Assembly (NCBI GenBank): GCA_036702865.1
Contig: DATNQD010000087.1
Span: forward strand, 1-64,000
From: Trichocoleus sp.
GTDB lineage: Bacteria > Cyanobacteriota > Cyanobacteriia > Elainellales > Elainellaceae
Reading direction: 5' to 3'
Length of the DNA: 64,000 nucleotides
This document shows positions 1 to 64,000 of the stretch, in pieces (within the stretch, counting starts at the first letter, position 1; the number at the start of each line of letters is the position of its first letter). The notes beneath the pieces are model-generated. The model was not told where the DNA came from. It made no database searches and saw only the letters and a program-made list of their open reading frames with translations. Made by a program: the position numbers and the translations under genes.

Positions 1-98
1 TGCCAGCGTCTCGACTCAACTGGGTCAGTACTACTTTGATAGCGAGTTTTCAGTTCTTCGTGACTGAGGTGATTTTTTAGCGTAATTGTGCGTCCCAT
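1..98 (-). mobile_element. IS630-family transposase, N-terminal part (runs off window)
   Basis: The minus strand starts an open frame with ATG at 98, four bases after a GGAGG ribosome binding site, and it stays open to the window edge. The first residues read MGRTITLKNHLSHEELKTRY and continue with a short segment containing DPVESRRW. This resembles the N-terminus of IS630-type transposases, just before their helix-turn-helix, where a conserved DP-E--+W stretch is usual. About 32 residues are visible, so intactness cannot be judged. The gene would move the element by DDE-type cut-and-paste, usually at TA targets. A TA-containing repeat (ctatag twice, around 108-126) lies upstream and could be near the element end, but no terminal inverted repeat can be proven without the other end. 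Confidence 0.6.
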
Positions 99-611
99 TC
101 CTCCATTCTATAGTGTTACTCTATAGTCGGATTTCGTATTAGTAGAACTATTAGTTTTCTGGGCTGCGTTTATCTGCCGCAGTGCATTTTGTTGACCAAC
201 GTTACTAGCTAACTATATGAGCTATCTATTCTCAATATTGCTCTAATATCATGTGCAATTGCATAACTGCAACTTAACGTTTTTTGGCAACAATACAGAT
301 CATGCCATTGATCATTTCATTCTGAATTACTTCCAAGTCTGATCTCTGTAGTGGTTCACGAATCCAATTTCTGTTAATCCGTAACCTGGGATCAGAACTG
401 GTGCTCAACATCCAGCGATCGGCTTAAGTTCATGCCCATCATTCCGGCTTCTTTTGCAACTGAGAAATACATGATGGTATTAATGCGCTAAACAAAACAA
501 CGATCGCTCGATAAATCTATTCCGATCTCATAGGGCGATCGAGCAAGCCTACCCCCCTACCCCTGCGATAAAATAAACCTATGCCGAACTCCTGAATAAG
601 GATATTTTGAA
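99..611. other. Intergenic region with repeat copy A and only weak small ORFs
   Basis: This 513-bp stretch separates the IS630-type transposase start from the DUF2288 gene. It contains copy A of the 76-bp dispersed repeat (416-491). On the minus strand there is a 26-codon frame inside the repeat (392-472) and an overlapping 45-codon frame (274-411). The latter has no recognisable ribosome binding site and matches no family I know. The sequence just before 612 has AAGGA at about 598-602, which serves the downstream gene. I see no tRNA or terminator here. Confidence 0.5.
416..491. repeat. 76-bp dispersed repeat, copy A
   Basis: This stretch aligns without gaps to 40790-40865, with 11 mismatches in 76 positions by my count (about 85% identity), nine of them transitions. 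Both copies begin at a CGATCG and end at GCGCTAA. The minus strand of each holds an ATG followed by a short open frame, and the plus strand of each also reads open to a shared TAA, so the sequence alone does not say which strand, if either, is expressed. The lack of indels suggests a constrained or recently spread unit. Confidence 0.75.
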
Positions 612-902
612 ATGCAAGACTTGAAAGCTGAACTCGCTGAAATGGTGGATGAGGCAGAATGGGAATGGTTGATTCCTCATGCAAAACGGGACGCACTGAT
701 TTTGGTCAGTCAAGCTCTGAGCTTAGTGGATGTTGGTGCAGCGATCGCCAATGATGATGTTTCCGCTGTGCAGCAATGGATCGGCACTCAACAAATTTAT
801 AAGCCTTCCCCAGAACAGCTTGCCACCTGGGGACAGGATCAGACGCACCGCTTCAATGCGCTGATTGTACAGCCTTATGTGCTGGTGCAGGATAGAGCCT
901 AG
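612..902 (+). CDS. DUF2288 family protein
   Basis: This 96-residue soluble protein resembles the DUF2288 family, small cyanobacterial and proteobacterial proteins of unknown function and about this length. The recognisable features are the acidic N-terminal helix, the central DALILVSQALSLVDVGAAIA segment and the QWIGTQQIYKPSPEQLATW stretch. No catalytic motif, signal peptide or membrane segment is visible. The ATG at 612 is preceded by AAGGA at 598-602 with good spacing, so the start is well supported. The next gene is convergent on the other strand, so this appears to be a monocistron. Nothing in the context suggests a role. Confidence 0.8.
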   Translation: MQDLKAELAEMVDEAEWEWLIPHAKRDALILVSQALSLVDVGAAIANDDVSAVQQWIGTQQIYKPSPEQLATWGQDQTHRFNALIVQPYVLVQDRA

Positions 903-974
903 AAGATTCGGTCATGGATCACGGAATGCCAACCCTTTAAAACGACTGTCTGAAACCTGCTGCCTGCCGCTTTT

Positions 975-1916
975 CTAATAAACCTGCGGCACAAAAAACT
1001 GTTCGTTCATGGGAGGGCGAATGTAGCCTTCAGAGGGTTTGCGGGCAGGGAGATCGAAGGCAGGTGGGGTGATGTCTTCGTAGGGGATTTTGCTCAAGAG
1101 ATGGCTAATGAGGTTGAGGCGCGATCGTTTTTTGCTGTCTGCTTCAACCGTAAACCAGGGAGCCTCCGGAATATTGGTACGGGCCAGCATCACATCTTTG
1201 GCTCTAGAATAGTCTTCCCATCGATCGCGTGCCTCTAAGTCCATTGGGCTGAGCTTCCAGCGTTTTGCCGGATCTTTAACTCTGGCTTGAAATCGACGTT
1301 CTTGCTCCTCATCACTGACCGAAAACCAGTATTTCAGCAGCACAATTCCCGATCGCACCAGCATTCGTTCAAATTCAGGGCAAGACTGCATAAACTCCTG
1401 ATATTCCTCTGCCGTACAGAAGCCCATCACCTGCTCAACGCCTGCCCGGTTATACCAACTGCGATCGAAGATAACAATCTCTCCGGCTGATGGCAGATGT
1501 GCTACATAGCGCTGAAAATACCACTGAGTTCGCTCCGTATCTGAAGGTTTGCCCAACGCCACAACGCGACAGCCTCGCGGGTTTAAGCATTCCACCATCC
1601 GTTTGATGGCGCTACCTTTCCCTGCAGCATCCCGTCCTTCAAACAAAATTACAATGCGTAAGCCTTGATGTTTGACCCAATACTGTAGCTTGACTAACTC
1701 TGTTTGCAGCCGCAGTAATTCTTGTTCATAAAACTCTGTTGGAATCTTCTTTTTGTTCGCTTTTTTATCCCCAATAAAATCCTCGGAGTCTTGTTCAGAA
1801 CTATTCGTGCTAGTTTGCTTGAGCGCCTTAACTTTTTTCTGCTTTTTTGCTTTTTTTGATGATTTGCCAGATTGTTCAGGAATGGGGCTAGCGCTATTAT
1901 CTGAAATTGGTTTCAT
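975..1916 (-). CDS. ppk2: Polyphosphate kinase 2 (PPK2) family protein
   Basis: PPK2 enzymes transfer phosphate between polyphosphate and nucleotides, most often making GTP or ATP from the diphosphate. The protein has a lysine-rich, probably disordered N-terminal tail (residues 1-60). The PPK2 core follows with Walker A GRDAAGKG at 94-101, then the NPRG and ALGKPSDTE stretch, and Walker B with lid motif DRSWYNRAGVE. These are the canonical PPK2 signatures, and the length of 313 residues is typical of single-domain PPK2. The frame opens upstream to 1994, but ATG at 1916 is preferred because GGAG lies about 8 bases before it and the extra residues do not look like PPK2. Substrate preference (ADP, GDP or AMP class) cannot be told by eye. 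Confidence 0.9.
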   Translation of the reverse strand: MKPISDNSASPIPEQSGKSSKKAKKQKKVKALKQTSTNSSEQDSEDFIGDKKANKKKIPTEFYEQELLRLQTELVKLQYWVKHQGLRIVILFEGRDAAGKGSAIKRMVECLNPRGCRVVALGKPSDTERTQWYFQRYVAHLPSAGEIVIFDRSWYNRAGVEQVMGFCTAEEYQEFMQSCPEFERMLVRSGIVLLKYWFSVSDEEQERRFQARVKDPAKRWKLSPMDLEARDRWEDYSRAKDVMLARTNIPEAPWFTVEADSKKRSRLNLISHLLSKIPYEDITPPAFDLPARKPSEGYIRPPMNEQFFVPQVY

Positions 1917-2134
1917 TGCTGCTGCTCCAAATTCAAATGAGTTGAGACTGAGTCTCCTCACAAAAAATTTTACCAATACACAAAAGACGCACATTTCAGT
2001 GCGCCCTAAGAGTTCATCGCTTTGATTTGTGGTGAGTTGTAATCAGGTGAAAGCGAATCAGGTTAACGTTGCTCTAGGATAAATCTAGCTTGAGGCAGCC
2101 CAGGTATTTCTAGGGAAAGAGTTAAGATTTGCTC

Positions 2135-4102
2135 CTAATTCCAGCCCTGCAACTGGAACCAGCCTGCCCGATCGAGGACATCGCGCCCATAGTCTTTACC
2201 CGTGGTGTAGTAGTCTACATCAAGCCCCGCCTCATAGGCATCCATGACGTTACCCAACCCAGCATTATAGGAAGCGAGCGCAGCGCGCAGGAGTTCTTTC
2301 CCCTGGAGGTTGGTGTTGCGATCGAGGTAGTTGTAGTTTGGCTTTAGGACGCTCTCAATACCATAGTTGAGGTTTTCCTTCGGATCTCTCCATTTACCAG
2401 AGCTGATGAAGGTCTGATGGAAGCGATCGTCAATTTGCATTAAGCCGCGTCCATGACCTCCATCTCCTGTACCACCGGGTCCCTTTGGTGCCAGCAGCAG
2501 ACCCCAGGCAGATTCTCGTGAACCGATCGCCGCAATCACTGAAGGCTGGAGCCAGTCATACCGAGCCGCCACTTCCTCGATCATGGGTTTGTAGCTGCTG
2601 GAGTAATAGTAGGGGCTACTGATCTCAGCCAAATCCTGCTTAAAGTAGGTATTGTCTCTGGCATAGCTTGTAGAGAAGGTGAAGCCTTTTGTCCCTCCAG
2701 AACTAGTACCGCCGCCAGGAAGAGGCGGTGTGACTGTGCCGGAACCGGGTACATCAACAGGGGTTGAAGGAGTGGGAGTGGGTTTTTGGCTGCCGCCAAT
2801 GGTTGCTGCATTGGGGTCTTCTGCTAACTGCACCAAACGGCTATCAGCTGCTACAAAGCCCTGTCTGCCATCACTAGTGGCAATTTGATACCAGTCTGGA
2901 TAAGCGGCATCATTGGCAGAACGCACTTTTTTAAGGACGGTGAAGGTGTCACCTGGATTCAGGCTGCCCGTTGGATTGTTGCCCACAGTTGAAGCCTGCC
3001 CACGCAGGTTGATAGCAGAAGTTGAAACCACACGGCTAGTCGGCTGTACTTCTTCCAGTTGGACATTAATGGTGGAATTACCTGTCTTTTCGTAATACTG
3101 CACATAAAAGTCATAGGCTCCGCCCTGCCCACTCACAACCATCTGCGACCAAGGACCTTGCTTTGTGGTGCGGTTGCGCCAATCGCCGCCGATTTCAGTG
3201 ACGGTTTGATTCGTTCCCGGCTGCTTGAACAGAAAACGTGTGCCATCATCTGATTGGCTGGTGATGCGGTAAAACTTGCCGTCTTCTAGCTGTACTCTTG
3301 TCCATGCCTGCATGGCAAAATAGCGAGTCTTAATGCTGCGATTGGGGCTGCCTTCGCCGTAGTCCTGCTTGAGCCGAGCAATAATGGTACCGCTTTTGCC
3401 CTGTGTGCCCAAGTCTAACGAAGCATCAGGGTTATTAAAGTTGTAGCCGCGATAGTTGGCATAGTTACGAGAATTGCGGTTAATGAAACTCGCATTCCAG
3501 CGATCGACTGCTCCAGAAGCTTTTGCTTTTTGGAACGTAGTTTTCCGCTCCGATCGATTCAAACTGCGCTGCTGAATGGAAGAAGGCTGCTGTCGGATGT
3601 AGAACTGCCCTGATTCACCACGCTGTAGCTGATAGCCCGATCGCCTTTGCTCACCTGTAACCTTGCGATTCTGCGTCGCTGACCAGCTATTAAAGCGGTT
3701 CGTTCCGGTGGCTAAGCTGCTCTGCCCTTGAGGGGTAGCAGACAAAACAAGCTGATAACTTCTCGCATTGGCATTCGGTGTGACGCGAATAAAGTATGTC
3801 CCCTGCTTTAGACTATTAATCTTCATTGCGTCCGAAGGGTTGCCGGATCGCTTCGACTTTGCCATCAATTCACCGCGATCGATCTGCCCATTGTTGTTGC
3901 GATCTTGCAATAAATCAACTGTAGCGTTAGCGTTCGATCCCTTGAGCTTAAGATTAAAACTGCTTCGTTGGTTTAAGCGAAACTGGTAAAGGTTATCAGA
4001 TATCAACTCACCTGTTTCACTGAAATTTGTAGCAATTCGTTTTTGAGCATCAACAGCGATTGTCCTAGCTTGCTTCAGGTCCATTCCAGCGTTTATTGAC
4101 AT
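2135..4102 (-). CDS. Secreted multidomain protein with PPC, SH3 and lytic transglycosylase-like domains
   Basis: The likely role is cleavage of peptidoglycan glycan strands at the cell surface. From the chosen start the protein has 655 residues. The first third resembles a pre-peptidase C-terminal (PPC) domain (roughly 37-125, with a calcium-like DRNNNGQID stretch). A basic linker and a PA14-like beta region follow, then a bacterial SH3 domain (about 370-430), a Pro/Thr/Gly-rich linker and a C-terminal goose-lysozyme or SLT-like domain. The latter has a candidate catalytic Glu near 530 in GSRESAWG, GLMQIDDRFH and ASYNAG. No classical signal peptide is seen, which is common for cyanobacterial PPC/RTX-type exported proteins. 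The frame opens to 4276, but that extension contains a MITE-like inverted repeat and no domain, so ATG 4102 is preferred. Confidence 0.75.
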   Translation of the reverse strand: MSINAGMDLKQARTIAVDAQKRIATNFSETGELISDNLYQFRLNQRSSFNLKLKGSNANATVDLLQDRNNNGQIDRGELMAKSKRSGNPSDAMKINSLKQGTYFIRVTPNANARSYQLVLSATPQGQSSLATGTNRFNSWSATQNRKVTGEQRRSGYQLQRGESGQFYIRQQPSSIQQRSLNRSERKTTFQKAKASGAVDRWNASFINRNSRNYANYRGYNFNNPDASLDLGTQGKSGTIIARLKQDYGEGSPNRSIKTRYFAMQAWTRVQLEDGKFYRITSQSDDGTRFLFKQPGTNQTVTEIGGDWRNRTTKQGPWSQMVVSGQGGAYDFYVQYYEKTGNSTINVQLEEVQPTSRVVSTSAINLRGQASTVGNNPTGSLNPGDTFTVLKKVRSANDAAYPDWYQIATSDGRQGFVAADSRLVQLAEDPNAATIGGSQKPTPTPSTPVDVPGSGTVTPPLPGGGTSSGGTKGFTFSTSYARDNTYFKQDLAEISSPYYYSSSYKPMIEEVAARYDWLQPSVIAAIGSRESAWGLLLAPKGPGGTGDGGHGRGLMQIDDRFHQTFISSGKWRDPKENLNYGIESVLKPNYNYLDRNTNLQGKELLRAALASYNAGLGNVMDAYEAGLDVDYYTTGKDYGRDVLDRAGWFQLQGWN

Positions 4103-4174
4103 ACCTAGTTTCCCGTCTTCTGATATACCATGAGCGATCACGCAGTTTGCCGCGTGGAACCAGTCAAAATTTGA

Positions 4175-4252
4175 GGACTTACGCAGTTGATCTCGCACCC
4201 TGTAAGACCCAATTGGCAAAGCTGCCAGCCCTGTAACGTGGTGCGTAAGTTC
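4175..4252. repeat. MITE-like remnant with 11-bp inverted ends
   Basis: GGACTTACGCA at 4175-4185 and TGCGTAAGTTC at 4242-4252 are inverted copies with one mismatch, enclosing 78 bp. GGACTTACGCA-type ends are, from memory, common on small transposable elements in cyanobacteria. The interior is open on the minus strand and artificially extends the upstream end of the neighbouring reading frame. No transposase is present, and a target duplication is not obvious. Confidence 0.45.
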
Positions 4253-4520
4253 TGTGCTATGCCTGCCTTGACGCAACCATACCCAGTTATGTGCCCACTC
4301 GTCCGACTTTTCCTTTACAGCGCTTAAAGTGGCACAATCCTCCTCAGGTGGGATAGGCGAACAGGCGATAACTTCGTTGTAAGCAATGTGCCAGTTGAGA
4401 AATTGACAAGATAAAAATGGGGAATAGAGATCAATTTTTGTAACCTCGATCGCGGATTGAGGGAACCAGGATTAACTTGGCAATGGTCACATGAGTTACG
4501 AGATTAAGGACATTTCACCA

Positions 4521-5606
4521 ATGCAATTTCGTTCATCTGCTGCAATTTCATCAACGCTGCTCATCACGAATTGTCTGCTGCTAGGCGCAAATCTTGCTGC
4601 TCCAGCCCAGGCTTTTCCGCTCTCCTTTGAGCAGGGCAGAATTCAGATCAAGCAGCAGCCATCCCCGTCTTTGGGGTTACCAACTTCGATCGCCAATCGG
4701 ATTCGGCGCACAGTTGCCCGTCAGATGCAGGTTCCGGTGCGTGATCTGAGAATTGTGCAGGCAAATCAGCAAACCTGGACAGATGGCTGCTTGGGATTGG
4801 GCAGACCAGAGGAACTTTGTATGGCATCTATGGTCAGAGGCTGGCGGGTGAGTCTCACCAATGGACAGCAAACCTGGATCTATCGCACGGATGCCACAGG
4901 TCGATCGCTGCGGTCAGAATCTCAAACTGATTTAACAGAGCTGTCGCAAAGTGTGAGCGATCGGGTGCTGCAAACTGCCTCTACCCAAACCAAAATTCCA
5001 GTCAGCAACCTCAAAATTACAGAAGCAGAACGGCGCACCTGGGACGGGTGTTTAGGAATTCAAGTCAATCAAGCTGCTTGTACCCAAATTGCGATTTTGG
5101 GCTGGCGGGTCATTATCTCAGGCGAGGGGCAAAGTTGGGTTTATCACACCAATGGGGACGGGTCTGACGTTCGGCTAAATGAAGCAGTCAGTGGCGCAGC
5201 CAATATTCGCCTTATGACCCAGGCAGAGCAGCCCCCAGCCTTACCCCAGCAAGTGGTATTTCGCTCGATCGCCAGTGGCGGCATTACTGGATCAACCTAC
5301 GAAACCTTGTTGTATGCAGATGGGCGAGTCGCTCGATCGCTGCTCAATGGTCGCACTTCTTTTCCACCTCAAACCCACCGCATTTCACTGCAACAAGTCC
5401 AGCAATTTCAACAACTCCTGCAACAGCAGACCTTCGGCAACTTCAACGGGCTGAGCTATCCTGTGCAAAATGCCGCTGACTTCATTACCATCACCCTCAG
5501 CAACAACAGCGGCAGCACCCAATATGTTGATTTGATCAAAGATCAGCTGCCTGCCCAGCTTCAGCAAATCGTTCAAGCCTGGGATACGATCGCCCAATCC
5601 CGCTAA
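4521..5606 (+). CDS. Secreted hypothetical protein with two Cys-pair repeats
   Basis: I do not recognise a named family. From ATG 4521 (AAGGA 11 bases upstream) the protein has 361 residues with a signal peptide ending near NLAAPAQA. Two related repeats of about 75 residues follow. Each begins with an RQMQVP or STQTKIP-like helix, then a V+-L+I segment, a TW-DGCLG motif, a second cysteine, GWRV and a W-Y-T motif. The paired cysteines suggest one disulfide per repeat in an extracytoplasmic protein. The last 130 residues form a separate domain starting FRSIASGGITGSTY with a Gln-rich stretch. A frame open from 4491 would add ten residues without a ribosome binding site. Function is unknown; a periplasmic or surface location is inferred from the signal. 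Confidence 0.75.
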   Translation: MQFRSSAAISSTLLITNCLLLGANLAAPAQAFPLSFEQGRIQIKQQPSPSLGLPTSIANRIRRTVARQMQVPVRDLRIVQANQQTWTDGCLGLGRPEELCMASMVRGWRVSLTNGQQTWIYRTDATGRSLRSESQTDLTELSQSVSDRVLQTASTQTKIPVSNLKITEAERRTWDGCLGIQVNQAACTQIAILGWRVIISGEGQSWVYHTNGDGSDVRLNEAVSGAANIRLMTQAEQPPALPQQVVFRSIASGGITGSTYETLLYADGRVARSLLNGRTSFPPQTHRISLQQVQQFQQLLQQQTFGNFNGLSYPVQNAADFITITLSNNSGSTQYVDLIKDQLPAQLQQIVQAWDTIAQSR

Positions 5607-5682
5607 ACGAGGGAAAGGGAAGAGGGATAAACTCTTTTGCCCTCCGTACCCACCCCGCAATCCATGCTTAAATGCAAACTTC

Positions 5683-6777
5683 TTAGATGCGAATCAAATC
5701 TGGATAAGCTTCTATCAGTTCGTCTTGGGTGAGGCTGTCTGATTCTTCCTGAGGCGACCAGAGCAACTCATAAATCATCAAATATTCAGGGCTGATGCTA
5801 CCAATTTGCTTCAGTGTGGTTTTGAGTTCCTCAGCAGAATGAATTGTTTCAAACAGCGGGCGATCGTCTGCCGTTCCGATCAGCAGCGTTACCACAATAT
5901 AGGAAGCAGGATCATTGTTGTCGCTCGTTGGAGCCGCCTGCCGCCGCACTTTGCCACCAATGTTGACCAGGGTTTCAGCACTAAACTTGCTGCGCTCCTC
6001 CAGTGAAAGCTGTTCAAACAGGCGAGATGCTGCCTCTCGGCTGCGGGCTGTCTGCGATGTGGCGCGAACATGAGTCCAGTTTTCGGGCGATCGAAGTAGC
6101 CCTAATACGCTTTCTCGCAGCATTTCTGCTAACCCTGCTGAGGTGCTGAGATCGGCTTGAGCAGTCAGTTCAGTGAGGTGGTGCTGTAAGTCTCGCGCCT
6201 GTGCCAGCAAAGCGACCTGTAGTGTTGAAACCGTGACAACATCATTCTCGAGTTCGCTGCTTGAACCCAAACCTGAACCCAAACCTGAACCCGAACCTGC
6301 CGATCGCTGCAAGCCACCTGCACCTAGCCGCATCAGGTTCATAATGATGGGCAACCCAATTCCTCCTAACACCAGCAGCACAAAAAAGAAGCCGATGCCA
6401 CCCCCACCCCCACCGTAATAGCCTGGAGTTGGGATAAAAACAGGACCAGGAGCCGGATAAGAGCGAGGATAGGACTGACGTGGGTAAGGATCGTAAATGT
6501 CTCTGGGGGCGGAACGGCTGGGAGCCGATGGCTGCGAAGGAGAAGAGGGACGACTAAATGAACCGCCGCGCGATCGTCCTCCGGTTGCGGTTGCCTGGGC
6601 AGTATTTTCAGACAAGAAGAATCCGCGTTGAGGCATTTCTGCTGTTACCGCACTGTCCGAATTGGGGTTCTGTCCGACCGAGTTCGGCAGCTTTCCTTCT
6701 AGCGAGATGCCACCAAGCACCATTGCCAAAAGTGTGGTCAGCCCTAAAAGGCTTAAGTAGCGGTTGTTTTGCATCAA
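5683..6777 (-). CDS. DUF1517 family membrane protein
   Basis: This 364-residue protein fits the DUF1517 family of cyanobacteria and plastids, whose function is not established. It has an N-terminal hydrophobic segment (about 7-24, signal anchor or signal peptide), a Ser/Pro/Arg-rich low-complexity region and a glycine-run-flanked transmembrane helix (GIGFFFVLLVLGGIGLPII, about 125-145). A cytosolic domain follows with VSTLQVALLAQARDLQ and the SREAASRLFEQLSLEERSK stretch typical of the family. The linker after the helix encodes a GSGLGSGLGS repeat from a 12-bp unit repeated three times at 6262-6297. It sits alone between convergent and same-strand neighbours. The family call is fairly secure; a role in thylakoid or envelope processes would be a guess. 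Confidence 0.8.
   Translation of the reverse strand: MMQNNRYLSLLGLTTLLAMVLGGISLEGKLPNSVGQNPNSDSAVTAEMPQRGFFLSENTAQATATGGRSRGGSFSRPSSPSQPSAPSRSAPRDIYDPYPRQSYPRSYPAPGPVFIPTPGYYGGGGGGIGFFFVLLVLGGIGLPIIMNLMRLGAGGLQRSAGSGSGLGSGLGSSSELENDVVTVSTLQVALLAQARDLQHHLTELTAQADLSTSAGLAEMLRESVLGLLRSPENWTHVRATSQTARSREAASRLFEQLSLEERSKFSAETLVNIGGKVRRQAAPTSDNNDPASYIVVTLLIGTADDRPLFETIHSAEELKTTLKQIGSISPEYLMIYELLWSPQEESDSLTQDELIEAYPDLIRI
6262..6297. repeat. 12-bp tandem repeat, three copies, inside DUF1517 gene
   Basis: TGAACCCAAACC occurs at 6262-6273 and 6274-6285, followed by TGAACCCGAACC at 6286-6297. It encodes the Gly/Ser/Leu linker of the DUF1517 protein and keeps the frame. Confidence 0.9.
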
Positions 6778-7182
6778 GTTGCCCTCTTGCTGAATTGATC
6801 CCTTCGCCTATCAAGACTTAAATTTCTTGCAAGCAGCGATCGACTCTTTAAGTCTGTTGTGCAAAGCACCCATTCGTTCTACAGAATTTTTGAGAGAAGA
6901 TCATTATCTGCCTTATCTCAAACGCTAATTGGCGAACTCAAAAGATGAATCTATCTAGCGTCTGATCGCGCTTCTGGATTGTTCCAGCTTTAGGATTACT
7001 CAATATAAAGCTAAATAAAGCTAAAGGAATTGCGGTAAAAAACGGCTTTAGTAGGGGCGTAAAGAGAGCCATCATTCATATCCTTCGCCCCTTTGCATTA
7101 TGACGAACACTTAGACGAACACTTAATGGAACTCAACTCAAAATATTCAACAGGAAACCACGATCGCCAGACTCAAATCAAA
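6778..7182. other. Intergenic region with two short tandem duplications
   Basis: About 400 bp lie between two minus-strand genes. The region contains ATAAAGCTAA twice (7004-7023) and GACGAACACTTA twice (7102-7125). The plus-strand frame that overlaps the right side is antisense to the SH3 gene and looks non-coding. No terminator with a clear T-run is visible. The upstream promoter of the DUF1517 gene should lie in the 6778-7000 part, but I cannot place -35 and -10 boxes convincingly. Confidence 0.5.
7102..7125. repeat. 12-bp tandem duplication, intergenic
   Basis: GACGAACACTTA is present twice without mismatch. It is one of several period-12 duplications in the window. Confidence 0.9.
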
Positions 7183-8175
7183 TTAGGGAAGAGGCTGAAG
7201 ATTAAGCCCAACCCCATTTGGACCTGTTTCAGCAACCCAACCTTCTCGCGCACTACCGCTGAGACTGGTATAACGGACTCTCCGCCAAGAGCGAGTATTG
7301 TAAGTCTGTTGTTGGGCAGGCGTCAGATCAGAAACAGTCGATCTGCCCGCAGGACCATCAGTCTGTCCCTGATAAACTTGCACTGCTCCACCAGGCGCGT
7401 TGTAAGCAGCTAATCCGGTGGAAGGTACAACTCGGTAGGAGCGGGCTGGATTTGGGTTTGGATTTGGATTTGGGTTTGGATTTGGAGAACCTGCATCACA
7501 GTTCGTGAGCAACGTTCCAGTCGGTACATAACCAACTTGGGGCTGACGAATCTGAACATACTGCACGCCGCCCGTGTTGTTGTAGGCGATAACGCCTGTG
7601 AGTGTAATCCGGGTGTAGGGCGGAATGGTGGCTAAAAAGCGATTGCGAGTCACATCACTGGATAAAGTAATGGGCTGTGCGCCGCTCGATCGACAGCTAT
7701 CAATAAAGGCAGCACGCTCAGCAAGAACGGGTTCACCAGTTGCCCGTGGGTTGAAGGTTCCAGTTGCCGGAGCGGGAGTTGGAGCAGGAGTTGTGAGATT
7801 CGGAGCAGGAGTCGGAGTCGTTGGTCTGGGAGCCGGAGCAGGAGCAGGAGTTGTTCTGGGAGTTGGAGCGGGAGTTGTTCCGGGAGTCGGAGCAGGAGTT
7901 GTGAGATTCGGAGCAGGAGTCGGAGTCGTTGGTCTGGGAGCCGGAGCAGGAGTTGTTCTGGGAGTTGGGGTGGGGGTTGGAGTTGTTCTGGGAGTTGGAG
8001 TTGGGGTTGTGGGAGTCGGGGCAGGGGTTTCAGTTTGAGCAACGGTAGCTTCTACAGGTGTAGCCGATCGACCAAGTTCCACAGAGCTTGCTTGCGCTGG
8101 GACAATTGATCCGCCTGCAACAGTGGCAAGGGAGAGGACAAAACCTGCCCCTGTTAAACCTTTTTTCAAGTTCAT
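7183..8175 (-). CDS. Exported Pro/Thr-repeat protein with SH3-like domains
   Basis: From ATG 8175 (GAGGAG 11 bases upstream) the protein has 330 residues with a clear signal peptide ending IVPAQA. A long Pro/Thr/Ala repeat region follows (roughly residues 45-135). A Cys-containing beta domain ([13 protein letters not shown] to LLTNCDAG) has the pattern of a bacterial SH3 domain with a probable disulfide. After a (Pro-Asn)n linker comes a second SH3-like segment ([18 protein letters not shown] to GWVAETG). Such proteins are common in cyanobacteria and are thought to bind cell wall or matrix; the exact role is unknown. The Pro/Thr region is encoded by long direct repeats. A frame open to 8232 adds 19 residues ahead of the signal and is rejected. 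Confidence 0.75.
7781..7952. repeat. Two identical 64-bp direct repeats, period 108 bp, in the Pro/Thr region
   Basis: The 64 bases at 7781-7844 recur unchanged at 7889-7952. Between and around them are shorter variants of the same GGAGCAGGAGTT unit. They encode the alternating Pro-Thr-Ala tract of the SH3 protein. Identity at silent positions suggests recent duplication or gene conversion. Confidence 0.9.
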
Positions 8176-8322
8176 TCGATATACACTCCTCAGGAGCCAA
8201 GATATTTCTGCTGAGAGTCTACCATGCGGCAATAAAAGTGGGATTTGCGATTCGTTTAGTATTTCTTAGAGCAGTTGAGAAGCATAAAATTTGACCTGAA
8301 GCTGAATCTTGATAGAGCCACG

Positions 8323-9243
8323 ATGCCAAATTCTTATCCTAGAGATCTCGTCGGTTATGGACGCACTCCACCACATCCTCAGTGGCAAAACCAGGCGAGA
8401 ATTGCCGTTCAGTTCGTCATTAATTACGAGGAAGGTGGCGAAAACTGTATTTTGCACGGTGATCCTGCCTCAGAAGCATTTTTATCGGAAACGGTTAGTG
8501 CGGTGCCGCTTCTGGGTGTACGGAACCTGAACATGGAGTCAATTTATGAATACGGGAGCCGGGCAGGGTTTTGGCGATTGCACCGGATGTTTACCGATCG
8601 GGGCATTCCTGTCACCATTTATGGTGTGGCAATGGCGCTTCAGCGCAACCCAGAAGCCGTAGCTGCAATGTTGGAAGCAGACTGGGAAATTGCCAGTCAT
8701 GGTTATCGCTGGATTGATTATCAATATATTGGCGAAGATGAGGAACGAAACCATCTGCATAAGGCGATCGAGATCCATACTCAAGTGACAGGTGAGCGCC
8801 CCTTGGGCTGGTATACCGGCAGAATTAGCGGCAATACGCGCCGTTTAGTGGTTGAAGCAGGTGGGTTTCTCTATAGTTCCGATAGCTACGCTGATGATTT
8901 GCCCTACTGGGTTTATGATTACGGCGAACCGCATTTGGTTATCCCCTATACGCTCGATACCAACGATATGCGCTTTGGCACAGCCCAAGGCTTCAACTCT
9001 GGCGATCAGTTCTTTACTTATCTGCGCGATGCGTTTGATTTCCTGTATGCCGAAGGCGAAACTGCGCCTAAGATGCTGAATATTGGCTTACATTGCCGCT
9101 TAGTAGGCAGACCCGGACGCGCCGCAGCCCTGGCTCGATTTCTGGACTATGTGCAAAAGCACGATCGCGTTTGGATTTGTCGCCGCATTGACATTGCCCG
9201 TCACTGGCATGAGCATCATCCGCCCCAGAAAGGCGATTCGTAA
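8323..9243 (+). CDS. Polysaccharide deacetylase-fold hydrolase, PuuE allantoinase-like
   Basis: This 306-residue cytosolic protein belongs to the NodB/polysaccharide deacetylase fold and matches the PuuE-type (metal-independent) allantoinase subfamily. Landmarks are the N-terminal YPRDLVGYGRTPPHPQW, VQFVINYEEGGE, the GSRAGFWRLHRMF segment, EIASHGYRWIDYQ (the NodB SHxxx region) and LHCRLVGRPGRAAAL near the end. PuuE opens allantoin to allantoate in purine breakdown, but annotated PuuE-like proteins may act on other amides. No other ureide genes are nearby, so substrate is uncertain. The start ATG at 8323 has only a weak ribosome binding site; an upstream start at 8275 lacks family similarity. 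The stop codon lies inside a 12-bp tandem duplication (9233-9256). A GNAT gene follows 45 bp later. Confidence 0.8.
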   Translation: MPNSYPRDLVGYGRTPPHPQWQNQARIAVQFVINYEEGGENCILHGDPASEAFLSETVSAVPLLGVRNLNMESIYEYGSRAGFWRLHRMFTDRGIPVTIYGVAMALQRNPEAVAAMLEADWEIASHGYRWIDYQYIGEDEERNHLHKAIEIHTQVTGERPLGWYTGRISGNTRRLVVEAGGFLYSSDSYADDLPYWVYDYGEPHLVIPYTLDTNDMRFGTAQGFNSGDQFFTYLRDAFDFLYAEGETAPKMLNIGLHCRLVGRPGRAAALARFLDYVQKHDRVWICRRIDIARHWHEHHPPQKGDS

Positions 9244-9256
9244 AGCGATTCGTAAA
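9233..9256. repeat. 12-bp tandem duplication spanning a stop codon
   Basis: GCGATTCGTAAA occurs twice in tandem. The first copy contains the TAA stop of the PuuE-like gene (9241-9243), so the second copy is untranslated. Confidence 0.9.
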
Positions 9257-9288
9257 GCGTCCAGCCCATCTCAAACCATTGAATCGAT

Positions 9289-9771
9289 ATGCGATCGACT
9301 TATCATGATTTTTTGATCCGCGACTGGCAACCTGCCGATCGAGAACCGGCAATGGAATTGATTCAATCGGTTCTTTTGGAGTATGGGCTGGAACCGCAGC
9401 CAGAAGGAGCCGATCGCGATGTGCAACAAGTGGAAGAAGCTTATTGGGCAACAGGGGGAGAATTTTGGGTGATTGAGCAGCAGGGGCGCATTGTGGGAAC
9501 GGCAGCATACTATCCGATCGAGCGAGGCAATCATGCCGTCGAAATTCGCAAAATGTATTTGCTTCCAGAAGTGCGAGGCAAAGGGCTTGGACGCTATCTG
9601 CTGCAAGCACTCGAAACCACGATCGCCCAAAAAGGCTTTTATGAAGTGTGGATCGAAACTGCCAGCATCCTCAAAGAAGCCGTTCAACTTTATGAAACCA
9701 GCGGCTATCATCCTGCTACAGGCGTTGAAACCCAACGGTGCGATCGAGTCTACCAAAAACCCCTCCGCTAA
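9289..9771 (+). CDS. GNAT family N-acetyltransferase
   Basis: This 160-residue single-domain protein would transfer an acetyl group from acetyl-CoA to an amine. Visible GNAT features are the N-terminal IRDWQPADREPAMELI segment (motif C/D), the central strand FWVIEQQGRIVGTAAYYP, and the acetyl-CoA pyrophosphate loop KMYLLPEVRGKGLGRYLL. A C-terminal YETSGYHPA follows, typical of motif B. The substrate cannot be inferred. The gene lies 45 bp after the PuuE-like gene and ends 23 bp before the M48 peptidase start, so the three may be co-transcribed. The start at 9289 gives a full-length domain, though no strong ribosome binding site is seen. Confidence 0.85.
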   Translation: MRSTYHDFLIRDWQPADREPAMELIQSVLLEYGLEPQPEGADRDVQQVEEAYWATGGEFWVIEQQGRIVGTAAYYPIERGNHAVEIRKMYLLPEVRGKGLGRYLLQALETTIAQKGFYEVWIETASILKEAVQLYETSGYHPATGVETQRCDRVYQKPLR

Positions 9772-9794
9772 CCCCTCATCCCCTCACTCTCTCC

Positions 9795-10769
9795 ATGCCT
9801 ACCTATCCCGGAATTTCCAGTGCTGCTTTCCGCCACCCGCTTGATGACCAGGCAGAACAGGCGCTCCGCAGTGTCCCTGGCTTTGATCTCATCGCTCGCA
9901 AGTTTGTTGAGTTTGTTTATGAGCGTCCCCGCCATGTCTATTTGATGGGCAACGCGATCGAGGTGGGCCCGCGCCAATATGCTTCGATCTATCAAATTTT
10001 TCGCGAGGCAGTTCGTGATCTGGATGTCACCCCAGAACCAACGCTGTTTGTATCGCAGTCGCCGATCGTCAATGCTTATGCACTGGGGCAAGATCATCCC
10101 TGCATGGTGCTGAATTCTGGCTTGCTGGATCTCATGGACGAAGCAGAGTTGCGATCGACCATTGCCCATGAACTGGGACACATCAAATGCGGGCATACAA
10201 CGCTGAACCAGATGGCACTCTGGGCAATTAATTTGGTGTTTGGGCTGGCAGGCGCAACTTTTGGCTTGAGTAGTCTGGTTAGCACGGGGCTCATTATGTC
10301 GTTCTATGAATGGCTGCGGAAAGCCGAACTCTCTGCCGATCGCGCTGCTCTTTTGATCATGGATGATCTGAATCCGATTTTGAAATCAATGATGCGTGTT
10401 TCGGGGGGTAGTTCTCGCTATGCTCACGAACTGGATGTCGAAGAATTCATTCGTCAGTCGGAGCGCTATCAAAACCTGAACCAGGATGGCTTGAATCAGG
10501 TCTACAAGTTTTTGCTCTACAACAATGTCTCAGAAGGGGCATTCCTGACGCATCCCTTTAGCGTCGAGCGTGTCCAGTTTATCCGCGAGTGGGCAACCTC
10601 CGCCGACTATCAGCAAATTCGTGCCGGAAACTATCGCCGCACCTCACAAGGCTCTGTCGAAGTTCCACCAGAACCCCCGATCGAACAGACCGATGAAGTC
10701 GATCGCCTGCGTCAGGAAGTGGAAGCGCTACAGCGGGAGATTGATGCCATTAAACGATTGCAAGAGTAG
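9795..10769 (+). CDS. M48 family zinc metallopeptidase
   Basis: The protein (324 residues from ATG 9795) is an M48 peptidase related to HtpX and Oma1-type enzymes. The zinc motif HELGH is at 125-129 within STIAHELGHIKCGH, and the downstream third-ligand region is AELSADRAALL. A hydrophobic stretch follows the zinc motif (ALWAINLVFGLAGATFGLSSL), suggesting one or two membrane hairpins or a buried helix. The C-terminus (VDRLRQEVEALQREIDAIKR) is a short coiled coil, giving possible oligomerisation. No signal peptide is seen. The frame is open back to 9738, overlapping the GNAT gene, but those residues are low complexity. A role in membrane protein quality control is typical of the family; the target is unknown. 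Confidence 0.88.
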   Translation: MPTYPGISSAAFRHPLDDQAEQALRSVPGFDLIARKFVEFVYERPRHVYLMGNAIEVGPRQYASIYQIFREAVRDLDVTPEPTLFVSQSPIVNAYALGQDHPCMVLNSGLLDLMDEAELRSTIAHELGHIKCGHTTLNQMALWAINLVFGLAGATFGLSSLVSTGLIMSFYEWLRKAELSADRAALLIMDDLNPILKSMMRVSGGSSRYAHELDVEEFIRQSERYQNLNQDGLNQVYKFLLYNNVSEGAFLTHPFSVERVQFIREWATSADYQQIRAGNYRRTSQGSVEVPPEPPIEQTDEVDRLRQEVEALQREIDAIKRLQE

Positions 10770-10957
10770 CAGGTTGCGGAGGTACAAGAATTGGGAATGG
10801 AAAATGGGCGGTTGGCATCAATAATTTCTGGCTCTGAATCCCCGACTGATGCCTTTTACTCTAAAATTCCTGTCGCGTTTCCTCTCAGGCTGATTATCAT
10901 TTGATATCAGGGTTGTTGTGTTTCAAATCAGCTGATTTGTGTGAGGAGTTAAGGTTT

Positions 10958-11683
10958 ATGAATTTGCGATTGTGGATGGTTGGTCTATGTGTAGTGAGTG
11001 GGTTAACGGCTTGTAATAACAAAACGGCTTCGACTGCACCACAACCTGAGGTAAAGAGTACGGTTTCGGTGACGGCAATGAATCCTAACGGAACAGCAGA
11101 ACCGACTGCCCAATCCTTCCCAAACCCTAACGTTGCTTCGACTCGAACGAGCACCCTGCCTATTCCTGAACTCATTCCGCCAACCACCAGCATTCAACGC
11201 CTGCCCCAAATCGAAGTGGGACGGAGTGACCCCTTTGCAGCGCTACCCCTGACGCCGACGATCGTACCGAAGGAGAATGTTGCATCGACTCAGCCCAGTC
11301 CGTTTGCCAGTGTTCCGGCTGCGCCAGTTGTGGTTTCTCCTCAGCCAGCGACAACTGTTTCCATGCTTCCGCCTCCGGCAAACTTACCCTTCTTGCAGCC
11401 TGCACCTGTGAATATCAATCAATTGCCTGTGGCTCCTGTGATTCCCCGCCGATCGCCAACCGCATTAGCAGAGACAATCGAAATCAGCGGGGTGCTGCAA
11501 GTGGGTGGCAAAACCAATGTGATTGTGAAAGTGCCTGATGAGAGTACGAGCCGCTATGTCACCGTGGGAGATTCTATGGCAAATGGGCAGGTGCGCGTCA
11601 AGCGGGTGGAGATGGGCATCGATCCAGTCATTGTGTTAGAGCAGAACGGGAAGGAAGTGACGCGATCGGTCGGTTCCGTCTAA
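10958..11683 (+). CDS. Pro-rich lipoprotein with a PilP-like C-terminal domain
   Basis: ATG 10958 follows a strong GAGGAGTTAAGG stretch. The 241-residue product has a lipoprotein signal with lipobox LTAC (Cys at about 20), so it should be membrane-anchored outside the cytoplasm. A long Pro/Ala/Thr-rich linker with an RSDPFA motif follows. The last 70 residues form a small beta domain (ISGVLQVGGKTNVIVKVPDE to VIVLEQNGKEV). This DPFA plus small beta domain layout recalls PilP or GspC-like secretin partners, where the domain senses or couples secretin and inner membrane parts. That is inference from pattern, not a confident family match. The gene stands alone, with about 190 bp upstream. Confidence 0.65.
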   Translation: MNLRLWMVGLCVVSGLTACNNKTASTAPQPEVKSTVSVTAMNPNGTAEPTAQSFPNPNVASTRTSTLPIPELIPPTTSIQRLPQIEVGRSDPFAALPLTPTIVPKENVASTQPSPFASVPAAPVVVSPQPATTVSMLPPPANLPFLQPAPVNINQLPVAPVIPRRSPTALAETIEISGVLQVGGKTNVIVKVPDESTSRYVTVGDSMANGQVRVKRVEMGIDPVIVLEQNGKEVTRSVGSV

Positions 11684-11781
11684 GAGACAGTTGAATCTGT
11701 CAGAATCAGGAGGAGATGTTGTACAGCTTACTCTAGACTCAATTCAAACTTCGCTTGCTCTGCAATTTGCTGTAAGACGCT

Positions 11782-12336
11782 ATGACGCAGCCTATGTCTG
11801 ATGACACTTCTCGTCCTGCCTTCGGGTCTTCTCCTGATTCAAAATCGAAACACCCTGCTCCGATCGAAACCAGCAGCCTCAGCTACCAAGACAGCTACCT
11901 CTGTCCGATTTGTCGGCATGGGCAAATCACAGGGTTGGCTTTAATGGATGCGTTCGCCTGCAACTTTTGTCGGCATATTTTCACGGCAAATCTTTCCATG
12001 CAAACGGTTCAGGTTGTAGATAGTTCACAGCCGATGTCCTGGCGATGGACGGGGCGCAACTGGCAGGTTGCTTATCGAGATGACCCCAGCTTGACGATCG
12101 TCATTTGGCTGATTGGCACTGTTCTAGTCACCCTGCCCAGCCTGATCGTTTGGCTCTCAACCTACCTGTTTCCCCCTCTACCCGGAAGCCGTTGGGATTG
12201 GCTCCCCGGAGCCTGGTTAGGCTGTACTTTTGGTATTCATCTTTTGATGGTGAGTTGGCTACTCGCAGAGCATTATCAGATTCCGATTTATATTTCCAGT
12301 CGGATCAGGCTGCGGGGCTGGTTTGGGAGGCAGTGA
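11782..12336 (+). CDS. Zinc-ribbon membrane protein, conserved hypothetical
   Basis: The 184-residue protein has a zinc-ribbon-like pair CPIC (41-44) and CNFC (60-63), each followed by RH. After about 40 residues come two hydrophobic segments (LTIVIWLIGTVLVTLPSLIVWL and LPGAWLGCTFGIHLLMVSWLL). It is predicted to be a membrane protein with an N-terminal cytosolic metal-binding domain. I know of similar unnamed cyanobacterial proteins but no function. The start is ATG 11782; a second ATG at 11794 is also possible. It is followed by the convergent glcD gene. Confidence 0.7.
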   Translation: MTQPMSDDTSRPAFGSSPDSKSKHPAPIETSSLSYQDSYLCPICRHGQITGLALMDAFACNFCRHIFTANLSMQTVQVVDSSQPMSWRWTGRNWQVAYRDDPSLTIVIWLIGTVLVTLPSLIVWLSTYLFPPLPGSRWDWLPGAWLGCTFGIHLLMVSWLLAEHYQIPIYISSRIRLRGWFGRQ

Positions 12337-12403
12337 GGTGAATTGGGGATGGGGGACTCGCTGATTGCTTGAAGACACAGGCGATGTCGGTGAATGAGTT
12401 GCC

Positions 12404-12425
12404 AGCGATCGGATAGCGATCGGAT
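12404..12425. repeat. 11-bp tandem duplication containing HIP1 core
   Basis: AGCGATCGGAT occurs twice in tandem in the short gap between the convergent zinc-ribbon and glcD genes. Confidence 0.85.
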
Positions 12426-12439
12426 ATCAGAGAGATCTC

Positions 12440-13924
12440 CTAAAATCGATCGACGTTTGGAAACTTTTCACTTGCCTTGGCTCTGGCTGCTTCGCCACAG
12501 GTTCGAGGCGTTGGAAAGATTTTTTCTGGATTGGAGAGTCCCTTGGGGTTAAAGACCTGTCGTACCCACTGCATTGTCTCTAAATCAGTCTCGCTAAACA
12601 TTTGTGGCATATAGCACCGCTTATCCGCACCGATGCCATGTTCTCCAGAGAGGCTGCCGCCCACCTCCACGCAGAGCTTCAAAATATCGCCGCCCAAATG
12701 CTCAACTGCCTCCAGCTCACCCGGAACGGCATTGTTATACAGAATCAAAGGGTGCAGATTCCCGTCCCCGGCGTGAAAGACATTCGCCACCTGATAACCG
12801 TGTTTTTGGCTCAGTGCCTCAATTTCGCGCAAAACGTATTGCAATTTGGTACGCGGAATCACACCATCCTGCACATAGTAATCTGGACTAATTTTGCCCA
12901 TTGCTGCAAAAGCGGCTTTCCTACCTTTCCAGAGCGTCAGCCGTTCCACTGGATCGGTTGCAGTGCGAATACTGCGCGCGCCATTCTGCCGACAAATCGC
13001 CTCAATTTTTTGACTGTTTGCTGCGACCTCAACTTCTAAACCATCGACCTCAATCAGCAAAATTGCCGTTGCATCGCGTGGATAGCAGTTTGTCGCCACC
13101 ACATCTTCCACCGCATTGATGCTGAAGTTGTCCATCATTTCCATCCCAGCGGGAATGATGCCTGCGCTGATGATGTCTGAGACTGCCTGACCCGCTGCCT
13201 CAACACTGGTAAAGTCTGCCAGCAGCACATGAATAGATTCAGGGGCTTTGAGAATGCAAAGCGTAATTTCGGTGGCAATGCCTAATGTGCCTTCAGAACC
13301 AACAAATACGCCAGTCAGGTCATATCCCGGCATCTCCGGAATTTTGTTGCCGACTTCAACGATCGACCCATCTGGCAAAACCAGCTTCAGCCCCAGCACA
13401 TGATTCGTCGTCACACCATATTTCAGGCAGTGAACCCCACCCGAATTCTCTGCGACGTTGCCGCCGATCGAACAAATAATTTGGCTGGATGGATCAGGTG
13501 CATAGTAAAACCCTGCCCCACTAACCGCTTGCGTCACCCAGTTATTAATGACTCCCGGCTGCACCACCACTCGCTGATTCTCGAAGTCTACGTCTAAAAT
13601 CTGCTTCATCAGCGCTGTCACAATCAAGACGCAACCTTCAACAGGCAACGCACCTCCTGAAAGCCCTGTCCCGGCTCCTCGCGCGATAAACGGCACATTG
13701 TATCGATCGCAAATCTGCACGATCGCTGCAACTTGTTCTGTCGTTCGGGGCAACACCACGACTGCCGGACGCTGCCGATAGCTTGTCAAGCCATCACACT
13801 CATACACCAGCAACTCTTCGCTGCGTTTCATTACCCCGTTTTTGCCCAACACCTGCTCAAACGCTTGAATAATGGGTCGCCAATCGCGGCGATCGACAGC
13901 AGGCGCAGCATTCAGAGTAACCAT
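12440..13924 (-). CDS. glcD: Glycolate oxidase/dehydrogenase FAD subunit GlcD
   Basis: GlcD oxidises glycolate to glyoxylate in the photorespiratory pathway. The 494-residue length matches the family. An FAD-binding PCMH domain occupies about 35-215, with the pyrophosphate-contacting stretch FIARGAGTGLSGGALP and the loop SIGGNVAENSGGVHCLKYGV. The C-terminal FAD-oxidase domain carries NVFHAGDGNLHP and the GGSLSGEHGIG motif, all hallmarks of GlcD/D-lactate dehydrogenase-type proteins. No GlcE or GlcF gene is adjacent, which is normal for cyanobacteria, where subunits are scattered. The start ATG at 13924 gives the expected N-terminus. D-lactate dehydrogenase activity is a possible alternative or additional function. 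Confidence 0.92.
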   Translation of the reverse strand: MVTLNAAPAVDRRDWRPIIQAFEQVLGKNGVMKRSEELLVYECDGLTSYRQRPAVVVLPRTTEQVAAIVQICDRYNVPFIARGAGTGLSGGALPVEGCVLIVTALMKQILDVDFENQRVVVQPGVINNWVTQAVSGAGFYYAPDPSSQIICSIGGNVAENSGGVHCLKYGVTTNHVLGLKLVLPDGSIVEVGNKIPEMPGYDLTGVFVGSEGTLGIATEITLCILKAPESIHVLLADFTSVEAAGQAVSDIISAGIIPAGMEMMDNFSINAVEDVVATNCYPRDATAILLIEVDGLEVEVAANSQKIEAICRQNGARSIRTATDPVERLTLWKGRKAAFAAMGKISPDYYVQDGVIPRTKLQYVLREIEALSQKHGYQVANVFHAGDGNLHPLILYNNAVPGELEAVEHLGGDILKLCVEVGGSLSGEHGIGADKRCYMPQMFSETDLETMQWVRQVFNPKGLSNPEKIFPTPRTCGEAARAKASEKFPNVDRF

Positions 13925-14472
13925 AGGAAGATGTGGCGTAAGGCGTTTCTACCTGTGAGCATAGCAGAGATGAAGGATGAGATGCGGGCAAGGTTTTCCC
14001 GATCGACCTATTCCCAATTGGAAGCATTGTGATGGAGTTTCAACGATCGATTGATTGGATGAATCAGAATAGGGGCGATCGAGCAATTCTAGGGATGCAT
14101 TAATCGTTCAAGTTAGAGTCGATGCAGGATGTAGAAAATTGATGGTGAAGAAGCGATCGTATGACACTTAAAGATATGTAGAAAGATTCTGCCTACCCTT
14201 CCCAATCAGCATATGGCAAAAATATTTTCTCTATTTACTTAACTCAAACTTTATACAGAAAATACCCGCCTATTTATTCCATTAACGCAACAGACAGAAA
14301 CTTTCAAATCAATGTAGTTGAACTGCATTGTTATTAGTGGGATAGCTGCCCATAGGTATTTGCTGGATAGATAGATATAAGATTGCCCTTAGATCCTTTG
14401 ATAGCCGAAAATGACACGTTTTTCATTTGTTCTAGCTACAATAAACTATGTCGTTGCTTAATCGATTGAAAA
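13925..14472. other. AT-rich intergenic region, no gene seen
   Basis: About 550 bp, noticeably more AT-rich than the surroundings from about 14160 on. There are scattered HIP1 cores. A TACAAT at about 14436-14441, just before the coiled-coil gene, is a candidate -10 element. No RNA gene, terminator or credible small protein was found. Confidence 0.45.
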
Positions 14473-15162
14473 ATGCTAAAGGTCTTGGTAGATCTTCTTG
14501 CCTCAAATTGGGCAGCATTCCTGCAAGATCCTTTGACATTCATAGTCATGACATTGATTGGATTTGTTGCCGGAACTATCTTTCTCAAAAATCAGAACGA
14601 TACTCTAAAGGAACGACTGAACCTTCGAGATGAAAAGTTGAAGGAGAAAGATAATGAAATCCAAAGATTAGCTGCTGAAGTCGAAAAGGTACGCGAAGAA
14701 AAACAAATTCCCATACGAAATCTAAATCGTCAAAACAATGATTATGAAAACTATTTAAAGCAGCTTTCAATTTTAGAACTCAGCCAAGAAGCTCAGAAAA
14801 TGTCAAGAAAGCTTGAACGCTCTGTCCAACTATCGGATCAAAGACAAGATCCCGATATGAGAAGCGTACATATTGAAACTGGACTTTACAATGAATGGCT
14901 TTCAGAAGGGCCAAGACTACTGGCAATAAAAAATGAAGTTCTGAAACGCTTGCCTGATGATATTGGGTTCCAATTAGATCAAATATCAGACTCGCGCTAC
15001 ACCAGCCCAGCTTTTCTATCAGATTCGGTAATGGATGCGGTTGTGGAAATAAAAAGTATTAGTTTAAAGCTAGCTGAGTATAATGCAAGCCAAACTGACA
15101 TTAACTTATCGTCCCAGCCCAACAAGTCGGTTGGAGCGGATTCGCAAAAGCCGCTAGTGTAG
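14473..15162 (+). CDS. Membrane-anchored coiled-coil protein, unknown
   Basis: I do not recognise this 229-residue protein. It has one N-terminal transmembrane segment (FIVMTLIGFVAGTIFL, about 23-38). A strongly charged coiled coil follows (about 42-80, with RLAAEVEKVREEK), then a second helical region to about 120 and a C-terminal helical domain. The topology suggests a membrane-anchored cytoplasmic coiled coil. Its AT content and codon use look different from neighbouring genes, suggesting possible horizontal acquisition. The ATG at 14473 has no clear ribosome binding site. It stands next to a gene remnant, which fits a small accessory spot. Confidence 0.6.
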   Translation: MLKVLVDLLASNWAAFLQDPLTFIVMTLIGFVAGTIFLKNQNDTLKERLNLRDEKLKEKDNEIQRLAAEVEKVREEKQIPIRNLNRQNNDYENYLKQLSILELSQEAQKMSRKLERSVQLSDQRQDPDMRSVHIETGLYNEWLSEGPRLLAIKNEVLKRLPDDIGFQLDQISDSRYTSPAFLSDSVMDAVVEIKSISLKLAEYNASQTDINLSSQPNKSVGADSQKPLV

Positions 15163-15239
15163 ATACAAAGTTGAGTGGAAACTGCTCAACCGAATCGTTA
15201 GCCTTCATATCCCTTGCGATGCGCCACATGTTGCATAAA

Positions 15240-15396
15240 CCAACGCCGATCGCTGTCGTCGCATCTAAAGTACCAGTGCGAACTAAACCTTCCGTCTATT
15301 CAGAGCCTTTTGCGTCGTCTATGGTTGGAAGGGCGAAGCGCACCCTCAGCGATCTCTTTGGTCTACGATCGCAATTCACCACGATCGATACATCAA
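15240..15396 (+). pseudogene. Remnant of a cupin-domain protein gene (N-terminal part)
   Basis: The plus strand reads KVPVRTKPSVYSEPFASSMV, then GRAKRTLSDLFGLRSQFTTI, before the frame loses similarity and soon ends. This resembles the N-terminus of single-domain cupin proteins, which typically read Y-PF-S---GR-KR-L-D-FGL-nFGVNL-TL before the metal-binding barrel. The barrel itself (histidine motif) is absent, and the fragment ends against the convergent glycosyltransferase gene. I therefore read it as a truncated pseudogene. The similarity is from memory of the family and rests on about 40 residues. Confidence 0.45.
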
Positions 15397-15402
15397 TCAG
15401 TA

Positions 15403-16398
15403 CTAATTCAGTGAATTAATTTCAGGAGAACCAGGAAGATCTGTAGAAGTCGATCGCCCCACTTTCCATTTGAGCTTCAGCAACTTAGCGAAGGTGCGCG
15501 GTACGCCATAAAGCTTGGCGAAAAAGAGGTTCCAGAGGTAGCCGTATTGGGGGAAGCGCTTGACCAGCAGCAGATCTGAAAGAACATGGAAGCGAGGCGG
15601 CTTCAGCCTAGCAGGCTTGTCAATGTAGCGAATTTGTTCGGCTCCGGGTATCCAGTGCCCGACGATCAGATTAGGCTGAAAGAATTTCGCCTGCACAAAC
15701 AGACCCAAAAGGCGATCGAATCCCGATTGCGGAATCCAGGTGAGGACACCCCCAAATGCCGTAACGCTTGCCAGATCTGGGAGCGCTTGCTGGACTAAAC
15801 AATTGCGCCAAACAATGCTATTAAAATTCTCAAAGTGATAGCCGTGATTGTCTTTGCGCTTCGTAAACGGCAGAAAAACTCGCCGCAGATCGAAGGGAAT
15901 ATTGAGTGGGGCGATCGGGACTTCTAACAAGCCAGTAAACTTGCCGCTTTGGTAAGGATGCGGGTTCTCAGACGTTTTTCGATCGACTGCCAAAGCCTCA
16001 ATTCGGGGAAGAGCGTCCCAAGAGCGAGTGATGCGATCGGTGCTGCGAAAATCGATCACCGCTTTCTTAAGACGTAAGATCCAGCTTTTAGGAAAGTGAT
16101 TGAAATAAGCTTCAACCAGCGCTAAAACTTGAGGGTGCAAAAAATCATCGTCATCCAGGGCAATCACAAATTCCCCGGTTGCATTCAGTAGCCCCACAAA
16201 GCGCTGCATCATTTCCCCTTTATAGGGACTCAACAGCGACTTAATACGTGGATCATCGATCGCTTGAACCGCTGCATGAGGCGGATAAACCAGGACAAAT
16301 TCAACATTGCCTTCCACTTGCAGCAAACGCTCTAGCCAGTCTGGAGAAAAGTTTCCTCGAGTCGGAGTCACAATAGAAAGAATCGGGTTTGTGGGCAT
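15403..16398 (-). CDS. Glycosyltransferase family 2 protein
   Basis: The protein (331 residues from ATG 16398) has a GT-A fold: ILSIVTPTRGNFSPDWLERL at the N-terminus, FVLVYPP, and the metal/nucleotide motif FVIALDDDDFLHP near residue 90. It should transfer a sugar from a nucleotide donor to an unknown acceptor. The C-terminal half has no transmembrane segment but ends in a basic segment. An alternative ATG at 16428 adds ten residues and lies only 8 bp from the divergent glycosyltransferase start. The pair probably belongs to cell-surface polysaccharide synthesis. Confidence 0.8.
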   Translation of the reverse strand: MPTNPILSIVTPTRGNFSPDWLERLLQVEGNVEFVLVYPPHAAVQAIDDPRIKSLLSPYKGEMMQRFVGLLNATGEFVIALDDDDFLHPQVLALVEAYFNHFPKSWILRLKKAVIDFRSTDRITRSWDALPRIEALAVDRKTSENPHPYQSGKFTGLLEVPIAPLNIPFDLRRVFLPFTKRKDNHGYHFENFNSIVWRNCLVQQALPDLASVTAFGGVLTWIPQSGFDRLLGLFVQAKFFQPNLIVGHWIPGAEQIRYIDKPARLKPPRFHVLSDLLLVKRFPQYGYLWNLFFAKLYGVPRTFAKLLKLKWKVGRSTSTDLPGSPEINSLN

Positions 16399-16436
16399 AC
16401 TTGGCGCAGGTTCACTTCTATGTAACATTCCCCGCC

Positions 16437-17732
16437 ATGCTTTCGACGCAACACCTGAACATTCTCATGCTGTCTTCCACCTTTCCCTATCCTCCCAGCC
16501 GAGGCGGCACAGAAGTTAGAACGTTCAATTTGCTCAAGCACCTGGCTCTTCGCCACAGCGTAACGCTGGTTACTCAACGCCATGCCGAGGTCACAGATGC
16601 CGAAGTCGAGGCTTTGCGTGCCTGTGTGAAAGAACTGCTGATCTTCCCGCTGCCCCAAGCACCCTCTCAATCAGGAATTGGGGGTCGGGTGAGGCGACTG
16701 ACAGCATCCTGGGTCAGAAATATTCCGCCAAATGTGCTGCACCGATATTCTTCGGAAATGCAAGCCTGGATTGAAACCGCAATTCGATCGGGACAATACA
16801 ACGTCGTCACCTGCGAACATAGCGTTAACGAGATCTACATCCAGCCCGAATTCCGCCACTTCATCCGAACCGTGGTTGATGTGCATAGCTCGGTTTATGG
16901 CTGGACGCGCAATCACCTGGAAATGGGAGCCTCTGCCCATCCCTGGCGCGATCGCCTCTACCTGCCTTTGCTCAAACGCTATGAACAACGCTACTGCAAC
17001 AAATTCACGCAGATTGTGGTGACAACAGAAGACGATCGCCAGGAACTCCTGAAGCTTAGCCCTCATGCCCAAATTCAGGTCATCCCCAATGGCGTTGATT
17101 TAGCCCTATTTCCGTACCGCACTCACGACCCCCATAACCATACGCTGGTTTATGTTGGCGCAATGGATGCCTCCCATAATATTGATGCTGCTAAATTTTT
17201 TGCATTAGAAGTGATGCCTTCCTTGCGGCAGCAGTATCCTAAAGCAACGTTCCGCATTGTTGGTGCCCGTCCCACTCCCGAAGTTCAAGCACTCGCCACC
17301 CAACCCGGCATCATTGTCACAGGGCAGGTTGCCTCAATGGTGGACGAACTCCATCAAGCCACCGTTTGTGTTGTGCCGCTCCGCACAGGCTTCGGCATCA
17401 AAAACAAAACGCTAGAAGCGATGGCAGCGGGAGTTCCTGTCGTCGGCAGCGATCGAGGGTTAGAAGGCTTAGAAGTCGATGGAACATCACTCCGGGCACT
17501 TCGCGCCAACACTGTAGAAGAATACATCCAATCGATCTCTCGTCTGTTTGAGAATGCTCAGCTGAGAGCAACCTTAGCAGCAGCAGGACGATCGATGGTG
17601 GAGCAGTTGTTTACCTGGGAAAGCGCAGCGAAACGGTATGAGGAAATCCTTGGAGGAAAAATGAGAGATGAGGGAGCCATTGCCCTCTCTAAACCTGCCC
17701 CCGACTCACTGCAACCTGCGCCCCCTTCCTGA
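16437..17732 (+). CDS. Glycosyltransferase family 4 protein
   Basis: This 431-residue GT-B protein starts at ATG 16437, giving the expected N-terminus NILMLSSTFPYPPSRGGTE with a glycine-rich acceptor-domain loop. The C-terminal donor domain has VIPNGVDLALFPY, TLVYVGAMDASHNIDA, and the family-4 EX7E-like region FGIKNKTLEAMAAGVPVVGS. It would retain donor stereochemistry; the sugar is unknown. The start is separated by 38 bp from the divergent family 2 gene, so regulation is likely shared. The large membrane protein gene begins 27 bp after its stop, suggesting co-transcription. Confidence 0.88.
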   Translation: MLSTQHLNILMLSSTFPYPPSRGGTEVRTFNLLKHLALRHSVTLVTQRHAEVTDAEVEALRACVKELLIFPLPQAPSQSGIGGRVRRLTASWVRNIPPNVLHRYSSEMQAWIETAIRSGQYNVVTCEHSVNEIYIQPEFRHFIRTVVDVHSSVYGWTRNHLEMGASAHPWRDRLYLPLLKRYEQRYCNKFTQIVVTTEDDRQELLKLSPHAQIQVIPNGVDLALFPYRTHDPHNHTLVYVGAMDASHNIDAAKFFALEVMPSLRQQYPKATFRIVGARPTPEVQALATQPGIIVTGQVASMVDELHQATVCVVPLRTGFGIKNKTLEAMAAGVPVVGSDRGLEGLEVDGTSLRALRANTVEEYIQSISRLFENAQLRATLAAAGRSMVEQLFTWESAAKRYEEILGGKMRDEGAIALSKPAPDSLQPAPPS

Positions 17733-17759
17733 AACCCTACCCCCCTACCGCCAAATCCC

Positions 17760-20012
17760 ATGCATCAAAAGGTCAAAGTTTGGGTCGAAGAGCCGCAGCA
17801 AGTGCGCCAGCGTCGGTTTGGATGGTTGACAGGAGTGGCTTTGTTGGGCGGGATAGGGCTGGTCGTTGGGGGTGTATGGGTGGCAGCACAGTTGATCGTT
17901 GATCCAAGGGCGATCGGCTGGATTAATCAAGTTTTGCCGATTTTGAACCAGGGGGAGGAACTCCCAGAAACGCTGGATCAGATTCGTAGGGAAATTACCA
18001 AAGCAAAGCAGATCATGGGCGAGCCGATCGCGCTGAAAGGAAAAGGCGCTGACTGGCTACTGCCAATTTTTTCAGAGGAGCGGTGCGATCGTCCTGGCAT
18101 GGCTTCAGGCTGCAAATCTTTGGTAGAACTGCGGCTCTATCACGCTGTAAATTCGAGAATGCTGCCGTTGAAAAAAGACCTGCGGTATGAATTGCGCGAT
18201 CGGATTGCAGTCACGGGTCTACCAGAGGCAATGGTGATTGCACCCTTAACAGCAGCAGCGATCGTGAGGCAGGGGTCGGGGCGGCTATTGCCGCTGACTG
18301 AAATCACGGCTCTGGTGGGCAATACGTCGGTGGCGGGAGATTGGTTTCTTTTAAGTGGAGAATGGCAGCGGGGAAGTAGCCGGGTGCAGTATGGCAGGGT
18401 TTTGTATTACGACTCTGATGGTGCTCGTCTTCAGGAACTCTTAAGTTGGACGAGCCCTGCAAACCAGCCTCCCTACTGGCAGCAAGTGACGGGCAGTGCT
18501 GCACCTGAACTGGTGGTTAACCAAACACTGGGATTAGAGCCAGACTATCAGCTATATCAGGTTATCCCCTCGCGCTTTGCCGGAGCATCTTTACAGCTAG
18601 AGCCGATCGCCCTAACCCAGTCTGCTTTTCAGAGCCGTAGCTATCAATATGGGCTGCTGCTGGCGCGAAACGGGCTTTGGGCATCAGCACTGAGAGTCTT
18701 GCAAGGAGTGAAGCAACAGGAGGCGAAACACTGGTCAGCAACGGCTCAGGCACAGCTTGATCTGATTGCTCTCCATGCTCGAATTACCAAGACTGAAGCA
18801 GACCGCGAGTGGGCAAGCCCGACCCAGCAAATTGTGGCAGAACTGGTTGACGATCGCTGGACAAAGGCTTTGAATTTGCTGAGAACTGCCCGAATCGATG
18901 GCTACGATGTGATGAGCTTGCTCAAGGTCAATGCCGATCGATTTTGGAAAAGAGCCGAGGTTGCGTTGAGAGTGAGTCCCAGACAACCCGACTTGCAGCG
19001 ATGGGGGCTGCTGCTTCAGGCAATCCAGCACGATCGCTCAACTGCCCTAAACTGGCTACACAAACAGCAAATTGCTCTGCCTGAAAAAAACAAGCCCCCA
19101 ATTCGAGAAGTCCTGACGCTGCTCAACCCGATCGCCCCACCTGAACAGCTAATTTTGCCAGGTTCTAGTTCTGCAAGTCCTGATTCTGCAAGTCCTGATT
19201 CTGCAAGTCAAATCATGGGTCGTGTTATGCCGCTGCGATCTGTGAATCCTAATGATTGGCTAACGCCGGATCAAAAGCCACTGCGGCTATCTGGTAATCA
19301 AAGCAGCTATCGAATCCAGGTTTTGGGCTTCCGAGACAAACAGTGGCAGGAACCACCTTTTTCTACATCCAGCAGCGATCGAGCCAAAACTCAGTTCAGC
19401 CGTCTGTGGCAACAGCTTCATCTGGGCGAGCAGCCGACATTACAAATTACTGCCTGGACAGAGGCTGATACGCCACAAATCATCGAGGCAACGGTTCAAG
19501 CGGTACGCCTGCAAAGCGGTCAGATAGAGCTTTTGGCGATCGGCTCTCCGCTCCCTGAATTCACAGCAGATACGACTGCCCTTGCCCTTACCCCTGACAC
19601 GATCGGCTGGCTACAACCGCTAAACACTCTGACACTAGCAGACCTGCGACAGCAGCAACCCACCTGGGCAGATGCGATTCTATCAATGCTCTGGCAAGAA
19701 TTTCCGCCCGAAAAACCGCAGCCCCCAACCGCTAAAGCAACACTGCAAGCTTTTGGTGCCTGGTCAGTACAGCTGATGGAACTGACCGGAGACAATCAGC
19801 CGGAAGCTGTCCTCACACTCGAATCCGAGCAAGGCAACCGTACCCTCATTTTTTCGAGCCAGGGAAGCCTGATTTACAGCGATCGGCAACATCCTACAAC
19901 GGTAGAGGCGATCGTCCGTCTGCCCCAAACCTCACAACCCCTGCTCATTTTGCAAACCCCAAACGGCTATCAACTCCGCCAGTGGTCAACCGCTAAAGCT
20001 CAGTTTGAATAA
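17760..20012 (+). CDS. Large single-pass membrane protein, conserved hypothetical
   Basis: The 750-residue product has a basic N-terminal tail of 20 residues and one transmembrane helix at about 21-44 (GWLTGVALLGGIGLVVGGVW). A long, mainly extracytoplasmic region follows. Landmarks are a LVELRLYHAVNSRMLPLKKD segment near 120 and several W-containing helical stretches in the middle. A Ser/Ala/Pro/Asp linker is encoded by a 15-bp tandem repeat (19170-19209). A C-terminal beta-rich domain has WSVQLMELTGDNQPEAVLTL, which looks like an FG-GAP/VCBS-type D-x-(N/Q) motif. I know of similar unnamed cyanobacterial proteins. Function is unknown; the family-4 glycosyltransferase just upstream suggests an envelope role. 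Confidence 0.7.
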   Translation: MHQKVKVWVEEPQQVRQRRFGWLTGVALLGGIGLVVGGVWVAAQLIVDPRAIGWINQVLPILNQGEELPETLDQIRREITKAKQIMGEPIALKGKGADWLLPIFSEERCDRPGMASGCKSLVELRLYHAVNSRMLPLKKDLRYELRDRIAVTGLPEAMVIAPLTAAAIVRQGSGRLLPLTEITALVGNTSVAGDWFLLSGEWQRGSSRVQYGRVLYYDSDGARLQELLSWTSPANQPPYWQQVTGSAAPELVVNQTLGLEPDYQLYQVIPSRFAGASLQLEPIALTQSAFQSRSYQYGLLLARNGLWASALRVLQGVKQQEAKHWSATAQAQLDLIALHARITKTEADREWASPTQQIVAELVDDRWTKALNLLRTARIDGYDVMSLLKVNADRFWKRAEVALRVSPRQPDLQRWGLLLQAIQHDRSTALNWLHKQQIALPEKNKPPIREVLTLLNPIAPPEQLILPGSSSASPDSASPDSASQIMGRVMPLRSVNPNDWLTPDQKPLRLSGNQSSYRIQVLGFRDKQWQEPPFSTSSSDRAKTQFSRLWQQLHLGEQPTLQITAWTEADTPQIIEATVQAVRLQSGQIELLAIGSPLPEFTADTTALALTPDTIGWLQPLNTLTLADLRQQQPTWADAILSMLWQEFPPEKPQPPTAKATLQAFGAWSVQLMELTGDNQPEAVLTLESEQGNRTLIFSSQGSLIYSDRQHPTTVEAIVRLPQTSQPLLILQTPNGYQLRQWSTAKAQFE
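19170..19209. repeat. 15-bp tandem repeat, 2.7 copies, inside membrane protein gene
   Basis: TCTGCAAGTCCTGAT occurs at 19170-19184 and 19185-19199, with a partial copy to 19209. It encodes Ser-Ala-Ser-Pro-Asp repeats in a linker. Confidence 0.9.
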
Positions 20013-20173
20013 TTGTTCAGAAGGAAGAAACGACTTGATCAGGGCAGCTTAGCCGATTAGAAAATCTCTGTCTCCTACTCTCGGTTCCTCTGCAACCGCC
20101 CCCTAAGACAGATGGATTCCCGACTCGATCGCGCTAGGTTCAACTGAAAAGAGTTTTGTACCCATGTGCCCCT

Positions 20174-22084
20174 ATGGTTTTAGATCAGAGCCGTGAAATT
20201 GCTCCTGTAAATGCTCGTCGCACTGATGCGTTTGATATTTTTAACTTCAGGCATTTTGAAGGAGCCAATCTGTACTTGAACACGCCTGCTTTGGTGTTCG
20301 ACTTTAACTTAACCGGGGCAAAAGAGCCATTGCCGCTCGAAGACTACGTTGCTGAGATTAGCGATCGATATCCGCAAGTGCGAGAGGGAGAATATGCCTC
20401 TTATGCTCACTTGTTTGCCTGGACAGTGAATCAGGTGAACCAGCTTGACATGGAATTGCACTTCGATCGGTGGAGCATCTCCGAAAACCGAGACTATGCC
20501 CGAATTGCGTTTCATTGCCTCCATGCCCGAACCAGCCGAGAAGTCGTGTACTGTGTTTGGGATTGGTTTGAGTCAATTACCCAGGGCAAACATCTCAATC
20601 TGGATGATCAAATTGAGGTTTTCCAGAGCTTGTTCCGGCGATCGGTTTATGGCGGTCCTACGGTTTATGCGTTGCTCCGCACAGCCGATGAAAAAGGAAT
20701 TCCCGCCTTCTATTTGTGGGATGAGGGGTTGATGCAGTATGGCTATGGCAAAAAGCAGGTGCGGGGCATTGCCACCACATTTGAGCGAGACAGCCACATT
20801 GATTCAGACTTTACAACTCGCAAAGACGACTGTAAGGCATTTTTAGAGACGCTTGGTTTTCCAGTTCCTAAAGGACAGGTGGTGCGATCGTGGCAGGAAG
20901 CCGTCAGCACTGCCAATCGAATTGGTTATCCAGTTGCAGTGAAGCCTGTGAATGGGCATAAGGGCATTGGCGTAACAGCTGATGTGCGAGACGAAGCAGA
21001 GCTAGATGCAGCCTACGATCGGGCAGTACGGGCAATTGAAGAAGGCGAACCCATCCGGATTATTGTCGAAACGAGTATTGCCGGAAAAGATTACCGGATA
21101 CTTTGCGTCAATGGGCGATTTGTGGCAGCAACCGAGCGTCTGCCCGCTTTTGTGACTGGCGACGGCAACTCCACTATTGCCGAACTGATTGATCGAGAAA
21201 ACCGATCGCCTGACCGTTCTGATACACCAACTTCACCGATGGGCAAAATCCAGCAGGACGAAGCAATGGATGTTTACCTGGAACAGCAGAGCTTAACGCT
21301 AGATACGGTGCTGGAGCGCGATCAAACAGTTTTTCTGCGGAAGGTTGCCAATCTTTCTTCCGGGGGAGTCAGCATTGATGCAACCCCCAGCATTCACATC
21401 GACAACATTATCCTGGCGCAGGACGTAGCGCAGCACTTCCGGCTCACTTGCTTAGGGATTGATGTCATTGCAGAAGATTTGTCAAAGTCTTGGCGCGACA
21501 GTCAGTTCAGCATTATCGAAATTAATGCGGCTCCGGGGATTTATATGCATTTGCGTCCCGCTGTTGGAGATAGCGTTGATGTTACATCGCCCATTTTAGA
21601 AACCTTTTTCGAGTCGGGCGATCGGGGTCGTATTCCGATCATTACCTTCAATCGCGTTTCAGTCAGTGAATTGAACGAACTAATTGATCACATTCTGCTG
21701 CATCACCCCAATTGGACGATCGGGGCAGTTTGTCAGGATACTGTTCTGGTCAATCGCGCGAAAAAAGTCAGCCATCCGAACTACAACATCAATGTCCAGA
21801 ATCTTATGCGAAATCCTCGCCTTGATCTGGTCATTGCTGAGTATCGAGACGACGTCTTAGAGCGGCAGGGCATGTTCTATGAGGGCAGCGACATTGTTAT
21901 CCTTGATAACCCCAGCGAAACCGAGATGCTGCTCACCCGTGATGTGTTTCCCGATTCGATCGTCGTGATTCGCCAAAACAACACCATCTCAATTCGTCGT
22001 AAAGGGTTAGTTGAGCAATATAGTCTCAGCCCAGACGAGCCATTTAGCCGCGTTTTCCTGAAGGAGATTGCCACGATTTTGTAA
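20174..22084 (+). CDS. cphA2: Cyanophycin synthetase 2-like (beta-Asp-Arg dipeptide polymerase)
   Basis: CphA1 builds cyanophycin from Asp and Arg using an ATP-grasp and a Mur-ligase domain. This protein (636 residues from ATG 20174) has the CphA N-terminal domain (about 20-210) and an ATP-grasp domain (about 213-480). The latter carries VAVKPVNGHKGIGV near 257 and IIEINAAPGIYMHLRP near 450. The Mur-like part is only about 150 residues, and where CphA1 has the GTNGKTTT P-loop it reads TFNRVSVSEL, so the second ATP site is lost. This matches CphA2, known to polymerise beta-aspartyl-arginine with one ATP site. A TTG at 20156 is an alternative start. No cyanophycinase or isoaspartyl dipeptidase is adjacent. 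Confidence 0.82.
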   Translation: MVLDQSREIAPVNARRTDAFDIFNFRHFEGANLYLNTPALVFDFNLTGAKEPLPLEDYVAEISDRYPQVREGEYASYAHLFAWTVNQVNQLDMELHFDRWSISENRDYARIAFHCLHARTSREVVYCVWDWFESITQGKHLNLDDQIEVFQSLFRRSVYGGPTVYALLRTADEKGIPAFYLWDEGLMQYGYGKKQVRGIATTFERDSHIDSDFTTRKDDCKAFLETLGFPVPKGQVVRSWQEAVSTANRIGYPVAVKPVNGHKGIGVTADVRDEAELDAAYDRAVRAIEEGEPIRIIVETSIAGKDYRILCVNGRFVAATERLPAFVTGDGNSTIAELIDRENRSPDRSDTPTSPMGKIQQDEAMDVYLEQQSLTLDTVLERDQTVFLRKVANLSSGGVSIDATPSIHIDNIILAQDVAQHFRLTCLGIDVIAEDLSKSWRDSQFSIIEINAAPGIYMHLRPAVGDSVDVTSPILETFFESGDRGRIPIITFNRVSVSELNELIDHILLHHPNWTIGAVCQDTVLVNRAKKVSHPNYNINVQNLMRNPRLDLVIAEYRDDVLERQGMFYEGSDIVILDNPSETEMLLTRDVFPDSIVVIRQNNTISIRRKGLVEQYSLSPDEPFSRVFLKEIATIL

Positions 22085-22120
22085 GCAGAGGGTAGGGGAT
22101 AGATTACGAGAAGTGATTAC

Positions 22121-22141
22121 TTATCTCTTATCCCTTATCCC
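22121..22141. repeat. Heptamer tandem repeat (TTATCCC type), three copies
   Basis: TTATCTC, TTATCCC and TTATCCC follow each other between the convergent cphA2 and repeat-protein genes. Heptanucleotide tandem repeats are a familiar class in filamentous cyanobacteria. Confidence 0.7.
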
Positions 22142-22161
22142 TTGTTCCTGTTCGCACCGAA

Positions 22162-24384
22162 TTAATTCCGCTTTAAGTACCGCTGCCAGGTCTGAATCTG
22201 TGTCTGTGCGGCTGCATAAATGCTGGAATTTTGCGGAATACTGCTTGCCAGATCGATCGCGCCTTGCAAGTTGTAGACAGACTGAGATTCGGCACGTTGC
22301 AGGAGTTGTTGGCTCCACTGATCGATCATTCGATCCGCATCGCTGCGAGCAGGATTATTGGCGGGAATGCTGTTGGCGATCCGAATGGCAGAGACGAGCA
22401 TCGCAGAAGTGCCAACATTGGCAGCATCATAGGCTTGCTGCATCCGATCTTTTCCCCGGAGTTGTCCGCTCCAGCGATCGATCTCCGTTTGCGCCTGATC
22501 ATAAAGGTTGCGTCCTGATCCAATGCGCTGAGCCATGGCAACTGCTTCGCCATACCTGCCCTGATTCGCCAACTGTCTGGCTTGTTCCAGAATGGGCTGA
22601 TCTTCCAGACGTTCTTGCTGATCGCGCCATGACCGAATGCTACTTTGAGCATCTTGATAGAGCGATCGTCCAGAGCCAATTTGTTCTGCGGTTTGAATCG
22701 CGCCGCTGAAATCTCCTGAGTCTGCTAGTTGCTTTGCTTGATCGAGAATGGGCTGATCTTGATAACGATCGACACGATCTCGCCAATCTTGAATTCGGTC
22801 TTGTGCCTTACCGTAGAGAGCCCGCCCAGATTGAATTTGGCTGGCTTCGCTAATGGCTGCCTGTAGCGACGGAATATCGGCTCCACTTGCAAGCTGTTCA
22901 GCTCGATCGAGAATAGGCTGATCTTCGGTGGTTTCGATCTGAGTTGTCCATTTCTCAATTTGGGTTTGAGCTTCTTTGCCGCGCGGATTGTCCAGGGGAA
23001 TTTGTCTAGCTTCAGCGATGGCTGCCCGTAAATCGCCCGTTGTACCAGGGTCAGCAATTTGTTTAGCTCGATCGAGAATGGTGACATCCTTGATTTCGAG
23101 CTGCCAGCGGCTAATCCAGTCTTGCGCTTTGCCATAAAGAGGACGATCGCGTCTAATTCGCTGAGCACTGACGATCGCCGATTCAAGATCGGGAACGGTT
23201 CCATTCCAGGCATGGGCATGAGCCTCTGCCAGCATATTAAAATCTTGAACTTCTGCTTGTAAGCCTGCCTTGTCAGGAATTTGGCGGGTAATGTTCATCG
23301 CCTGATCAAAATTGCGCTGATCAAGAGCAACTTCTGCCAGGTCAAGCAGATCTCGCCCAAAATCAACAATCATTCCCTGAGCCTTAGCGAAAAGATAGCT
23401 CTTTGGTTGAATTTCCTGGATCAGCTTCAGCCCTGCCAGCAAATTGTCTAAGCCGCCGCGTTCTGCTAAACCTTTTGCCTTATCAATTCTGTTGCTATCG
23501 TCACGAGTCGTTGTAATCAGATTGCTCAAGGCTCGGTATTGGGTCGTTTCCCAATATTTGTTGCCCACACCCAGCAAACGAGTTGCCAGCAAAAACGCCT
23601 GCCGCAGTTTCTGTTCTCTCAGGGCATCCTCAGCTTCTTTATAAATTCCCTCTGCTCGCGTCCAAACTGTTTTCCACTGTTTAATCTGATCATCCACCAG
23701 CTTTTGGGCTGAAGTACCGGAGGGAATTCGACGAGCAGTCTCTACCGCCTTATCCAGTTTTCCGGTCTGGAATGATTCTTCTGCCAGCGTCAAAATTTCT
23801 GTTGACCATTCTTCAATGCTGCGATCAATTTCTGGACGCAACGGATGGTCTTGCGGTAACTGCTCAACTAAATCGATCGCCTTCAGCAAATCATCGACAG
23901 TACGTTTCTGGGCTGCCACCTGAGCGCAGTAGAGTCGCAGTGAGGCAGAGGCAGTGGGCAGAAACATACTGGGGCAGTTGGGCAACGCGGGTAGCTTGAG
24001 CAACACAATTGCAGACAGCACTCCCACACCACTGAAAACGAGAATGGAGACAAACGCCCATAACTGCCAGTTCTTAAGCTGTGATTTCAGCCAGAGAGGA
24101 GCAATACGCGGTAAGGGTTTCACAACTTTAGAGTTCGCAGAAGAGAGCGGAGTCGGTTCAGCGACAGCAGGATTGGTCTGACCCGTCGAATCAGCGGGTT
24201 GCTCGCCAGGGTAAACAGCAGAAGCAGGACGAATTGGCGAATTGGTGGCTTGTGGCGCAGCAGGATTGGGCGGGATGGAGGGTAACTTCAGGGGTGAAAT
24301 TCCGCTAGCCGGAACTCGACGCGGCGCTGCCCCTGCTCCTTCTGGTCTCGGACGACGACTCGGTTTGCTATCGCTTCCAGCCAT
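22162..24384 (-). CDS. Membrane-anchored helical repeat protein, conserved hypothetical
   Basis: The 740-residue product has a Pro/Ala/Ser-rich N-terminal tail (about 1-100), one transmembrane helix (LWAFVSILVFSGVGVLSAIV, about 108-127) and then an all-helical repeat array to the end. The repeats are roughly 40-50 residues long with the pattern DQPILD-A-QLA, a short helix, A-QI-SGR-LY--AQ--I--W. This is a TPR-like solenoid. Similar cyanobacterial proteins have at times been labelled chromosome segregation ATPases, but no ATPase motif is visible here. Topology suggests a cytoplasmic proline-rich tail and an extracytoplasmic repeat domain, or the reverse. It is convergent with cphA2. Function is unknown. 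Confidence 0.72.
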   Translation of the reverse strand: MAGSDSKPSRRPRPEGAGAAPRRVPASGISPLKLPSIPPNPAAPQATNSPIRPASAVYPGEQPADSTGQTNPAVAEPTPLSSANSKVVKPLPRIAPLWLKSQLKNWQLWAFVSILVFSGVGVLSAIVLLKLPALPNCPSMFLPTASASLRLYCAQVAAQKRTVDDLLKAIDLVEQLPQDHPLRPEIDRSIEEWSTEILTLAEESFQTGKLDKAVETARRIPSGTSAQKLVDDQIKQWKTVWTRAEGIYKEAEDALREQKLRQAFLLATRLLGVGNKYWETTQYRALSNLITTTRDDSNRIDKAKGLAERGGLDNLLAGLKLIQEIQPKSYLFAKAQGMIVDFGRDLLDLAEVALDQRNFDQAMNITRQIPDKAGLQAEVQDFNMLAEAHAHAWNGTVPDLESAIVSAQRIRRDRPLYGKAQDWISRWQLEIKDVTILDRAKQIADPGTTGDLRAAIAEARQIPLDNPRGKEAQTQIEKWTTQIETTEDQPILDRAEQLASGADIPSLQAAISEASQIQSGRALYGKAQDRIQDWRDRVDRYQDQPILDQAKQLADSGDFSGAIQTAEQIGSGRSLYQDAQSSIRSWRDQQERLEDQPILEQARQLANQGRYGEAVAMAQRIGSGRNLYDQAQTEIDRWSGQLRGKDRMQQAYDAANVGTSAMLVSAIRIANSIPANNPARSDADRMIDQWSQQLLQRAESQSVYNLQGAIDLASSIPQNSSIYAAAQTQIQTWQRYLKRN

Positions 24385-24523
24385 ACCTCACTCCACCAAG
24401 ACACAATAATGCCGACCCCATAAAACAATAGATGCAATCCTACTCTTCAATTTCAGAAAAAGCTAGAGTAGCCCGCTTCAGCATATCCAAAATGATGAAA
24501 ATTGACCCATAATTGACCGTTTT

Positions 24524-25003
24524 CTACCCAAAGCTAAATCGAAACACATGGATGAAGCTAATCAGCCAACCCATTGCTAGGCCTGCAAAGGATACGACTG
24601 TCAATATTGCGAGTGCCTGCACCCGGTTAAAACCAACATTTTGCAATTCCAGCCGCGCCAGCACCTCAGCCGCAATCAATACCAGGAAGTAGCCAAAAAT
24701 TCTAAACCAGACCAGCGCGATCGTCACGCTCATTGCACCAAGAATAATTAAGGTGAAATAGCCCAAATCCGATCGCAGCCATCGCTGCATAAAGCGACGC
24801 AATCCATCAAATAGGGTCGTGAGGAGCAACGCTTGCAATAGCGTAAATGTGATGACAATCACCCAAACAAACAAGGTTGTTGTGGCATGGCTTAAAAACC
24901 AGCTGAAGGATGTATAGGCAGTAAAAAGAATGAGCGTTGCCAGCCAGGGATGAGCTTTCAAAGAAGGTTGGCGTGAATCCATCGCAGTCGCTAGTTTAAT
25001 CAT
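24524..25003 (-). CDS. Small integral membrane protein, conserved hypothetical
   Basis: This 159-residue protein has about four transmembrane helices: WLATLILFTAYTSFSWFL, TTLFVWVIVITFTLLQALLL, YFTLIILGAMSVTIALVWF and a C-terminal LAILTVVSFAGLAMGWLIS. No catalytic motif is visible. The ATG at 25003 overlaps the end of the upstream LpxB-related gene by 8 bp, suggesting translational coupling; a second ATG at 24982 is possible. The coupling hints at a shared role in the envelope, which is inference. Confidence 0.7.
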   Translation of the reverse strand: MIKLATAMDSRQPSLKAHPWLATLILFTAYTSFSWFLSHATTTLFVWVIVITFTLLQALLLTTLFDGLRRFMQRWLRSDLGYFTLIILGAMSVTIALVWFRIFGYFLVLIAAEVLARLELQNVGFNRVQALAILTVVSFAGLAMGWLISFIHVFRFSFG

Positions 25004-26294
25004 CTATTTCAAGTGTATGCTTGACTTCCTCCCAGACAATTGCCGCAAGATAATTTGCTGCACCCGCTTGTCCTCTGACCTGCCGCAGGCGATCGCGCAT
25101 CTGCTGTAGTTCTTCGGGATGGTCGAGTAAATCAATGACCTCATCAGCAACTTGTTGTGGATCAAGATTACCCACTCGCTCCGGAACAATTTCCTCCCCT
25201 GCCCAGATATTCGGCCAAGCTAGCAGTCGGGATTTGCGGAGAAACCAACCATTGATGAATTTAGCCAGCAGTGACCCAACTCCTGGCAGATTCGCTAGCA
25301 ATCCTGGTATGCCATCCCAAGCGCGCATCGCATCTAATTGCTGCGTCGGCAACAGCACAATCATTGGAACTGCCAGCGCCCCAAGTTCGGCTGTATTTGC
25401 GCCAACTGTCGTCAGGCAAAGATCACATTGCACGAATCGGGGATGCGCCGGAAATTCTGTCCATAGCTCAACTTGTACCCCATTCTCTGTTTCCAGAAAA
25501 AGGCAATCCTTGATCTGGTGCAAGCGAGCTGCCACATTGCCAAAATACTGAGATACGGGATTCTCCTGAGGATTCGCAAACTTTGCTAAAGTCTCCAAAT
25601 CTAACGTTGGTGCAACAGGCAACCCAAACCGCGCATTCGGTCGCTTCGCTTGAATTCTCTGCGCAACGGCCAGCACTAAAGGCATACCCTGAGCTAGCTT
25701 TGCGGGCTTAGATCCTGGCAGCACCCCAATCAAAGGACGATCGTTTTTATTCAGTAAGTTCTTCTCTACGTCCCTCTCTTCCTGCGCTCCCGCGTCCTCT
25801 ACATCTGCCATCAAATCCCCAACTACCGTCATCTTCTCCCAATACTTTTGCGGCACTCGATCGATCAACTCCCGTTTCATCACCCCAAACCGATCGACCC
25901 AACGGTGCCAGCGAGTTGCCCATTCGCCATAAATGACGGTGCGATAGCCAAGCCGTTTGCCAATGACAACTGGAAAAAACTGATCGCCGCCCAGGAAAAG
26001 CACAACTCCTCGATCGCGCCAATCCCACGGATCACTTGTTTTCCCCCACAGCAGAAACGGCAGGAAATGGGCAGCAGCTTGAACGCGATCGATTTCGGGA
26101 TAGCTCTGGGCAATTTCCACTTCTTTGCCACTGGCATTGGGGCAGGGCGAAAGCACCAGCGAGATCCGGACTTGGTGGCGATCGGTTCCCATCTGCTGCC
26201 GCAAGGCTTTCACCACAGGGCGAACCCAGGTTGTTATCTCGCCGGGACCGTTTGACAAAATTAAAATGTCTACTCCTGCCACTTCTCCTGCCAC
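24996..26294 (-). CDS. LpxB-related glycosyltransferase-like protein
   Basis: The 432-residue protein resembles the lipid-A-disaccharide synthase-related family found in cyanobacteria. It begins DILILSNGPGEITTWVRPVV, carries RVQAAAHFLPFLLWG, VVLFLGGDQFFPVVIGKRLG, a second Rossmann-like half starting PLIGVLPGSKPAKLAQGMP, and LTTVGANTAELGALAVPMIV. True LpxB joins UDP-diacylglucosamine and lipid X; this family is divergent and many cyanobacteria lack classical lipid A, so the substrate is open. The start is GTG at 26294, with GGGAGG five bases upstream. A 12-bp tandem duplication repeats the GTG and its context, so GTG at 26282 is an equally possible start. Confidence 0.75.
   Translation of the reverse strand: MAGEVAGVDILILSNGPGEITTWVRPVVKALRQQMGTDRHQVRISLVLSPCPNASGKEVEIAQSYPEIDRVQAAAHFLPFLLWGKTSDPWDWRDRGVVLFLGGDQFFPVVIGKRLGYRTVIYGEWATRWHRWVDRFGVMKRELIDRVPQKYWEKMTVVGDLMADVEDAGAQEERDVEKNLLNKNDRPLIGVLPGSKPAKLAQGMPLVLAVAQRIQAKRPNARFGLPVAPTLDLETLAKFANPQENPVSQYFGNVAARLHQIKDCLFLETENGVQVELWTEFPAHPRFVQCDLCLTTVGANTAELGALAVPMIVLLPTQQLDAMRAWDGIPGLLANLPGVGSLLAKFINGWFLRKSRLLAWPNIWAGEEIVPERVGNLDPQQVADEVIDLLDHPEELQQMRDRLRQVRGQAGAANYLAAIVWEEVKHTLEIDD
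26271..26294. repeat. 12-bp tandem duplication that doubles a GTG start codon
   Basis: On the minus strand GTGGCAGGAGAA is followed by GTGGCAGGAGTA. The two 12-mers differ at one base and each begins with an in-frame GTG of the LpxB-related gene. Confidence 0.88.
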
Positions 26295-26841
26295 TTGCGC
26301 CTCCCTGTCTGGACGATCGTTTCCTTGTCCTCACTGTAACTTGGCGGAATCGGGGCATTAATTGCTGCTTATCCCGATTTGAAAACCGTTATTCATGACG
26401 TTATTCATGACGCTGCCACGCTGCTCTTAACCAGCAAGTCCCACTAGAGGAATCCGGGCTAATCGGAACTTTCTCAGGCGCTTTCCTCAGAAGTGTCAGG
26501 GGAGCTGCAACCGATCGCATAAAGGATTTGATGGTCAAATTTTATTAAGAAAAGTTAAAAAAATTGCAGGTGGATACTCAATATTTAGTTAAGAAGTGTA
26601 AACAAATATCACTGAATTTTTATCAATTTGTGTCAGATAGGGACTCCGTTGCCCATGTGGTAAGGGTTTTCTGGTAAAAAAGCCTATGTAACACTTTTTC
26701 TGTCGGTGGTCAGTTTCCCGTTTTCAGCCCTTGTCTTGATCTTTGCCAGAGCGTCCACTCCTTCGCTCTAAAGGCTGTTTATCTTAGCTGACCGCAGACA
26801 GTCCCCTAGCCGAAAGCCTTGCAACTAAGGAGCCTAACCGC
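26295..26841. other. chlH upstream region with a 12-bp tandem duplication
   Basis: The 547-bp divergent gap between the LpxB-related gene and chlH holds GTTATTCATGAC twice in tandem (26388-26411). An AT-rich segment at about 26520-26640 may carry the chlH promoter. AAGGAG at 26827-26832 is the chlH ribosome binding site. Light- or oxygen-responsive elements are expected for chlH but none can be assigned by eye. Confidence 0.5.
26388..26411. repeat. 12-bp tandem duplication, intergenic
   Basis: GTTATTCATGAC is present twice without mismatch upstream of chlH. Confidence 0.9.
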
Positions 26842-29800
26842 ATGTTCACTCACGTCAAGCCCGCGATCAGACATATCGCCCCCGCTAACCTCAATGGGCG
26901 GTCTCTGATCAAAGTGGTCTATGTCGTGTTAGAGCCGCAGTACCAGAGTGCCCTCTCGGCGGCCGTCCGTTCCATCAACGAAAACAACCCGAATCTGGCG
27001 ATCGAAATCAGTGGATATCTGCTGGAAGAACTCCGCAGCCCTGAAAACTACGAAGCCTTACAGAACGACGTCGCCCAAGCCAACGTTTTTATTGCATCAC
27101 TAATCTTCATTGAAGAACTGGCAGAGAAAGTGGTCGCTGCTGTTGAGCCTCACCGCGATCGGCTCGATGTGGCAGTAGTCTTTCCTTCGATGCCGCAGGT
27201 GATGCGCCTCAATAAAATGGGCACGTTCTCGATGGCGCAATTAGGGCAGTCGAAGAGTGCGATCGCCCAATTCATGCGGAAACGCAAAGAGCAATCGGGC
27301 AGCAGTTTCCAAGATGCGATGCTGAAGCTGCTCAACACGCTCCCCAAAGTTCTGAAATATCTGCCGATCGACAAAGCGCAGGATGCCCGGAACTTCATGC
27401 TTAGCTTCCAGTATTGGCTGGGTGGTTCTTCCGAAAACCTGGAAAACTTCCTGCTGATGCTGGCAGATAAATACTGCGAGTTGGGTGAAAACGCTGCTGC
27501 GTCGGTTGCTTATCGGGACCCTGTCACCTACCCAGATATGGGCATCTGGCATCCGCTCGCGCCGCAGATGTACGAGGATGTCAAAGAGTACCTGAACTGG
27601 TATAACTCGCGTCAGGATGTCCCTGAAGACCTGAAAGATCCGCTTGCTCCTTGTGTCGGTCTGGTACTGCAGCGGACGCACCTCGTTACCGGTGACGATG
27701 CCCATTATGTGGCAATGGTGCAAGAGCTAGAATGCATGGGCGCAAAGGTGATTCCGGTATTTGCTGGAGGTCTGGACTTCTCCAAGCCCGTCGATGCCTT
27801 CTTCTACGAGTCAATTAATCAAAACCAGTCGATCGTGGATGTTGTGATCTCCCTGACTGGATTTGCGCTGGTGGGGGGGCCAGCTCGGCAAGACCATCCA
27901 AAGGCGATCGATTCGCTGAAGCGGCTGAACCGTCCTTACATGGTGGCGCTGCCGCTGGTTTTCCAAACCACTGAAGAATGGCAGGACAGCGACCTCGGTC
28001 TGCACCCAATTCAGGTGGCACTGCAAATTGCGATTCCGGAACTGGATGGGGCGATCGAGCCGATCATTCTCTCTGGACGGGATGGCGCAACGGGTAAGGC
28101 GATCGCGCTGCAAGATCGAATCGAGGCAATTGCTCAACGGGCAATGAAGTGGGCAAACCTGCGCCGCAAACCTAAGCTGCACAAAAAAGTGGCAATCACA
28201 GTGTTTAGCTTCCCGCCCGACAAAGGCAACGTGGGAACTGCCGCTTACCTGGATGTGTTTGGCTCGATCTACGAGGTGCTAAAGTCTCTCCGCGACAACG
28301 GCTACGACGTGCAAGCGCTTCCCGAGTCGCCAGAAGCCTTGATGCAGGAAGTGATCCATGATGCTCAAGCACAATACAGCAGCCCTGAACTGAACATTGC
28401 TTACCGCATGTCGGTTCCAGAGTATGAAGCACTGACGCCCTACTCGCATCGGCTGGAAGAAAACTGGGGTGCGCCTCCAGGACATTTGAACACCGATGGC
28501 GAAAATTTGCTGGTGTTTGGTAAGCATTTCGGCAATGTGTTCATTGGGGTACAGCCAACCTTTGGCTACGAAGGCGACCCGATGCGCCTGCTGTTCTCCC
28601 GTTCTGCCAGCCCTCACCACGGCTTTGCAGCCTACTACACCTACTTGGAGCAGGTTTGGCAAGCGGATGCAGTGCTGCACTTTGGCACCCATGGTTCGCT
28701 GGAATTCATGCCCGGTAAGCAAATGGGGATGTCAAATGAGTGCTATCCCGATTCGCTGATTGGCACGATTCCTAACCTTTATTACTACGCCGCAAACAAC
28801 CCCTCTGAGGCAACGATCGCCAAGCGCCGTGGCTATGCAGAAACCATCAGCTACCTGACTCCTCCTGCCGAAAATGCCGGACTTTATAAGGGCTTGAAGG
28901 AGCTGAGCGAACTGATCGCTTCTTACCAGACCCTCAAAGAAGGCGGACGAGCCGTGCCGATCGTCAATGCGATCATTGAAAAGGCGCGTCAGGTCAACCT
29001 CGACAAAGACATTACACTGCCCGAAACCGATGCGGCAGATCTGAGCAAGGAAGATCGGGATAACCTGGTCGGCAAGGTCTACATCAAGCTGATGGAGATT
29101 GAGTCTCGCCTATTGCCCTGTGGTTTGCATGTAATCGGCAAGCCGCCAACTTCCGAGGAAGCAATCGCTACGCTCGTCAACATTGCCGGGCTCGATCGCC
29201 CCGAAGAAAACGTTAAAAGCTTGCAGCGGATCATTGCTGAGAGCCTCGGGCGCGACATCGACGAGCTTTATAGAAGTGCCGATCGCGGTGCTCTCGATGA
29301 CGTACAGCTGTTGTTTGAAATCAATCAGGCAGTTCGGGCAGCAGTGGCGGCAATGGTGAAAGAACAGGTCGATGCTGATGGGCGCGTTTCAAAAGTGACG
29401 ATGCTCAACTTCTTCAACATCGGACGCAAAGAACCCTGGATTGAGGCATTGCAGGAGGCGGGCTATCCCAAGGTTGACCCGGAGGCAGTCAAACCGCTGT
29501 TTGAGTACCTGGAGTTCTGTCTGAAACAGGTGATCGCAGATAACGAGTTGGGCGCATTGCTCAAAGGTCTAGAAGGTGAGTACATTCTGCCTGGGCCAGG
29601 CGGTGACCCAATCCGCAACCCTGATGTGCTACCGACGGGCAAGAATATCCATGCGCTCGATCCGCAGTCCATCCCCACAACGGCCGCAGTCCAGGCTGCC
29701 CAAGTCGTCGTCGAACGCCTGCTCGATCGCCAAAGGGCTGAAAACAACGGGGCATATCCCGAAACGATTTCCTTTGTGCTCTGGGGAACGGATAACATTA

Positions 29801-30825
29801 AGACCTACGGTGAATCCCTGGCACAGGTGATGATGCTGGTGGGAGTCCGTCCGGTTCCTGATGCTTTGGGTCGGGTCAACAAGCTGGAATTGATGTCGCT
29901 GGAAGAACTGGGCCATCCTCGGATTGACGTAGTGGTCAACTGCTCTGGGGTGTTCCGTGATTTGTTCATTAACCAGATGAATTTGCTCGATCGCGCCATC
30001 AAAATGGCAGCAGAGGCAGATGAGCCTGTGGAGATGAATTATGTCCGCAAGCACGCCATCAAGCAGGCAGAAGAGATGGGCGTTAATCTGCGGCAGGCAG
30101 CCAGCCGGGTTTTCTCGAATGCATCTGGCTCCTATTCTTCTAACGTCAACCTGGCGGTGGAAAATAGCACCTGGGAGAACGAAGCAGAGCTACAGAACAT
30201 GTATCTGTCGCGTAAGTCGTTCGCCTTCAATTCCGACAACCCGGGCGTGATGGATCAGAATCAGGATCTCTTTACCTCTGCGCTCAAAACAGTGGATGTC
30301 ACGTTCCAGAACCTCGATTCTTCTGAGATTTCGCTAACGGATGTCTCGCACTACTTCGACTCTGACCCCACGAAGCTGGTAGAAAATCTGCGGAAGGATG
30401 GTAAGAAACCTGCTGCCTATATCGCAGATACGACAACCGCCAATGCCCAAGTCCGGACGCTATCTGAAACGGTGCGCCTCGATGCTCGGACCAAGCTCCT
30501 CAATCCCAAATGGTATGAGGGAATGCTGTCTCACGGGTATGAAGGCGTGCGCGAACTCTCGAAGCGACTGGTCAACACAATGGGCTGGTCTGCGACCGCA
30601 GGTGCAGTAGACAACTGGATCTACGAAGACACCAATACCACCTTCATTCAGGATGAGGCAATGCGGAATCGCCTGATGAACCTCAACCCACACTCTTTCC
30701 GCAAGGTTGTTACCACGCTACTCGAAGTAAACGGTCGCGGCTATTGGGAAACCTCTGAGGAAAACCTCGATCTGCTGCGTCAGCTTTATCAGGAAGTGGA
30801 AGACCGGATCGAAGGTGTGGAGTAG
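26842..30825 (+). CDS. chlH: Magnesium chelatase subunit H
   Basis: ChlH binds protoporphyrin IX and, with the ChlI-ChlD AAA+ motor, inserts magnesium in the first committed step of chlorophyll synthesis. The 1327-residue length matches cyanobacterial ChlH. Recognisable parts are the N-terminal domain (DUF3479-like, about 25-185) and the large CobN/Mg-chelatase domain. The latter includes [20 protein letters not shown], the conserved [19 protein letters not shown] stretch and the C-terminal [13 protein letters not shown] region. The start ATG is preceded by AAGGAG. The gene is monocistronic, ending at a strong terminator at 30921-30946. ChlI and ChlD are not in the window. It could be confused with CobN, but the length and motifs are ChlH-like. 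Confidence 0.96.
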
Positions 30826-30920
30826 CGCTATTCACCCGCTCGGATGAGCCACACAGACGAAGTAGAACGTCGATCGCTCCTTCTACAGTAAGGAAAGATA
30901 AGTGACGTTCATGGAATCGA

Positions 30921-30946
30921 CCCAGCAGGGGGCTGCTGGGTTTTTT
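30921..30946 (+). terminator. Rho-independent terminator after chlH
   Basis: CCCAGCAG at 30921-30928 pairs perfectly with CTGCTGGG at 30933-30940 around a GGGG loop, followed by six T residues. It lies about 95 bp after the chlH stop. Confidence 0.93.
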
Positions 30947-31105
30947 ATTAGAAACTTATTTGCAAAAACGATTCCCGAAGCGACTGACAGATTTCTTTAC
31001 CAGAGGTTTACACTTCTGCAGCAGAGCTATAGAAAGCCTGGACGAGGACGGTGTTAGAGTTAAACCGTAACTTTTGAACCGTGACTTTACAGAGGTAGAA
31101 CTGTC

Positions 31106-32314
31106 GTGTCAGCCAGCGCATTATTTCTGGGAGGCATCAACGGAATTTTGTGGCTCATTGCCCTGCTACTCTTCGTGCCGATCGCCGTTTTGTTCATCGA
31201 ATGCTGGGTAGCCTGGCTACCGCCTCGTCAGCGATGGGAGCAAACGAAGATAGCTGCACCTAAACTGGCGATTCTTATGCCTGCTCATGATGAAGCTGCT
31301 GGAATTCGTCCAGTCTTAGAAGGATTGAAAGGGCAACTGAAGTCAGCCGATCGCCTGGTTGTCATTGCCGATAATTGCACGGATAACACCGCTGAGGTAG
31401 CTCGTTCAACAGGAGCCACGGTAATTGAGCGAAAAGACCCGACTCGGCGTGGCAAAGGTTATGCCCTGGACTTTGGCATGAAATTTCTGGCTGCTGATCC
31501 ACCAGATGTGGTGGTGATTATGGATGCCGACTGTGTTGCCGAACCAGGAACGATCGATCGAATCGGGCAAAAAGCAATGATTCTCAATCGTCCTGTCCAG
31601 GCGATCTACTTGATGGAACGTCCAGCTCAACCTAAGCCCAAGGATGCCGTGTCAGCGCTGGCATTTATGGTCAAGAATTTGGTGCGTCCGAGAGGGCTGG
31701 AGTGGTTTGGTTTGCCCTGCCCCTTGACCGGAACCGGTATGGCATTTCCCTGGCAAGTCATTCGCTCTGCCTCCTTAGCTAGCGGCAATATTGTCGAAGA
31801 TATGCAGCTCGGGGTAGACCTGGCGATCGACGGCTATGCGCCAAGCCTTTGTACAGATGCAAAAGTGAAGGGACTGCTGCCCCAGCAAGAAAAAGCAGCG
31901 AAAAGTCAAAGAACTCGCTGGGAACATGGACATCTACAAACCCTCCTGACACAAGTGCCCCGGCTGCTGCAAGTCTCACTCCAGCAGAGAAGGCTCGATC
32001 TGTTTATGCTGGCGCTTGACCTGGCAATTCCTCCGCTCTCGCTACTCGTCATGCTCTGGCTGGTCAGTCTGCTGGTCACGGCGATCGCCGGACTGATGGG
32101 GCTATCCTGGTTGCCTGCGATGTTTCTTGGAATGGCAGGTATCCTGCTGCTCATCGCGATTGTTTCTGCCTGGTTTAAGTTTGGTCGAGCCGATTTACCT
32201 GCGCTAACGCTCCTGGCTGTTCCCTTTTACGTGCTGTGGAAAATTCCTTTATACCTGGCGTTCCTGGTGCGTCGTCAGAAGAAGTGGGTTAAAACTGAGC
32301 GGGACGCGGTGTAG
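31106..32314 (+). CDS. Membrane glycosyltransferase family 2 protein
   Basis: The 402-residue protein has an N-terminal transmembrane helix (ILWLIALLLFVPIAVLFIE, about 14-32) and a GT-A domain (about 45-250). The domain carries KLAILMPAHDEAAGIRPVLE, the donor/metal motif VVIMDADCVAEPG, and a Q-x-x-RW-like motif QRTRWEHGH. Three or so C-terminal helices follow (about 300-385). This is the layout of processive or lipid-linked glycosyltransferases. The start is GTG 31106, with AGAGG upstream. It heads the dTDP-rhamnose cluster on the same strand, so it may use rhamnose or act in the same polymer, which is inference. Confidence 0.85.
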   Translation: MSASALFLGGINGILWLIALLLFVPIAVLFIECWVAWLPPRQRWEQTKIAAPKLAILMPAHDEAAGIRPVLEGLKGQLKSADRLVVIADNCTDNTAEVARSTGATVIERKDPTRRGKGYALDFGMKFLAADPPDVVVIMDADCVAEPGTIDRIGQKAMILNRPVQAIYLMERPAQPKPKDAVSALAFMVKNLVRPRGLEWFGLPCPLTGTGMAFPWQVIRSASLASGNIVEDMQLGVDLAIDGYAPSLCTDAKVKGLLPQQEKAAKSQRTRWEHGHLQTLLTQVPRLLQVSLQQRRLDLFMLALDLAIPPLSLLVMLWLVSLLVTAIAGLMGLSWLPAMFLGMAGILLLIAIVSAWFKFGRADLPALTLLAVPFYVLWKIPLYLAFLVRRQKKWVKTERDAV

Positions 32315-32378
32315 CTATCAAGCGTAATCCCTGAAAGCTTTTGGATTCGATCGATTTAGAGCGGCTTAAGAGGTTTCC

Positions 32379-32924
32379 ATGAATATTACTCCAACTGAAA
32401 TTCCTGAAGTTCTCATGATTGAACCTCGCGTCTTTCAAGATGAGCGTGGCTTCTTTTTTGAAAGCTTTAGCCAGAAGGCATTTGCCGAAAAAACCGGGAT
32501 TGAGACTGCGTTTGTCCAAGACAATCATTCCTGTTCCAGGCAGCATGTTCTACGAGGGCTGCATTATCAGATTGAGCAACCTCAAGGTAAGTTAGTACGA
32601 GTTGTCTCAGGCGAAATTTTGGATGTTGCAGTGGATATTCGCCGCAGTTCTCCGACCTTTGGGCAATGGGTGAGTTGTGTCCTGAGTGCTGAAAACAAGC
32701 GTCAGTTCTGGGTTCCAGTCGGATTTGCTCACGGATTTTTGGCACTGTCAGACCATGCCGAAGTGCTGTACAAAACCACCGATTTTTATGCCCCTGCTCA
32801 CGAACGCTGCATTCTTTGGAATGATCCTGACTTAGCGATCGGTTGGTCACTCTCTCAAGAACCGATCGTCTCCGCTAAAGATCGGCAAGGCATGCCATTT
32901 GCCAAAGCAGAAGTATTTTCTTGA
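32379..32924 (+). CDS. rfbC: dTDP-4-dehydrorhamnose 3,5-epimerase
   Basis: RfbC (RmlC) performs the third step of dTDP-L-rhamnose synthesis, epimerising C3 and C5 of the 4-keto sugar. The 181-residue length fits the cupin-like RmlC family. It carries RVFQDERGFFFESFSQ at the N-terminus, VLRGLHYQ with the catalytic His near 64, GEILDVAVDIRRSSPTFG, FWVPVGFAHGFLALSD, and the late Tyr region ILWNDPDLAIGW. The start ATG at 32379 has GAGG just upstream. It is the first rhamnose gene of the cluster. A 263-bp gap with a possible terminator separates it from rfbD. Confidence 0.95.
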   Translation: MNITPTEIPEVLMIEPRVFQDERGFFFESFSQKAFAEKTGIETAFVQDNHSCSRQHVLRGLHYQIEQPQGKLVRVVSGEILDVAVDIRRSSPTFGQWVSCVLSAENKRQFWVPVGFAHGFLALSDHAEVLYKTTDFYAPAHERCILWNDPDLAIGWSLSQEPIVSAKDRQGMPFAKAEVFS

Positions 32925-33070
32925 GTTTGAACGTTCCTGAGTCTCAAAAGGTCAACGCTCGCTGAAATAACAGGGTCTTTATTAATTTCTAAAGATTTTG
33001 TGATCAAGTTCCGTAGATCTACGAATTGCCCACAAGCACATGAGAGCTTAGGGATGAAGTTCGTTCTTCA

Positions 33071-33126
33071 CCAGTGGTTTTTGTGACCAACAGATACCTG
33101 AAGTGAGCAAGAGCCACTGGGTTTTT
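33071..33126 (+). terminator. Possible attenuator or terminator between rfbC and rfbD
   Basis: CCAGTGG at 33071-33077 pairs with CCACTGG at 33114-33120 and is followed by GTTTTT. The loop is long (36 bases). A perfect palindrome CGTAGATCTACG lies upstream at 33012-33023. Termination strength is uncertain. Confidence 0.4.
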
Positions 33127-33187
33127 CACCGCCTGCTGAGCAAAGAGTCATTCCGGGAACGCTAGAAATAACTGATTTGAGGTAGTC

Positions 33188-34105
33188 ATGGCACGAGTCC
33201 TTCTTATTGGTCAGACAGGACAAGTTGGGCAAGAATTACAAAAAACGCTGTCTCCGATCGGGGAACTCATTGGGTTTGGACGAGAAGAATTGGATCTAAC
33301 AGAGCCTGAAAGCATCCGCCAAGCCATTCGATCGACTCAACCCCATCTGATTGTCAATGCGGCTGCCTACACTGCGGTTGATAAAGCCGAAACCGAGGTT
33401 GATCTGGCTTATGTGGTGAATCAGGACGCGCCTGCTGTGATGGCAGAACTGGCGCAGCAGATGAGAATTCCGCTGATCCATATCTCCACAGACTATGTCT
33501 TTGATGGCAACCAGAGCACACCCTACCTGGAGACAGACAAGCCAAACCCAACCGGGGTTTATGGCAAATCAAAACTGGCTGGAGAGGCGCGAATTCAAGA
33601 AATTCATGCGAGTTCCCCCACCTTTCCTTACGTGATTCTGCGAACTGCCTGGGTCTATGGCGCGTATGGCAAAGGCAATTTTGTCAAAACGATGCTGCGC
33701 CTAGGGGCAGAACGGCAAGAAGTGCGCGTGGTGGCAGATCAGATTGGGACACCGACTTGGGCAGCCGCAATTGCGGAGGCGATCGGCGTAGTTTCAACTC
33801 AGATGCTCTTGCCTGAAGCTGCTGATTCACTCTCGTTAAGCGGTATTTATCACTTTACGAATAGCGGCGCTGCTAGCTGGTACGACTTTGCCGTGGCAAT
33901 TTTTGAGGAAGCAGCAGCTATAGGCATTCCCTTAAAACTAGAGCGAGTAGTTCCCATCACCACGCCGGAATATCCCACTCCCGTCAAACGTCCTCCCTAC
34001 TCAGTGCTGGCCTGCCAGAAAATCAGCAAGTTTCTACCCGCTCCGCCGCAACAGTGGCGACAGGGGCTTCGGCAAATGCTCACCCAATCTATGGCTCACT
34101 CATAA
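33188..34105 (+). CDS. rfbD: dTDP-4-dehydrorhamnose reductase
   Basis: RfbD (RmlD) reduces dTDP-4-keto-L-rhamnose to dTDP-L-rhamnose with NAD(P)H. This 305-residue extended short-chain dehydrogenase has the nucleotide motif LLIGQTGQVGQEL at the N-terminus, VNAAAYTAVDKAE, the catalytic STDYVFDGN stretch, and YxxxK as YGKSK near 126-130. ILRTAWVYG and VADQIGTPTW are also typical. The start ATG 33188 follows TGAGGTAG. The rfbA gene starts only 15 bp after its stop, so the two are very likely co-transcribed. Confidence 0.95.
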   Translation: MARVLLIGQTGQVGQELQKTLSPIGELIGFGREELDLTEPESIRQAIRSTQPHLIVNAAAYTAVDKAETEVDLAYVVNQDAPAVMAELAQQMRIPLIHISTDYVFDGNQSTPYLETDKPNPTGVYGKSKLAGEARIQEIHASSPTFPYVILRTAWVYGAYGKGNFVKTMLRLGAERQEVRVVADQIGTPTWAAAIAEAIGVVSTQMLLPEAADSLSLSGIYHFTNSGAASWYDFAVAIFEEAAAIGIPLKLERVVPITTPEYPTPVKRPPYSVLACQKISKFLPAPPQQWRQGLRQMLTQSMAHS

Positions 34106-34120
34106 CCAACGCATAATCTT

Positions 34121-35194
34121 ATGAAGGCAATTATTTTATCGGGCGGAAAAGGTACGCGCTTGCGTCCACTCACTTACACCGGAGCAAAACAATTAGTTCC
34201 GGTCGCCAACAAACCAATTCTCTGGTACGGCATTGAATCGATCGTCGCAGCCGGAATCACAGAAATTGGGATTATCATCAGCCCGGAAACGGGGGAAGAA
34301 GTGCGAGCCAAGACTGGAAACGGCGATCGATTTGGCGCAAAAATTACCTATATTTTGCAGGAAAAACCTGCGGGTCTAGCTCATGCCGTCAAGATTGCCC
34401 AACCCTTTCTCGGAGATTCGCCCTTTGTCATGTATTTGGGCGATAACCTGGTGCAAAGCAACCTGGATTTGTTCCTCGAAGATTTTCATGCCAACAACCT
34501 GGATGCGCTGACACTCCTTTGTCCGGTCAATAACCCCAGTGCGTTTGGGGTGGCAAAAGTGGATGAAAATGGGCGATTGCTGCAACTGGTGGAGAAGCCC
34601 AAAGATCCGCCTTCTAACCTGGCACTGGTGGGAATCTACATTTTCTCCAGCATCATTCATCAGGCGATCGCCTCGATTCAGCCCTCGGCAAGGGGCGAAC
34701 TGGAAATCACCGATGCAATTCAAGCCTTAATTGATCAGCAAAAATCAGTGGAAGCGCGGCAGATTCGGGGCTGGTGGCTGGATACCGGGAAAAAAGATGA
34801 TTTGCTTGAAGCCAATCGCGTCATTCTTGATACTTGCCTTCAGGCAGAAGTCAAAGGCATTGTAGACGAGCAAAGCCGCATTATTGGGCGAGTACACATT
34901 GGCGAAGGCTCAACAATCACCAACTGCACAATTCGCGGTCCCGTGACGATCGGCAAAAACTGCCACATTGAAAACAGCTTTATTGGACCCTACAGCAGCA
35001 TCGCAGATGAAGTGAAACTGCTGGATATTGACCTGGAACATAGCGTCATTCTGCAAGGAGCCAAGGTTGAAACGATTCATCATCGCATTGTGGATAGCGT
35101 AATCGGGCAACGGGCACATGTGCGAGAAGCCGATCGCCGTCCTAAAGCATTGCGCTTCATGATTGGTGATGATTGTCAGGTGGAGTTAAATTAG
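34121..35194 (+). CDS. rfbA: Glucose-1-phosphate thymidylyltransferase, long form
   Basis: RfbA (RmlA) couples glucose-1-phosphate and dTTP into dTDP-glucose, the first step of rhamnose synthesis. The first 240 residues are the nucleotidyltransferase domain with MKAIILSGGKGTRLRPLTYT, GAKQLVPVANKPI, YILQEKPAGLAHAV, FVMYLGDNLV and GWWLDTGKKDDLL. Residues from about 250 form a left-handed beta-helix with hexapeptide repeats (VHIGEGSTITNCTI and so on), giving the long type of 357 residues rather than the 290 of enterobacterial RmlA. That long form is usual in cyanobacteria, archaea and some actinobacteria. Confidence 0.93.
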   Translation: MKAIILSGGKGTRLRPLTYTGAKQLVPVANKPILWYGIESIVAAGITEIGIIISPETGEEVRAKTGNGDRFGAKITYILQEKPAGLAHAVKIAQPFLGDSPFVMYLGDNLVQSNLDLFLEDFHANNLDALTLLCPVNNPSAFGVAKVDENGRLLQLVEKPKDPPSNLALVGIYIFSSIIHQAIASIQPSARGELEITDAIQALIDQQKSVEARQIRGWWLDTGKKDDLLEANRVILDTCLQAEVKGIVDEQSRIIGRVHIGEGSTITNCTIRGPVTIGKNCHIENSFIGPYSSIADEVKLLDIDLEHSVILQGAKVETIHHRIVDSVIGQRAHVREADRRPKALRFMIGDDCQVELN

Positions 35195-35339
35195 TGGTAC
35201 TGCCCCCTCAATTCCCCATTCCCGGGAGACTCTGAGGATGAACTTCTCCCAAAATTGGTGGGCTGGGAGCGCAATCTCGCAGCAATTCGATCGCACAAAT
35301 TGAAGTCGAAACAGTCGAAATAATTGTAGGAAAAGGATT

Positions 35340-36431
35340 ATGGTGCTTGAGCAGGAAGGATTGACCCGATCGCCGCGCAAGGTGATTATTACAGGCGGTG
35401 CGGGCTTTATTGGCTCAAACTTTGTCCATTACTGGTGTCGGCAATATCCAGGCGATCGGGTTGTGGTGCTGGATGCCTTGACCTATGCCGGAAATCGGGC
35501 AAATTTAGCATCACTGGAAGGACGTGCAAACTTGAGGTTTGTGCAAGGTGACATTGGCGATCGGGCACTAATTGACCACTTGCTTCAGGAAGAGGCGATC
35601 GATACGATTGTGCATTTTGCGGCTGAGTCGCATGTAGATCGATCGATTTTGGGTCCTGGTGCGTTCGTGCAAACGAATGTTGTCGGTACGTTTACCTTGC
35701 TAGAGGCATTCCGCCAGCACTGGATGACGCAGGAAAAGCCGGAGCACTACCGCTTTCACCATGTTTCCACCGATGAAGTCTATGGCAGTTTAGAAGCAGA
35801 CGATCCGGGCTTCTCAGAAACAACGCCATACTCACCTAACAGCCCTTACTCTGCTTCCAAAGCGGGAAGCGATCATCTGGTTCGCGCCTACTTCCACACC
35901 TATGGTCTGCCGACACTAATCACCAACTGCTCGAATAACTATGGCCCTTATCACTTCCCCGAAAAACTCATTCCCCTCATGTGTATCAACATTCTCTTAG
36001 GGAAACCGCTGCCTGTGTATGGCGACGGACAAAATATTCGGGATTGGCTATATGTTGAAGACCATTGCAGCGCGATCGACACGGTGCTACACAAAAGCAA
36101 ACCGGGCGAAACCTATAATATCGGCGGCAATAATGAGGTGAAAAACCTCGATTTGGTGCAAATGCTTTGTGCTCTGATGAATGAACTCGCGCCTGAGTTG
36201 CCCGTCCGTCCGGCAGAGAGCTTGATTACTTTCGTCAAAGACCGTCCTGGTCATGACCGCCGCTATGCGATCGACGCGACCAAAATCCGGACGGAGCTAG
36301 GCTGGGAACCCTCTGTTACAGTAGAGCAGGGGTTGCGCTGTACCGTGGAATGGTTTTTAAGTCATCCTGACTGGTGGCAGCCACTTTTATCAGCAGAGTA
36401 TCAGGCTTACTATCAAAAGGTTTATGCGTAG
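35340..36431 (+). CDS. rfbB: dTDP-glucose 4,6-dehydratase
   Basis: RfbB (RmlB) converts dTDP-glucose to dTDP-4-keto-6-deoxyglucose. The 363-residue protein has an NAD-binding motif [15 protein letters not shown] near the N-terminus, [15 protein letters not shown], the [10 protein letters not shown] catalytic stretch (Thr-Asp-Glu), [15 protein letters not shown] with the YxxxK pair, [17 protein letters not shown] and [13 protein letters not shown] near the end. All these are RmlB hallmarks. The start ATG 35340 is preceded by AGGAAAAGG-like purines. It completes the four-gene rhamnose pathway. Confidence 0.96.
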
Positions 36432-36549
36432 AGGATTAGAGGTCTGGCTGCTTAGAATAGTGTCTGGATGAAGTAGCCCTCCCTTAACATTGCGCCTGCA
36501 ATCCTCCCAAATCTCTACCCCCTCAAAATTGCCCCCAGGAGAGGTCATC

Positions 36550-38286
36550 ATGTTCCATTGGTGGAATGCGAGAAGACGAGCGATCGCCCGATTTCCCCTA
36601 TTGCTGGGATTGTTTAGTATCACGCTTGTGGTGGTGTTGGGCTGTTCTTCCATCATGGGTCTACTGCCCAACACAGCGACCGTTGCAGGAGCAAGCAACG
36701 TTGCCTATCCGCAGGCAAATCGGCTGGCAGTCGGGACGAATCTGTCTGGAATTGCTGATTGGTCTACTCAACTTCCTTTCCTGGATGCTTTCAAATATGC
36801 GCGTTCCTGGCTGACTCAATGTCAGGGTGGGGAAGTGGGATGTAACGGAACCTGGGATACTCAGGAAACCGACAAGCTCGACCTTGATGAGCATGGCTGG
36901 GTGAAATCTTTGCCGAAACCGGAAGATCCGCCCCAGTTTACGCGAGTGGGGACGTTTTTGTTTAACAGCATGGAGCAGTATCCCGGTGGACAATATGTGG
37001 TGCTGTATGACGGGGAAGGGACGATCGAATATACCTTTGATGCCAAAAAGGATACAGCCGCCTCAAAACCCGGACGCGATGTCATTACTGTGACGCCTTC
37101 TCATGATGGGCTTTTCCTGCAAATCACTGCGACTGACCCCAAGAAGAACGGTAACTATCTGCGCAATATTCATGCTGTGCCGATCGCCTATGAGTCGACC
37201 TTTCGAGAGCAGATCTTTAACCCCACGTTTATAGAGCGCATTCAGCCGTTTAGTGCACTGCGCTTTATGGACTGGATGCAAACCAACAATTCGCAGCAGC
37301 GCTCCTGGGCAGACAGACCTCAAGTTGAGGATGCGTCTTATGCCATTAAAGGCGTGCCGATCGAAATCATGGTGGAACTGGCAAATCGAATGCGAGCGAT
37401 GCCCTGGTTTAATATGCCGCATCAAGCGAACGACGAATACATCAGCAATTTTGCGCGGCTGGTCAAAGAAAAACTTGACCCCAAACTGAAAGCTTATGTT
37501 GAGTTCTCAAATGAGGTGTGGAACTGGCAATTCCAGCAGTCGCACTATGCGTTGGAGCAGGGAAAAGCCAAATGGGGACAGGACAAAGGAGATGCGTTTG
37601 CTCAGTGGTATGGCATGAGAGCAGCGCAAACGTCGGATATCTGGAAGCAGGTTTTCGGCAATCAGCGCGATCGAGTAGTTTCAGTGATAGGGACGCAAAC
37701 CGGATGGCAAGGACTGGAAGTGCCAATGCTTGATTGTCCTGCCTGGGTTGCAGAAGGCAACAAACCTTGTTTCCAACATGGAATGGATGCTTACGCAATC
37801 ACGGGATACTTTAGCGGTAACTTGGGTAAACCGGAAAATCAAACCCTGGTTGAATCGTGGTTTCGAGAACCCGACGGTGGCTTTCGAAAAGCCTTTGAAC
37901 AACTGGGCATGAAAGGAACGTTAGGGGATAGCGTAGGGGATACGGCGAAGGGATTCGCCTATCAAATGCAGGTTGCCCGCGATCGGGGCTTGAAACTGGT
38001 GGCTTATGAGGGCGGGCAGCACATCGTTGGCAGTCAAGGATTGGAAAACAATGAAAAGCTAACTGACTTCTATATCAAAGTGAATCAGCAACCAGAAATG
38101 AAAACCGTTTATACGGAAATGCTGAACCAGTGGAAAGAGGCAGGCGGAACCCTGTTTATGCACTTCAATGACATCGGAAAACCGAGTAAATGGGGCAGTT
38201 GGGGCGCACTGGAATCGGTGGAGCAAAACCAATCGCCTAAATATGATGCGCTGATTAACTTTATTCAGCAGAATCGATTGCGGTAA
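36550..38286 (+). CDS. Lipoprotein with clan-A glycoside hydrolase-like features
   Basis: From ATG 36550 (AGGAGAGG upstream) the protein has 578 residues. The N-terminus is basic then hydrophobic and ends with a lipobox-like VVLGC (Cys near 32), so it should be anchored outside the cytoplasm. Residues 55-215 form a beta-rich domain with a Cys-rich SWLTQCQGGEVGCNGTW segment. From 225 on, the protein looks like a TIM-barrel glycosidase: RFMDWMQTN, WFNMPHQANDEYI, and VEFSNEVWNWQF with a clan-A-like Asn-Glu pair (Glu near 322). LVAYEGGQH with a second Glu near 487 could be the nucleophile. I infer an exported polysaccharide hydrolase or transglycosidase acting on the polymer made by the adjacent rhamnose cluster. 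Such proteins are sometimes labelled cellulose-binding. Confidence 0.7.
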   Translation: MFHWWNARRRAIARFPLLLGLFSITLVVVLGCSSIMGLLPNTATVAGASNVAYPQANRLAVGTNLSGIADWSTQLPFLDAFKYARSWLTQCQGGEVGCNGTWDTQETDKLDLDEHGWVKSLPKPEDPPQFTRVGTFLFNSMEQYPGGQYVVLYDGEGTIEYTFDAKKDTAASKPGRDVITVTPSHDGLFLQITATDPKKNGNYLRNIHAVPIAYESTFREQIFNPTFIERIQPFSALRFMDWMQTNNSQQRSWADRPQVEDASYAIKGVPIEIMVELANRMRAMPWFNMPHQANDEYISNFARLVKEKLDPKLKAYVEFSNEVWNWQFQQSHYALEQGKAKWGQDKGDAFAQWYGMRAAQTSDIWKQVFGNQRDRVVSVIGTQTGWQGLEVPMLDCPAWVAEGNKPCFQHGMDAYAITGYFSGNLGKPENQTLVESWFREPDGGFRKAFEQLGMKGTLGDSVGDTAKGFAYQMQVARDRGLKLVAYEGGQHIVGSQGLENNEKLTDFYIKVNQQPEMKTVYTEMLNQWKEAGGTLFMHFNDIGKPSKWGSWGALESVEQNQSPKYDALINFIQQNRLR

Positions 38287-38315
38287 TAGGGCAGGTGATC
38301 GAGATTCGGAAATAG

Positions 38316-38357
38316 CAACCTGTTTGATTACAGATTTTAATTTTTGATTACAGGTTG
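38316..38357. terminator. Possible bidirectional terminator between convergent genes
   Basis: CAACCTGT at 38316-38323 pairs with ACAGGTTG at 38350-38357 around an AT-rich loop that itself holds the direct repeat TTGATTACAG twice. It overlaps the last codons of the carotenoid isomerase-like gene. Role uncertain. Confidence 0.35.
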
Positions 38358-39904
38358 AGTTGCTTGAGCATTGCAAGATGCTTGCTGAGTGGCGCGATCG
38401 TATTTGCTGTAATCATGCCGCTACCAGCGACGGCAGGCAGCCCAATGCCGGGAAAGGTGGAATCGCCGCAGCAGAGTAATCCAGGGAGGGGTGTCGTTGA
38501 AGGAGGAAACAGGCTTTCACTGGCGCGAATGGCAGGACCATAAGAGCCACGATGACGACGCAGATATCGCTCATGGGTTAGCGGTGTGCCTGCCAGCGTG
38601 ACCTCACAGCGCGATCGAATGTCAGGAATGACTCGTTCGAGTGCTTGCCACAAGACTTCAGTGCGTTCTTGCTTCTGGCGATCGTAATCTGCACTGCGGC
38701 GATCCATGCCCTGCCACAGATCATAGGGTTCGTTACCGGGAGTATAAGCGTGAATCGTATGTTTGCCGGGAGGCGCAAGCGTTGGATCAAGCAGCGAGGG
38801 AATCAAAATCAGGATCAGGTTTTGGGATGCGGTAATTCCGGCGTTCCAGTCATTGACGACAATATGATGACAGGCAAGATTGGGCGATAGCCCCTTCGCA
38901 TCAAGGCCGAGATGGAGGTGCAAAAAGCTATCGCATTCAGGAGTTGCCTGTTTTTGAATCAGGAATCGCTTCGGGACTGCCCCCTCTGGCAAAAGCTTGA
39001 CGGTATCCCAGACTGAGGCATTGGAGACGATCGCTCGTTTTGCCCGCAAGATTTGACCATTGCGGAGCCGTACCCCAACTGCTCGACGATTTTCCACCAC
39101 AATTTGCTCTACATGGGCATTGAGCAACAGCCTGCCGCCCCGCTTTTCGAGTCCTCGCACAAGAGCATTAACTAATGCACCGCTGCCGCCGATCGGGTAA
39201 TCCAGCTTGACCTCAGGGCGATACCAGTCTGCGAACATAAACGCCACTTCTGCCGCACTTGTGCCACTAGCGGGTAAACCAGACAGCAAAAAACAAAGCA
39301 TGTCCAGCCAGTTGCGAATAAAGGGATCGGTGATCACTTCATTCATGATGCGATCGAATGATCCGGTGAGCCTGGAAACATTTGCTGCATAACGTCCGAG
39401 GCTGGGCAGAAACCGTCCGATCGTCCAGATTGCCTGCCAGTCATAGCGCAACGCTACTGGAGGGAGAGCCGTCGCTGCTTTGGCATAGGGTTCCATGACT
39501 CGCTGCAATTCCCGCCATTCCTGCACTGCTCGATCGCCGCGCAACTGTGCCAAAACCTGACAAAACTGATCGGCTCCAACGGTTGTATCAAACGTGCCTT
39601 CAGGCAAACAGCAACCCCAGGTGTCGTAAGTGACGCAAGGCAAATCTTCCTCGATCGCATCCAAAATCTGCCGTAGTGGATTAGGAGATGGACGGTAAGA
39701 TAGCCCAGAATAAAGCGAAGGACCCGAATCAAATGTAAAGCCTTGCCGCTCAAACCCGTGAGCCGCTCCACCAGGAATGCTGTGACTCTCGCAAACGGTA
39801 ACGGCATCACCGTACTTTGCCAGTAAAGCCGCACAACTCAAGCCGCCAATACCGCTCCCAATCACAATTACATCTGGTTCAGCGTGAGACGATGCAGCTT
39901 GCAT
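38348..39904 (-). CDS. CrtISO-like FAD-dependent oxidoreductase
   Basis: The 518-residue flavoprotein belongs to the phytoene desaturase/carotenoid isomerase superfamily. The FAD dinucleotide motif VIVIGSGIGGLSCAALLAKYG is at about 12-32, followed by VCESHSIPGGAAHGFER. The FDSGPSLYSGLS and CVTYDTWGCCLPEG stretches closely recall cyanobacterial and plant CrtISO-like proteins. The C-terminal FAD contact is GLLCCGDSTFPGIGLPAVAGSG. True CrtH isomerises cis-lycopene; this may be that enzyme or the related CrtISO-like paralogue, whose substrate is less clear. The start ATG 39904 has GAAGGAG nine bases upstream, much better than the TTG at 39940. No other carotenoid gene is adjacent. Confidence 0.78.
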   Translation of the reverse strand: MQAASSHAEPDVIVIGSGIGGLSCAALLAKYGDAVTVCESHSIPGGAAHGFERQGFTFDSGPSLYSGLSYRPSPNPLRQILDAIEEDLPCVTYDTWGCCLPEGTFDTTVGADQFCQVLAQLRGDRAVQEWRELQRVMEPYAKAATALPPVALRYDWQAIWTIGRFLPSLGRYAANVSRLTGSFDRIMNEVITDPFIRNWLDMLCFLLSGLPASGTSAAEVAFMFADWYRPEVKLDYPIGGSGALVNALVRGLEKRGGRLLLNAHVEQIVVENRRAVGVRLRNGQILRAKRAIVSNASVWDTVKLLPEGAVPKRFLIQKQATPECDSFLHLHLGLDAKGLSPNLACHHIVVNDWNAGITASQNLILILIPSLLDPTLAPPGKHTIHAYTPGNEPYDLWQGMDRRSADYDRQKQERTEVLWQALERVIPDIRSRCEVTLAGTPLTHERYLRRHRGSYGPAIRASESLFPPSTTPLPGLLCCGDSTFPGIGLPAVAGSGMITANTIAPLSKHLAMLKQLNL

Positions 39905-40092
39905 CACAAGCAACTCCTTCAAGTTGGGCGATCTTATCAATATCGCAATTATTCCAGAGGCTAGGATAACCTAATTCTGCAAATCCCTTAGCCGTCCTAC
40001 TGTTTGTCTCCTACCATTAACAAGTGGCAATTCCACATAGCGATCACGCAGATGCTACCAAGATTTCTATATCGACTGCTGTACCCCGTAGG

Positions 40093-40710
40093 CTAGACTG
40101 CTACGAAATCGTTGTAGTCCCTGCTAAAGTACCGGAATGCAGCGGTTCCGTCTGGGAATGGCTGGATCACTGCTGCGCGATCGACTGCTTCACGCTCTGT
40201 ATAGGTAGCCTTGTGAATGTCACGCTTGTGAGCCAGCATGTTGCAGAAGAAGCCACAGATGAACATGACAGATGAAGTTACGTCCACTGCCACTTCAGGC
40301 GCGATGAATGCCCGGTAACCCGCGTCTAAAAAAGCTTTCGCGAACACTTCACGACCCGATTCACAGGCTGTCGTAATGAAGGTACCGCTAGCGTTCTTGA
40401 CATACTCTCCGATATTGTCTGGCGTCAGGTTGAACTCTACCTCCTCGTAGCAGTAGTCCGTCCCTACCCTCTTCTCGATAACCGTGAGCCAAATACGATT
40501 CTCATGCCCAATGCCGTGCGCGCAGAGGATAGTGTAGTCAGCCTTTGGAACATGCCCTGCCAGAAAGTCTATAGCATTCTGCTTTTCGTTGAGCCAAACC
40601 AGAGAGACGTTGAGTCCGTAAAACTCCAGCATTCCCCGGATCGCGATCGCCATCTGATAATTTTCAAGATTTTTATCGTAGGCAATAATAACCCTGTCAT
40701 ATAGGTTCAC
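40093..40710 (-). CDS. Minimal CHAT/caspase-like domain protein
   Basis: No family name is certain, but the 205 residues follow the caspase-hemoglobinase fold. Strand 1 is RVIIAYDKN, a helix, strand 2 NVSLVWLN, then strand 3 YTILCAHGIGHEN with a candidate catalytic His65. Strand 4 is GTFITTACESGREVFAKAFL with candidate Cys116, followed by AGYRAFIAPEVAVDVTSSVM and a last helix. The TACESG...AFLDAGYRAFIAP...VD pattern parallels CHAT peptidases (SACETG...AFL-AGA--VIAS-W-VD). The protein is just this one domain, without the usual TPR or effector fusion. The start is GTG 40710 with AAGGA seven bases upstream; a TTG at 40728 is less likely. A 49-codon frame overlaps its start. Protease activity and any role in defence or regulated proteolysis are inference. 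Confidence 0.65.
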   Translation of the reverse strand: MNLYDRVIIAYDKNLENYQMAIAIRGMLEFYGLNVSLVWLNEKQNAIDFLAGHVPKADYTILCAHGIGHENRIWLTVIEKRVGTDYCYEEVEFNLTPDNIGEYVKNASGTFITTACESGREVFAKAFLDAGYRAFIAPEVAVDVTSSVMFICGFFCNMLAHKRDIHKATYTEREAVDRAAVIQPFPDGTAAFRYFSRDYNDFVAV

Positions 40711-40846
40711 GGTAGTTTCCTTCGTCAAGAAAGCTTATCTGGGGTTCAACGATCGTGTTCACCTGCCGCTGGGACTTTTCAACTCCTACCGATCGCCTTA
40801 AGTTCACGCCCTTCATTCCGGCTCCCTTTGCGACTGGAAAATACAT
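40697..40846 (-). CDS. Candidate 49-residue protein overlapping the CHAT-like gene start
   Basis: An ATG at 40846 opens a frame of 49 codons ending in TGA at 40697-40699, which overlaps the GTG start of the CHAT-like gene by 14 bp in another frame. The first part (MYFPVAKGAGMKGVNLRRSV) lies in repeat copy B and resembles the frame in copy A (MYFSVAKEAGMMGMNLSRSL). No ribosome binding site precedes the ATG. The arrangement would allow translational coupling of a small partner with the CHAT-like protein. It may equally be a chance frame in a non-coding repeat. Confidence 0.3.
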   Translation of the reverse strand: MYFPVAKGAGMKGVNLRRSVGVEKSQRQVNTIVEPQISFLDEGNYREPI

Positions 40847-40865
40847 GACGGTGTTAGTGCGCTAA
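40790..40865. repeat. 76-bp dispersed repeat, copy B
   Basis: This is the ungapped partner of 416-491 (65 of 76 positions identical by my count). It lies about 80 bp upstream of the CHAT-like gene start and covers the first 19 codons of the overlapping small frame. Confidence 0.75.
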
Positions 40866-41138
40866 GAGGCGTTGCCCAACTTAAGAACAATTCGTCCTTA
40901 GCCTCCTAAATCTATCGGAAACAATCTTTCAAAGTTCTCCGCTTGGGGGGATTTAGGGGGCATGGCGGAATTCAACCCTCAACTCCATACTCTGATTAAA
41001 CAATTTTTCCTGAACTTCGGTGCAAATTTCTGATTTATCGCTATGATTCCCTCTTAGCTTGTCTCATTACTAATCAATTGAGTTGCCAAGCTAAAGAGAA
41101 ATTAGTATATTTGTACCTAACTCGTTCAGCCCAACCGC
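40866..41138. other. Intergenic region upstream of smc
   Basis: About 270 bp separate repeat copy B from the GTG start of smc. It includes a G-run segment (ggggggatttagggggc) of a type I recall as frequent in cyanobacterial intergenic DNA. No gene, tRNA or terminator is visible. Confidence 0.45.
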
Positions 41139-44100
41139 GTGTACATCAAGCGCATCGAGCTCTCTCACTTCAAATCCTTCGGCGGCACGACGGCAGTTCC
41201 GCTGTTGCCGGGGTTCACGGTCATCTCTGGCCCAAATGGCTCAGGGAAGTCCAACATTTTGGATGCGCTACTGTTTGCGCTGGGTCTATCGAGTTCTAAA
41301 GGAATGCGAGCCGAACGACTGCCCGATCTGGTCAACCAGAACCAGACAAGCAGGGGGCGATCGATGGTCGAAGCCAGCGTTACTGTCACCTTTGCCCTGG
41401 ACGATGCAGATGCACTGAATGCCCTGGACGAAGATGAGCCGATCGCTTCTGAGAACGATGATGGTGAAGACAGCAATCATCAGAACGGACATGCCCAAAC
41501 CGAGAAAACCCAGAACGGACATGCCGACAATGGCAATCTCCAAACTGCCGTCCCCTCCATTACCGAGTGGAATGTCACCCGAAAACTCCGCGTCACTCAG
41601 CAGGGAACCTACACCTCCAGCTATGCCATCAACGGGCAAACCTGCACCCTGACCGAGTTGCATGAACAGCTTCATAAGTTCCGCATTTATCCCGAAGGCT
41701 ACAATGTCGTGCTTCAGGGGGACGTCACCAGCATCATTTCAATGAATGCGCGAGAGCGACGCGAAATTATTGACGAACTTGCCGGAGTTGCCGCCTTCGA
41801 TCGCAAAATCAATCAGGCAAAAGAAAAGCTGGATGCCGTCAAAGAACGAGAAGAGAAGTTCCGTATCGTTGAGCGAGAACTCATTGCCCAGCGCGATCGG
41901 CTCTCTCAAGATCGGCTTAAAGCCGAGAAATATCAGCGGCTCAAGGCAGATCTGCAAATTAAGTCCCAGTGGGAGGCAGTATTAGTTTGGCAGACCCAAG
42001 CCAAACAAGCTGAACAGATTGAGGCACAAATTACGGCAAGCAATCAAACGCAGGCAGACCTGGAAGCCCAGCTTACAACGTTGGCTCAAGAGATCCAAAC
42101 CGCAACGGCTGAACTCGATCGCCTCAATGCCCATGTCAAAGCATTAGGGGAAGATGAACTGCTGGCACTGCAAGCTACGTTGGCGACCCGTGAGGCTGAA
42201 CTGCGGCAACTGCAACGTCAGGAGCAAGATTTACTCGCCGCCAGTCGAGATATGACTTCAACGCTGGAGCGAATTCAGCGAGAACTCCAGGAACAGATCA
42301 ACCACCTGGAGCAAGCCACCCAGGAAAAAGCCAACCTGGAAACCCAATCGATTGCCCAGCTCCGAGCCGAGCGTGATCAAGCCCAGCAAACGCTGGAAGC
42401 CAGCCGCGAAGCTGCCAGTTCTGTTGCTTCTGCCTCAGATGCCTGGGTGCAAGAGCAAACCGCCCTGCGTCGGGAAGCCGAAGCCATCCTCAAAAAGCTC
42501 GAACCTCAGCGCACCGAGCAAGCCCGCCTGCAAGAGCGAGTCAACCAACTCCGGCAAAAAATTCAGGAACAAACTGAGGCTCTCGGATCGATTGCTCAAG
42601 AAATTGCCGACAAACAAACCGAACGAAGTGCGATCGAAGCGCAGCTCAATCCTGCTCGTCAACAAACCGAGTCTCTGCAAAAATCGCTGGCTGTCGCCGA
42701 ACGAGAACTGCAAACCCAGCAAGATACCCAACTCCGCCTCCAAAAAGAGCAGCGAGAAAAACAGCGGCAGCTTGACAAACTCGAAACGCAAGCACAGATC
42801 ATCCGCGAAACGCAGGGAACCGGAATTACTCAAATCCTGCTCGATTCCGGGCTGACAGGCATCTGCGGGCTGGTCGCAGAACTCGGTCGCGTCGATCCGC
42901 AGTATCAACTGGCGTTAGAAATTGCCGCAGGCGGTCGCTTAGCTCAGTTAGTCGTGGAGGATGACGGGGTTGCCGCTGCCGGAATTCAGCTTTTGAAGCA
43001 AAAACGCGCCGGACGAGCAACTTTTCTGCCGCTCAACAAAATTAGAGCACCGCAGTTCACCCCAATTTCTGCCTGGAAACGACCCGATGGTTTCATTGAC
43101 TATGCCGCAAACCTGATCGACTGTGACGATCGCTACCGAGATGTCTTTGCCTATGTGTTTGGCAGCACCGTCGTCTTTGTTGATCTGGCTCAAGCGCGTC
43201 GGCACATGGGACAGTACCGGATTGTGACGCTAGACGGCGAACTGTTAGAAACCAGTGGCGCAATGACCGGGGGCAGCGTTTCGGGTCAGCGTGGCTCGCT
43301 GCACTTTGGCACGGTTGAACCGACTGAATCAAAGGAAGTCCTGGCACTACGCGATCGGCTCCAGGAAATCGAGCGGATTCTCGATCGCTGTCAGCAGGCA
43401 ATTGATCAGGCAAATCGCACTGTCCGGCAACAGTCGCAGGCGTTGGTTGATGCCAAACAGCAGCACCGCGAAATTCAGCTTCAGGCAGACCAGCTACAGC
43501 ACCAACTGGCACATCTGGTGGCGCAAGAGGGGCAACTGCGAACCCAAATTTCCCAGAACACGCAGGAACTCACCACTGCCCAGGAACGACTGCAGCAGCT
43601 CGAAGCCGATTTGCCGCGTCAGGAAGCCGAGCTTCAGCAAAAACGAGAAGTCCTGGCAGAACTGGAAGAATCTCAGACGCACAGCGAATGGCAGCAAATC
43701 CAGGCAACGATTCGATCGCAAGAAGCCGAACTCACCAATCGCCAGCTTGCCCTTCAAACAGCGGAGCAGCGAGTTCAAGATTTAGAAATCCAGCGACAGC
43801 GGGTTCAGGAAAAAATTAATCAATTGCGGCAACGGCTACAGGAATGCCGGGCACAGCAGTCTGGTCAACTGAATCAGCGATCGACCCTAGGCACCCAACA
43901 GGCAGAACTGAGCCAGCAAATCATCGCCACCCAAACCGCGCTGGCAACCATGGAACAGACCCTCTCAGCCGAGAAACAGGAGCGCGATCGGGCAGAGCGG
44001 CAACTGCGAGAGCAGCAAACACAGCGACAGCAGGTGGAATGGCAGCAGCAAAAACTCATTGAAACGCAGCAAACCCGCCGCCAAGAACTCGCAACCCTGC

Positions 44101-44831
44101 AAGAGCAACTAACTGCACAGCGCGCCGAACTGCCTGACCCCCTGCCCGAAATCCCAGAAACCGTTACAGATCTGGCTGCCCTACAACATGAACTGCGATC
44201 GCTGCAAAAACGCCTTCAGGCGATGGAGCCAGTCAATATGCTAGCGCTAGAAGAGTACGATCGGACGCAGGCACGCCTGGAGGAACTGAGCCAAAAGCTG
44301 GGCACGCTGGACGAAGAGCGAACTGAACTCCTGCTGCGAATCGAGAACTTCACGACGCTGCGGCAGCACGCCTTTAAAGAAGCATTTGATGTCGTCAACA
44401 AAAACTTCCAGACGATTTTTGCCGAACTTTCAGATGGAGACGGCTATCTGCAACTTGACGATCCACATGACCCGTTTGGGAGTGGCTTGAATCTGGTGGC
44501 GCACCCTAAAGGCAAGCAGGTACAGCGGCTCGCTTCCATGTCAGGGGGCGAAAAATCTTTGACGGCTCTCAGTTTTATCTTTGCGCTGCAACGCTACCGT
44601 CCTTCGCCTTTCTATGCCTTTGACGAGGTAGATATGTTCCTGGATGGGGCAAACGTGGAACGATTAGCTAGAATGATTAGACACCAGGCTCAACAAGCCC
44701 AATTTATCGTCGTGAGTTTGAGACGACCGATGATCGAGGCGGCAGACCGAACCATTGGTGTCACACAAGCCCGAGGCGCATACACTCAAGTACTGGGCAT
44801 CAACTTGCAGCCTCAAAGTGCCTCCATGTAA
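41139..44831 (+). CDS. smc: Chromosome segregation protein SMC
   Basis: SMC dimers with ScpA and ScpB organise and segregate the chromosome. The N-terminal ATPase head has IKRIELSHFKSFGG and Walker A GPNGSGKSN at 31-39. Two long coiled coils surround a hinge (about 575-690, with GLVAELGRVDPQYQLALEIA and GGSVSGQRG just after). The C-terminal head has the signature SMSGGEKSLTALSF and Walker B PFYAFDEVD. At 1230 residues it is slightly longer than typical. An acidic, Asn/Gln/His-rich insertion (about 90-135, including EDSNHQNGHAQTEKTQ) sits in the N-terminal head and contains a 15-bp direct repeat (41481-41495, 41511-41525). The start is GTG 41139. No scpA or scpB gene is nearby. Confidence 0.95.
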   Translation: MYIKRIELSHFKSFGGTTAVPLLPGFTVISGPNGSGKSNILDALLFALGLSSSKGMRAERLPDLVNQNQTSRGRSMVEASVTVTFALDDADALNALDEDEPIASENDDGEDSNHQNGHAQTEKTQNGHADNGNLQTAVPSITEWNVTRKLRVTQQGTYTSSYAINGQTCTLTELHEQLHKFRIYPEGYNVVLQGDVTSIISMNARERREIIDELAGVAAFDRKINQAKEKLDAVKEREEKFRIVERELIAQRDRLSQDRLKAEKYQRLKADLQIKSQWEAVLVWQTQAKQAEQIEAQITASNQTQADLEAQLTTLAQEIQTATAELDRLNAHVKALGEDELLALQATLATREAELRQLQRQEQDLLAASRDMTSTLERIQRELQEQINHLEQATQEKANLETQSIAQLRAERDQAQQTLEASREAASSVASASDAWVQEQTALRREAEAILKKLEPQRTEQARLQERVNQLRQKIQEQTEALGSIAQEIADKQTERSAIEAQLNPARQQTESLQKSLAVAERELQTQQDTQLRLQKEQREKQRQLDKLETQAQIIRETQGTGITQILLDSGLTGICGLVAELGRVDPQYQLALEIAAGGRLAQLVVEDDGVAAAGIQLLKQKRAGRATFLPLNKIRAPQFTPISAWKRPDGFIDYAANLIDCDDRYRDVFAYVFGSTVVFVDLAQARRHMGQYRIVTLDGELLETSGAMTGGSVSGQRGSLHFGTVEPTESKEVLALRDRLQEIERILDRCQQAIDQANRTVRQQSQALVDAKQQHREIQLQADQLQHQLAHLVAQEGQLRTQISQNTQELTTAQERLQQLEADLPRQEAELQQKREVLAELEESQTHSEWQQIQATIRSQEAELTNRQLALQTAEQRVQDLEIQRQRVQEKINQLRQRLQECRAQQSGQLNQRSTLGTQQAELSQQIIATQTALATMEQTLSAEKQERDRAERQLREQQTQRQQVEWQQQKLIETQQTRRQELATLQEQLTAQRAELPDPLPEIPETVTDLAALQHELRSLQKRLQAMEPVNMLALEEYDRTQARLEELSQKLGTLDEERTELLLRIENFTTLRQHAFKEAFDVVNKNFQTIFAELSDGDGYLQLDDPHDPFGSGLNLVAHPKGKQVQRLASMSGGEKSLTALSFIFALQRYRPSPFYAFDEVDMFLDGANVERLARMIRHQAQQAQFIVVSLRRPMIEAADRTIGVTQARGAYTQVLGINLQPQSASM

Positions 44832-44940
44832 TCTTGTGTAATCTCCAACATTAGTAAAATTAGTATTGATATCCCCGGATATTTATATTAATCTCCAGAC
44901 TTACCTCTATCGAAGCGGCTTCGAGATTTGGGACTCGAAA

Positions 44941-45936
44941 ATGAATTTTGAACAACAGTATTGCCAACGCTCTGACCTGATTGGAACACAAGTGATTACC
45001 CGCGACACCGGAAAGCGGCTAGGGGTGGTTAGTCAACTTTGGGTAGATGTCGATCGGCGCGAGGTCGTTGCCCTTGGCATTCGAGAAAGTATGCTCTCTG
45101 GGGTGCTGTCGAATGTGCAGCAAACTCTTTTGCTAGCAAATATCCGCCAAATCGGAGACGTGATTCTGGTGGAAGATGACAACGCGATGGAAGACGACTT
45201 CAACACCGAAGCCTACAGCAAGCTCATCACCAGCGAAGTTATCACTGAAACGGGCGAAATGCTCGGTAAGGTTCGAGGCTTCAAGTTTGACAAGCGCGAC
45301 GGCAGAGTTGAGTCGATCGTCATTGCTTCCTTTGGTCTACCCCAAATCCCTGATCAGATCCTCAGCACCTACGAACTCTCGATGGATGAGGTGGTCAGCA
45401 GTGGCCCCGATCGCCTGATCGTTTTTGAAGGGGCAGAAGAGAAGCTCAACAAACTCACCGTCGGTTTACTGGAGCGCATTGGCATTGGTAAACCTGCCTG
45501 GGAACGAGACGAAGAAGCTTATCCAACCCCCACTTCTGCGGCAAATCAGCTGCCTTCTGGGGTAAGGGTTCCAGTCGAAACACCGATCCAGGTTCGGACT
45601 CCTGTCGCGCAAGAAACCTGGGATGAAGATAACTGGGGCGAAGTGCAGTCCCGGCGACAAATGCGCGAAATGCGTCAGCCCGAACCCGTTTACTACGAGG
45701 AAGAAGACAATTGGGGCGGCAACGATCGAGAGCAGTACGCTGAGGTGGAGTATCAAGAAGTGGAATCCCGCGACAATCGGGAGGAATTCCGACAGGTCGA
45801 GTACGCTACCCCCGATGAAGATACAACGAAAGATGTTTGGGCAGATGACGAAAATCCCAAGCCCTATCGCGCGCCTCAGGTCAACATCCCAGAACGGAAG
45901 CGCGTCGTCGAGTACGAGGAAGAAACCGATTATTAA
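44941..45936 (+). CDS. PRC-barrel domain protein
   Basis: The protein (331 residues from ATG 44941) carries two PRC-barrel domains: the first near 10-80 (LIGTQVITRDTGKRLGVVSQ, VVALGIRES) and the second near 95-165 (ITSEVITETGEMLGKVRGFK, VESIVIASFG). PRC barrels occur in photosystem and RNA-processing proteins. Beyond about 200 the protein is acidic and low complexity with DNWG and YEEE repeats and ends KRVVEYEEETDY. No signal peptide or membrane segment is visible. Similar proteins occur in many cyanobacteria without assigned function. It follows smc by about 110 bp and may share its transcript. Confidence 0.85.
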   Translation: MNFEQQYCQRSDLIGTQVITRDTGKRLGVVSQLWVDVDRREVVALGIRESMLSGVLSNVQQTLLLANIRQIGDVILVEDDNAMEDDFNTEAYSKLITSEVITETGEMLGKVRGFKFDKRDGRVESIVIASFGLPQIPDQILSTYELSMDEVVSSGPDRLIVFEGAEEKLNKLTVGLLERIGIGKPAWERDEEAYPTPTSAANQLPSGVRVPVETPIQVRTPVAQETWDEDNWGEVQSRRQMREMRQPEPVYYEEEDNWGGNDREQYAEVEYQEVESRDNREEFRQVEYATPDEDTTKDVWADDENPKPYRAPQVNIPERKRVVEYEEETDY

Positions 45937-46020
45937 AGTTCAAGTTGGCGATCGGTAACTTTACCGCAAAAAACAATTCTCGGTTGTGGGGTAGATCTCT
46001 GGTCTGCCCTATTTTTATGG

Positions 46021-47283
46021 CTATGAGAGCAGTGATTCTGGCTGAATCTCGCGTGGGTAAATCAACCAACTGCGCTGTAGGGGTTGGGTCAACGTTCGGA
46101 TCAGAGGCGATAGTTCGCTGATTTCGCAGAGTCCAGCATCCGTCAACAGGTTAATTCCCTTTTGATAAAGCGTATAGCCGCGACTAAGCGTCTTGCGGAT
46201 GCCAACATAGTATTCCGACACAAAGCCCAAATCGTCTAATTCTCGCTGAGCGATTTGCAGCAGCGTTTGTTGTGCCTCAAGTGTGATGTGGGAAATATCC
46301 CAGGCTTTGGGTAGGTCTCGATCGAGGAACCGTCGGCAGAGATCAGAGAGCACTGGATCAAAAGAACGCTGCCACCGCTGAAGATGATAGAGGCACAGGC
46401 TATCGTCGGCTGCTAAATACTGTTCAATCGATAGGGCATTGCAGTCTGCTTCTAACCAGGCAGCCATGGTTTCATCTACAAACAGTTTTCCTTCCTGCCA
46501 TCGCACTTTTGCTAAGCGAAATGCCTGTTCCAGAACCAGGGTAGCCGCCAGGTTTTTGGGATGATTGTAAACCTGGGCATACATAAAGTACCGTACCAGC
46601 AGGTAGTGCTCGATCGCCGCCATCCCTTTTTGAGCAACGACAAGTTGTTGAGTCACAGGCTCATAGCGGAGTGCCAACAAAATTCGATCAAGATCTAAGC
46701 GACCGTAAGATGCTCCCGTAAAGTAGCTATCTCGCATCAAATAATCGATCCGATCGCAGTCTAGCTGACTCGACACAAGCTGCCAAACCAGCGGCACAGG
46801 ATGCTGCTTTCGATAAACCTGCTGAATCTGATCGAGCAAATCCGGGTCAAAGCCATCGAGCAGTGACCGAATTGGCTCATATTCTTTCAAAATCCGGTCT
46901 GTCCAATGCTCATGATTACAGCCAAAGATCTCTTCGCAAGTGTGGCTAAAGGGACCATGACCAATATCATGCAGCAGCGCCGCACAGAGCACGACCGGAC
47001 GGTAAGGCTGAAGCTGAGGGGCATCTTTGGCAACGCGATCGAACGCCCGACGAGCCACCACCATCACGCCCAGCGAATGAGTAAAGCGTGATCCTTCTGC
47101 TCCATGAAACGTCAGACTTGCAGGCCCCAGTTGCCGAATTCGGCGTAGCCGCTGGAATACAGGCGTATCAATTAGCTGGATCAGCAGTGCCTCAGTGGGG
47201 TCACGTCCATTGAGAACGATCGCCCCATGCAAGGGGTCATGATAAACTCGTTCGCGGCTAGGCGGCTCCTGCCAGGACTGCAT
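46021..47283 (-). CDS. HD-domain phosphohydrolase, dGTPase/SAMHD1-like
   Basis: The 420-residue protein belongs to the HD superfamily of metal-dependent phosphohydrolases. It begins RERVYHDPLHGAIVLN, with the family motif PVFQRLRRIRQLG, a first metal His in SRFTHSLGV, and the HD pair in LCAALLHDIGHGPFSH. CDRIDYLMRDSYFTG follows with the last Asp. Related proteins hydrolyse dNTPs or other nucleotides; the true substrate is not deducible. ATG 47283 is chosen because similarity begins there. The start overlaps the end of the ctpA gene by 26 bp, so the two are probably co-transcribed and translationally coupled. The long open extension upstream is antisense-like noise inside ctpA. Confidence 0.88.
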   Translation of the reverse strand: MQSWQEPPSRERVYHDPLHGAIVLNGRDPTEALLIQLIDTPVFQRLRRIRQLGPASLTFHGAEGSRFTHSLGVMVVARRAFDRVAKDAPQLQPYRPVVLCAALLHDIGHGPFSHTCEEIFGCNHEHWTDRILKEYEPIRSLLDGFDPDLLDQIQQVYRKQHPVPLVWQLVSSQLDCDRIDYLMRDSYFTGASYGRLDLDRILLALRYEPVTQQLVVAQKGMAAIEHYLLVRYFMYAQVYNHPKNLAATLVLEQAFRLAKVRWQEGKLFVDETMAAWLEADCNALSIEQYLAADDSLCLYHLQRWQRSFDPVLSDLCRRFLDRDLPKAWDISHITLEAQQTLLQIAQRELDDLGFVSEYYVGIRKTLSRGYTLYQKGINLLTDAGLCEISELSPLIRTLTQPLQRSWLIYPREIQPESLLS

Positions 47284-48502
47284 GATGGGTAAGCAACTCA
47301 ACGGCTGCCTGATATTGACGATCGGACTCAGTGGCAATTTCGTCCCGCGAGATTGGGTCAAGCGGCACTTCGACATCGGGAGCAATGCCCTGACGGTTGA
47401 TGTCGTGATGGTTGGGCGTTTCATATTTGGCGATCGTCACAGCCAACCCAGAACCATCAGAGAGATTAAAGAGCGACTGAATCAACCCTTTACCAAAGGT
47501 GCGTTCTCCAACCAGTTGAGCGCGTCCGTTATCTTGCAAAGCCCCTGCCAAAATTTCGCTGGCGCTGGCGGTTCCCTGATTCACCAATACAATCAGCGGA
47601 TCAGGGGTCACCGCTTCTCCATCAGCAGCAAAGCTATCTTGAATGCCATTGCGGTTAACGGTATAAACAACTGTGCCTTCGTTCAGCCAGAGCCGCGCAA
47701 TATCAATCCCTGCTTGCAGCAGACCGCCCGGATTACTCCGCAAATCCAAAATATAGGCATCTGCGCCCTGTTGTTCCATGCGCTTCACAGCACTCGCCAG
47801 CTCTGCACTCGCGTTAGCATTAAATTGGCTGAGCCGCAGATAACCGATCTGAGTCCCATTGGATTGAGGACGCAGCTCAGCATAGACCGGATTCAGGCTA
47901 ATTCGATTGCGTACCAGCAAGACGTCCTTGGCGTTGACGATATCTTCGCCTTCTTGAGCAATGGTCAACGTCACTCGACTGCCCATCGGTCCACGCATCC
48001 GTTCAGCCGCTTCATCCAGCGTCAGCTTTGTGGTCAAAACGCCGTTAATCTTAACAATTCGATCGCGAGGCTTAATTCCAGCTTGAGCTGCCGGAGAACC
48101 TTCGATCGGGGCAATCACGCGCAGTTCGCTGTTGGGGTTGTCCTGGGTGATTTGCAGACCCACTCCCGTTAGCTCACCAGAAGTATTGGTTTGCAGGCTA
48201 CGATACTGGTCGGGCTTGAGCAATCGTGTAAAGGGGTCATCTAGCGATGCCAGCATTTTTTGAATCGCGGCATAGGTCTGTTCCCGGTCTTGAAGCGGTT
48301 GCTGCAATATTTTTTGGCGCACCTGCCACCAATTCTGATGATTGAAGGTGTCATCCACATAGGCGCGATCGACCAGTCGCCAGACTTCACTCACCAATCG
48401 TTGCTCTTCCGTAAAGGCGGTGGCTGAGGGAACCCACCCTCCCCATATCCAGGCAACTGCAAATACTAAAACGAATCCAACTCGGATAATCTGTTTTCTC
48501 AT
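47258..48502 (-). CDS. ctpA: Carboxyl-terminal processing protease (S41), CtpA-like
   Basis: S41 proteases with a PDZ domain trim C-termini in the periplasm or thylakoid lumen; CtpA matures the D1 protein of photosystem II. This 414-residue protein has a signal peptide (1-29, ending PSATA), an N-terminal helical domain and a PDZ domain (about 105-190, with GVGLQITQ and GIKPRDRIVKINGV). The catalytic domain has the Ser-Lys dyad at Ser313 (QGTASASEIL) and Lys338 (GERTFGKGL), 25 residues apart as expected. Cyanobacteria have three paralogues (CtpA, CtpB, CtpC); linkage to petB-petD supports ctpA, since I recall this linkage from other strains, but assignment among paralogues needs a tree. Confidence 0.85.
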   Translation of the reverse strand: MRKQIIRVGFVLVFAVAWIWGGWVPSATAFTEEQRLVSEVWRLVDRAYVDDTFNHQNWWQVRQKILQQPLQDREQTYAAIQKMLASLDDPFTRLLKPDQYRSLQTNTSGELTGVGLQITQDNPNSELRVIAPIEGSPAAQAGIKPRDRIVKINGVLTTKLTLDEAAERMRGPMGSRVTLTIAQEGEDIVNAKDVLLVRNRISLNPVYAELRPQSNGTQIGYLRLSQFNANASAELASAVKRMEQQGADAYILDLRSNPGGLLQAGIDIARLWLNEGTVVYTVNRNGIQDSFAADGEAVTPDPLIVLVNQGTASASEILAGALQDNGRAQLVGERTFGKGLIQSLFNLSDGSGLAVTIAKYETPNHHDINRQGIAPDVEVPLDPISRDEIATESDRQYQAAVELLTHHAVLAGAA

Positions 48503-48844
48503 GGGACAGATTTTAAACTGCGGTCAGGCTTGACGGCTACGACAAGAATATATATAAAGTCAAAGCAATTTACCTTAACTTTAGCTCTCACTTTTTGGGC
48601 TTAATCCTTGATCTTGATCGGCTTTTGGCTTACCCGTTTTTTAGCTCGACCAGAAGAAACAGTAGCGAAGCTTCGCTTGGTGGCATAGGCTGAGATATCG
48701 ATGAGGTGGCGAACTTGAGTTAAACACTTATCCTATCAGAATTTCCCTGAAACCCGGATCTAGCAATGGCTTTCGCAATACAATCTGCCTGAGAACTGTG
48801 TTACATTTAGTGACAGTGGATAATACTCTCGGACTCTTGTCTTC
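48503..48844. promoter_or_regulatory. Divergent promoter region between ctpA and petB
   Basis: These 342 bp must hold promoters for both ctpA (minus) and petB (plus). GATAAT at 48819-48824, about 20 bp before the petB ATG, is a weak candidate -10 for petB, with no good -35. An AT-rich ATATATATA run lies near 48550 on the ctpA side. No further structure is evident. Confidence 0.4.
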
Positions 48845-49513
48845 ATGTTTACAAAGCAGGTAACTGACTCAAAAGTCTATCAGTGGTTTCAGGAGCGTCT
48901 GGAGATTCAAGCCCTGGCTGATGACATCACCAGTAAGTATGTACCGCCTCATGTCAACATCTTCTATTGCTTGGGTGGGATTACGCTTGTTTGCTTCTTG
49001 ATCCAGTTTGCGACTGGCTTCGCAATGACTTTTTACTATAAACCGACTGTCACGGAAGCGTTTCAATCCGTGCAGTATTTGATGACTGATGTCAACTTTG
49101 GCTGGCTGATTCGCTCCATCCACCGCTGGTCTGCCAGCATGATGGTGCTGATGATGATTCTGCACGTCTTCCGCGTTTACCTGACAGGCGGCTTCAAAAA
49201 GCCCCGCGAGTTGACCTGGGTGACGGGCGTGATTCTGGCTGTGATCACCGTTTCGTTTGGCGTAACTGGCTACTCGCTTCCCTGGGATCAGGTTGGCTAC
49301 TGGGCAGTCAAAATTGTTTCTGGTGTTCCTGAAGCAATTCCCGTTGTCGGTTCTTTGATGGTAGAACTGCTGCGAGGCGGTCAGAGTGTGGGTCAGGCAA
49401 CCCTAACCCGTTTCTATAGTCTTCACACCTTTGTTCTGCCCTGGCTGATTGCCGTATTCATGCTGGCGCACTTCCTGATGATTCGGAAGCAGGGTATTTC
49501 TGGTCCGTTGTAA
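48845..49513 (+). CDS. petB: Cytochrome b6
   Basis: PetB is the cytochrome b6 subunit of the b6f complex, carrying two b haems and covalent haem c(n) in the thylakoid membrane. The 222-residue protein begins in the usual way ([33 protein letters not shown]). The Cys near 42 is the covalent c(n) haem site. Four transmembrane helices carry the haem ligands, in [20 protein letters not shown] and [14 protein letters not shown]. The PEAIPVVG loop and RFYSLH are conserved. It is followed by petD after 145 bp, the normal cyanobacterial petBD operon. Confidence 0.98.
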
Positions 49514-49658
49514 TCTCCACTAGGAAGCTAGATTGTTGGGGTTCGATCGCCGCGATTCAGGTTTATCGCTTTGACCTATCGTTTGATGACCGAAATGCTG
49601 ACAGTTGCTGAACTTCCTGCTATTTTGACTTCAAAGACCCCAAGGAGAGCATTCAGTC

Positions 49659-50141
49659 ATGTCAATTTTGAAAAAACCGGATCTCGCTGATCCCGTGTTG
49701 CGTGAAAAGCTGAAGAAGGGCATGGGTCACAACTATTATGGTGAACCCGCTTGGCCCAACGACTTGCTGTATGTCTTCCCAGTTGTAATTCTGGGAACGA
49801 TCGCTTGCTGCGTCGCGCTTGCAGTTCTCGATCCAGCACTGGTTGGTGAGCCTGCAAATCCCTTTGCAACCCCGCTGGAAATTCTGCCGGAATGGTATCT
49901 GTTCCCCGCATTCCAGATCTTGCGCGTTGTCCCCAACAAACTGCTGGGAATTGCCCTACAAACTGCAATTCCACTGGGCTTGATGCTGATTCCCTTCATT
50001 GAGAGCGTCAACAAGTTCCAGAACCCCTTCCGTCGTCCCGTTGCAACCACGCTCTTCCTGTTCGGTACATTGGTGACGCTGTGGCTGGGTATTGGTGCAA
50101 CCTTCCCGATCGACAAATCCCTGACCCTGGGTTTGTTCTAA
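49659..50141 (+). CDS. petD: Cytochrome b6f complex subunit IV
   Basis: PetD completes the Q-cycle half of cytochrome b6f together with PetB. The 160-residue product matches the standard length and starts [20 protein letters not shown]. The central [13 protein letters not shown] carries the conserved PEWY motif that lines the plastoquinol-oxidation site. Three transmembrane helices are visible ([35 protein letters not shown] and the C-terminal [20 protein letters not shown]). The ATG at 49659 has AAGGAGAG just upstream. A structured terminator follows at 50162. Confidence 0.98.
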
Positions 50142-50161
50142 GGCTCCCTTTCTTTTTGCTG

Positions 50162-50227
50162 ACACCTGCGCTGATTTTTTGTGGATGAGTTTTGCATCCT
50201 GAGAAGACATCGCAGGTGTTTTAATTT
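50162..50227 (+). terminator. Probable petBD terminator with nested hairpins
   Basis: ACACCTGCG at 50162-50170 pairs with CGCAGGTGT at 50211-50219. An inner hairpin GGATG/CATCC (50183-50187, 50195-50199) folds the loop, and the outer stem is followed by TTTAATTT. Placed right after petD. Confidence 0.65.
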
Positions 50228-50302
50228 GGTATGGTTTACCCAAGATGTCGGTTTATAGCAGAAAAGTGTCGATACTGAGGGCAGACGAGCTGCAAATTGC
50301 CC

Positions 50303-51502
50303 ATGACCTCTCCTGCTGAATCGGATGCTGCAAATCTGGAAGATGCTCAGACATCGATCGCCCCATCTCCCTATCTATTTGTCTTTCTAGAAGTTTTTGC
50401 TCAGGAAGGCGGCATTCAATCCTACGTCCAAGATATTTTTCGCAGCTATTTAAGTTTGAAAGCGCTGCCCCAAGCCGATGTGCTGCTGCTGCGCGATCAA
50501 GCTAGTGAGTCCAACCCGTTCCAGTCCCCTCACCTGAAGTTTCACTGCTTTCAGTCGCGCTCTGCCCGATTGGGGCGGCTTAAGTTTTCGGTAGCGCTGC
50601 TGACCTACTTGGTTAAACGCAAACCGCAGCGGGTCTTTTGTGGACATATTAAACTGGCTCCGCTGATTCGGATGTTCTGTCAACCGCTTGGCATTCCTTA
50701 TACGGTTCTGACTTATGGCAAAGAAGTCTGGGAACCATTACCTCCTTCAGAACGCGATGCTCTTCAGCAAGCCGATCGCCTTTGGACAATCAGTCGCTAT
50801 AGCCGCAATCGAGCCTGTGCTGCCAACCTGCTTGAGCCAGCCAAAATTAAGCTGCTGCCCTGTGCAGTGGATAGTGAGCAATTTAGCCCTGGCGAAAAGC
50901 CCCTGGAACTGCTGCAACAATATGGGCTACAAGACTCCAGAGTTTTGATGACCGTTGCCCGCCTCTGGTCAGGCGATATTTATAAAGGGGTCGATGTTAC
51001 CCTACGTGCCCTGCCATCGCTCGCTCAGGCAATTCCGGATGTGAAATACCTGGTGATTGGCAGAGGGGATGATCAGCCCAGGCTGGCAAAGCTGGCGAGC
51101 GAGCTGGGCGTGAGCGATCGAGTGATCTTTGCCGGATTCGTTCCCACTCAAGAATTAGTCAAGCATTATCGCCTTGCTGATGCTTACGTTATGCCCTCTC
51201 AAGAGGGATTTGGCATCGTTTATTTAGAAGCAATGGCTTGTGGTCTACCCGTCTTGGCTGGAGATGCAGACGGATCAGCCGATCCGCTACAGGATGGAAA
51301 GCTCGGATGGCATGTTCCCCACCGCAATTCAACCGCTGTTGCCCAAGCTTGCATCACTATCTTGCAGGAGCGAGCTGCTTATTTACAGCATCAGGAGTGC
51401 GATCGTCGCTGCGACAGTAGGTGGCTTCGGCAACAGGTTTTAGCGCACTTTAGCAGAGCAGCCTTCACCGAGCAGTTGCAACTTCTGCTGAACGAAGATT
51501 AG
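50303..51502 (+). CDS. Glycosyltransferase family 4 protein
   Basis: The 399-residue GT-B protein starts at ATG 50303. The acceptor domain begins YLFVFLEVFAQEGGIQSYVQ, the usual GG loop of family 4. The donor domain carries LLPCAVDSEQFSPGEK, LMTVARLWSGDIYKGVDVTL, YLVIGRGDDQPRL, and the EX7E region PSQEGFGIVYLEAMACGLPV. Donor and acceptor are unknown. A short tail after 380 is basic. It stands alone after petBD and before a zinc-ribbon membrane protein, so it is unlikely to be part of an operon. Surface polysaccharide synthesis is the likely role. Confidence 0.88.
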   Translation: MTSPAESDAANLEDAQTSIAPSPYLFVFLEVFAQEGGIQSYVQDIFRSYLSLKALPQADVLLLRDQASESNPFQSPHLKFHCFQSRSARLGRLKFSVALLTYLVKRKPQRVFCGHIKLAPLIRMFCQPLGIPYTVLTYGKEVWEPLPPSERDALQQADRLWTISRYSRNRACAANLLEPAKIKLLPCAVDSEQFSPGEKPLELLQQYGLQDSRVLMTVARLWSGDIYKGVDVTLRALPSLAQAIPDVKYLVIGRGDDQPRLAKLASELGVSDRVIFAGFVPTQELVKHYRLADAYVMPSQEGFGIVYLEAMACGLPVLAGDADGSADPLQDGKLGWHVPHRNSTAVAQACITILQERAAYLQHQECDRRCDSRWLRQQVLAHFSRAAFTEQLQLLLNED

Positions 51503-51874
51503 GAAATTTAAGTCGAGGTAAGGTTGGGGCAAGTTAAGCTGAGATCGAATGATCTGCCCGATCGCGTCTTGGTAAAGCCTGATCATCCTGATCATACAGA
51601 TGGTTTGTTGCCCGGAAATTACCTGAGACAGGAGATAGCCGATCGCCGTTCAGCCATCTCTGCCGCCGCTGCATCGTTTATGCTGGAGACATCTAAGATG
51701 GAAGACCGTCTTAAATTTTTTTGTTTGCTTCCTTAAATCTGCTACTAAAGATAACTAATAAGCTTGAAATAGCCCAATTTCTCTGTTGAAGCAAGTTCCT
51801 CCACCTGAAGGATGGTGTAGGGCATACAAGTTGGCAGAATTGCAAAATTGACATTGGATGTTAGGAGGTTAACC
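51503..51874. other. Intergenic region, no gene supported
   Basis: This 372-bp gap has a 70-codon plus-strand frame (51524-51736) without a ribosome binding site or family resemblance, which I do not accept as a gene. TTAGGAGG at 51861-51868 is the strong ribosome binding site of the next gene. No terminator was seen. Confidence 0.5.
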
Positions 51875-52255
51875 GTGAATCAAAATGGCTTTAGAAGCCT
51901 ACAGTTTAATTTCTCCGGTTTTAGCTTTTGGTTAAGTCTCCTGGCACTCGTTTGGCTTTTAGGATCGATCGGGTTAGGTTGGCTAGTGAAATCTGCGATT
52001 ATCTTGGTGGGCTTGCTTTTAGTCACGCCATTGATTGCTTTCATCGGATTTCGCTGGTGGCTGAAGCGCAATCTGGTTGTTGCTCGCTGTCCGGTTTGTA
52101 GCTACGAGTCAGCAGGCATCAACGGCACACAACTCCGTTGTCCGAGCTGTAGTGAGCCATTGCAGGTGCAAAAAGGACATTTTCATCGGTTGACTCCACC
52201 CGGAACGGTTGATGTGGAGGCAGTTGAGGTTCAGGTGAAGCAAATCGAAGATTAG
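51875..52255 (+). CDS. Membrane protein with C-terminal zinc ribbon, hypothetical
   Basis: The start is GTG 51875, seven bases after TAGGAGG, which is much stronger than the upstream frame opening at 51848. The 126-residue product has two transmembrane helices (FWLSLLALVWLLGSIGLGWL and AIILVGLLLVTPLIAFIGF). A zinc ribbon with CPVC at 72-75 and CPSC at 89-92 follows, then a short acidic tail. It is the mirror layout of the zinc-ribbon protein at 11782. I do not recognise a named family. It is convergent with the hybrid kinase gene after 28 bp. Confidence 0.72.
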   Translation: MNQNGFRSLQFNFSGFSFWLSLLALVWLLGSIGLGWLVKSAIILVGLLLVTPLIAFIGFRWWLKRNLVVARCPVCSYESAGINGTQLRCPSCSEPLQVQKGHFHRLTPPGTVDVEAVEVQVKQIED

Positions 52256-52283
52256 TCAGGAGAATTTGGCCAGAAATATCACT

Positions 52284-55200
52284 CTAGCGGTTCTGAAGTA
52301 GCTGTTCAACTCGATCGAGCAGTTCTGGCATAGGAATCGCAGGCGGCAGTATTTCAGTGGCAACCGTCTGCCAGATTGCTTCAAACTCTCGCATTTGCCC
52401 AGTATTGGTTCGAGAATGGGTTGGATGAGGATTCCAAACGAGAATCGGGGGTTTTGCGGGAAGCTGCTCAATTTGTTGAGCAATCGTCAGCAGCATCGCT
52501 TGCGGCTCAAAGGAATGAACACAGAACAGCAGCATGTCGAGATTTTGATGCTCAAGCTGTTGCCAGACCTCGCTCCAAGAAGAACTCACTGTACTTTGAT
52601 AGCCTGCCATTTGCAGGTATTGGGAAAGCGCCTGAAGTGCATGAGCAGGTTTGAATTCCGCAGTAGTAGGCTTGGCTTCCAATTGACCAAAATCTACGAT
52701 CGTTACACAAGGCTGCCAGTGAATTCCTGCTGCCATCCGAATAACTTGGAGCAGATCAGTAAGAACAGGGGTGCTGGTTTCACGCGTCTCGGAAGTTGTC
52801 TCTGCCAGACAGGGAAAGACTGTCAGTTCAGGAATTTGGTTTGCTGCCTGAGTAACTTCTACGTCTAACGTAATAATTGGCAAAGCAGTCAAAAATGGAT
52901 ACTGGCTCAAATGTTGCATATAGATCACCGGATCAGAGAGCAGATTATCCAGCAGCACCACATTTGGCTTCCAAACCCGTGCCAGCAAATCTGCCTGCTC
53001 TAAATCATCTACTTCCAGCACGCGACACTGATGCAGATGCAGCAAAGATGCGAGATCCTGAGCAAACGGCTGATCGATCGCTTGAAAGGCTGAGCGATTT
53101 TTTCCTTCATGTAGATGCAGAACTGTCAAGCTAGGCAGTGCACTCTCTGAAGGGTTCAGCGTCGAACTCACCAGACGGTTAAGACATCGTTCCAGCGCTT
53201 CCGACTGCATCGGTAGACTTAAAAACCCATTCGCGCCGTTCTGATATGCCAAATCTTTCTCAACGCGCATGGCTGTCATGACGACTGGAATATGGCGAGT
53301 TTCCGGGTCAGATTTTAGCAGCGTTAGCACATCCCAGCCTGACAACATCGGCAGAATTGGACTCAAAAACACAATGCCTGGCTGCAGACGTCGCACTTTT
53401 TCGAGTGCTTCAGTGCCTGATCGGGCAATCGCTACCCGGTGTCCTAAATGGGTCAACTCTTGCGTCAGGCTATCTACTACTTGAGGAGTTGCTTCAACTA
53501 CAATCGCCAAACGATTTTGGCTAGATGTGCCTGAAGTCTGCCTCGTCATGCCCAGAGAGTTTGCTCTGAAATTGGGGGACGATTGCGGCGGGCTAGGCGG
53601 CAGGAGCAGCGTAAATTCGCTTCCAACGCCTTCTTTAGAGGTAAATGTGACATCTCCCCCATGTAGCCTTGCCAAGCGTTGAGTCAGGACTAGCCCCAAG
53701 CCCGTACCTTCATAGCGGCGCGTCAGCGGATGTTCTAGCTGTTGAAACTTTTGAAAAATTAAGTGCTGTTTATCAGCCGGAATGCCAATTCCTTGATCCC
53801 AAACTGTAAAAGCAATCCAGCCCTCCCAGGCTTCCACACGCAGCCCGATCGCCCCTTCATCAGGCGTAAACTTGATTGCATTTGAGAGCAAATTGGTTAG
53901 CATCTGGCGCAGTCGGAGTTCATCAGCAACCAGGCTTTCCAGTCCTGGCTCAATCTCCAGATCGAAATGAACCTCTGTCTCGTCGTCCAGATTTGCCGTG
54001 CTGCCCTCAATCGTATGCAGTTGGCGCGCTTGTCCATAGGCACGGCTACAAACCATCTCGATCGATACTGGCTCTGGCAGCAAGTCAAGCTGTCCCGTTT
54101 CAATGCGGGTGAGATCGAGAATATTGTTCACGATCAAAATCAGATGACGACCGCTCTGGTGAATTAACTGAGCATAGCGAGCCTGGCGATCGTTGAGTTC
54201 ACCCAACGCCTGATCTTTCAAAAGGCTGGATAGCCCCAGCACTGCCGTTAGCGGTGTTTTAAGTTCATGGCTGATACAGGCGAGAAATTCATCTTTCAAT
54301 CGGTTTAGCTGAACTAAATCTGCATTTTTTGCCGCAAGTTCTTTCGCGACCTGCTGCGGTTCTGTAATATCCTGTGCCAGCACCAGCCAGAGAGATTCAG
54401 CCTGAGTCAGGTTGCGCCATTCTGGATCAGGGCTGAAACTCAGCGTCGCCAGCTTGAACTGATGAGAGAAATCAGACTCAATGCCCGCCACCGAGAACCG
54501 ATCGTCCCTGAGAGAATGAGCAACACCTCCCATCGGAATTTTGACAAACTGCCAGATCCGATCCTGTCCGCTTTTCATCGGGCAAAGACAAATGCAGGTA
54601 TCTGGAGCAGTACCAAGCCGACAGAGGTTCTCCGGGTAAGAATCGCTGGAAATTTGGCTGCCAGATGAGTTCCAGTCCTCCCACTGCGGATCGCTTAGAT
54701 GCAACTCTGGAGATGGAGTCTGCCGATGGCTAAATCTACCCAGATCGACTGCTTCTACTATTCCGTCGTACCATCTATCTGCAACTGCCGTTTCTAAAAT
54801 CGACGCGGCTTCTCGTCTCACCAAATTGGGGTCTTGCAGTTCGCCAACCTGCTGCCGCCATGCTAGATTCTGGGTAATAATTTGCCCGACTGCGGTTTGC
54901 AGCATGAGTGGAATGGGCAATCGTTCTAGCAAGTCAATTAAGGGGTCAAGTCCAGCAAGCGGATCGAGCGAAGGTTGCCGTCCATTCGGTAAGGAAGCCA
55001 GCGACTGCCAATGCAGCTTCTCCTGCACCTGAGCCCGGTTCATCAAGAATTGCAGCAGATGTAGCCGATCGACCAGTCCCACGCAATGCCCTTGCAGGTT
55101 AACTAGAACCCACTGCTGATGCTCAATTTGCAGTAGATAGGGCTGAACTTGATCAACCTTCCAATGAGCCGGGAGCATGATCAGCGGCTCTAGAAGCGGA

Positions 55201-55499
55201 GTTGCTTGAGAGAGCGCAAATTGGCGCAAGTGACGAATGCTCTGGTCAACATTTGTAGAGTCAGGATGAGCGATCGACGCAGCTTCAGAGGAGTCAGGTG
55301 GGTTCAGGGCAGGATGCAACGGCAAATAGAGCAAAAGTCGGCTGAGGCTTAAAAGACCGATCGGTTGCTGCCCTTCATCAACAATCACAACCTGCTCGCA
55401 GCCAAATTGCTGAAACAAGCGCCATAGTTCTGCCACGCAACCCGTCTCGACAAACGTCGGAATTGATGTGACAAATTCTCTAAGGCAAACAGTATTCAT
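52284..55499 (-). CDS. Hybrid histidine kinase with CBS, PAS-like and three receiver-like domains
   Basis: From ATG 55499 the protein has 1071 residues. Two CBS-like segments fill about 5-155 (VVIVDEGQQPIGLLSLSRLL and LVNLQGHCVGLVDRLHLLQF). A PAS-like stretch follows (LIDLLERLPIPLMLQTAVGQ, about 187-230), then HisKA with His411 in FLACISHELKTPLTAVLG. HATPase_c has NLLSNAIKF, DQGIGIP and GTGLGL. Three receiver-like domains follow. In the first, the phospho-acceptor position reads VFLSPILPM, with Ser713 in place of Asp. The second has NVVLLDNLL (Asp851), and the third reads MLLFCVHSF, again without Asp. It is divergent from kaiA across 373 bp and may link the clock to output or input, as CikA and SasA do elsewhere; that is inference. 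No phytochrome GAF or KaiB-like domain is visible. Confidence 0.85.
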   Translation of the reverse strand: MNTVCLREFVTSIPTFVETGCVAELWRLFQQFGCEQVVIVDEGQQPIGLLSLSRLLLYLPLHPALNPPDSSEAASIAHPDSTNVDQSIRHLRQFALSQATPLLEPLIMLPAHWKVDQVQPYLLQIEHQQWVLVNLQGHCVGLVDRLHLLQFLMNRAQVQEKLHWQSLASLPNGRQPSLDPLAGLDPLIDLLERLPIPLMLQTAVGQIITQNLAWRQQVGELQDPNLVRREAASILETAVADRWYDGIVEAVDLGRFSHRQTPSPELHLSDPQWEDWNSSGSQISSDSYPENLCRLGTAPDTCICLCPMKSGQDRIWQFVKIPMGGVAHSLRDDRFSVAGIESDFSHQFKLATLSFSPDPEWRNLTQAESLWLVLAQDITEPQQVAKELAAKNADLVQLNRLKDEFLACISHELKTPLTAVLGLSSLLKDQALGELNDRQARYAQLIHQSGRHLILIVNNILDLTRIETGQLDLLPEPVSIEMVCSRAYGQARQLHTIEGSTANLDDETEVHFDLEIEPGLESLVADELRLRQMLTNLLSNAIKFTPDEGAIGLRVEAWEGWIAFTVWDQGIGIPADKQHLIFQKFQQLEHPLTRRYEGTGLGLVLTQRLARLHGGDVTFTSKEGVGSEFTLLLPPSPPQSSPNFRANSLGMTRQTSGTSSQNRLAIVVEATPQVVDSLTQELTHLGHRVAIARSGTEALEKVRRLQPGIVFLSPILPMLSGWDVLTLLKSDPETRHIPVVMTAMRVEKDLAYQNGANGFLSLPMQSEALERCLNRLVSSTLNPSESALPSLTVLHLHEGKNRSAFQAIDQPFAQDLASLLHLHQCRVLEVDDLEQADLLARVWKPNVVLLDNLLSDPVIYMQHLSQYPFLTALPIITLDVEVTQAANQIPELTVFPCLAETTSETRETSTPVLTDLLQVIRMAAGIHWQPCVTIVDFGQLEAKPTTAEFKPAHALQALSQYLQMAGYQSTVSSSWSEVWQQLEHQNLDMLLFCVHSFEPQAMLLTIAQQIEQLPAKPPILVWNPHPTHSRTNTGQMREFEAIWQTVATEILPPAIPMPELLDRVEQLLQNR

Positions 55500-55872
55500 A
55501 GCGTCAGTGCCAGAGAACGATGACAACAGCAGAGCTTGAAGCAGCAGTCGATACTGGGTTTAATCGCAAATCCTCAGTCCAATCACTTGCTTGAAAATTG
55601 AAAGCAGGGTCTGTTTAAGGGCTGGAGCAGTCATCACCCCTGCAACTCAAGTTAAACTTGATGAAAACAGTCACAAGCTACAGCAAATCCTAAAAGTGGG
55701 TATCCTAGCTTAGATTAACTTGCCTCTTCTAATTATGAAGCAGAGAACCAGAACGAACGGAATTTTCAACTACAATGAATGTTAAGTATTCTAAGAACTA
55801 TTGATATTCGTACATACGTTACAAGATTGATTTCCTGTAATTCCAGTCCCAGTCTCATTTTTTCCTTTAGCC
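55500..55872. promoter_or_regulatory. Divergent promoter region between hybrid kinase and kaiA
   Basis: These 373 bp lie between oppositely oriented genes. TACAAT at 55771-55776 is a candidate -10 for kaiA, leaving about 90 bases of leader, but no matching -35 is seen. An in-frame stop at 55828-55830 limits how far upstream KaiA can begin. No RpaA or RpaB site could be assigned by eye. Confidence 0.4.
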
Positions 55873-56769
55873 TTGCGTTCTTCTTTATCGGTTTGTATTC
55901 TCACATCCTCAGATTTAGCTCAAACGCTCACCGTGTATTTGAGTGATGTTTTAGCGGCGGATGCATCGTTCCGCTATAAAGTCAATCAGTTTGACACAAA
56001 TGCTGACTTCCTGCTGTTTATTCAAACAAATCATCATATTGACTGCCTTATTCTGCAGGAGCACAGTCAATTACAGGATCTTTTAAACCAGCTGCAGCAG
56101 CAAGCATTATTTTTTCCAACGGTCATCTTCCAGACGTCAGAACCTACGGCAACAGTCTCTGGAGAAGATCTGCTTATCGCCAATTCGCACTTCTCATACC
56201 ATGGGGCTGTACTTTATTTTTTGCCTCGATCGCTTAATCAAATTGGGCTATGGATTGATCAAGCAATTAGCAAATTCATTCAGCTTACTCCAAGTTCTGC
56301 ATCCCTCAGTTCAAACAGGAGCACCACCAGTAATGAAGCGTTGCTTACCGAAAAATCCTTGATGGCGCAGCAGCTGCGATTGGCTCAGAAACTCAAAGAG
56401 CGTTTGGGCTATTTAGGTGTGTATTACAAACGCAATCCACAGAATTTTTTGCGCCATATGGCTCAGGCTCAGCGAGAAGAACTGCTGCGGCAATTAAAAG
56501 CAGATTATCGTGAAATTATCCTGGGTTATTTTCTAGATAGTGCCAACCTGAATGGAAAAATTGACAACTTTATTAACACCACTTTCTTTGCTGATGTGCC
56601 AGTTTATCAAATTGTAGAAATACATATGGAGTTGATGGATGAGTTTTCAAAGCAATTGAAATTAGAAGGACGAAGTGATGAAATTCTGTTAGATTATCGG
56701 CTAACTTTAATTGACACGATCTCTCATCTCTGTGAAATGTATCGTCGCTCAATTCCTAGAGAGTCTTAG
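55873..56769 (+). CDS. kaiA: Circadian clock protein KaiA
   Basis: KaiA stimulates KaiC autophosphorylation by binding its C-terminal tail. This is a full-length protein of 298 residues. The N-terminal pseudo-receiver domain spans about 1-135 and the C-terminal four-helix dimer domain about 175-298. The latter has LKERLGYLGVYYKRNP, the linker-helix stretch and EIHMELMDEFSKQLKLEGRS, closely matching the Synechococcus elongatus sequence as I remember it. It ends HLCEMYRRSIPRES, also canonical. The start is TTG 55873: no ATG or GTG is in frame before the stop at 55828, and the next codons align with the family N-terminus. The ribosome binding site is weak. kaiB follows after 143 bp. Confidence 0.96.
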   Translation: MRSSLSVCILTSSDLAQTLTVYLSDVLAADASFRYKVNQFDTNADFLLFIQTNHHIDCLILQEHSQLQDLLNQLQQQALFFPTVIFQTSEPTATVSGEDLLIANSHFSYHGAVLYFLPRSLNQIGLWIDQAISKFIQLTPSSASLSSNRSTTSNEALLTEKSLMAQQLRLAQKLKERLGYLGVYYKRNPQNFLRHMAQAQREELLRQLKADYREIILGYFLDSANLNGKIDNFINTTFFADVPVYQIVEIHMELMDEFSKQLKLEGRSDEILLDYRLTLIDTISHLCEMYRRSIPRES

Positions 56770-56912
56770 GTGCAGGGTCAGGGAGGGCAGCAAGCTCACA
56801 TTGCTGGATTGGATGAACGCCAGTATCATAATATCTCTGGAGCGAATTGATGACACCCTAGTACATTCCAGGTCATAAGCATTGAACCCAAGCGTCAAAA
56901 TTTGTACCCTCC

Positions 56913-57230
56913 ATGAGCCCTCTCAAAAAAACTTACATCCTCAAGCTTTATGTAGCTGGAAATACGCCTAATTCAGTGCGGGCGCTAAAAACCTTGAACA
57001 ATATATTAGAAAAAGAGTTTCAAGGGGTCTATGCCTTAAAAGTTATTGATGTGCTCAAAAACCCTCAATTGGCAGAAGAAGACAAAATCCTGGCAACGCC
57101 AACTCTAGCAAAAATTCTACCGCCACCTGTCCGTAAAATTATTGGGGATCTGTCCGATCGAGAGCGTGTGCTGATTGGGCTAGACTTGCTGTATGAGGAA
57201 CTCCAGGAGGATGAGGCTGAAATAGAGTAA
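56913..57230 (+). CDS. kaiB: Circadian clock protein KaiB
   Basis: KaiB binds phosphorylated KaiC in its rare fold-switched thioredoxin-like form, sequesters KaiA and starts dephosphorylation. The 105 residues match the family nearly throughout ([60 protein letters not shown]). The acidic C-terminal tail is normal. The start ATG 56913 gives the classical MSPLKKTY N-terminus, though no clear Shine-Dalgarno is visible. The gene follows kaiA in the same direction. An unusually long gap of 426 bp separates it from kaiC. Confidence 0.98.
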
Positions 57231-57656
57231 GCTGCTGCAATTTTGCTCATGTCTTGGGCTTCTCTTCAATTGAGCTTGCTTTAGCAGTATTGAATTGAGG
57301 AGGATTGCTTTTTCTGATTATTCTGCGATTGCACCCGATCGAGCGCTCTTTTCTGCCTGCTTAAAGTTAAAGCCGGGCCATACTGATGCTCTTTCTGTAA
57401 TTGTTTGTGAATTCAACCTGTGTGAGTTCAGTGTTTTGTTAGCAGCCTAAAGCTGATATCATATCGCAGCCAAGGAAAATATAACTTAACCATATATGCA
57501 AAGTTTTATGGCAGTAGCTGATTCCATTGGTGGATACGCTACAAAAAGCTGTGATAAATTTCAATTCTTTCTACAACAGCTTGTCTCAACACTATTCTTT
57601 TTTGTTTTCGCTGTTCTTTCTCTTCAATTCTGACTTAAAAAAGGTTACGACCACTC
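57231..57656. promoter_or_regulatory. Long kaiB-kaiC spacer, possible separate kaiC promoter
   Basis: In S. elongatus kaiB and kaiC are close and form one operon. Here 426 bp intervene. The right part is AT-rich and contains a 45-codon frame (57496-57633), and AAAAAAGG just before kaiC is its ribosome binding site. A kaiC promoter or processed spacer is plausible. No clear terminator was found after kaiB. Confidence 0.45.
57496..57633 (+). CDS. Candidate 45-residue hydrophobic-tail micro-protein between kaiB and kaiC
   Basis: ATG 57496 opens a frame of 45 codons ending 23 bp before kaiC. The N-terminal half is soluble (MQSFMAVADSIGGYATKSCD) and the C-terminal half hydrophobic (LVSTLFFFVFAVLSLQF), which would suit a tail-anchored or small membrane protein. 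There is no good ribosome binding site, and the AT-rich, T-rich sequence could produce such a frame by chance. Conservation in related genomes is the deciding test. Confidence 0.2.
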   Translation: MQSFMAVADSIGGYATKSCDKFQFFLQQLVSTLFFFVFAVLSLQF

Positions 57657-59219
57657 ATGACCCAAACGAATCAAGATGGACAAACGAGTAGCCAAGTAAT
57701 GGTAGGGGTGCAAAAAATTCGTACTCTCATTGAAGGCTTTGATGATATTAGTCATGGTGGCTTACCCGTTGGTAGAACCACATTAATTAGCGGTACATCA
57801 GGTACCGGAAAAACCCTATTTGCCGTTCAATTCCTTTATTATGGCATCACCCAGTTTGATGAAGCGGGAATTTTTGTCACGTTTGAAGAATCCCCTGCTG
57901 ACATCATCAAAAACGCCTTTAGCTTTGGATGGGATCTCCAGAAGCTAATCAATGAAGGGAAACTTTTTATTTTGGATGCCTCACCTGACCCAGAAGGGCA
58001 AGATGTGATCGGCAATTTTGACCTCTCAGCCCTGATCGAACGCATCCAATATGCAATTCGTAAGTACAAAGCAAGGCGCGTTTCGATCGATTCTGTGACC
58101 GCAGTCTTTCAACAGTACGATGCAGCTTCTGTAGTGCGACGAGAGATTTTTCGCTTGGTTGCTCGTCTAAAACAAGTGGGTGCTACCACCATTATGACCA
58201 CGGAGCGGGTTGAAGAATATGGACCTGTTGCCCGCTTTGGTGTTGAGGAATTTGTTTCTGATAATGTGGTCATCGTCCGGAATGTCCTGGAGGGAGAGCG
58301 GCGACGACGAACCGTAGAAATTCTGAAGCTGCGCGGCACAACCCACATGAAGGGGGAGTACCCTTTTACCATCACTGATCAGGGCATTAATATCTTCCCG
58401 CTTGGCGCAATGCGGTTGACGCAGCGATCGTCCAATATCCGCGTTTCGTCTGGCGTCAAAACCCTCGACGAGATGTGCGGCGGCGGCTTCTTCAAAGACT
58501 CGATCATTCTGGCAACTGGCGCAACCGGAACCGGAAAAACGCTGCTAGTTAGCAAATTTCTACAAGATGCCTGCCGCATCAATGAACGGGCACTGTTGTT
58601 TGCTTACGAGGAGTCGCGTGCTCAGCTGTCGCGCAATGCTTATTCCTGGGGAATTGATTTTGAGGATCTGGAGCAGCAAGGGCTGCTTAAAATTATTTGT
58701 GCTTATCCTGAATCAGCAGGTTTGGAAGACCATCTCCAAATTATTAAGTCTGAGATTGCCGACTTTAAGCCCTCACGGATTGCGATCGATTCTCTTTCTG
58801 CGCTGGCGCGCGGAGTCAGCAATAATGCCTTTCGTCAGTTTGTGATTGGGGTGACAGGCTTTGCCAAGCAGGAAGAAATTACAGGCTTTTTCACAAACAC
58901 CACCGATCAATTCATGGGGTCAAACTCCATTACTGATTCTCATATCTCCACCATTACAGACACCATTTTGCTGCTGCAATATGTCGAGATTCGGGGTGAA
59001 ATGGCAAGGGCAATTAACGTGTTTAAGATGCGCGGTTCATGGCACGACAAAGGCATCCGCGAGTACGTTATCAGCGATCGAGGTCCAGATATCAAAGACT
59101 CGTTCCGCAACTTTGAGGGAATTATCAGTGGTTCTCCCACCCGAGTTGCGATCGATGAAAAGAACGAGCTGTCGCGCATTGTACGCGGGTTTCAGGAAAA
59201 GCCGGAAGCAGAGAAATAG
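57657..59219 (+). CDS. kaiC: Circadian clock ATPase/kinase KaiC
   Basis: KaiC is the hexameric double-RecA ATPase whose phosphorylation cycle keeps circadian time. The 520-residue protein aligns almost position for position with S. elongatus KaiC as I remember it. CI has Walker A GTSGTGKT at 46-53 and catalytic Glu77-Glu78. CII has GATGTGKT at 288-295, Glu318-Glu319, and the autophosphorylation sites Ser431 and Thr432 in SHISTITD, with Thr426 also present. The C-terminal A-loop and tail (SGSPTRVAID to RIVRGFQEK) for KaiA binding are conserved. Hence it should be a functional, KaiA-responsive KaiC1. The start ATG 57657 has AAGG upstream. Confidence 0.98.
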   Translation: MTQTNQDGQTSSQVMVGVQKIRTLIEGFDDISHGGLPVGRTTLISGTSGTGKTLFAVQFLYYGITQFDEAGIFVTFEESPADIIKNAFSFGWDLQKLINEGKLFILDASPDPEGQDVIGNFDLSALIERIQYAIRKYKARRVSIDSVTAVFQQYDAASVVRREIFRLVARLKQVGATTIMTTERVEEYGPVARFGVEEFVSDNVVIVRNVLEGERRRRTVEILKLRGTTHMKGEYPFTITDQGINIFPLGAMRLTQRSSNIRVSSGVKTLDEMCGGGFFKDSIILATGATGTGKTLLVSKFLQDACRINERALLFAYEESRAQLSRNAYSWGIDFEDLEQQGLLKIICAYPESAGLEDHLQIIKSEIADFKPSRIAIDSLSALARGVSNNAFRQFVIGVTGFAKQEEITGFFTNTTDQFMGSNSITDSHISTITDTILLLQYVEIRGEMARAINVFKMRGSWHDKGIREYVISDRGPDIKDSFRNFEGIISGSPTRVAIDEKNELSRIVRGFQEKPEAEK

Positions 59220-59276
59220 GCGGTCTATCTCAATCCGCATTCCTGCTTTCCCTCACCGAATCAGGCTTTCCTAGCT

Positions 59277-60581
59277 TTAAGCAAAGTAGTTTTTTGCGGT
59301 GAGCTTGCCAAGCTTCTGATCGCCAGGTTTAAACTGGATTCCCGTTACATCAGCCACTAAATCATCTGTGGTAGAGAAAGGGGCTTTCCCGTCATTAACC
59401 GACAGATAAGTGCGACTGCCAAGGCGGAAAAACACAGCTTCGTCCCGACCTAAAGATTGCTTGCCCCGACGCTTTTGGTCTTTATCGGCATAGGTAGATT
59501 GCAACGCTTTCGATAAATTGCGTCCCTTCTGTTTTCCAGCATTAAATACCCCTTTGGGTAGGCTGGCAGTTAGGAGATTGTTGTCGAAGTCCAGCACAAA
59601 CCGATCACCCTGGCTGAACTGAAAGTCAGGAATTTGGTCTTGGTCTTTAAGCGTTGAGGTTTGCAAAGCCGCTTTTTTGGTTGCGCCTGAGAAGATGAAG
59701 CGATCGGCTCCTAATCCCCCTGTCACAATATCTGCACCAATCCCTCCCACCAGGAGATCATCCCCAGTTGCACCGCCCAGCGCATCATTGCCACCGCCGC
59801 CCGTGATCTGGTCATTGCCTGACCCGCCTGTCTGAATGTCGTTTTGCCCACCGCCTTCAAATTTGAAATTGAACTGTCCCGGAATTGGGGTTCCATCGAG
59901 CGCAGTGACAGTAAAGTCATCAATTTCTTGAACGTTTGTATTTAAGCCCGTAGAAGCAGCAAACCCGAATTTGAATGTAGCTGGCAGGGGACCATTTCCA
60001 CTGTTAATCACATTGAACTGTAGGGCTTGCTCTCCTGAATCATCAAAGTCATTGTCGCCTGTGAGATCAATTTGAACCGTTAAATCCCCGACTGGAGTGA
60101 GGCGAATTTGGGCTTTGCGACGAGCAGCTTCAGGAGTTGGCTGATCCAGGCTGACTGGCAATGAGGCAGTACCACTGAGGTAGTTATAGTTGGTTGCAGC
60201 ACTGCCACGAACTGCGATCGAATCCGCTGTTAACCCTGGTCCCCCAATACGCCCTTCCGTCGGATTGGAGTAGTTGCCAAATGCATCAAATCCAATTCCT
60301 AGATATCCGCCAACCAGACCTGCTGTTAAGCCTGAGTCAGTAATCCGAGGCGCATAGCCCAAAGAACCACCATCACCACCAGGATTCGCTGCTGTCTGAG
60401 CGCCATCAATCAAGAAAAAGCCAATGCCATCACCCCCTGTCCCGCCATATTGGTAAAGATCAAAGGTGATTACCAGTCCTTTACTGGCATCTAGCGGCAA
60501 GTCTTGCGAGAAAGCAGAATAGGGAGCGTAGTTCGCCTGAAACTGCTTGTTTTCTGTCAGTTTAATGATTTCCGTAGCCAT
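59277..60581 (-). CDS. Lectin-like RTX calcium-binding surface protein with bluetail domain
   Basis: The 434-residue protein has an N-terminal L-type lectin-like beta sandwich (about 10-225, with LVITFDLYQYGGTGGDGIGF and TPVGDLTVQIDLTGDND). RTX repeats follow (about 245-300: GGSGNDQITGGGGNDALGG, GIGADIVTGGLGADRF), which bind calcium and mark type I-secreted proteins. The tail has EAVFFRLGSRTYLSVNDG, FSTTDDLVADVTG, a pattern I associate with the cyanobacterial bluetail surface domain. There is no Sec signal peptide, as expected. The likely role is adhesion or carbohydrate binding at the cell surface. It is convergent with kaiC after 57 bp. No secretion genes are adjacent. Confidence 0.82.
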   Translation of the reverse strand: MATEIIKLTENKQFQANYAPYSAFSQDLPLDASKGLVITFDLYQYGGTGGDGIGFFLIDGAQTAANPGGDGGSLGYAPRITDSGLTAGLVGGYLGIGFDAFGNYSNPTEGRIGGPGLTADSIAVRGSAATNYNYLSGTASLPVSLDQPTPEAARRKAQIRLTPVGDLTVQIDLTGDNDFDDSGEQALQFNVINSGNGPLPATFKFGFAASTGLNTNVQEIDDFTVTALDGTPIPGQFNFKFEGGGQNDIQTGGSGNDQITGGGGNDALGGATGDDLLVGGIGADIVTGGLGADRFIFSGATKKAALQTSTLKDQDQIPDFQFSQGDRFVLDFDNNLLTASLPKGVFNAGKQKGRNLSKALQSTYADKDQKRRGKQSLGRDEAVFFRLGSRTYLSVNDGKAPFSTTDDLVADVTGIQFKPGDQKLGKLTAKNYFA

Positions 60582-60953
60582 AATTTAGTGTTGCAAAAAG
60601 TAGGGCTGGAAAGTACTAGGAGACCTTCAGAAACATTTTCATGATCGACACTAATTTAGAAAAATCTCCTAACAAATTAGCATCGAGAGATAAAAGAGCT
60701 AGAGTTCCCCTCGCTTCCTGGAATCACAATTCTGGAATCATAATGGGTTGATTGGCATCATGAACCAAACCCCATGAAGCCTATACTCAAGGGGAAACAT
60801 ATCCTGATACCACAATAAAGGTGAAGTTAGCGATTATCCGATAGGTCTCAGCATTTTCACTGAACGTTAGCCTAATTGAATGATTTGATGAAATGTGCAT
60901 GAAGCAAAGTCAGATGGGCTGCAATTCCTTACAGTTCTGCGTCAAAAGACAGA
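60582..60953. other. Intergenic region upstream of the RTX gene
   Basis: About 370 bp with a near-tandem repeat CTGGAATCACAATT / CTGGAATCATAATG (60718-60745). The promoter of the RTX gene should lie just right of 60581. No RNA gene or terminator is evident. Confidence 0.45.
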
Positions 60954-61198
60954 TCAGGCTGGGGTGAACGGGCGCGATCGATATAATGCCTGCTTTGACT
61001 GCTTTAAGCTTTCCCAAAGCTCTTTAATTTGAGAATAAACTTCATCTGGCGTAATTTTGCCACTGTTTCTAAACCACAAATTAGTGAAACTCGCTGAGCA
61101 AATTCTTGTAGATTAGAATTAAACGCTAACCGCTCAGGCGTAAACTCGCCCCGGTAGGTGCTACAAGGATAGAAGAATTTTTCTTTATTGGTTTTCAC
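60954..61198 (-). pseudogene. DUF7219 family gene with a one-base frameshift
   Basis: The minus strand from GTG 61198 reads KTNKEKFFYPCSTYRGEFTP and ERLAFNSNLQEFAQRVSLIC, then GLET. This matches DUF7219, small cyanobacterial proteins of unknown function that usually continue GGK-sPEEAY-QIK-LWK-LK-SKKEL. Here the frame continues VAKLRQM and stops at 61004. Inserting one G within ACAGTGGC near 61060 restores GGKITPDEVYSQIKELWESL, then KQSKQALYRSRPF to a stop at 60954. So one base has been lost, either in the genome or in the assembly. The conserved reading in the second frame argues the break is recent or artefactual. Confidence 0.8.
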
Positions 61199-61507
61199 TC
61201 TTGATTACGGATAAAAAAGGTCAGATACAGGAATTCATACAGGCTTCGCTAATCTCTCATTTTTCTATCAAAAACAGCCTCTAATCGTTAAGGAACCTGA
61301 TTTTTTGGAAAGGGATTAAGCCCCGAACAATGAGTTAGCGTCCAGAGAATTTTGGTACTATAGCTTTTGCACAAAACTACTCGTTTCTCTTCTACCGATC
61401 GATAGAGTTTGTTTGCTTGATTGCGTTCGTTTTACCATTCGTTTTACCAGATGAGCGGCAGAGCGATCGGGTGACATTAAATGAGACATTAAATATCATT
61501 TTCGATA
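61199..61507. other. Intergenic region with two 12-bp tandem duplications
   Basis: This 309-bp gap between minus-strand genes contains TTCGTTTTACCA twice (61426-61449) and GACATTAAATGA/GACATTAAATAT (61473-61496). No gene is seen. Confidence 0.6.
61426..61449. repeat. 12-bp tandem duplication, intergenic
   Basis: TTCGTTTTACCA is present twice without mismatch. A second, imperfect 12-bp tandem (10 of 12 identical) lies at 61473-61496. Confidence 0.9.
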
Positions 61508-62026
61508 TCATCGAGGGTCATTCATTTGCAGTCCCAGGTTCGTGATCATCTGTGCAGCTATCTCAATTGCTGCTACTGGCGTTGAAACAACAAAAACCTG
61601 CTGAGGAGCAAGCGATTGAAAGAAGGTTTGGGTCTTTTCGTCAGGACAAAGCAGAATAACCGACTTTCTAGCTTTCAAGGCTAATGCAATTTCTGAAGTC
61701 GTTCCTGCACCAATTCCACAAGCAATAATGACATTACTCGTTAATACATTAATGTTGTTCCGGGCACTTCCGATTCCCGTCATAATGGGAATATCGATCG
61801 CCGCAGACATACCTTCATCATTCTCGCCCGGTAAAATCCCAATCGTTAAACCATTTGCCGCTTTTGCCCCCCGACTTGCAGCATCCATCACCCCAACATC
61901 TCGTCCTCCTGTCAACAGAATCCAGCCTTGTTGAGCAACCAACCGACCCAACTCAAAAGCCAGTTGGCAGTCAAACGCAGTTGCTTCGTTTCCTGTGCCC
62001 ATGATGCCAACGATCGGTTTTCGCAT
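61508..62026 (-). CDS. LOG-like Rossmann protein (TIGR00725 type)
   Basis: The 172-residue protein has the nucleotide-binding fold of the SLOG/LOG superfamily, close to the TIGR00725 group. It starts KPIVGIMGTGNEATAFDCQL, followed by GRLVAQQGWILLTGGRDVGV, MDAASRGAKAANGLTIGILP and the late motif IIACGIGAGTTSEIALALKA, which corresponds to the PGGxGTxxE loop of LOG cytokinin-activating enzymes. Here the loop reads GIGAGTTSE. Related enzymes cleave or bind nucleotides; this subgroup has no firm function. The ATG 62026 starts right before the conserved N-terminal strand. It is divergent from the glycosyltransferase at 62115. Confidence 0.82.
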   Translation of the reverse strand: MRKPIVGIMGTGNEATAFDCQLAFELGRLVAQQGWILLTGGRDVGVMDAASRGAKAANGLTIGILPGENDEGMSAAIDIPIMTGIGSARNNINVLTSNVIIACGIGAGTTSEIALALKARKSVILLCPDEKTQTFFQSLAPQQVFVVSTPVAAIEIAAQMITNLGLQMNDPR

Positions 62027-62114
62027 GAAAGAACTTGGAATTGTTTCGTAAAAGCCAAGTGAAAATCTGTCCCACGGTGGGCAACCTGAGCTTAGAACCA
62101 GTATCGGGCAGGCT

Positions 62115-63158
62115 ATGAATCAGGCTGTTGATTTTCATTTCACTCCATCTTGTAGCGCCACGCTACTGCCGCAAGTCTCGGTCATTGTGCCAATTTACAA
62201 TGGAGCAGCAGACCTGCCCGATTTGTTACACTGCTTGCAGCTTCAAACCTATCCAGCCGATCGAGTAGAATACCTGCTGATTGATAACGGCAGCACTGAT
62301 CAAACCTTAAACCAGCTCCAAATCCTGACAGCCAATCTGCAAGCACCGACTGGGGCACCGCTCACCTTTCGCATTCTTACAGAACCTCACATTCAAAGCT
62401 CCTATGCGGCTCGGAATCAGGGCATTTGCTTATCTAGCGGCGAAATCTTGGCATTTACAGATGCAGATTGCCGCCCTCATCCCAACTGGCTAGAGCACAT
62501 CATCCAGCCCTTTGTTGATACAGAAATTGCGATCGTAGCAGGGGAAATTCTCGCCTTATCGGGCAACACACTTCTAGAGCGGTATGCCGATCGCCACAAA
62601 GTTTTATCTCAAGAACATACTTTGGCACATCCTTTTTACCCCTATGGACAGACGGCAAATTTGGCAATTCGCAGGCAAGCTCTAGAACAAGTGGGTTTAT
62701 TTCGTCCTCACCTGACTACTGGCGGAGATGCTGATTTGTGTTGGCGGATTCAGCAGCAGCATGTCGGGCGAATTTGTTTTGTAGAGCAGGCGATCGTTCG
62801 ACATCGACACCGTTCGACCTTTGCAGATTTGCAGAGTCAGTGGCAGCGATATGGACGATCGAACCGTTACTTACATCAACTCCATGGAATTGAGTTAGGC
62901 AAAGCTTTCACTCAGCGTGAATTGCTCTACCGCTGGATTCGGTGGTTCTGTAAGGAAGTCCCTGCTGCTCTGCTCCAAACAAAACTGGATCGTGAGACTG
63001 GGGGAACTTTGATCGATCGACTGATAGACACGCCCTTAAGCCTGTTCTGTCAGTCTGCTCGCGTTACCGGACAACAGCAGGCAAGCCTCCCTGAACAAGC
63101 CGATCGAATTGACTGGCTCCCAAATCACGCTTGTCATTCCAATTGCCGATCGGACTAA
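62115..63158 (+). CDS. Glycosyltransferase family 2 protein
   Basis: The 347-residue protein has a GT-A domain with PQVSVIVPIYNGAADLPDLL near residue 20, YLLIDNGSTDQTLNQL, the donor motif ILAFTDADCRPHPNWLE near 120, and a QTANLAIRRQALEQVGLF / GGDADLCWRIQQ stretch (acceptor and ED-like motif). No transmembrane segment is obvious. Substrates are unknown; surface glycan synthesis is likely. The ATG 62115 gives a short N-terminal extension before the domain. It is divergent from the LOG-like gene by 88 bp and is followed by the DUF1400 gene on the same strand after about 195 bp. Confidence 0.86.
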   Translation: MNQAVDFHFTPSCSATLLPQVSVIVPIYNGAADLPDLLHCLQLQTYPADRVEYLLIDNGSTDQTLNQLQILTANLQAPTGAPLTFRILTEPHIQSSYAARNQGICLSSGEILAFTDADCRPHPNWLEHIIQPFVDTEIAIVAGEILALSGNTLLERYADRHKVLSQEHTLAHPFYPYGQTANLAIRRQALEQVGLFRPHLTTGGDADLCWRIQQQHVGRICFVEQAIVRHRHRSTFADLQSQWQRYGRSNRYLHQLHGIELGKAFTQRELLYRWIRWFCKEVPAALLQTKLDRETGGTLIDRLIDTPLSLFCQSARVTGQQQASLPEQADRIDWLPNHACHSNCRSD

Positions 63159-63353
63159 CCCGAGACACTCAGCCAAAGCAATTGCAGCGTTCTATTAGAA
63201 CATTACGAAGATGTTACAGGTTGGCGTGACGTTGCAAAAAACGGGAAATACTATAGGCAATGTTGGTACCTTGCTCTTTGCAGTTTTGGCCTCCATGACT
63301 GGGGTCGATTTTTCATTCAGATTCAAAGCTTGCTGCATTTAACGCTCAGTGAA

Positions 63354-64000
63354 ATGCCTGTGAATCAGCCCCTTCCGCCCAAAGCAGTTTTATCCATGCC
63401 GCAATCCCCTGTTGTGTCAGCTTCTCGATGTGAACAAGCCACACCACTGCATCAGCAAGCCTTACCCCACGCTTCTCGTTCAACCCCAACAGCAAATGGC
63501 TTAACGAGATGGAAACAGATTAAGGGGTTGCTTTGGGGCATCGGCTTGGGACTGGGATGGGGAGTTGCAGCACCAGGCTTGGCAGCAGAGCAGGTCGTAG
63601 TCCGGTTCGGTCCATTGCAGCAGTCGATCGCCATTTCAGATTTAGAATATTTCGCCCAAACGGGGAACGTTCCTTCGGGCTTGCAGTTCTATCGTCCATT
63701 GCTGAATCAAGAAGTGCGCTATGTGTTACGAAACCGTCTTCATCTTGATCCAAACGTGGGGGACAAACTGGTCGAAGACTTGCTCCACTCCTCGTCGGGT
63801 GAACGCTTTCTCAATACACTTCAGGTTGCCTTGCCCAGTGCCAATGCTAACCAGATCCGCGTTGCGATGATGCGGGCTGCAAAACAACAAGACGGCATGA
63901 GTGTTTTGAGCTTGCTGCGATCGTTCCCTGTCCAAACTGTGACTGTGGATGCCGCTTCAGCCATTGCACTCGCTTCTCAAATTAATCTTCCCTATTGGCA
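63354..64000 (+). CDS. DUF1400 alpha/beta hydrolase, N-terminal part (runs off window)
   Basis: From ATG 63354 the frame is open to the window end (215 residues visible). A hydrophobic segment (LLWGIGLGLGWGVAAPGLAA, about 62-81) looks like a signal peptide with an unusually long N-terminal region, so a later start is possible. The mature part begins EQVVVRFGPLQQSIAISDLE and continues FAQTGNVPSGLQFY and later MSVLSLLRSFPVQTV. This is the DUF1400 domain that precedes the catalytic alpha/beta hydrolase domain in cyanobacterial lipase-like proteins. The catalytic domain lies beyond the window, so activity cannot be judged. Confidence 0.75.
   Translation, partial: MPVNQPLPPKAVLSMPQSPVVSASRCEQATPLHQQALPHASRSTPTANGLTRWKQIKGLLWGIGLGLGWGVAAPGLAAEQVVVRFGPLQQSIAISDLEYFAQTGNVPSGLQFYRPLLNQEVRYVLRNRLHLDPNVGDKLVEDLLHSSSGERFLNTLQVALPSANANQIRVAMMRAAKQQDGMSVLSLLRSFPVQTVTVDAASAIALASQINLPYW

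Follow-up and report, generated by a model that had tools for sequence, protein, structure and literature searches.

A CikA-related hybrid histidine kinase with three pseudo-receiver domains adjoins kaiABC in many cyanobacteria and is a candidate clock component

The DNA analysed here (the window) is a stretch of 64,000 nucleotides from Trichocoleus sp. (GenBank assembly GCA_036702865.1, contig DATNQD010000087.1), and beside its kaiABC genes it encodes an apparently uncharacterised hybrid histidine kinase that is positionally tied to kaiA. Its kinase core is sister to that of CikA, its sensor end differs, and it carries several pseudo-receivers. We put at about 0.5 the probability that this kinase is a CikA-paralogous protein dedicated to the KaiABC clock and working by the mechanism proposed below. 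The cyanobacterial clock mechanism is known mostly from Synechococcus elongatus. In an S. elongatus-like genome that we checked (G035, recognised as such from its KaiA sequence), kaiA is not accompanied by such a kinase and the profile of the second receiver domain found no match, yet about two thirds of the sampled genomes with kaiA (81 of 121) have one. The kinase is probably a clock part missing from the model strain, and it bears on whether clocks outside that strain use an extra kinase. No paper describing it emerged when the open-access literature was searched by gene position or guessed locus tag. In Anabaena sp. PCC 7120, the kinase locus next to kaiA is presumably all2883. The kaiA gene of Anabaena is alr2884 (PMC8064755), and in the open-access literature searched, all2883 appeared only among predicted targets of CRP (PMC2633013).

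The genes of the locus and the region separating the kinase from kaiA are as follows.

52284..55499, minus strand: hybrid histidine kinase of 1071 aa, with its ATG at 55499, divergent from kaiA
55500..55872, no strand: intergenic region between the kinase and kaiA, 373 bp in the window
55873..56769, plus strand: kaiA (Pfam KaiA and KaiA_N)
56913..57230, plus strand: kaiB (NCBIfam circ_KaiB, above cut-off)
57657..59219, plus strand: kaiC (NCBIfam circ_KaiC, above cut-off)

This layout bears out the original prediction of a hybrid kinase adjoining kaiABC and transcribed divergently from kaiA (52284-55499, minus strand). Across 76 loci, the intergenic region had a median length of 340 bp. When the full 1071-aa protein was compared to Pfam, a weak CBS match, HisKA, HATPase_c and a single Response_reg were recovered. 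Also near the clock cluster, at 48845-50141, are two genes that by their appearance are petB and petD (cytochrome b6 and subunit IV); their position beside the kinase was not conserved among 45 named loci.

Among 40 relatives, the strongest homologue adjoined kaiA in most genomes, and a scan of named genomes yielded 387 relatives, with kaiA present at 68 of the best 80 loci and most of those without it stopping at a contig edge. In a phylum sample of 291 genomes, where the family was called by the receiver 2 profile (E < 1e-12), the kinase was present in 82 and kaiA in 121, and 81 genomes held both, giving a Fisher odds ratio of 342 that ignores the kinship between genomes. The two genes lay within 6 kb of each other in 72 of these 81 genomes, with the homologue at the matching place beside kaiA and divergent from it in all 72, and on separate contigs in the other 9. 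As a neighbour control, 45 named loci were taken with 9 kb on each side: kaiA, kaiB and kaiC were kept in 41 of them, and eight other genes of the window in 0-2. The survey of kai linkage by which the original prediction was to be judged thus came out in its favour, as the kinase is adjacent and divergent in 72/81 genomes and the other neighbours are not conserved. The arrangement recurs in cyanobacteria from many families.

Exceptions were nevertheless found. At four loci (L100, L125, L134 and L139) the flanks were complete, yet the kinase lay away from kaiA, and one genome (G282) harboured the kinase family with no kaiA match. The set of loci with the kinase off kaiA, or in G282, comprised L125, L134, L139, L182 and L100, together with L181, and its members belong to Microcoleus, Tychonema, one Leptolyngbya and genome G186, or to G282. 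Conversely, the family was missing from 40 of the 121 kaiA genomes, and therefore a KaiABC clock can do without the kinase. Coevolution of the individual kinase domains with KaiA gave partial correlations of up to 0.27 that were alike for every domain, with no KaiA-specific signal.

The catalytic core of the window kinase is intact, its HisKA and HATPase domains scoring far over the Pfam cut-offs.

54093..54296, minus strand: HisKA domain, residues 402-469, with phospho-acceptor His411 (Pfam)
53595..53924, minus strand: HATPase domain, residues 526-635, with intact N, G1 and G2 boxes (Pfam, alignment)

In the alignment of homologues, the acceptor position was His in 92 of 92 sequences, and the residues of the helix that follows it were alike in the kinase family and CikA and unlike in SasA. 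SasA, like CikA, acts on RpaA, and these residues therefore gave no pointer to the response-regulator partner of the kinase. Two homologues located beside kaiA (L057:5115-7877 and L058:5247-7253) had degenerate or unrecognisable ATP-binding boxes and are possible pseudokinases, judging by these boxes. Since both have lost them yet retain receiver 2, this domain probably matters apart from catalysis. In two further loci (L051:1841-4779 and L055:1471-4680) the kinase frame was in pieces with an intact kaiABC alongside, reflecting frameshifts, decay or assembly error.

The best non-self match of the kinase core in its own genome was CikA. We built a maximum likelihood tree of 56 kinase cores, comprising the kinases of two genomes and the family, with SasA as outgroup; the family formed a clade with a bootstrap of 86, CikA one with 100, and both together one with 100. 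The core thus fell outside the CikA clade, in a separate clade sister to it, and because of this sister relation the core phylogeny makes the kinase a paralogue of CikA rather than a clock kinase of unrelated origin. Searching the S. elongatus-like genome with the core retrieved as best match a 760-residue frame with the layout of CikA, and the best match of that frame in the genome of the window was a protein other than the kinase, the full-length CikA at C81:54223-56553 (43% identity). With this gene present and the family in its own clade, the idea that the kinase is the genome's own CikA was rejected. A CikA match, with E up to 1e-90, was found in 32 of the 40 relatives, and therefore most genomes hold both CikA and the kinase family. 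The kinase is not the genome's SasA either: SasA is encoded elsewhere (C59:96130, 551 bits against a family cut-off of 342), and the kinase locus scored 121.7 bits against the same family, below its cut-off. The proposal that the kinase is distinct from SasA and CikA therefore holds in that these are separate genes in the genome and has to be amended in that its core belongs to the sister group of CikA, which makes it a paralogue.

Downstream of the core, the following features were delimited.

53160..53516, minus strand: pseudo-receiver 1, residues 662-780, with Ser713 at the acceptor position (Pfam Response_reg)
52725..53132, minus strand: pseudo-receiver 2, residues 790-925, diagnostic of the family (AlphaFold2 fold, receiver profile match)
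52962..53027, minus strand: strand 2 to helix 2 of pseudo-receiver 2, CRVLEVDDLEQADLLARVWKPN (conservation)
52287..52712, minus strand: pseudo-receiver 3, residues 930-1071 (AlphaFold2 fold, KdpE structural match)

The three C-terminal receiver-like domains proposed originally were confirmed by Pfam for the first and by AlphaFold2 and profiles for the other two, and the motifs VFLSPILPM (S713), VVLLDN (D851) and MLLFCVHSF were found at the positions first assigned to them. Pfam did not recognise receivers 2 and 3 in the full-length protein. An AlphaFold2 model of residues 785-1071, based on 77 homologues, contained two complete receiver folds with a mean pLDDT of 87.5. Its structural matches were dominated by receiver 3, which superposed on the solved KdpE receiver with a Z of 14.7 and an rmsd of 2.0 over 114 residues, and hardly covered receiver 2; the sequence profile of the latter matched KdpE-type receivers with E about 1e-4. 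Profile comparison linked both domains to ordinary receivers with a probability of 96%, and Response_reg was matched by 61 of the 77 homologous tails.

Regarding phosphorylation chemistry, the acceptor position of receiver 1 was Asn in 84 of 90 sequences, Ser in 3 (the window included) and Asp in 3, with two gaps among the 92 homologues, and the conserved Lys of strand 5 was replaced by Leu in 81 of 92. In receiver 2 the acceptor-like position held Asp in 62 of 91 homologues and Glu, Gly, Asn, Ser or Arg in the rest; an acidic pocket is lacking in its first strand (LTVLHL). Missing from some homologues, receiver 3 has mostly Cys at the acceptor position and likewise lacks the acidic pocket. 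Because acceptor Asp, Lys or acidic pocket is missing across the family, we regard all three domains as pseudo-receivers; judged from the sequences, the missing acceptor Asp is a trait of the whole kinase family, and phosphorelay chemistry is not expected from this hybrid layout of kinase and receiver folds. Two of the three receivers had originally been described as lacking the acceptor Asp. This stands for receivers 1 and 3 and falls short in that all three are pseudo-receivers: the LLD of receiver 2 is no evidence of function because the acidic pocket is absent, and a working receiver 2 was rejected with the Asp kept in just 62/91 homologues.

Within receiver 2, conservation peaks on the surface from strand 2 to helix 2 (0.81-0.94 vs 0.38-0.63 for helices 1, 3, 4 and 5), and the same surface is also highly conserved in receiver 1. 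Strand 2 is an edge strand of the receiver fold. This pattern of conservation is consistent with a docking surface. CikA binds KaiB through the helix 1-strand 2-helix 2 surface of its pseudo-receiver, and quinones are bound by the pseudo-receivers of both CikA and KaiA (PMC12632262; PMC13421787). Direct kinship with the pseudo-receiver of CikA was considered for the domains described here and found unsupported, the profiles of receivers 1, 2 and 3 each being closer to generic receivers than to it. Receiver 3 gave a weak similarity to the KaiA N-terminal domain over ~73 columns (hhalign 87%, shuffles at most 0.9%), a domain that in the same kind of profile comparison scored 2% against generic receivers. 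That receiver 3 is a copy of the KaiA domain was not accepted, as this profile match is suggestive and KaiA_N was not among the 25 Pfam families listed for the homologous tails. In one family of genomes (f21, probably Nostocaceae), the KaiA frame measured 111-205 aa in 31 of 31 genomes, too short for a pseudo-receiver of its own, and all 31 retain the kinase and its pseudo-receivers.

The N-terminal part of the kinase holds the sensor end.

55005..55499, minus strand: CBS pair, residues 1-165 (AlphaFold2 model, structural match, Pfam CBS in homologues)
54360..54947, minus strand: PAS-like domain, residues 185-380 (AlphaFold2 secondary structure)
54582..54623, minus strand: cysteine motif C293-x8-C302-x-C304-x-C306 of the PAS-like domain (conservation in homologues)

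An AlphaFold2 model of residues 1-395 was obtained from an alignment of 82 homologues. Its structural matches covered chiefly the CBS pair (model residues 1-160; Z about 10 and rmsd 3-4 with solved CBS pairs) and barely the PAS-like part. Pfam CBS was matched by 63 of the 82 homologues and PAS_4 by 13, and no GAF domain was found among the Pfam families matched by them, nor in the model, which consists of a CBS pair and a PAS-like domain. As modelled, the N-terminal module is a CBS pair, with two CBS motifs arranged as a Bateman module, and the predicted combination of CBS and PAS in this kinase proved correct. The four cysteines C293, C302, C304 and C306 were kept in 86, 61, 79 and 74 of about 89 homologues, respectively, the motif as such being present in most homologues and missing from several. 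It is a possible metal or Fe-S site, and together with the CBS pair it suggests metabolic and redox input.

In the mechanism that we propose, metabolic or redox conditions would be read by the CBS pair, with a ligand of adenine-nucleotide type, and by the cysteine-rich PAS domain. A Kai protein would be the docking partner of the pseudo-receivers, most likely at the strand 2-helix 2 face, by which CikA engages fold-switched KaiB. Docking would decide whether the core phosphorylates or dephosphorylates a separate response regulator, for which RpaA is the prime candidate, and the kinase would in this way couple metabolism to clock phase alongside SasA and CikA. We infer KaiB docking, redox sensing and RpaA as target, and docking on KaiB is argued by analogy, because the receiver profiles are closer to generic receivers than to CikA's. 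Receiver 2 probably has a role beyond catalysis, as the two degenerate homologues indicate. A more ambitious picture, which we hold tentatively and find doubtful as a whole, would be that of a third clock kinase, a widespread CikA paralogue reading redox through the cysteine-cluster PAS and adenine nucleotides through the CBS pair and docking on Kai proteins by up to three pseudo-receivers; it would give the KaiABC clocks of most filamentous cyanobacteria, and of numerous others, an integration point that the S. elongatus model lacks, and would possibly replace the pseudo-receiver lost by the short KaiA of the probable Nostocaceae.

Gene order and domain content also admit other readings. Regulators and their targets are commonly arranged as divergent genes sharing an intergenic region, and some pseudo-receivers are known to inhibit or gate the kinase to which they belong (PMC12632262); the kinase could accordingly have a role in transcription only, phosphorylating a regulator of kai promoters in the shared region without Kai contact, its pseudo-receivers regulating it internally. 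A crude word count, however, revealed nothing strong by way of a common motif in the intergenic regions between the kinase and kaiA, and two kaiA-adjacent homologues look catalytically dead with receiver 2 kept. We consider this role unlikely, if a serious contender. The metabolic signals to which the CBS pair and the PAS-like domain point would also suit an output kinase/phosphatase for some other process (e.g. cell division or nitrogen metabolism), co-regulated with kaiA and neither setting nor reading the oscillator, and the persistence of the kinase in G282 without a kaiA match, and off kaiA in some lineages, would fit such a protein. Its near-perfect co-occurrence with kaiA (81 of the 82 genomes with the kinase) and its sister relation to CikA make this quite improbable.

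There is also the reading that no functional link exists and the kinase stays beside kaiA by ancestry, since vertical inheritance alone may hold neighbours together and the co-occurrence statistics ignore kinship. Against it, inheritance has left eight other window genes at hardly any of the control loci and kaiA, kaiB and kaiC at 41, and we strongly disfavour this explanation as very improbable. Our preferred reading is that the kinase serves the KaiABC clock specifically.

When compared to known systems, the family resembles SasA in being a histidine kinase tied to the KaiABC clock and differs from it in having a distant core and no KaiB-like N-terminal domain. With the N-terminal pseudo-receiver of KaiA it shares a receiver fold without phosphorylation site, the profile of receiver 3 resembling that domain, whereas it has no KaiA C-terminal domain. 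In Nostoc punctiforme, a diel-expression study of 2025 searched the GAF kinases for alternative inputs of CikA type (PMC12691664). The CikA-like kinases considered there are, like the present family, candidate extra CikA-type inputs of filamentous cyanobacteria; a GAF domain was required in that search, which would have missed the kinase family because the latter has none by Pfam. From CikA itself, the family is set apart by a CBS pair and a cysteine-rich PAS domain in place of an input region containing GAF, by three pseudo-receivers instead of one, and by adjoining kaiA and coexisting with a full-length CikA. In common with CikA, it has the sister kinase core, a receiver fold placed straight after the ATPase domain and mostly without the acceptor Asp, and an association with the clock.
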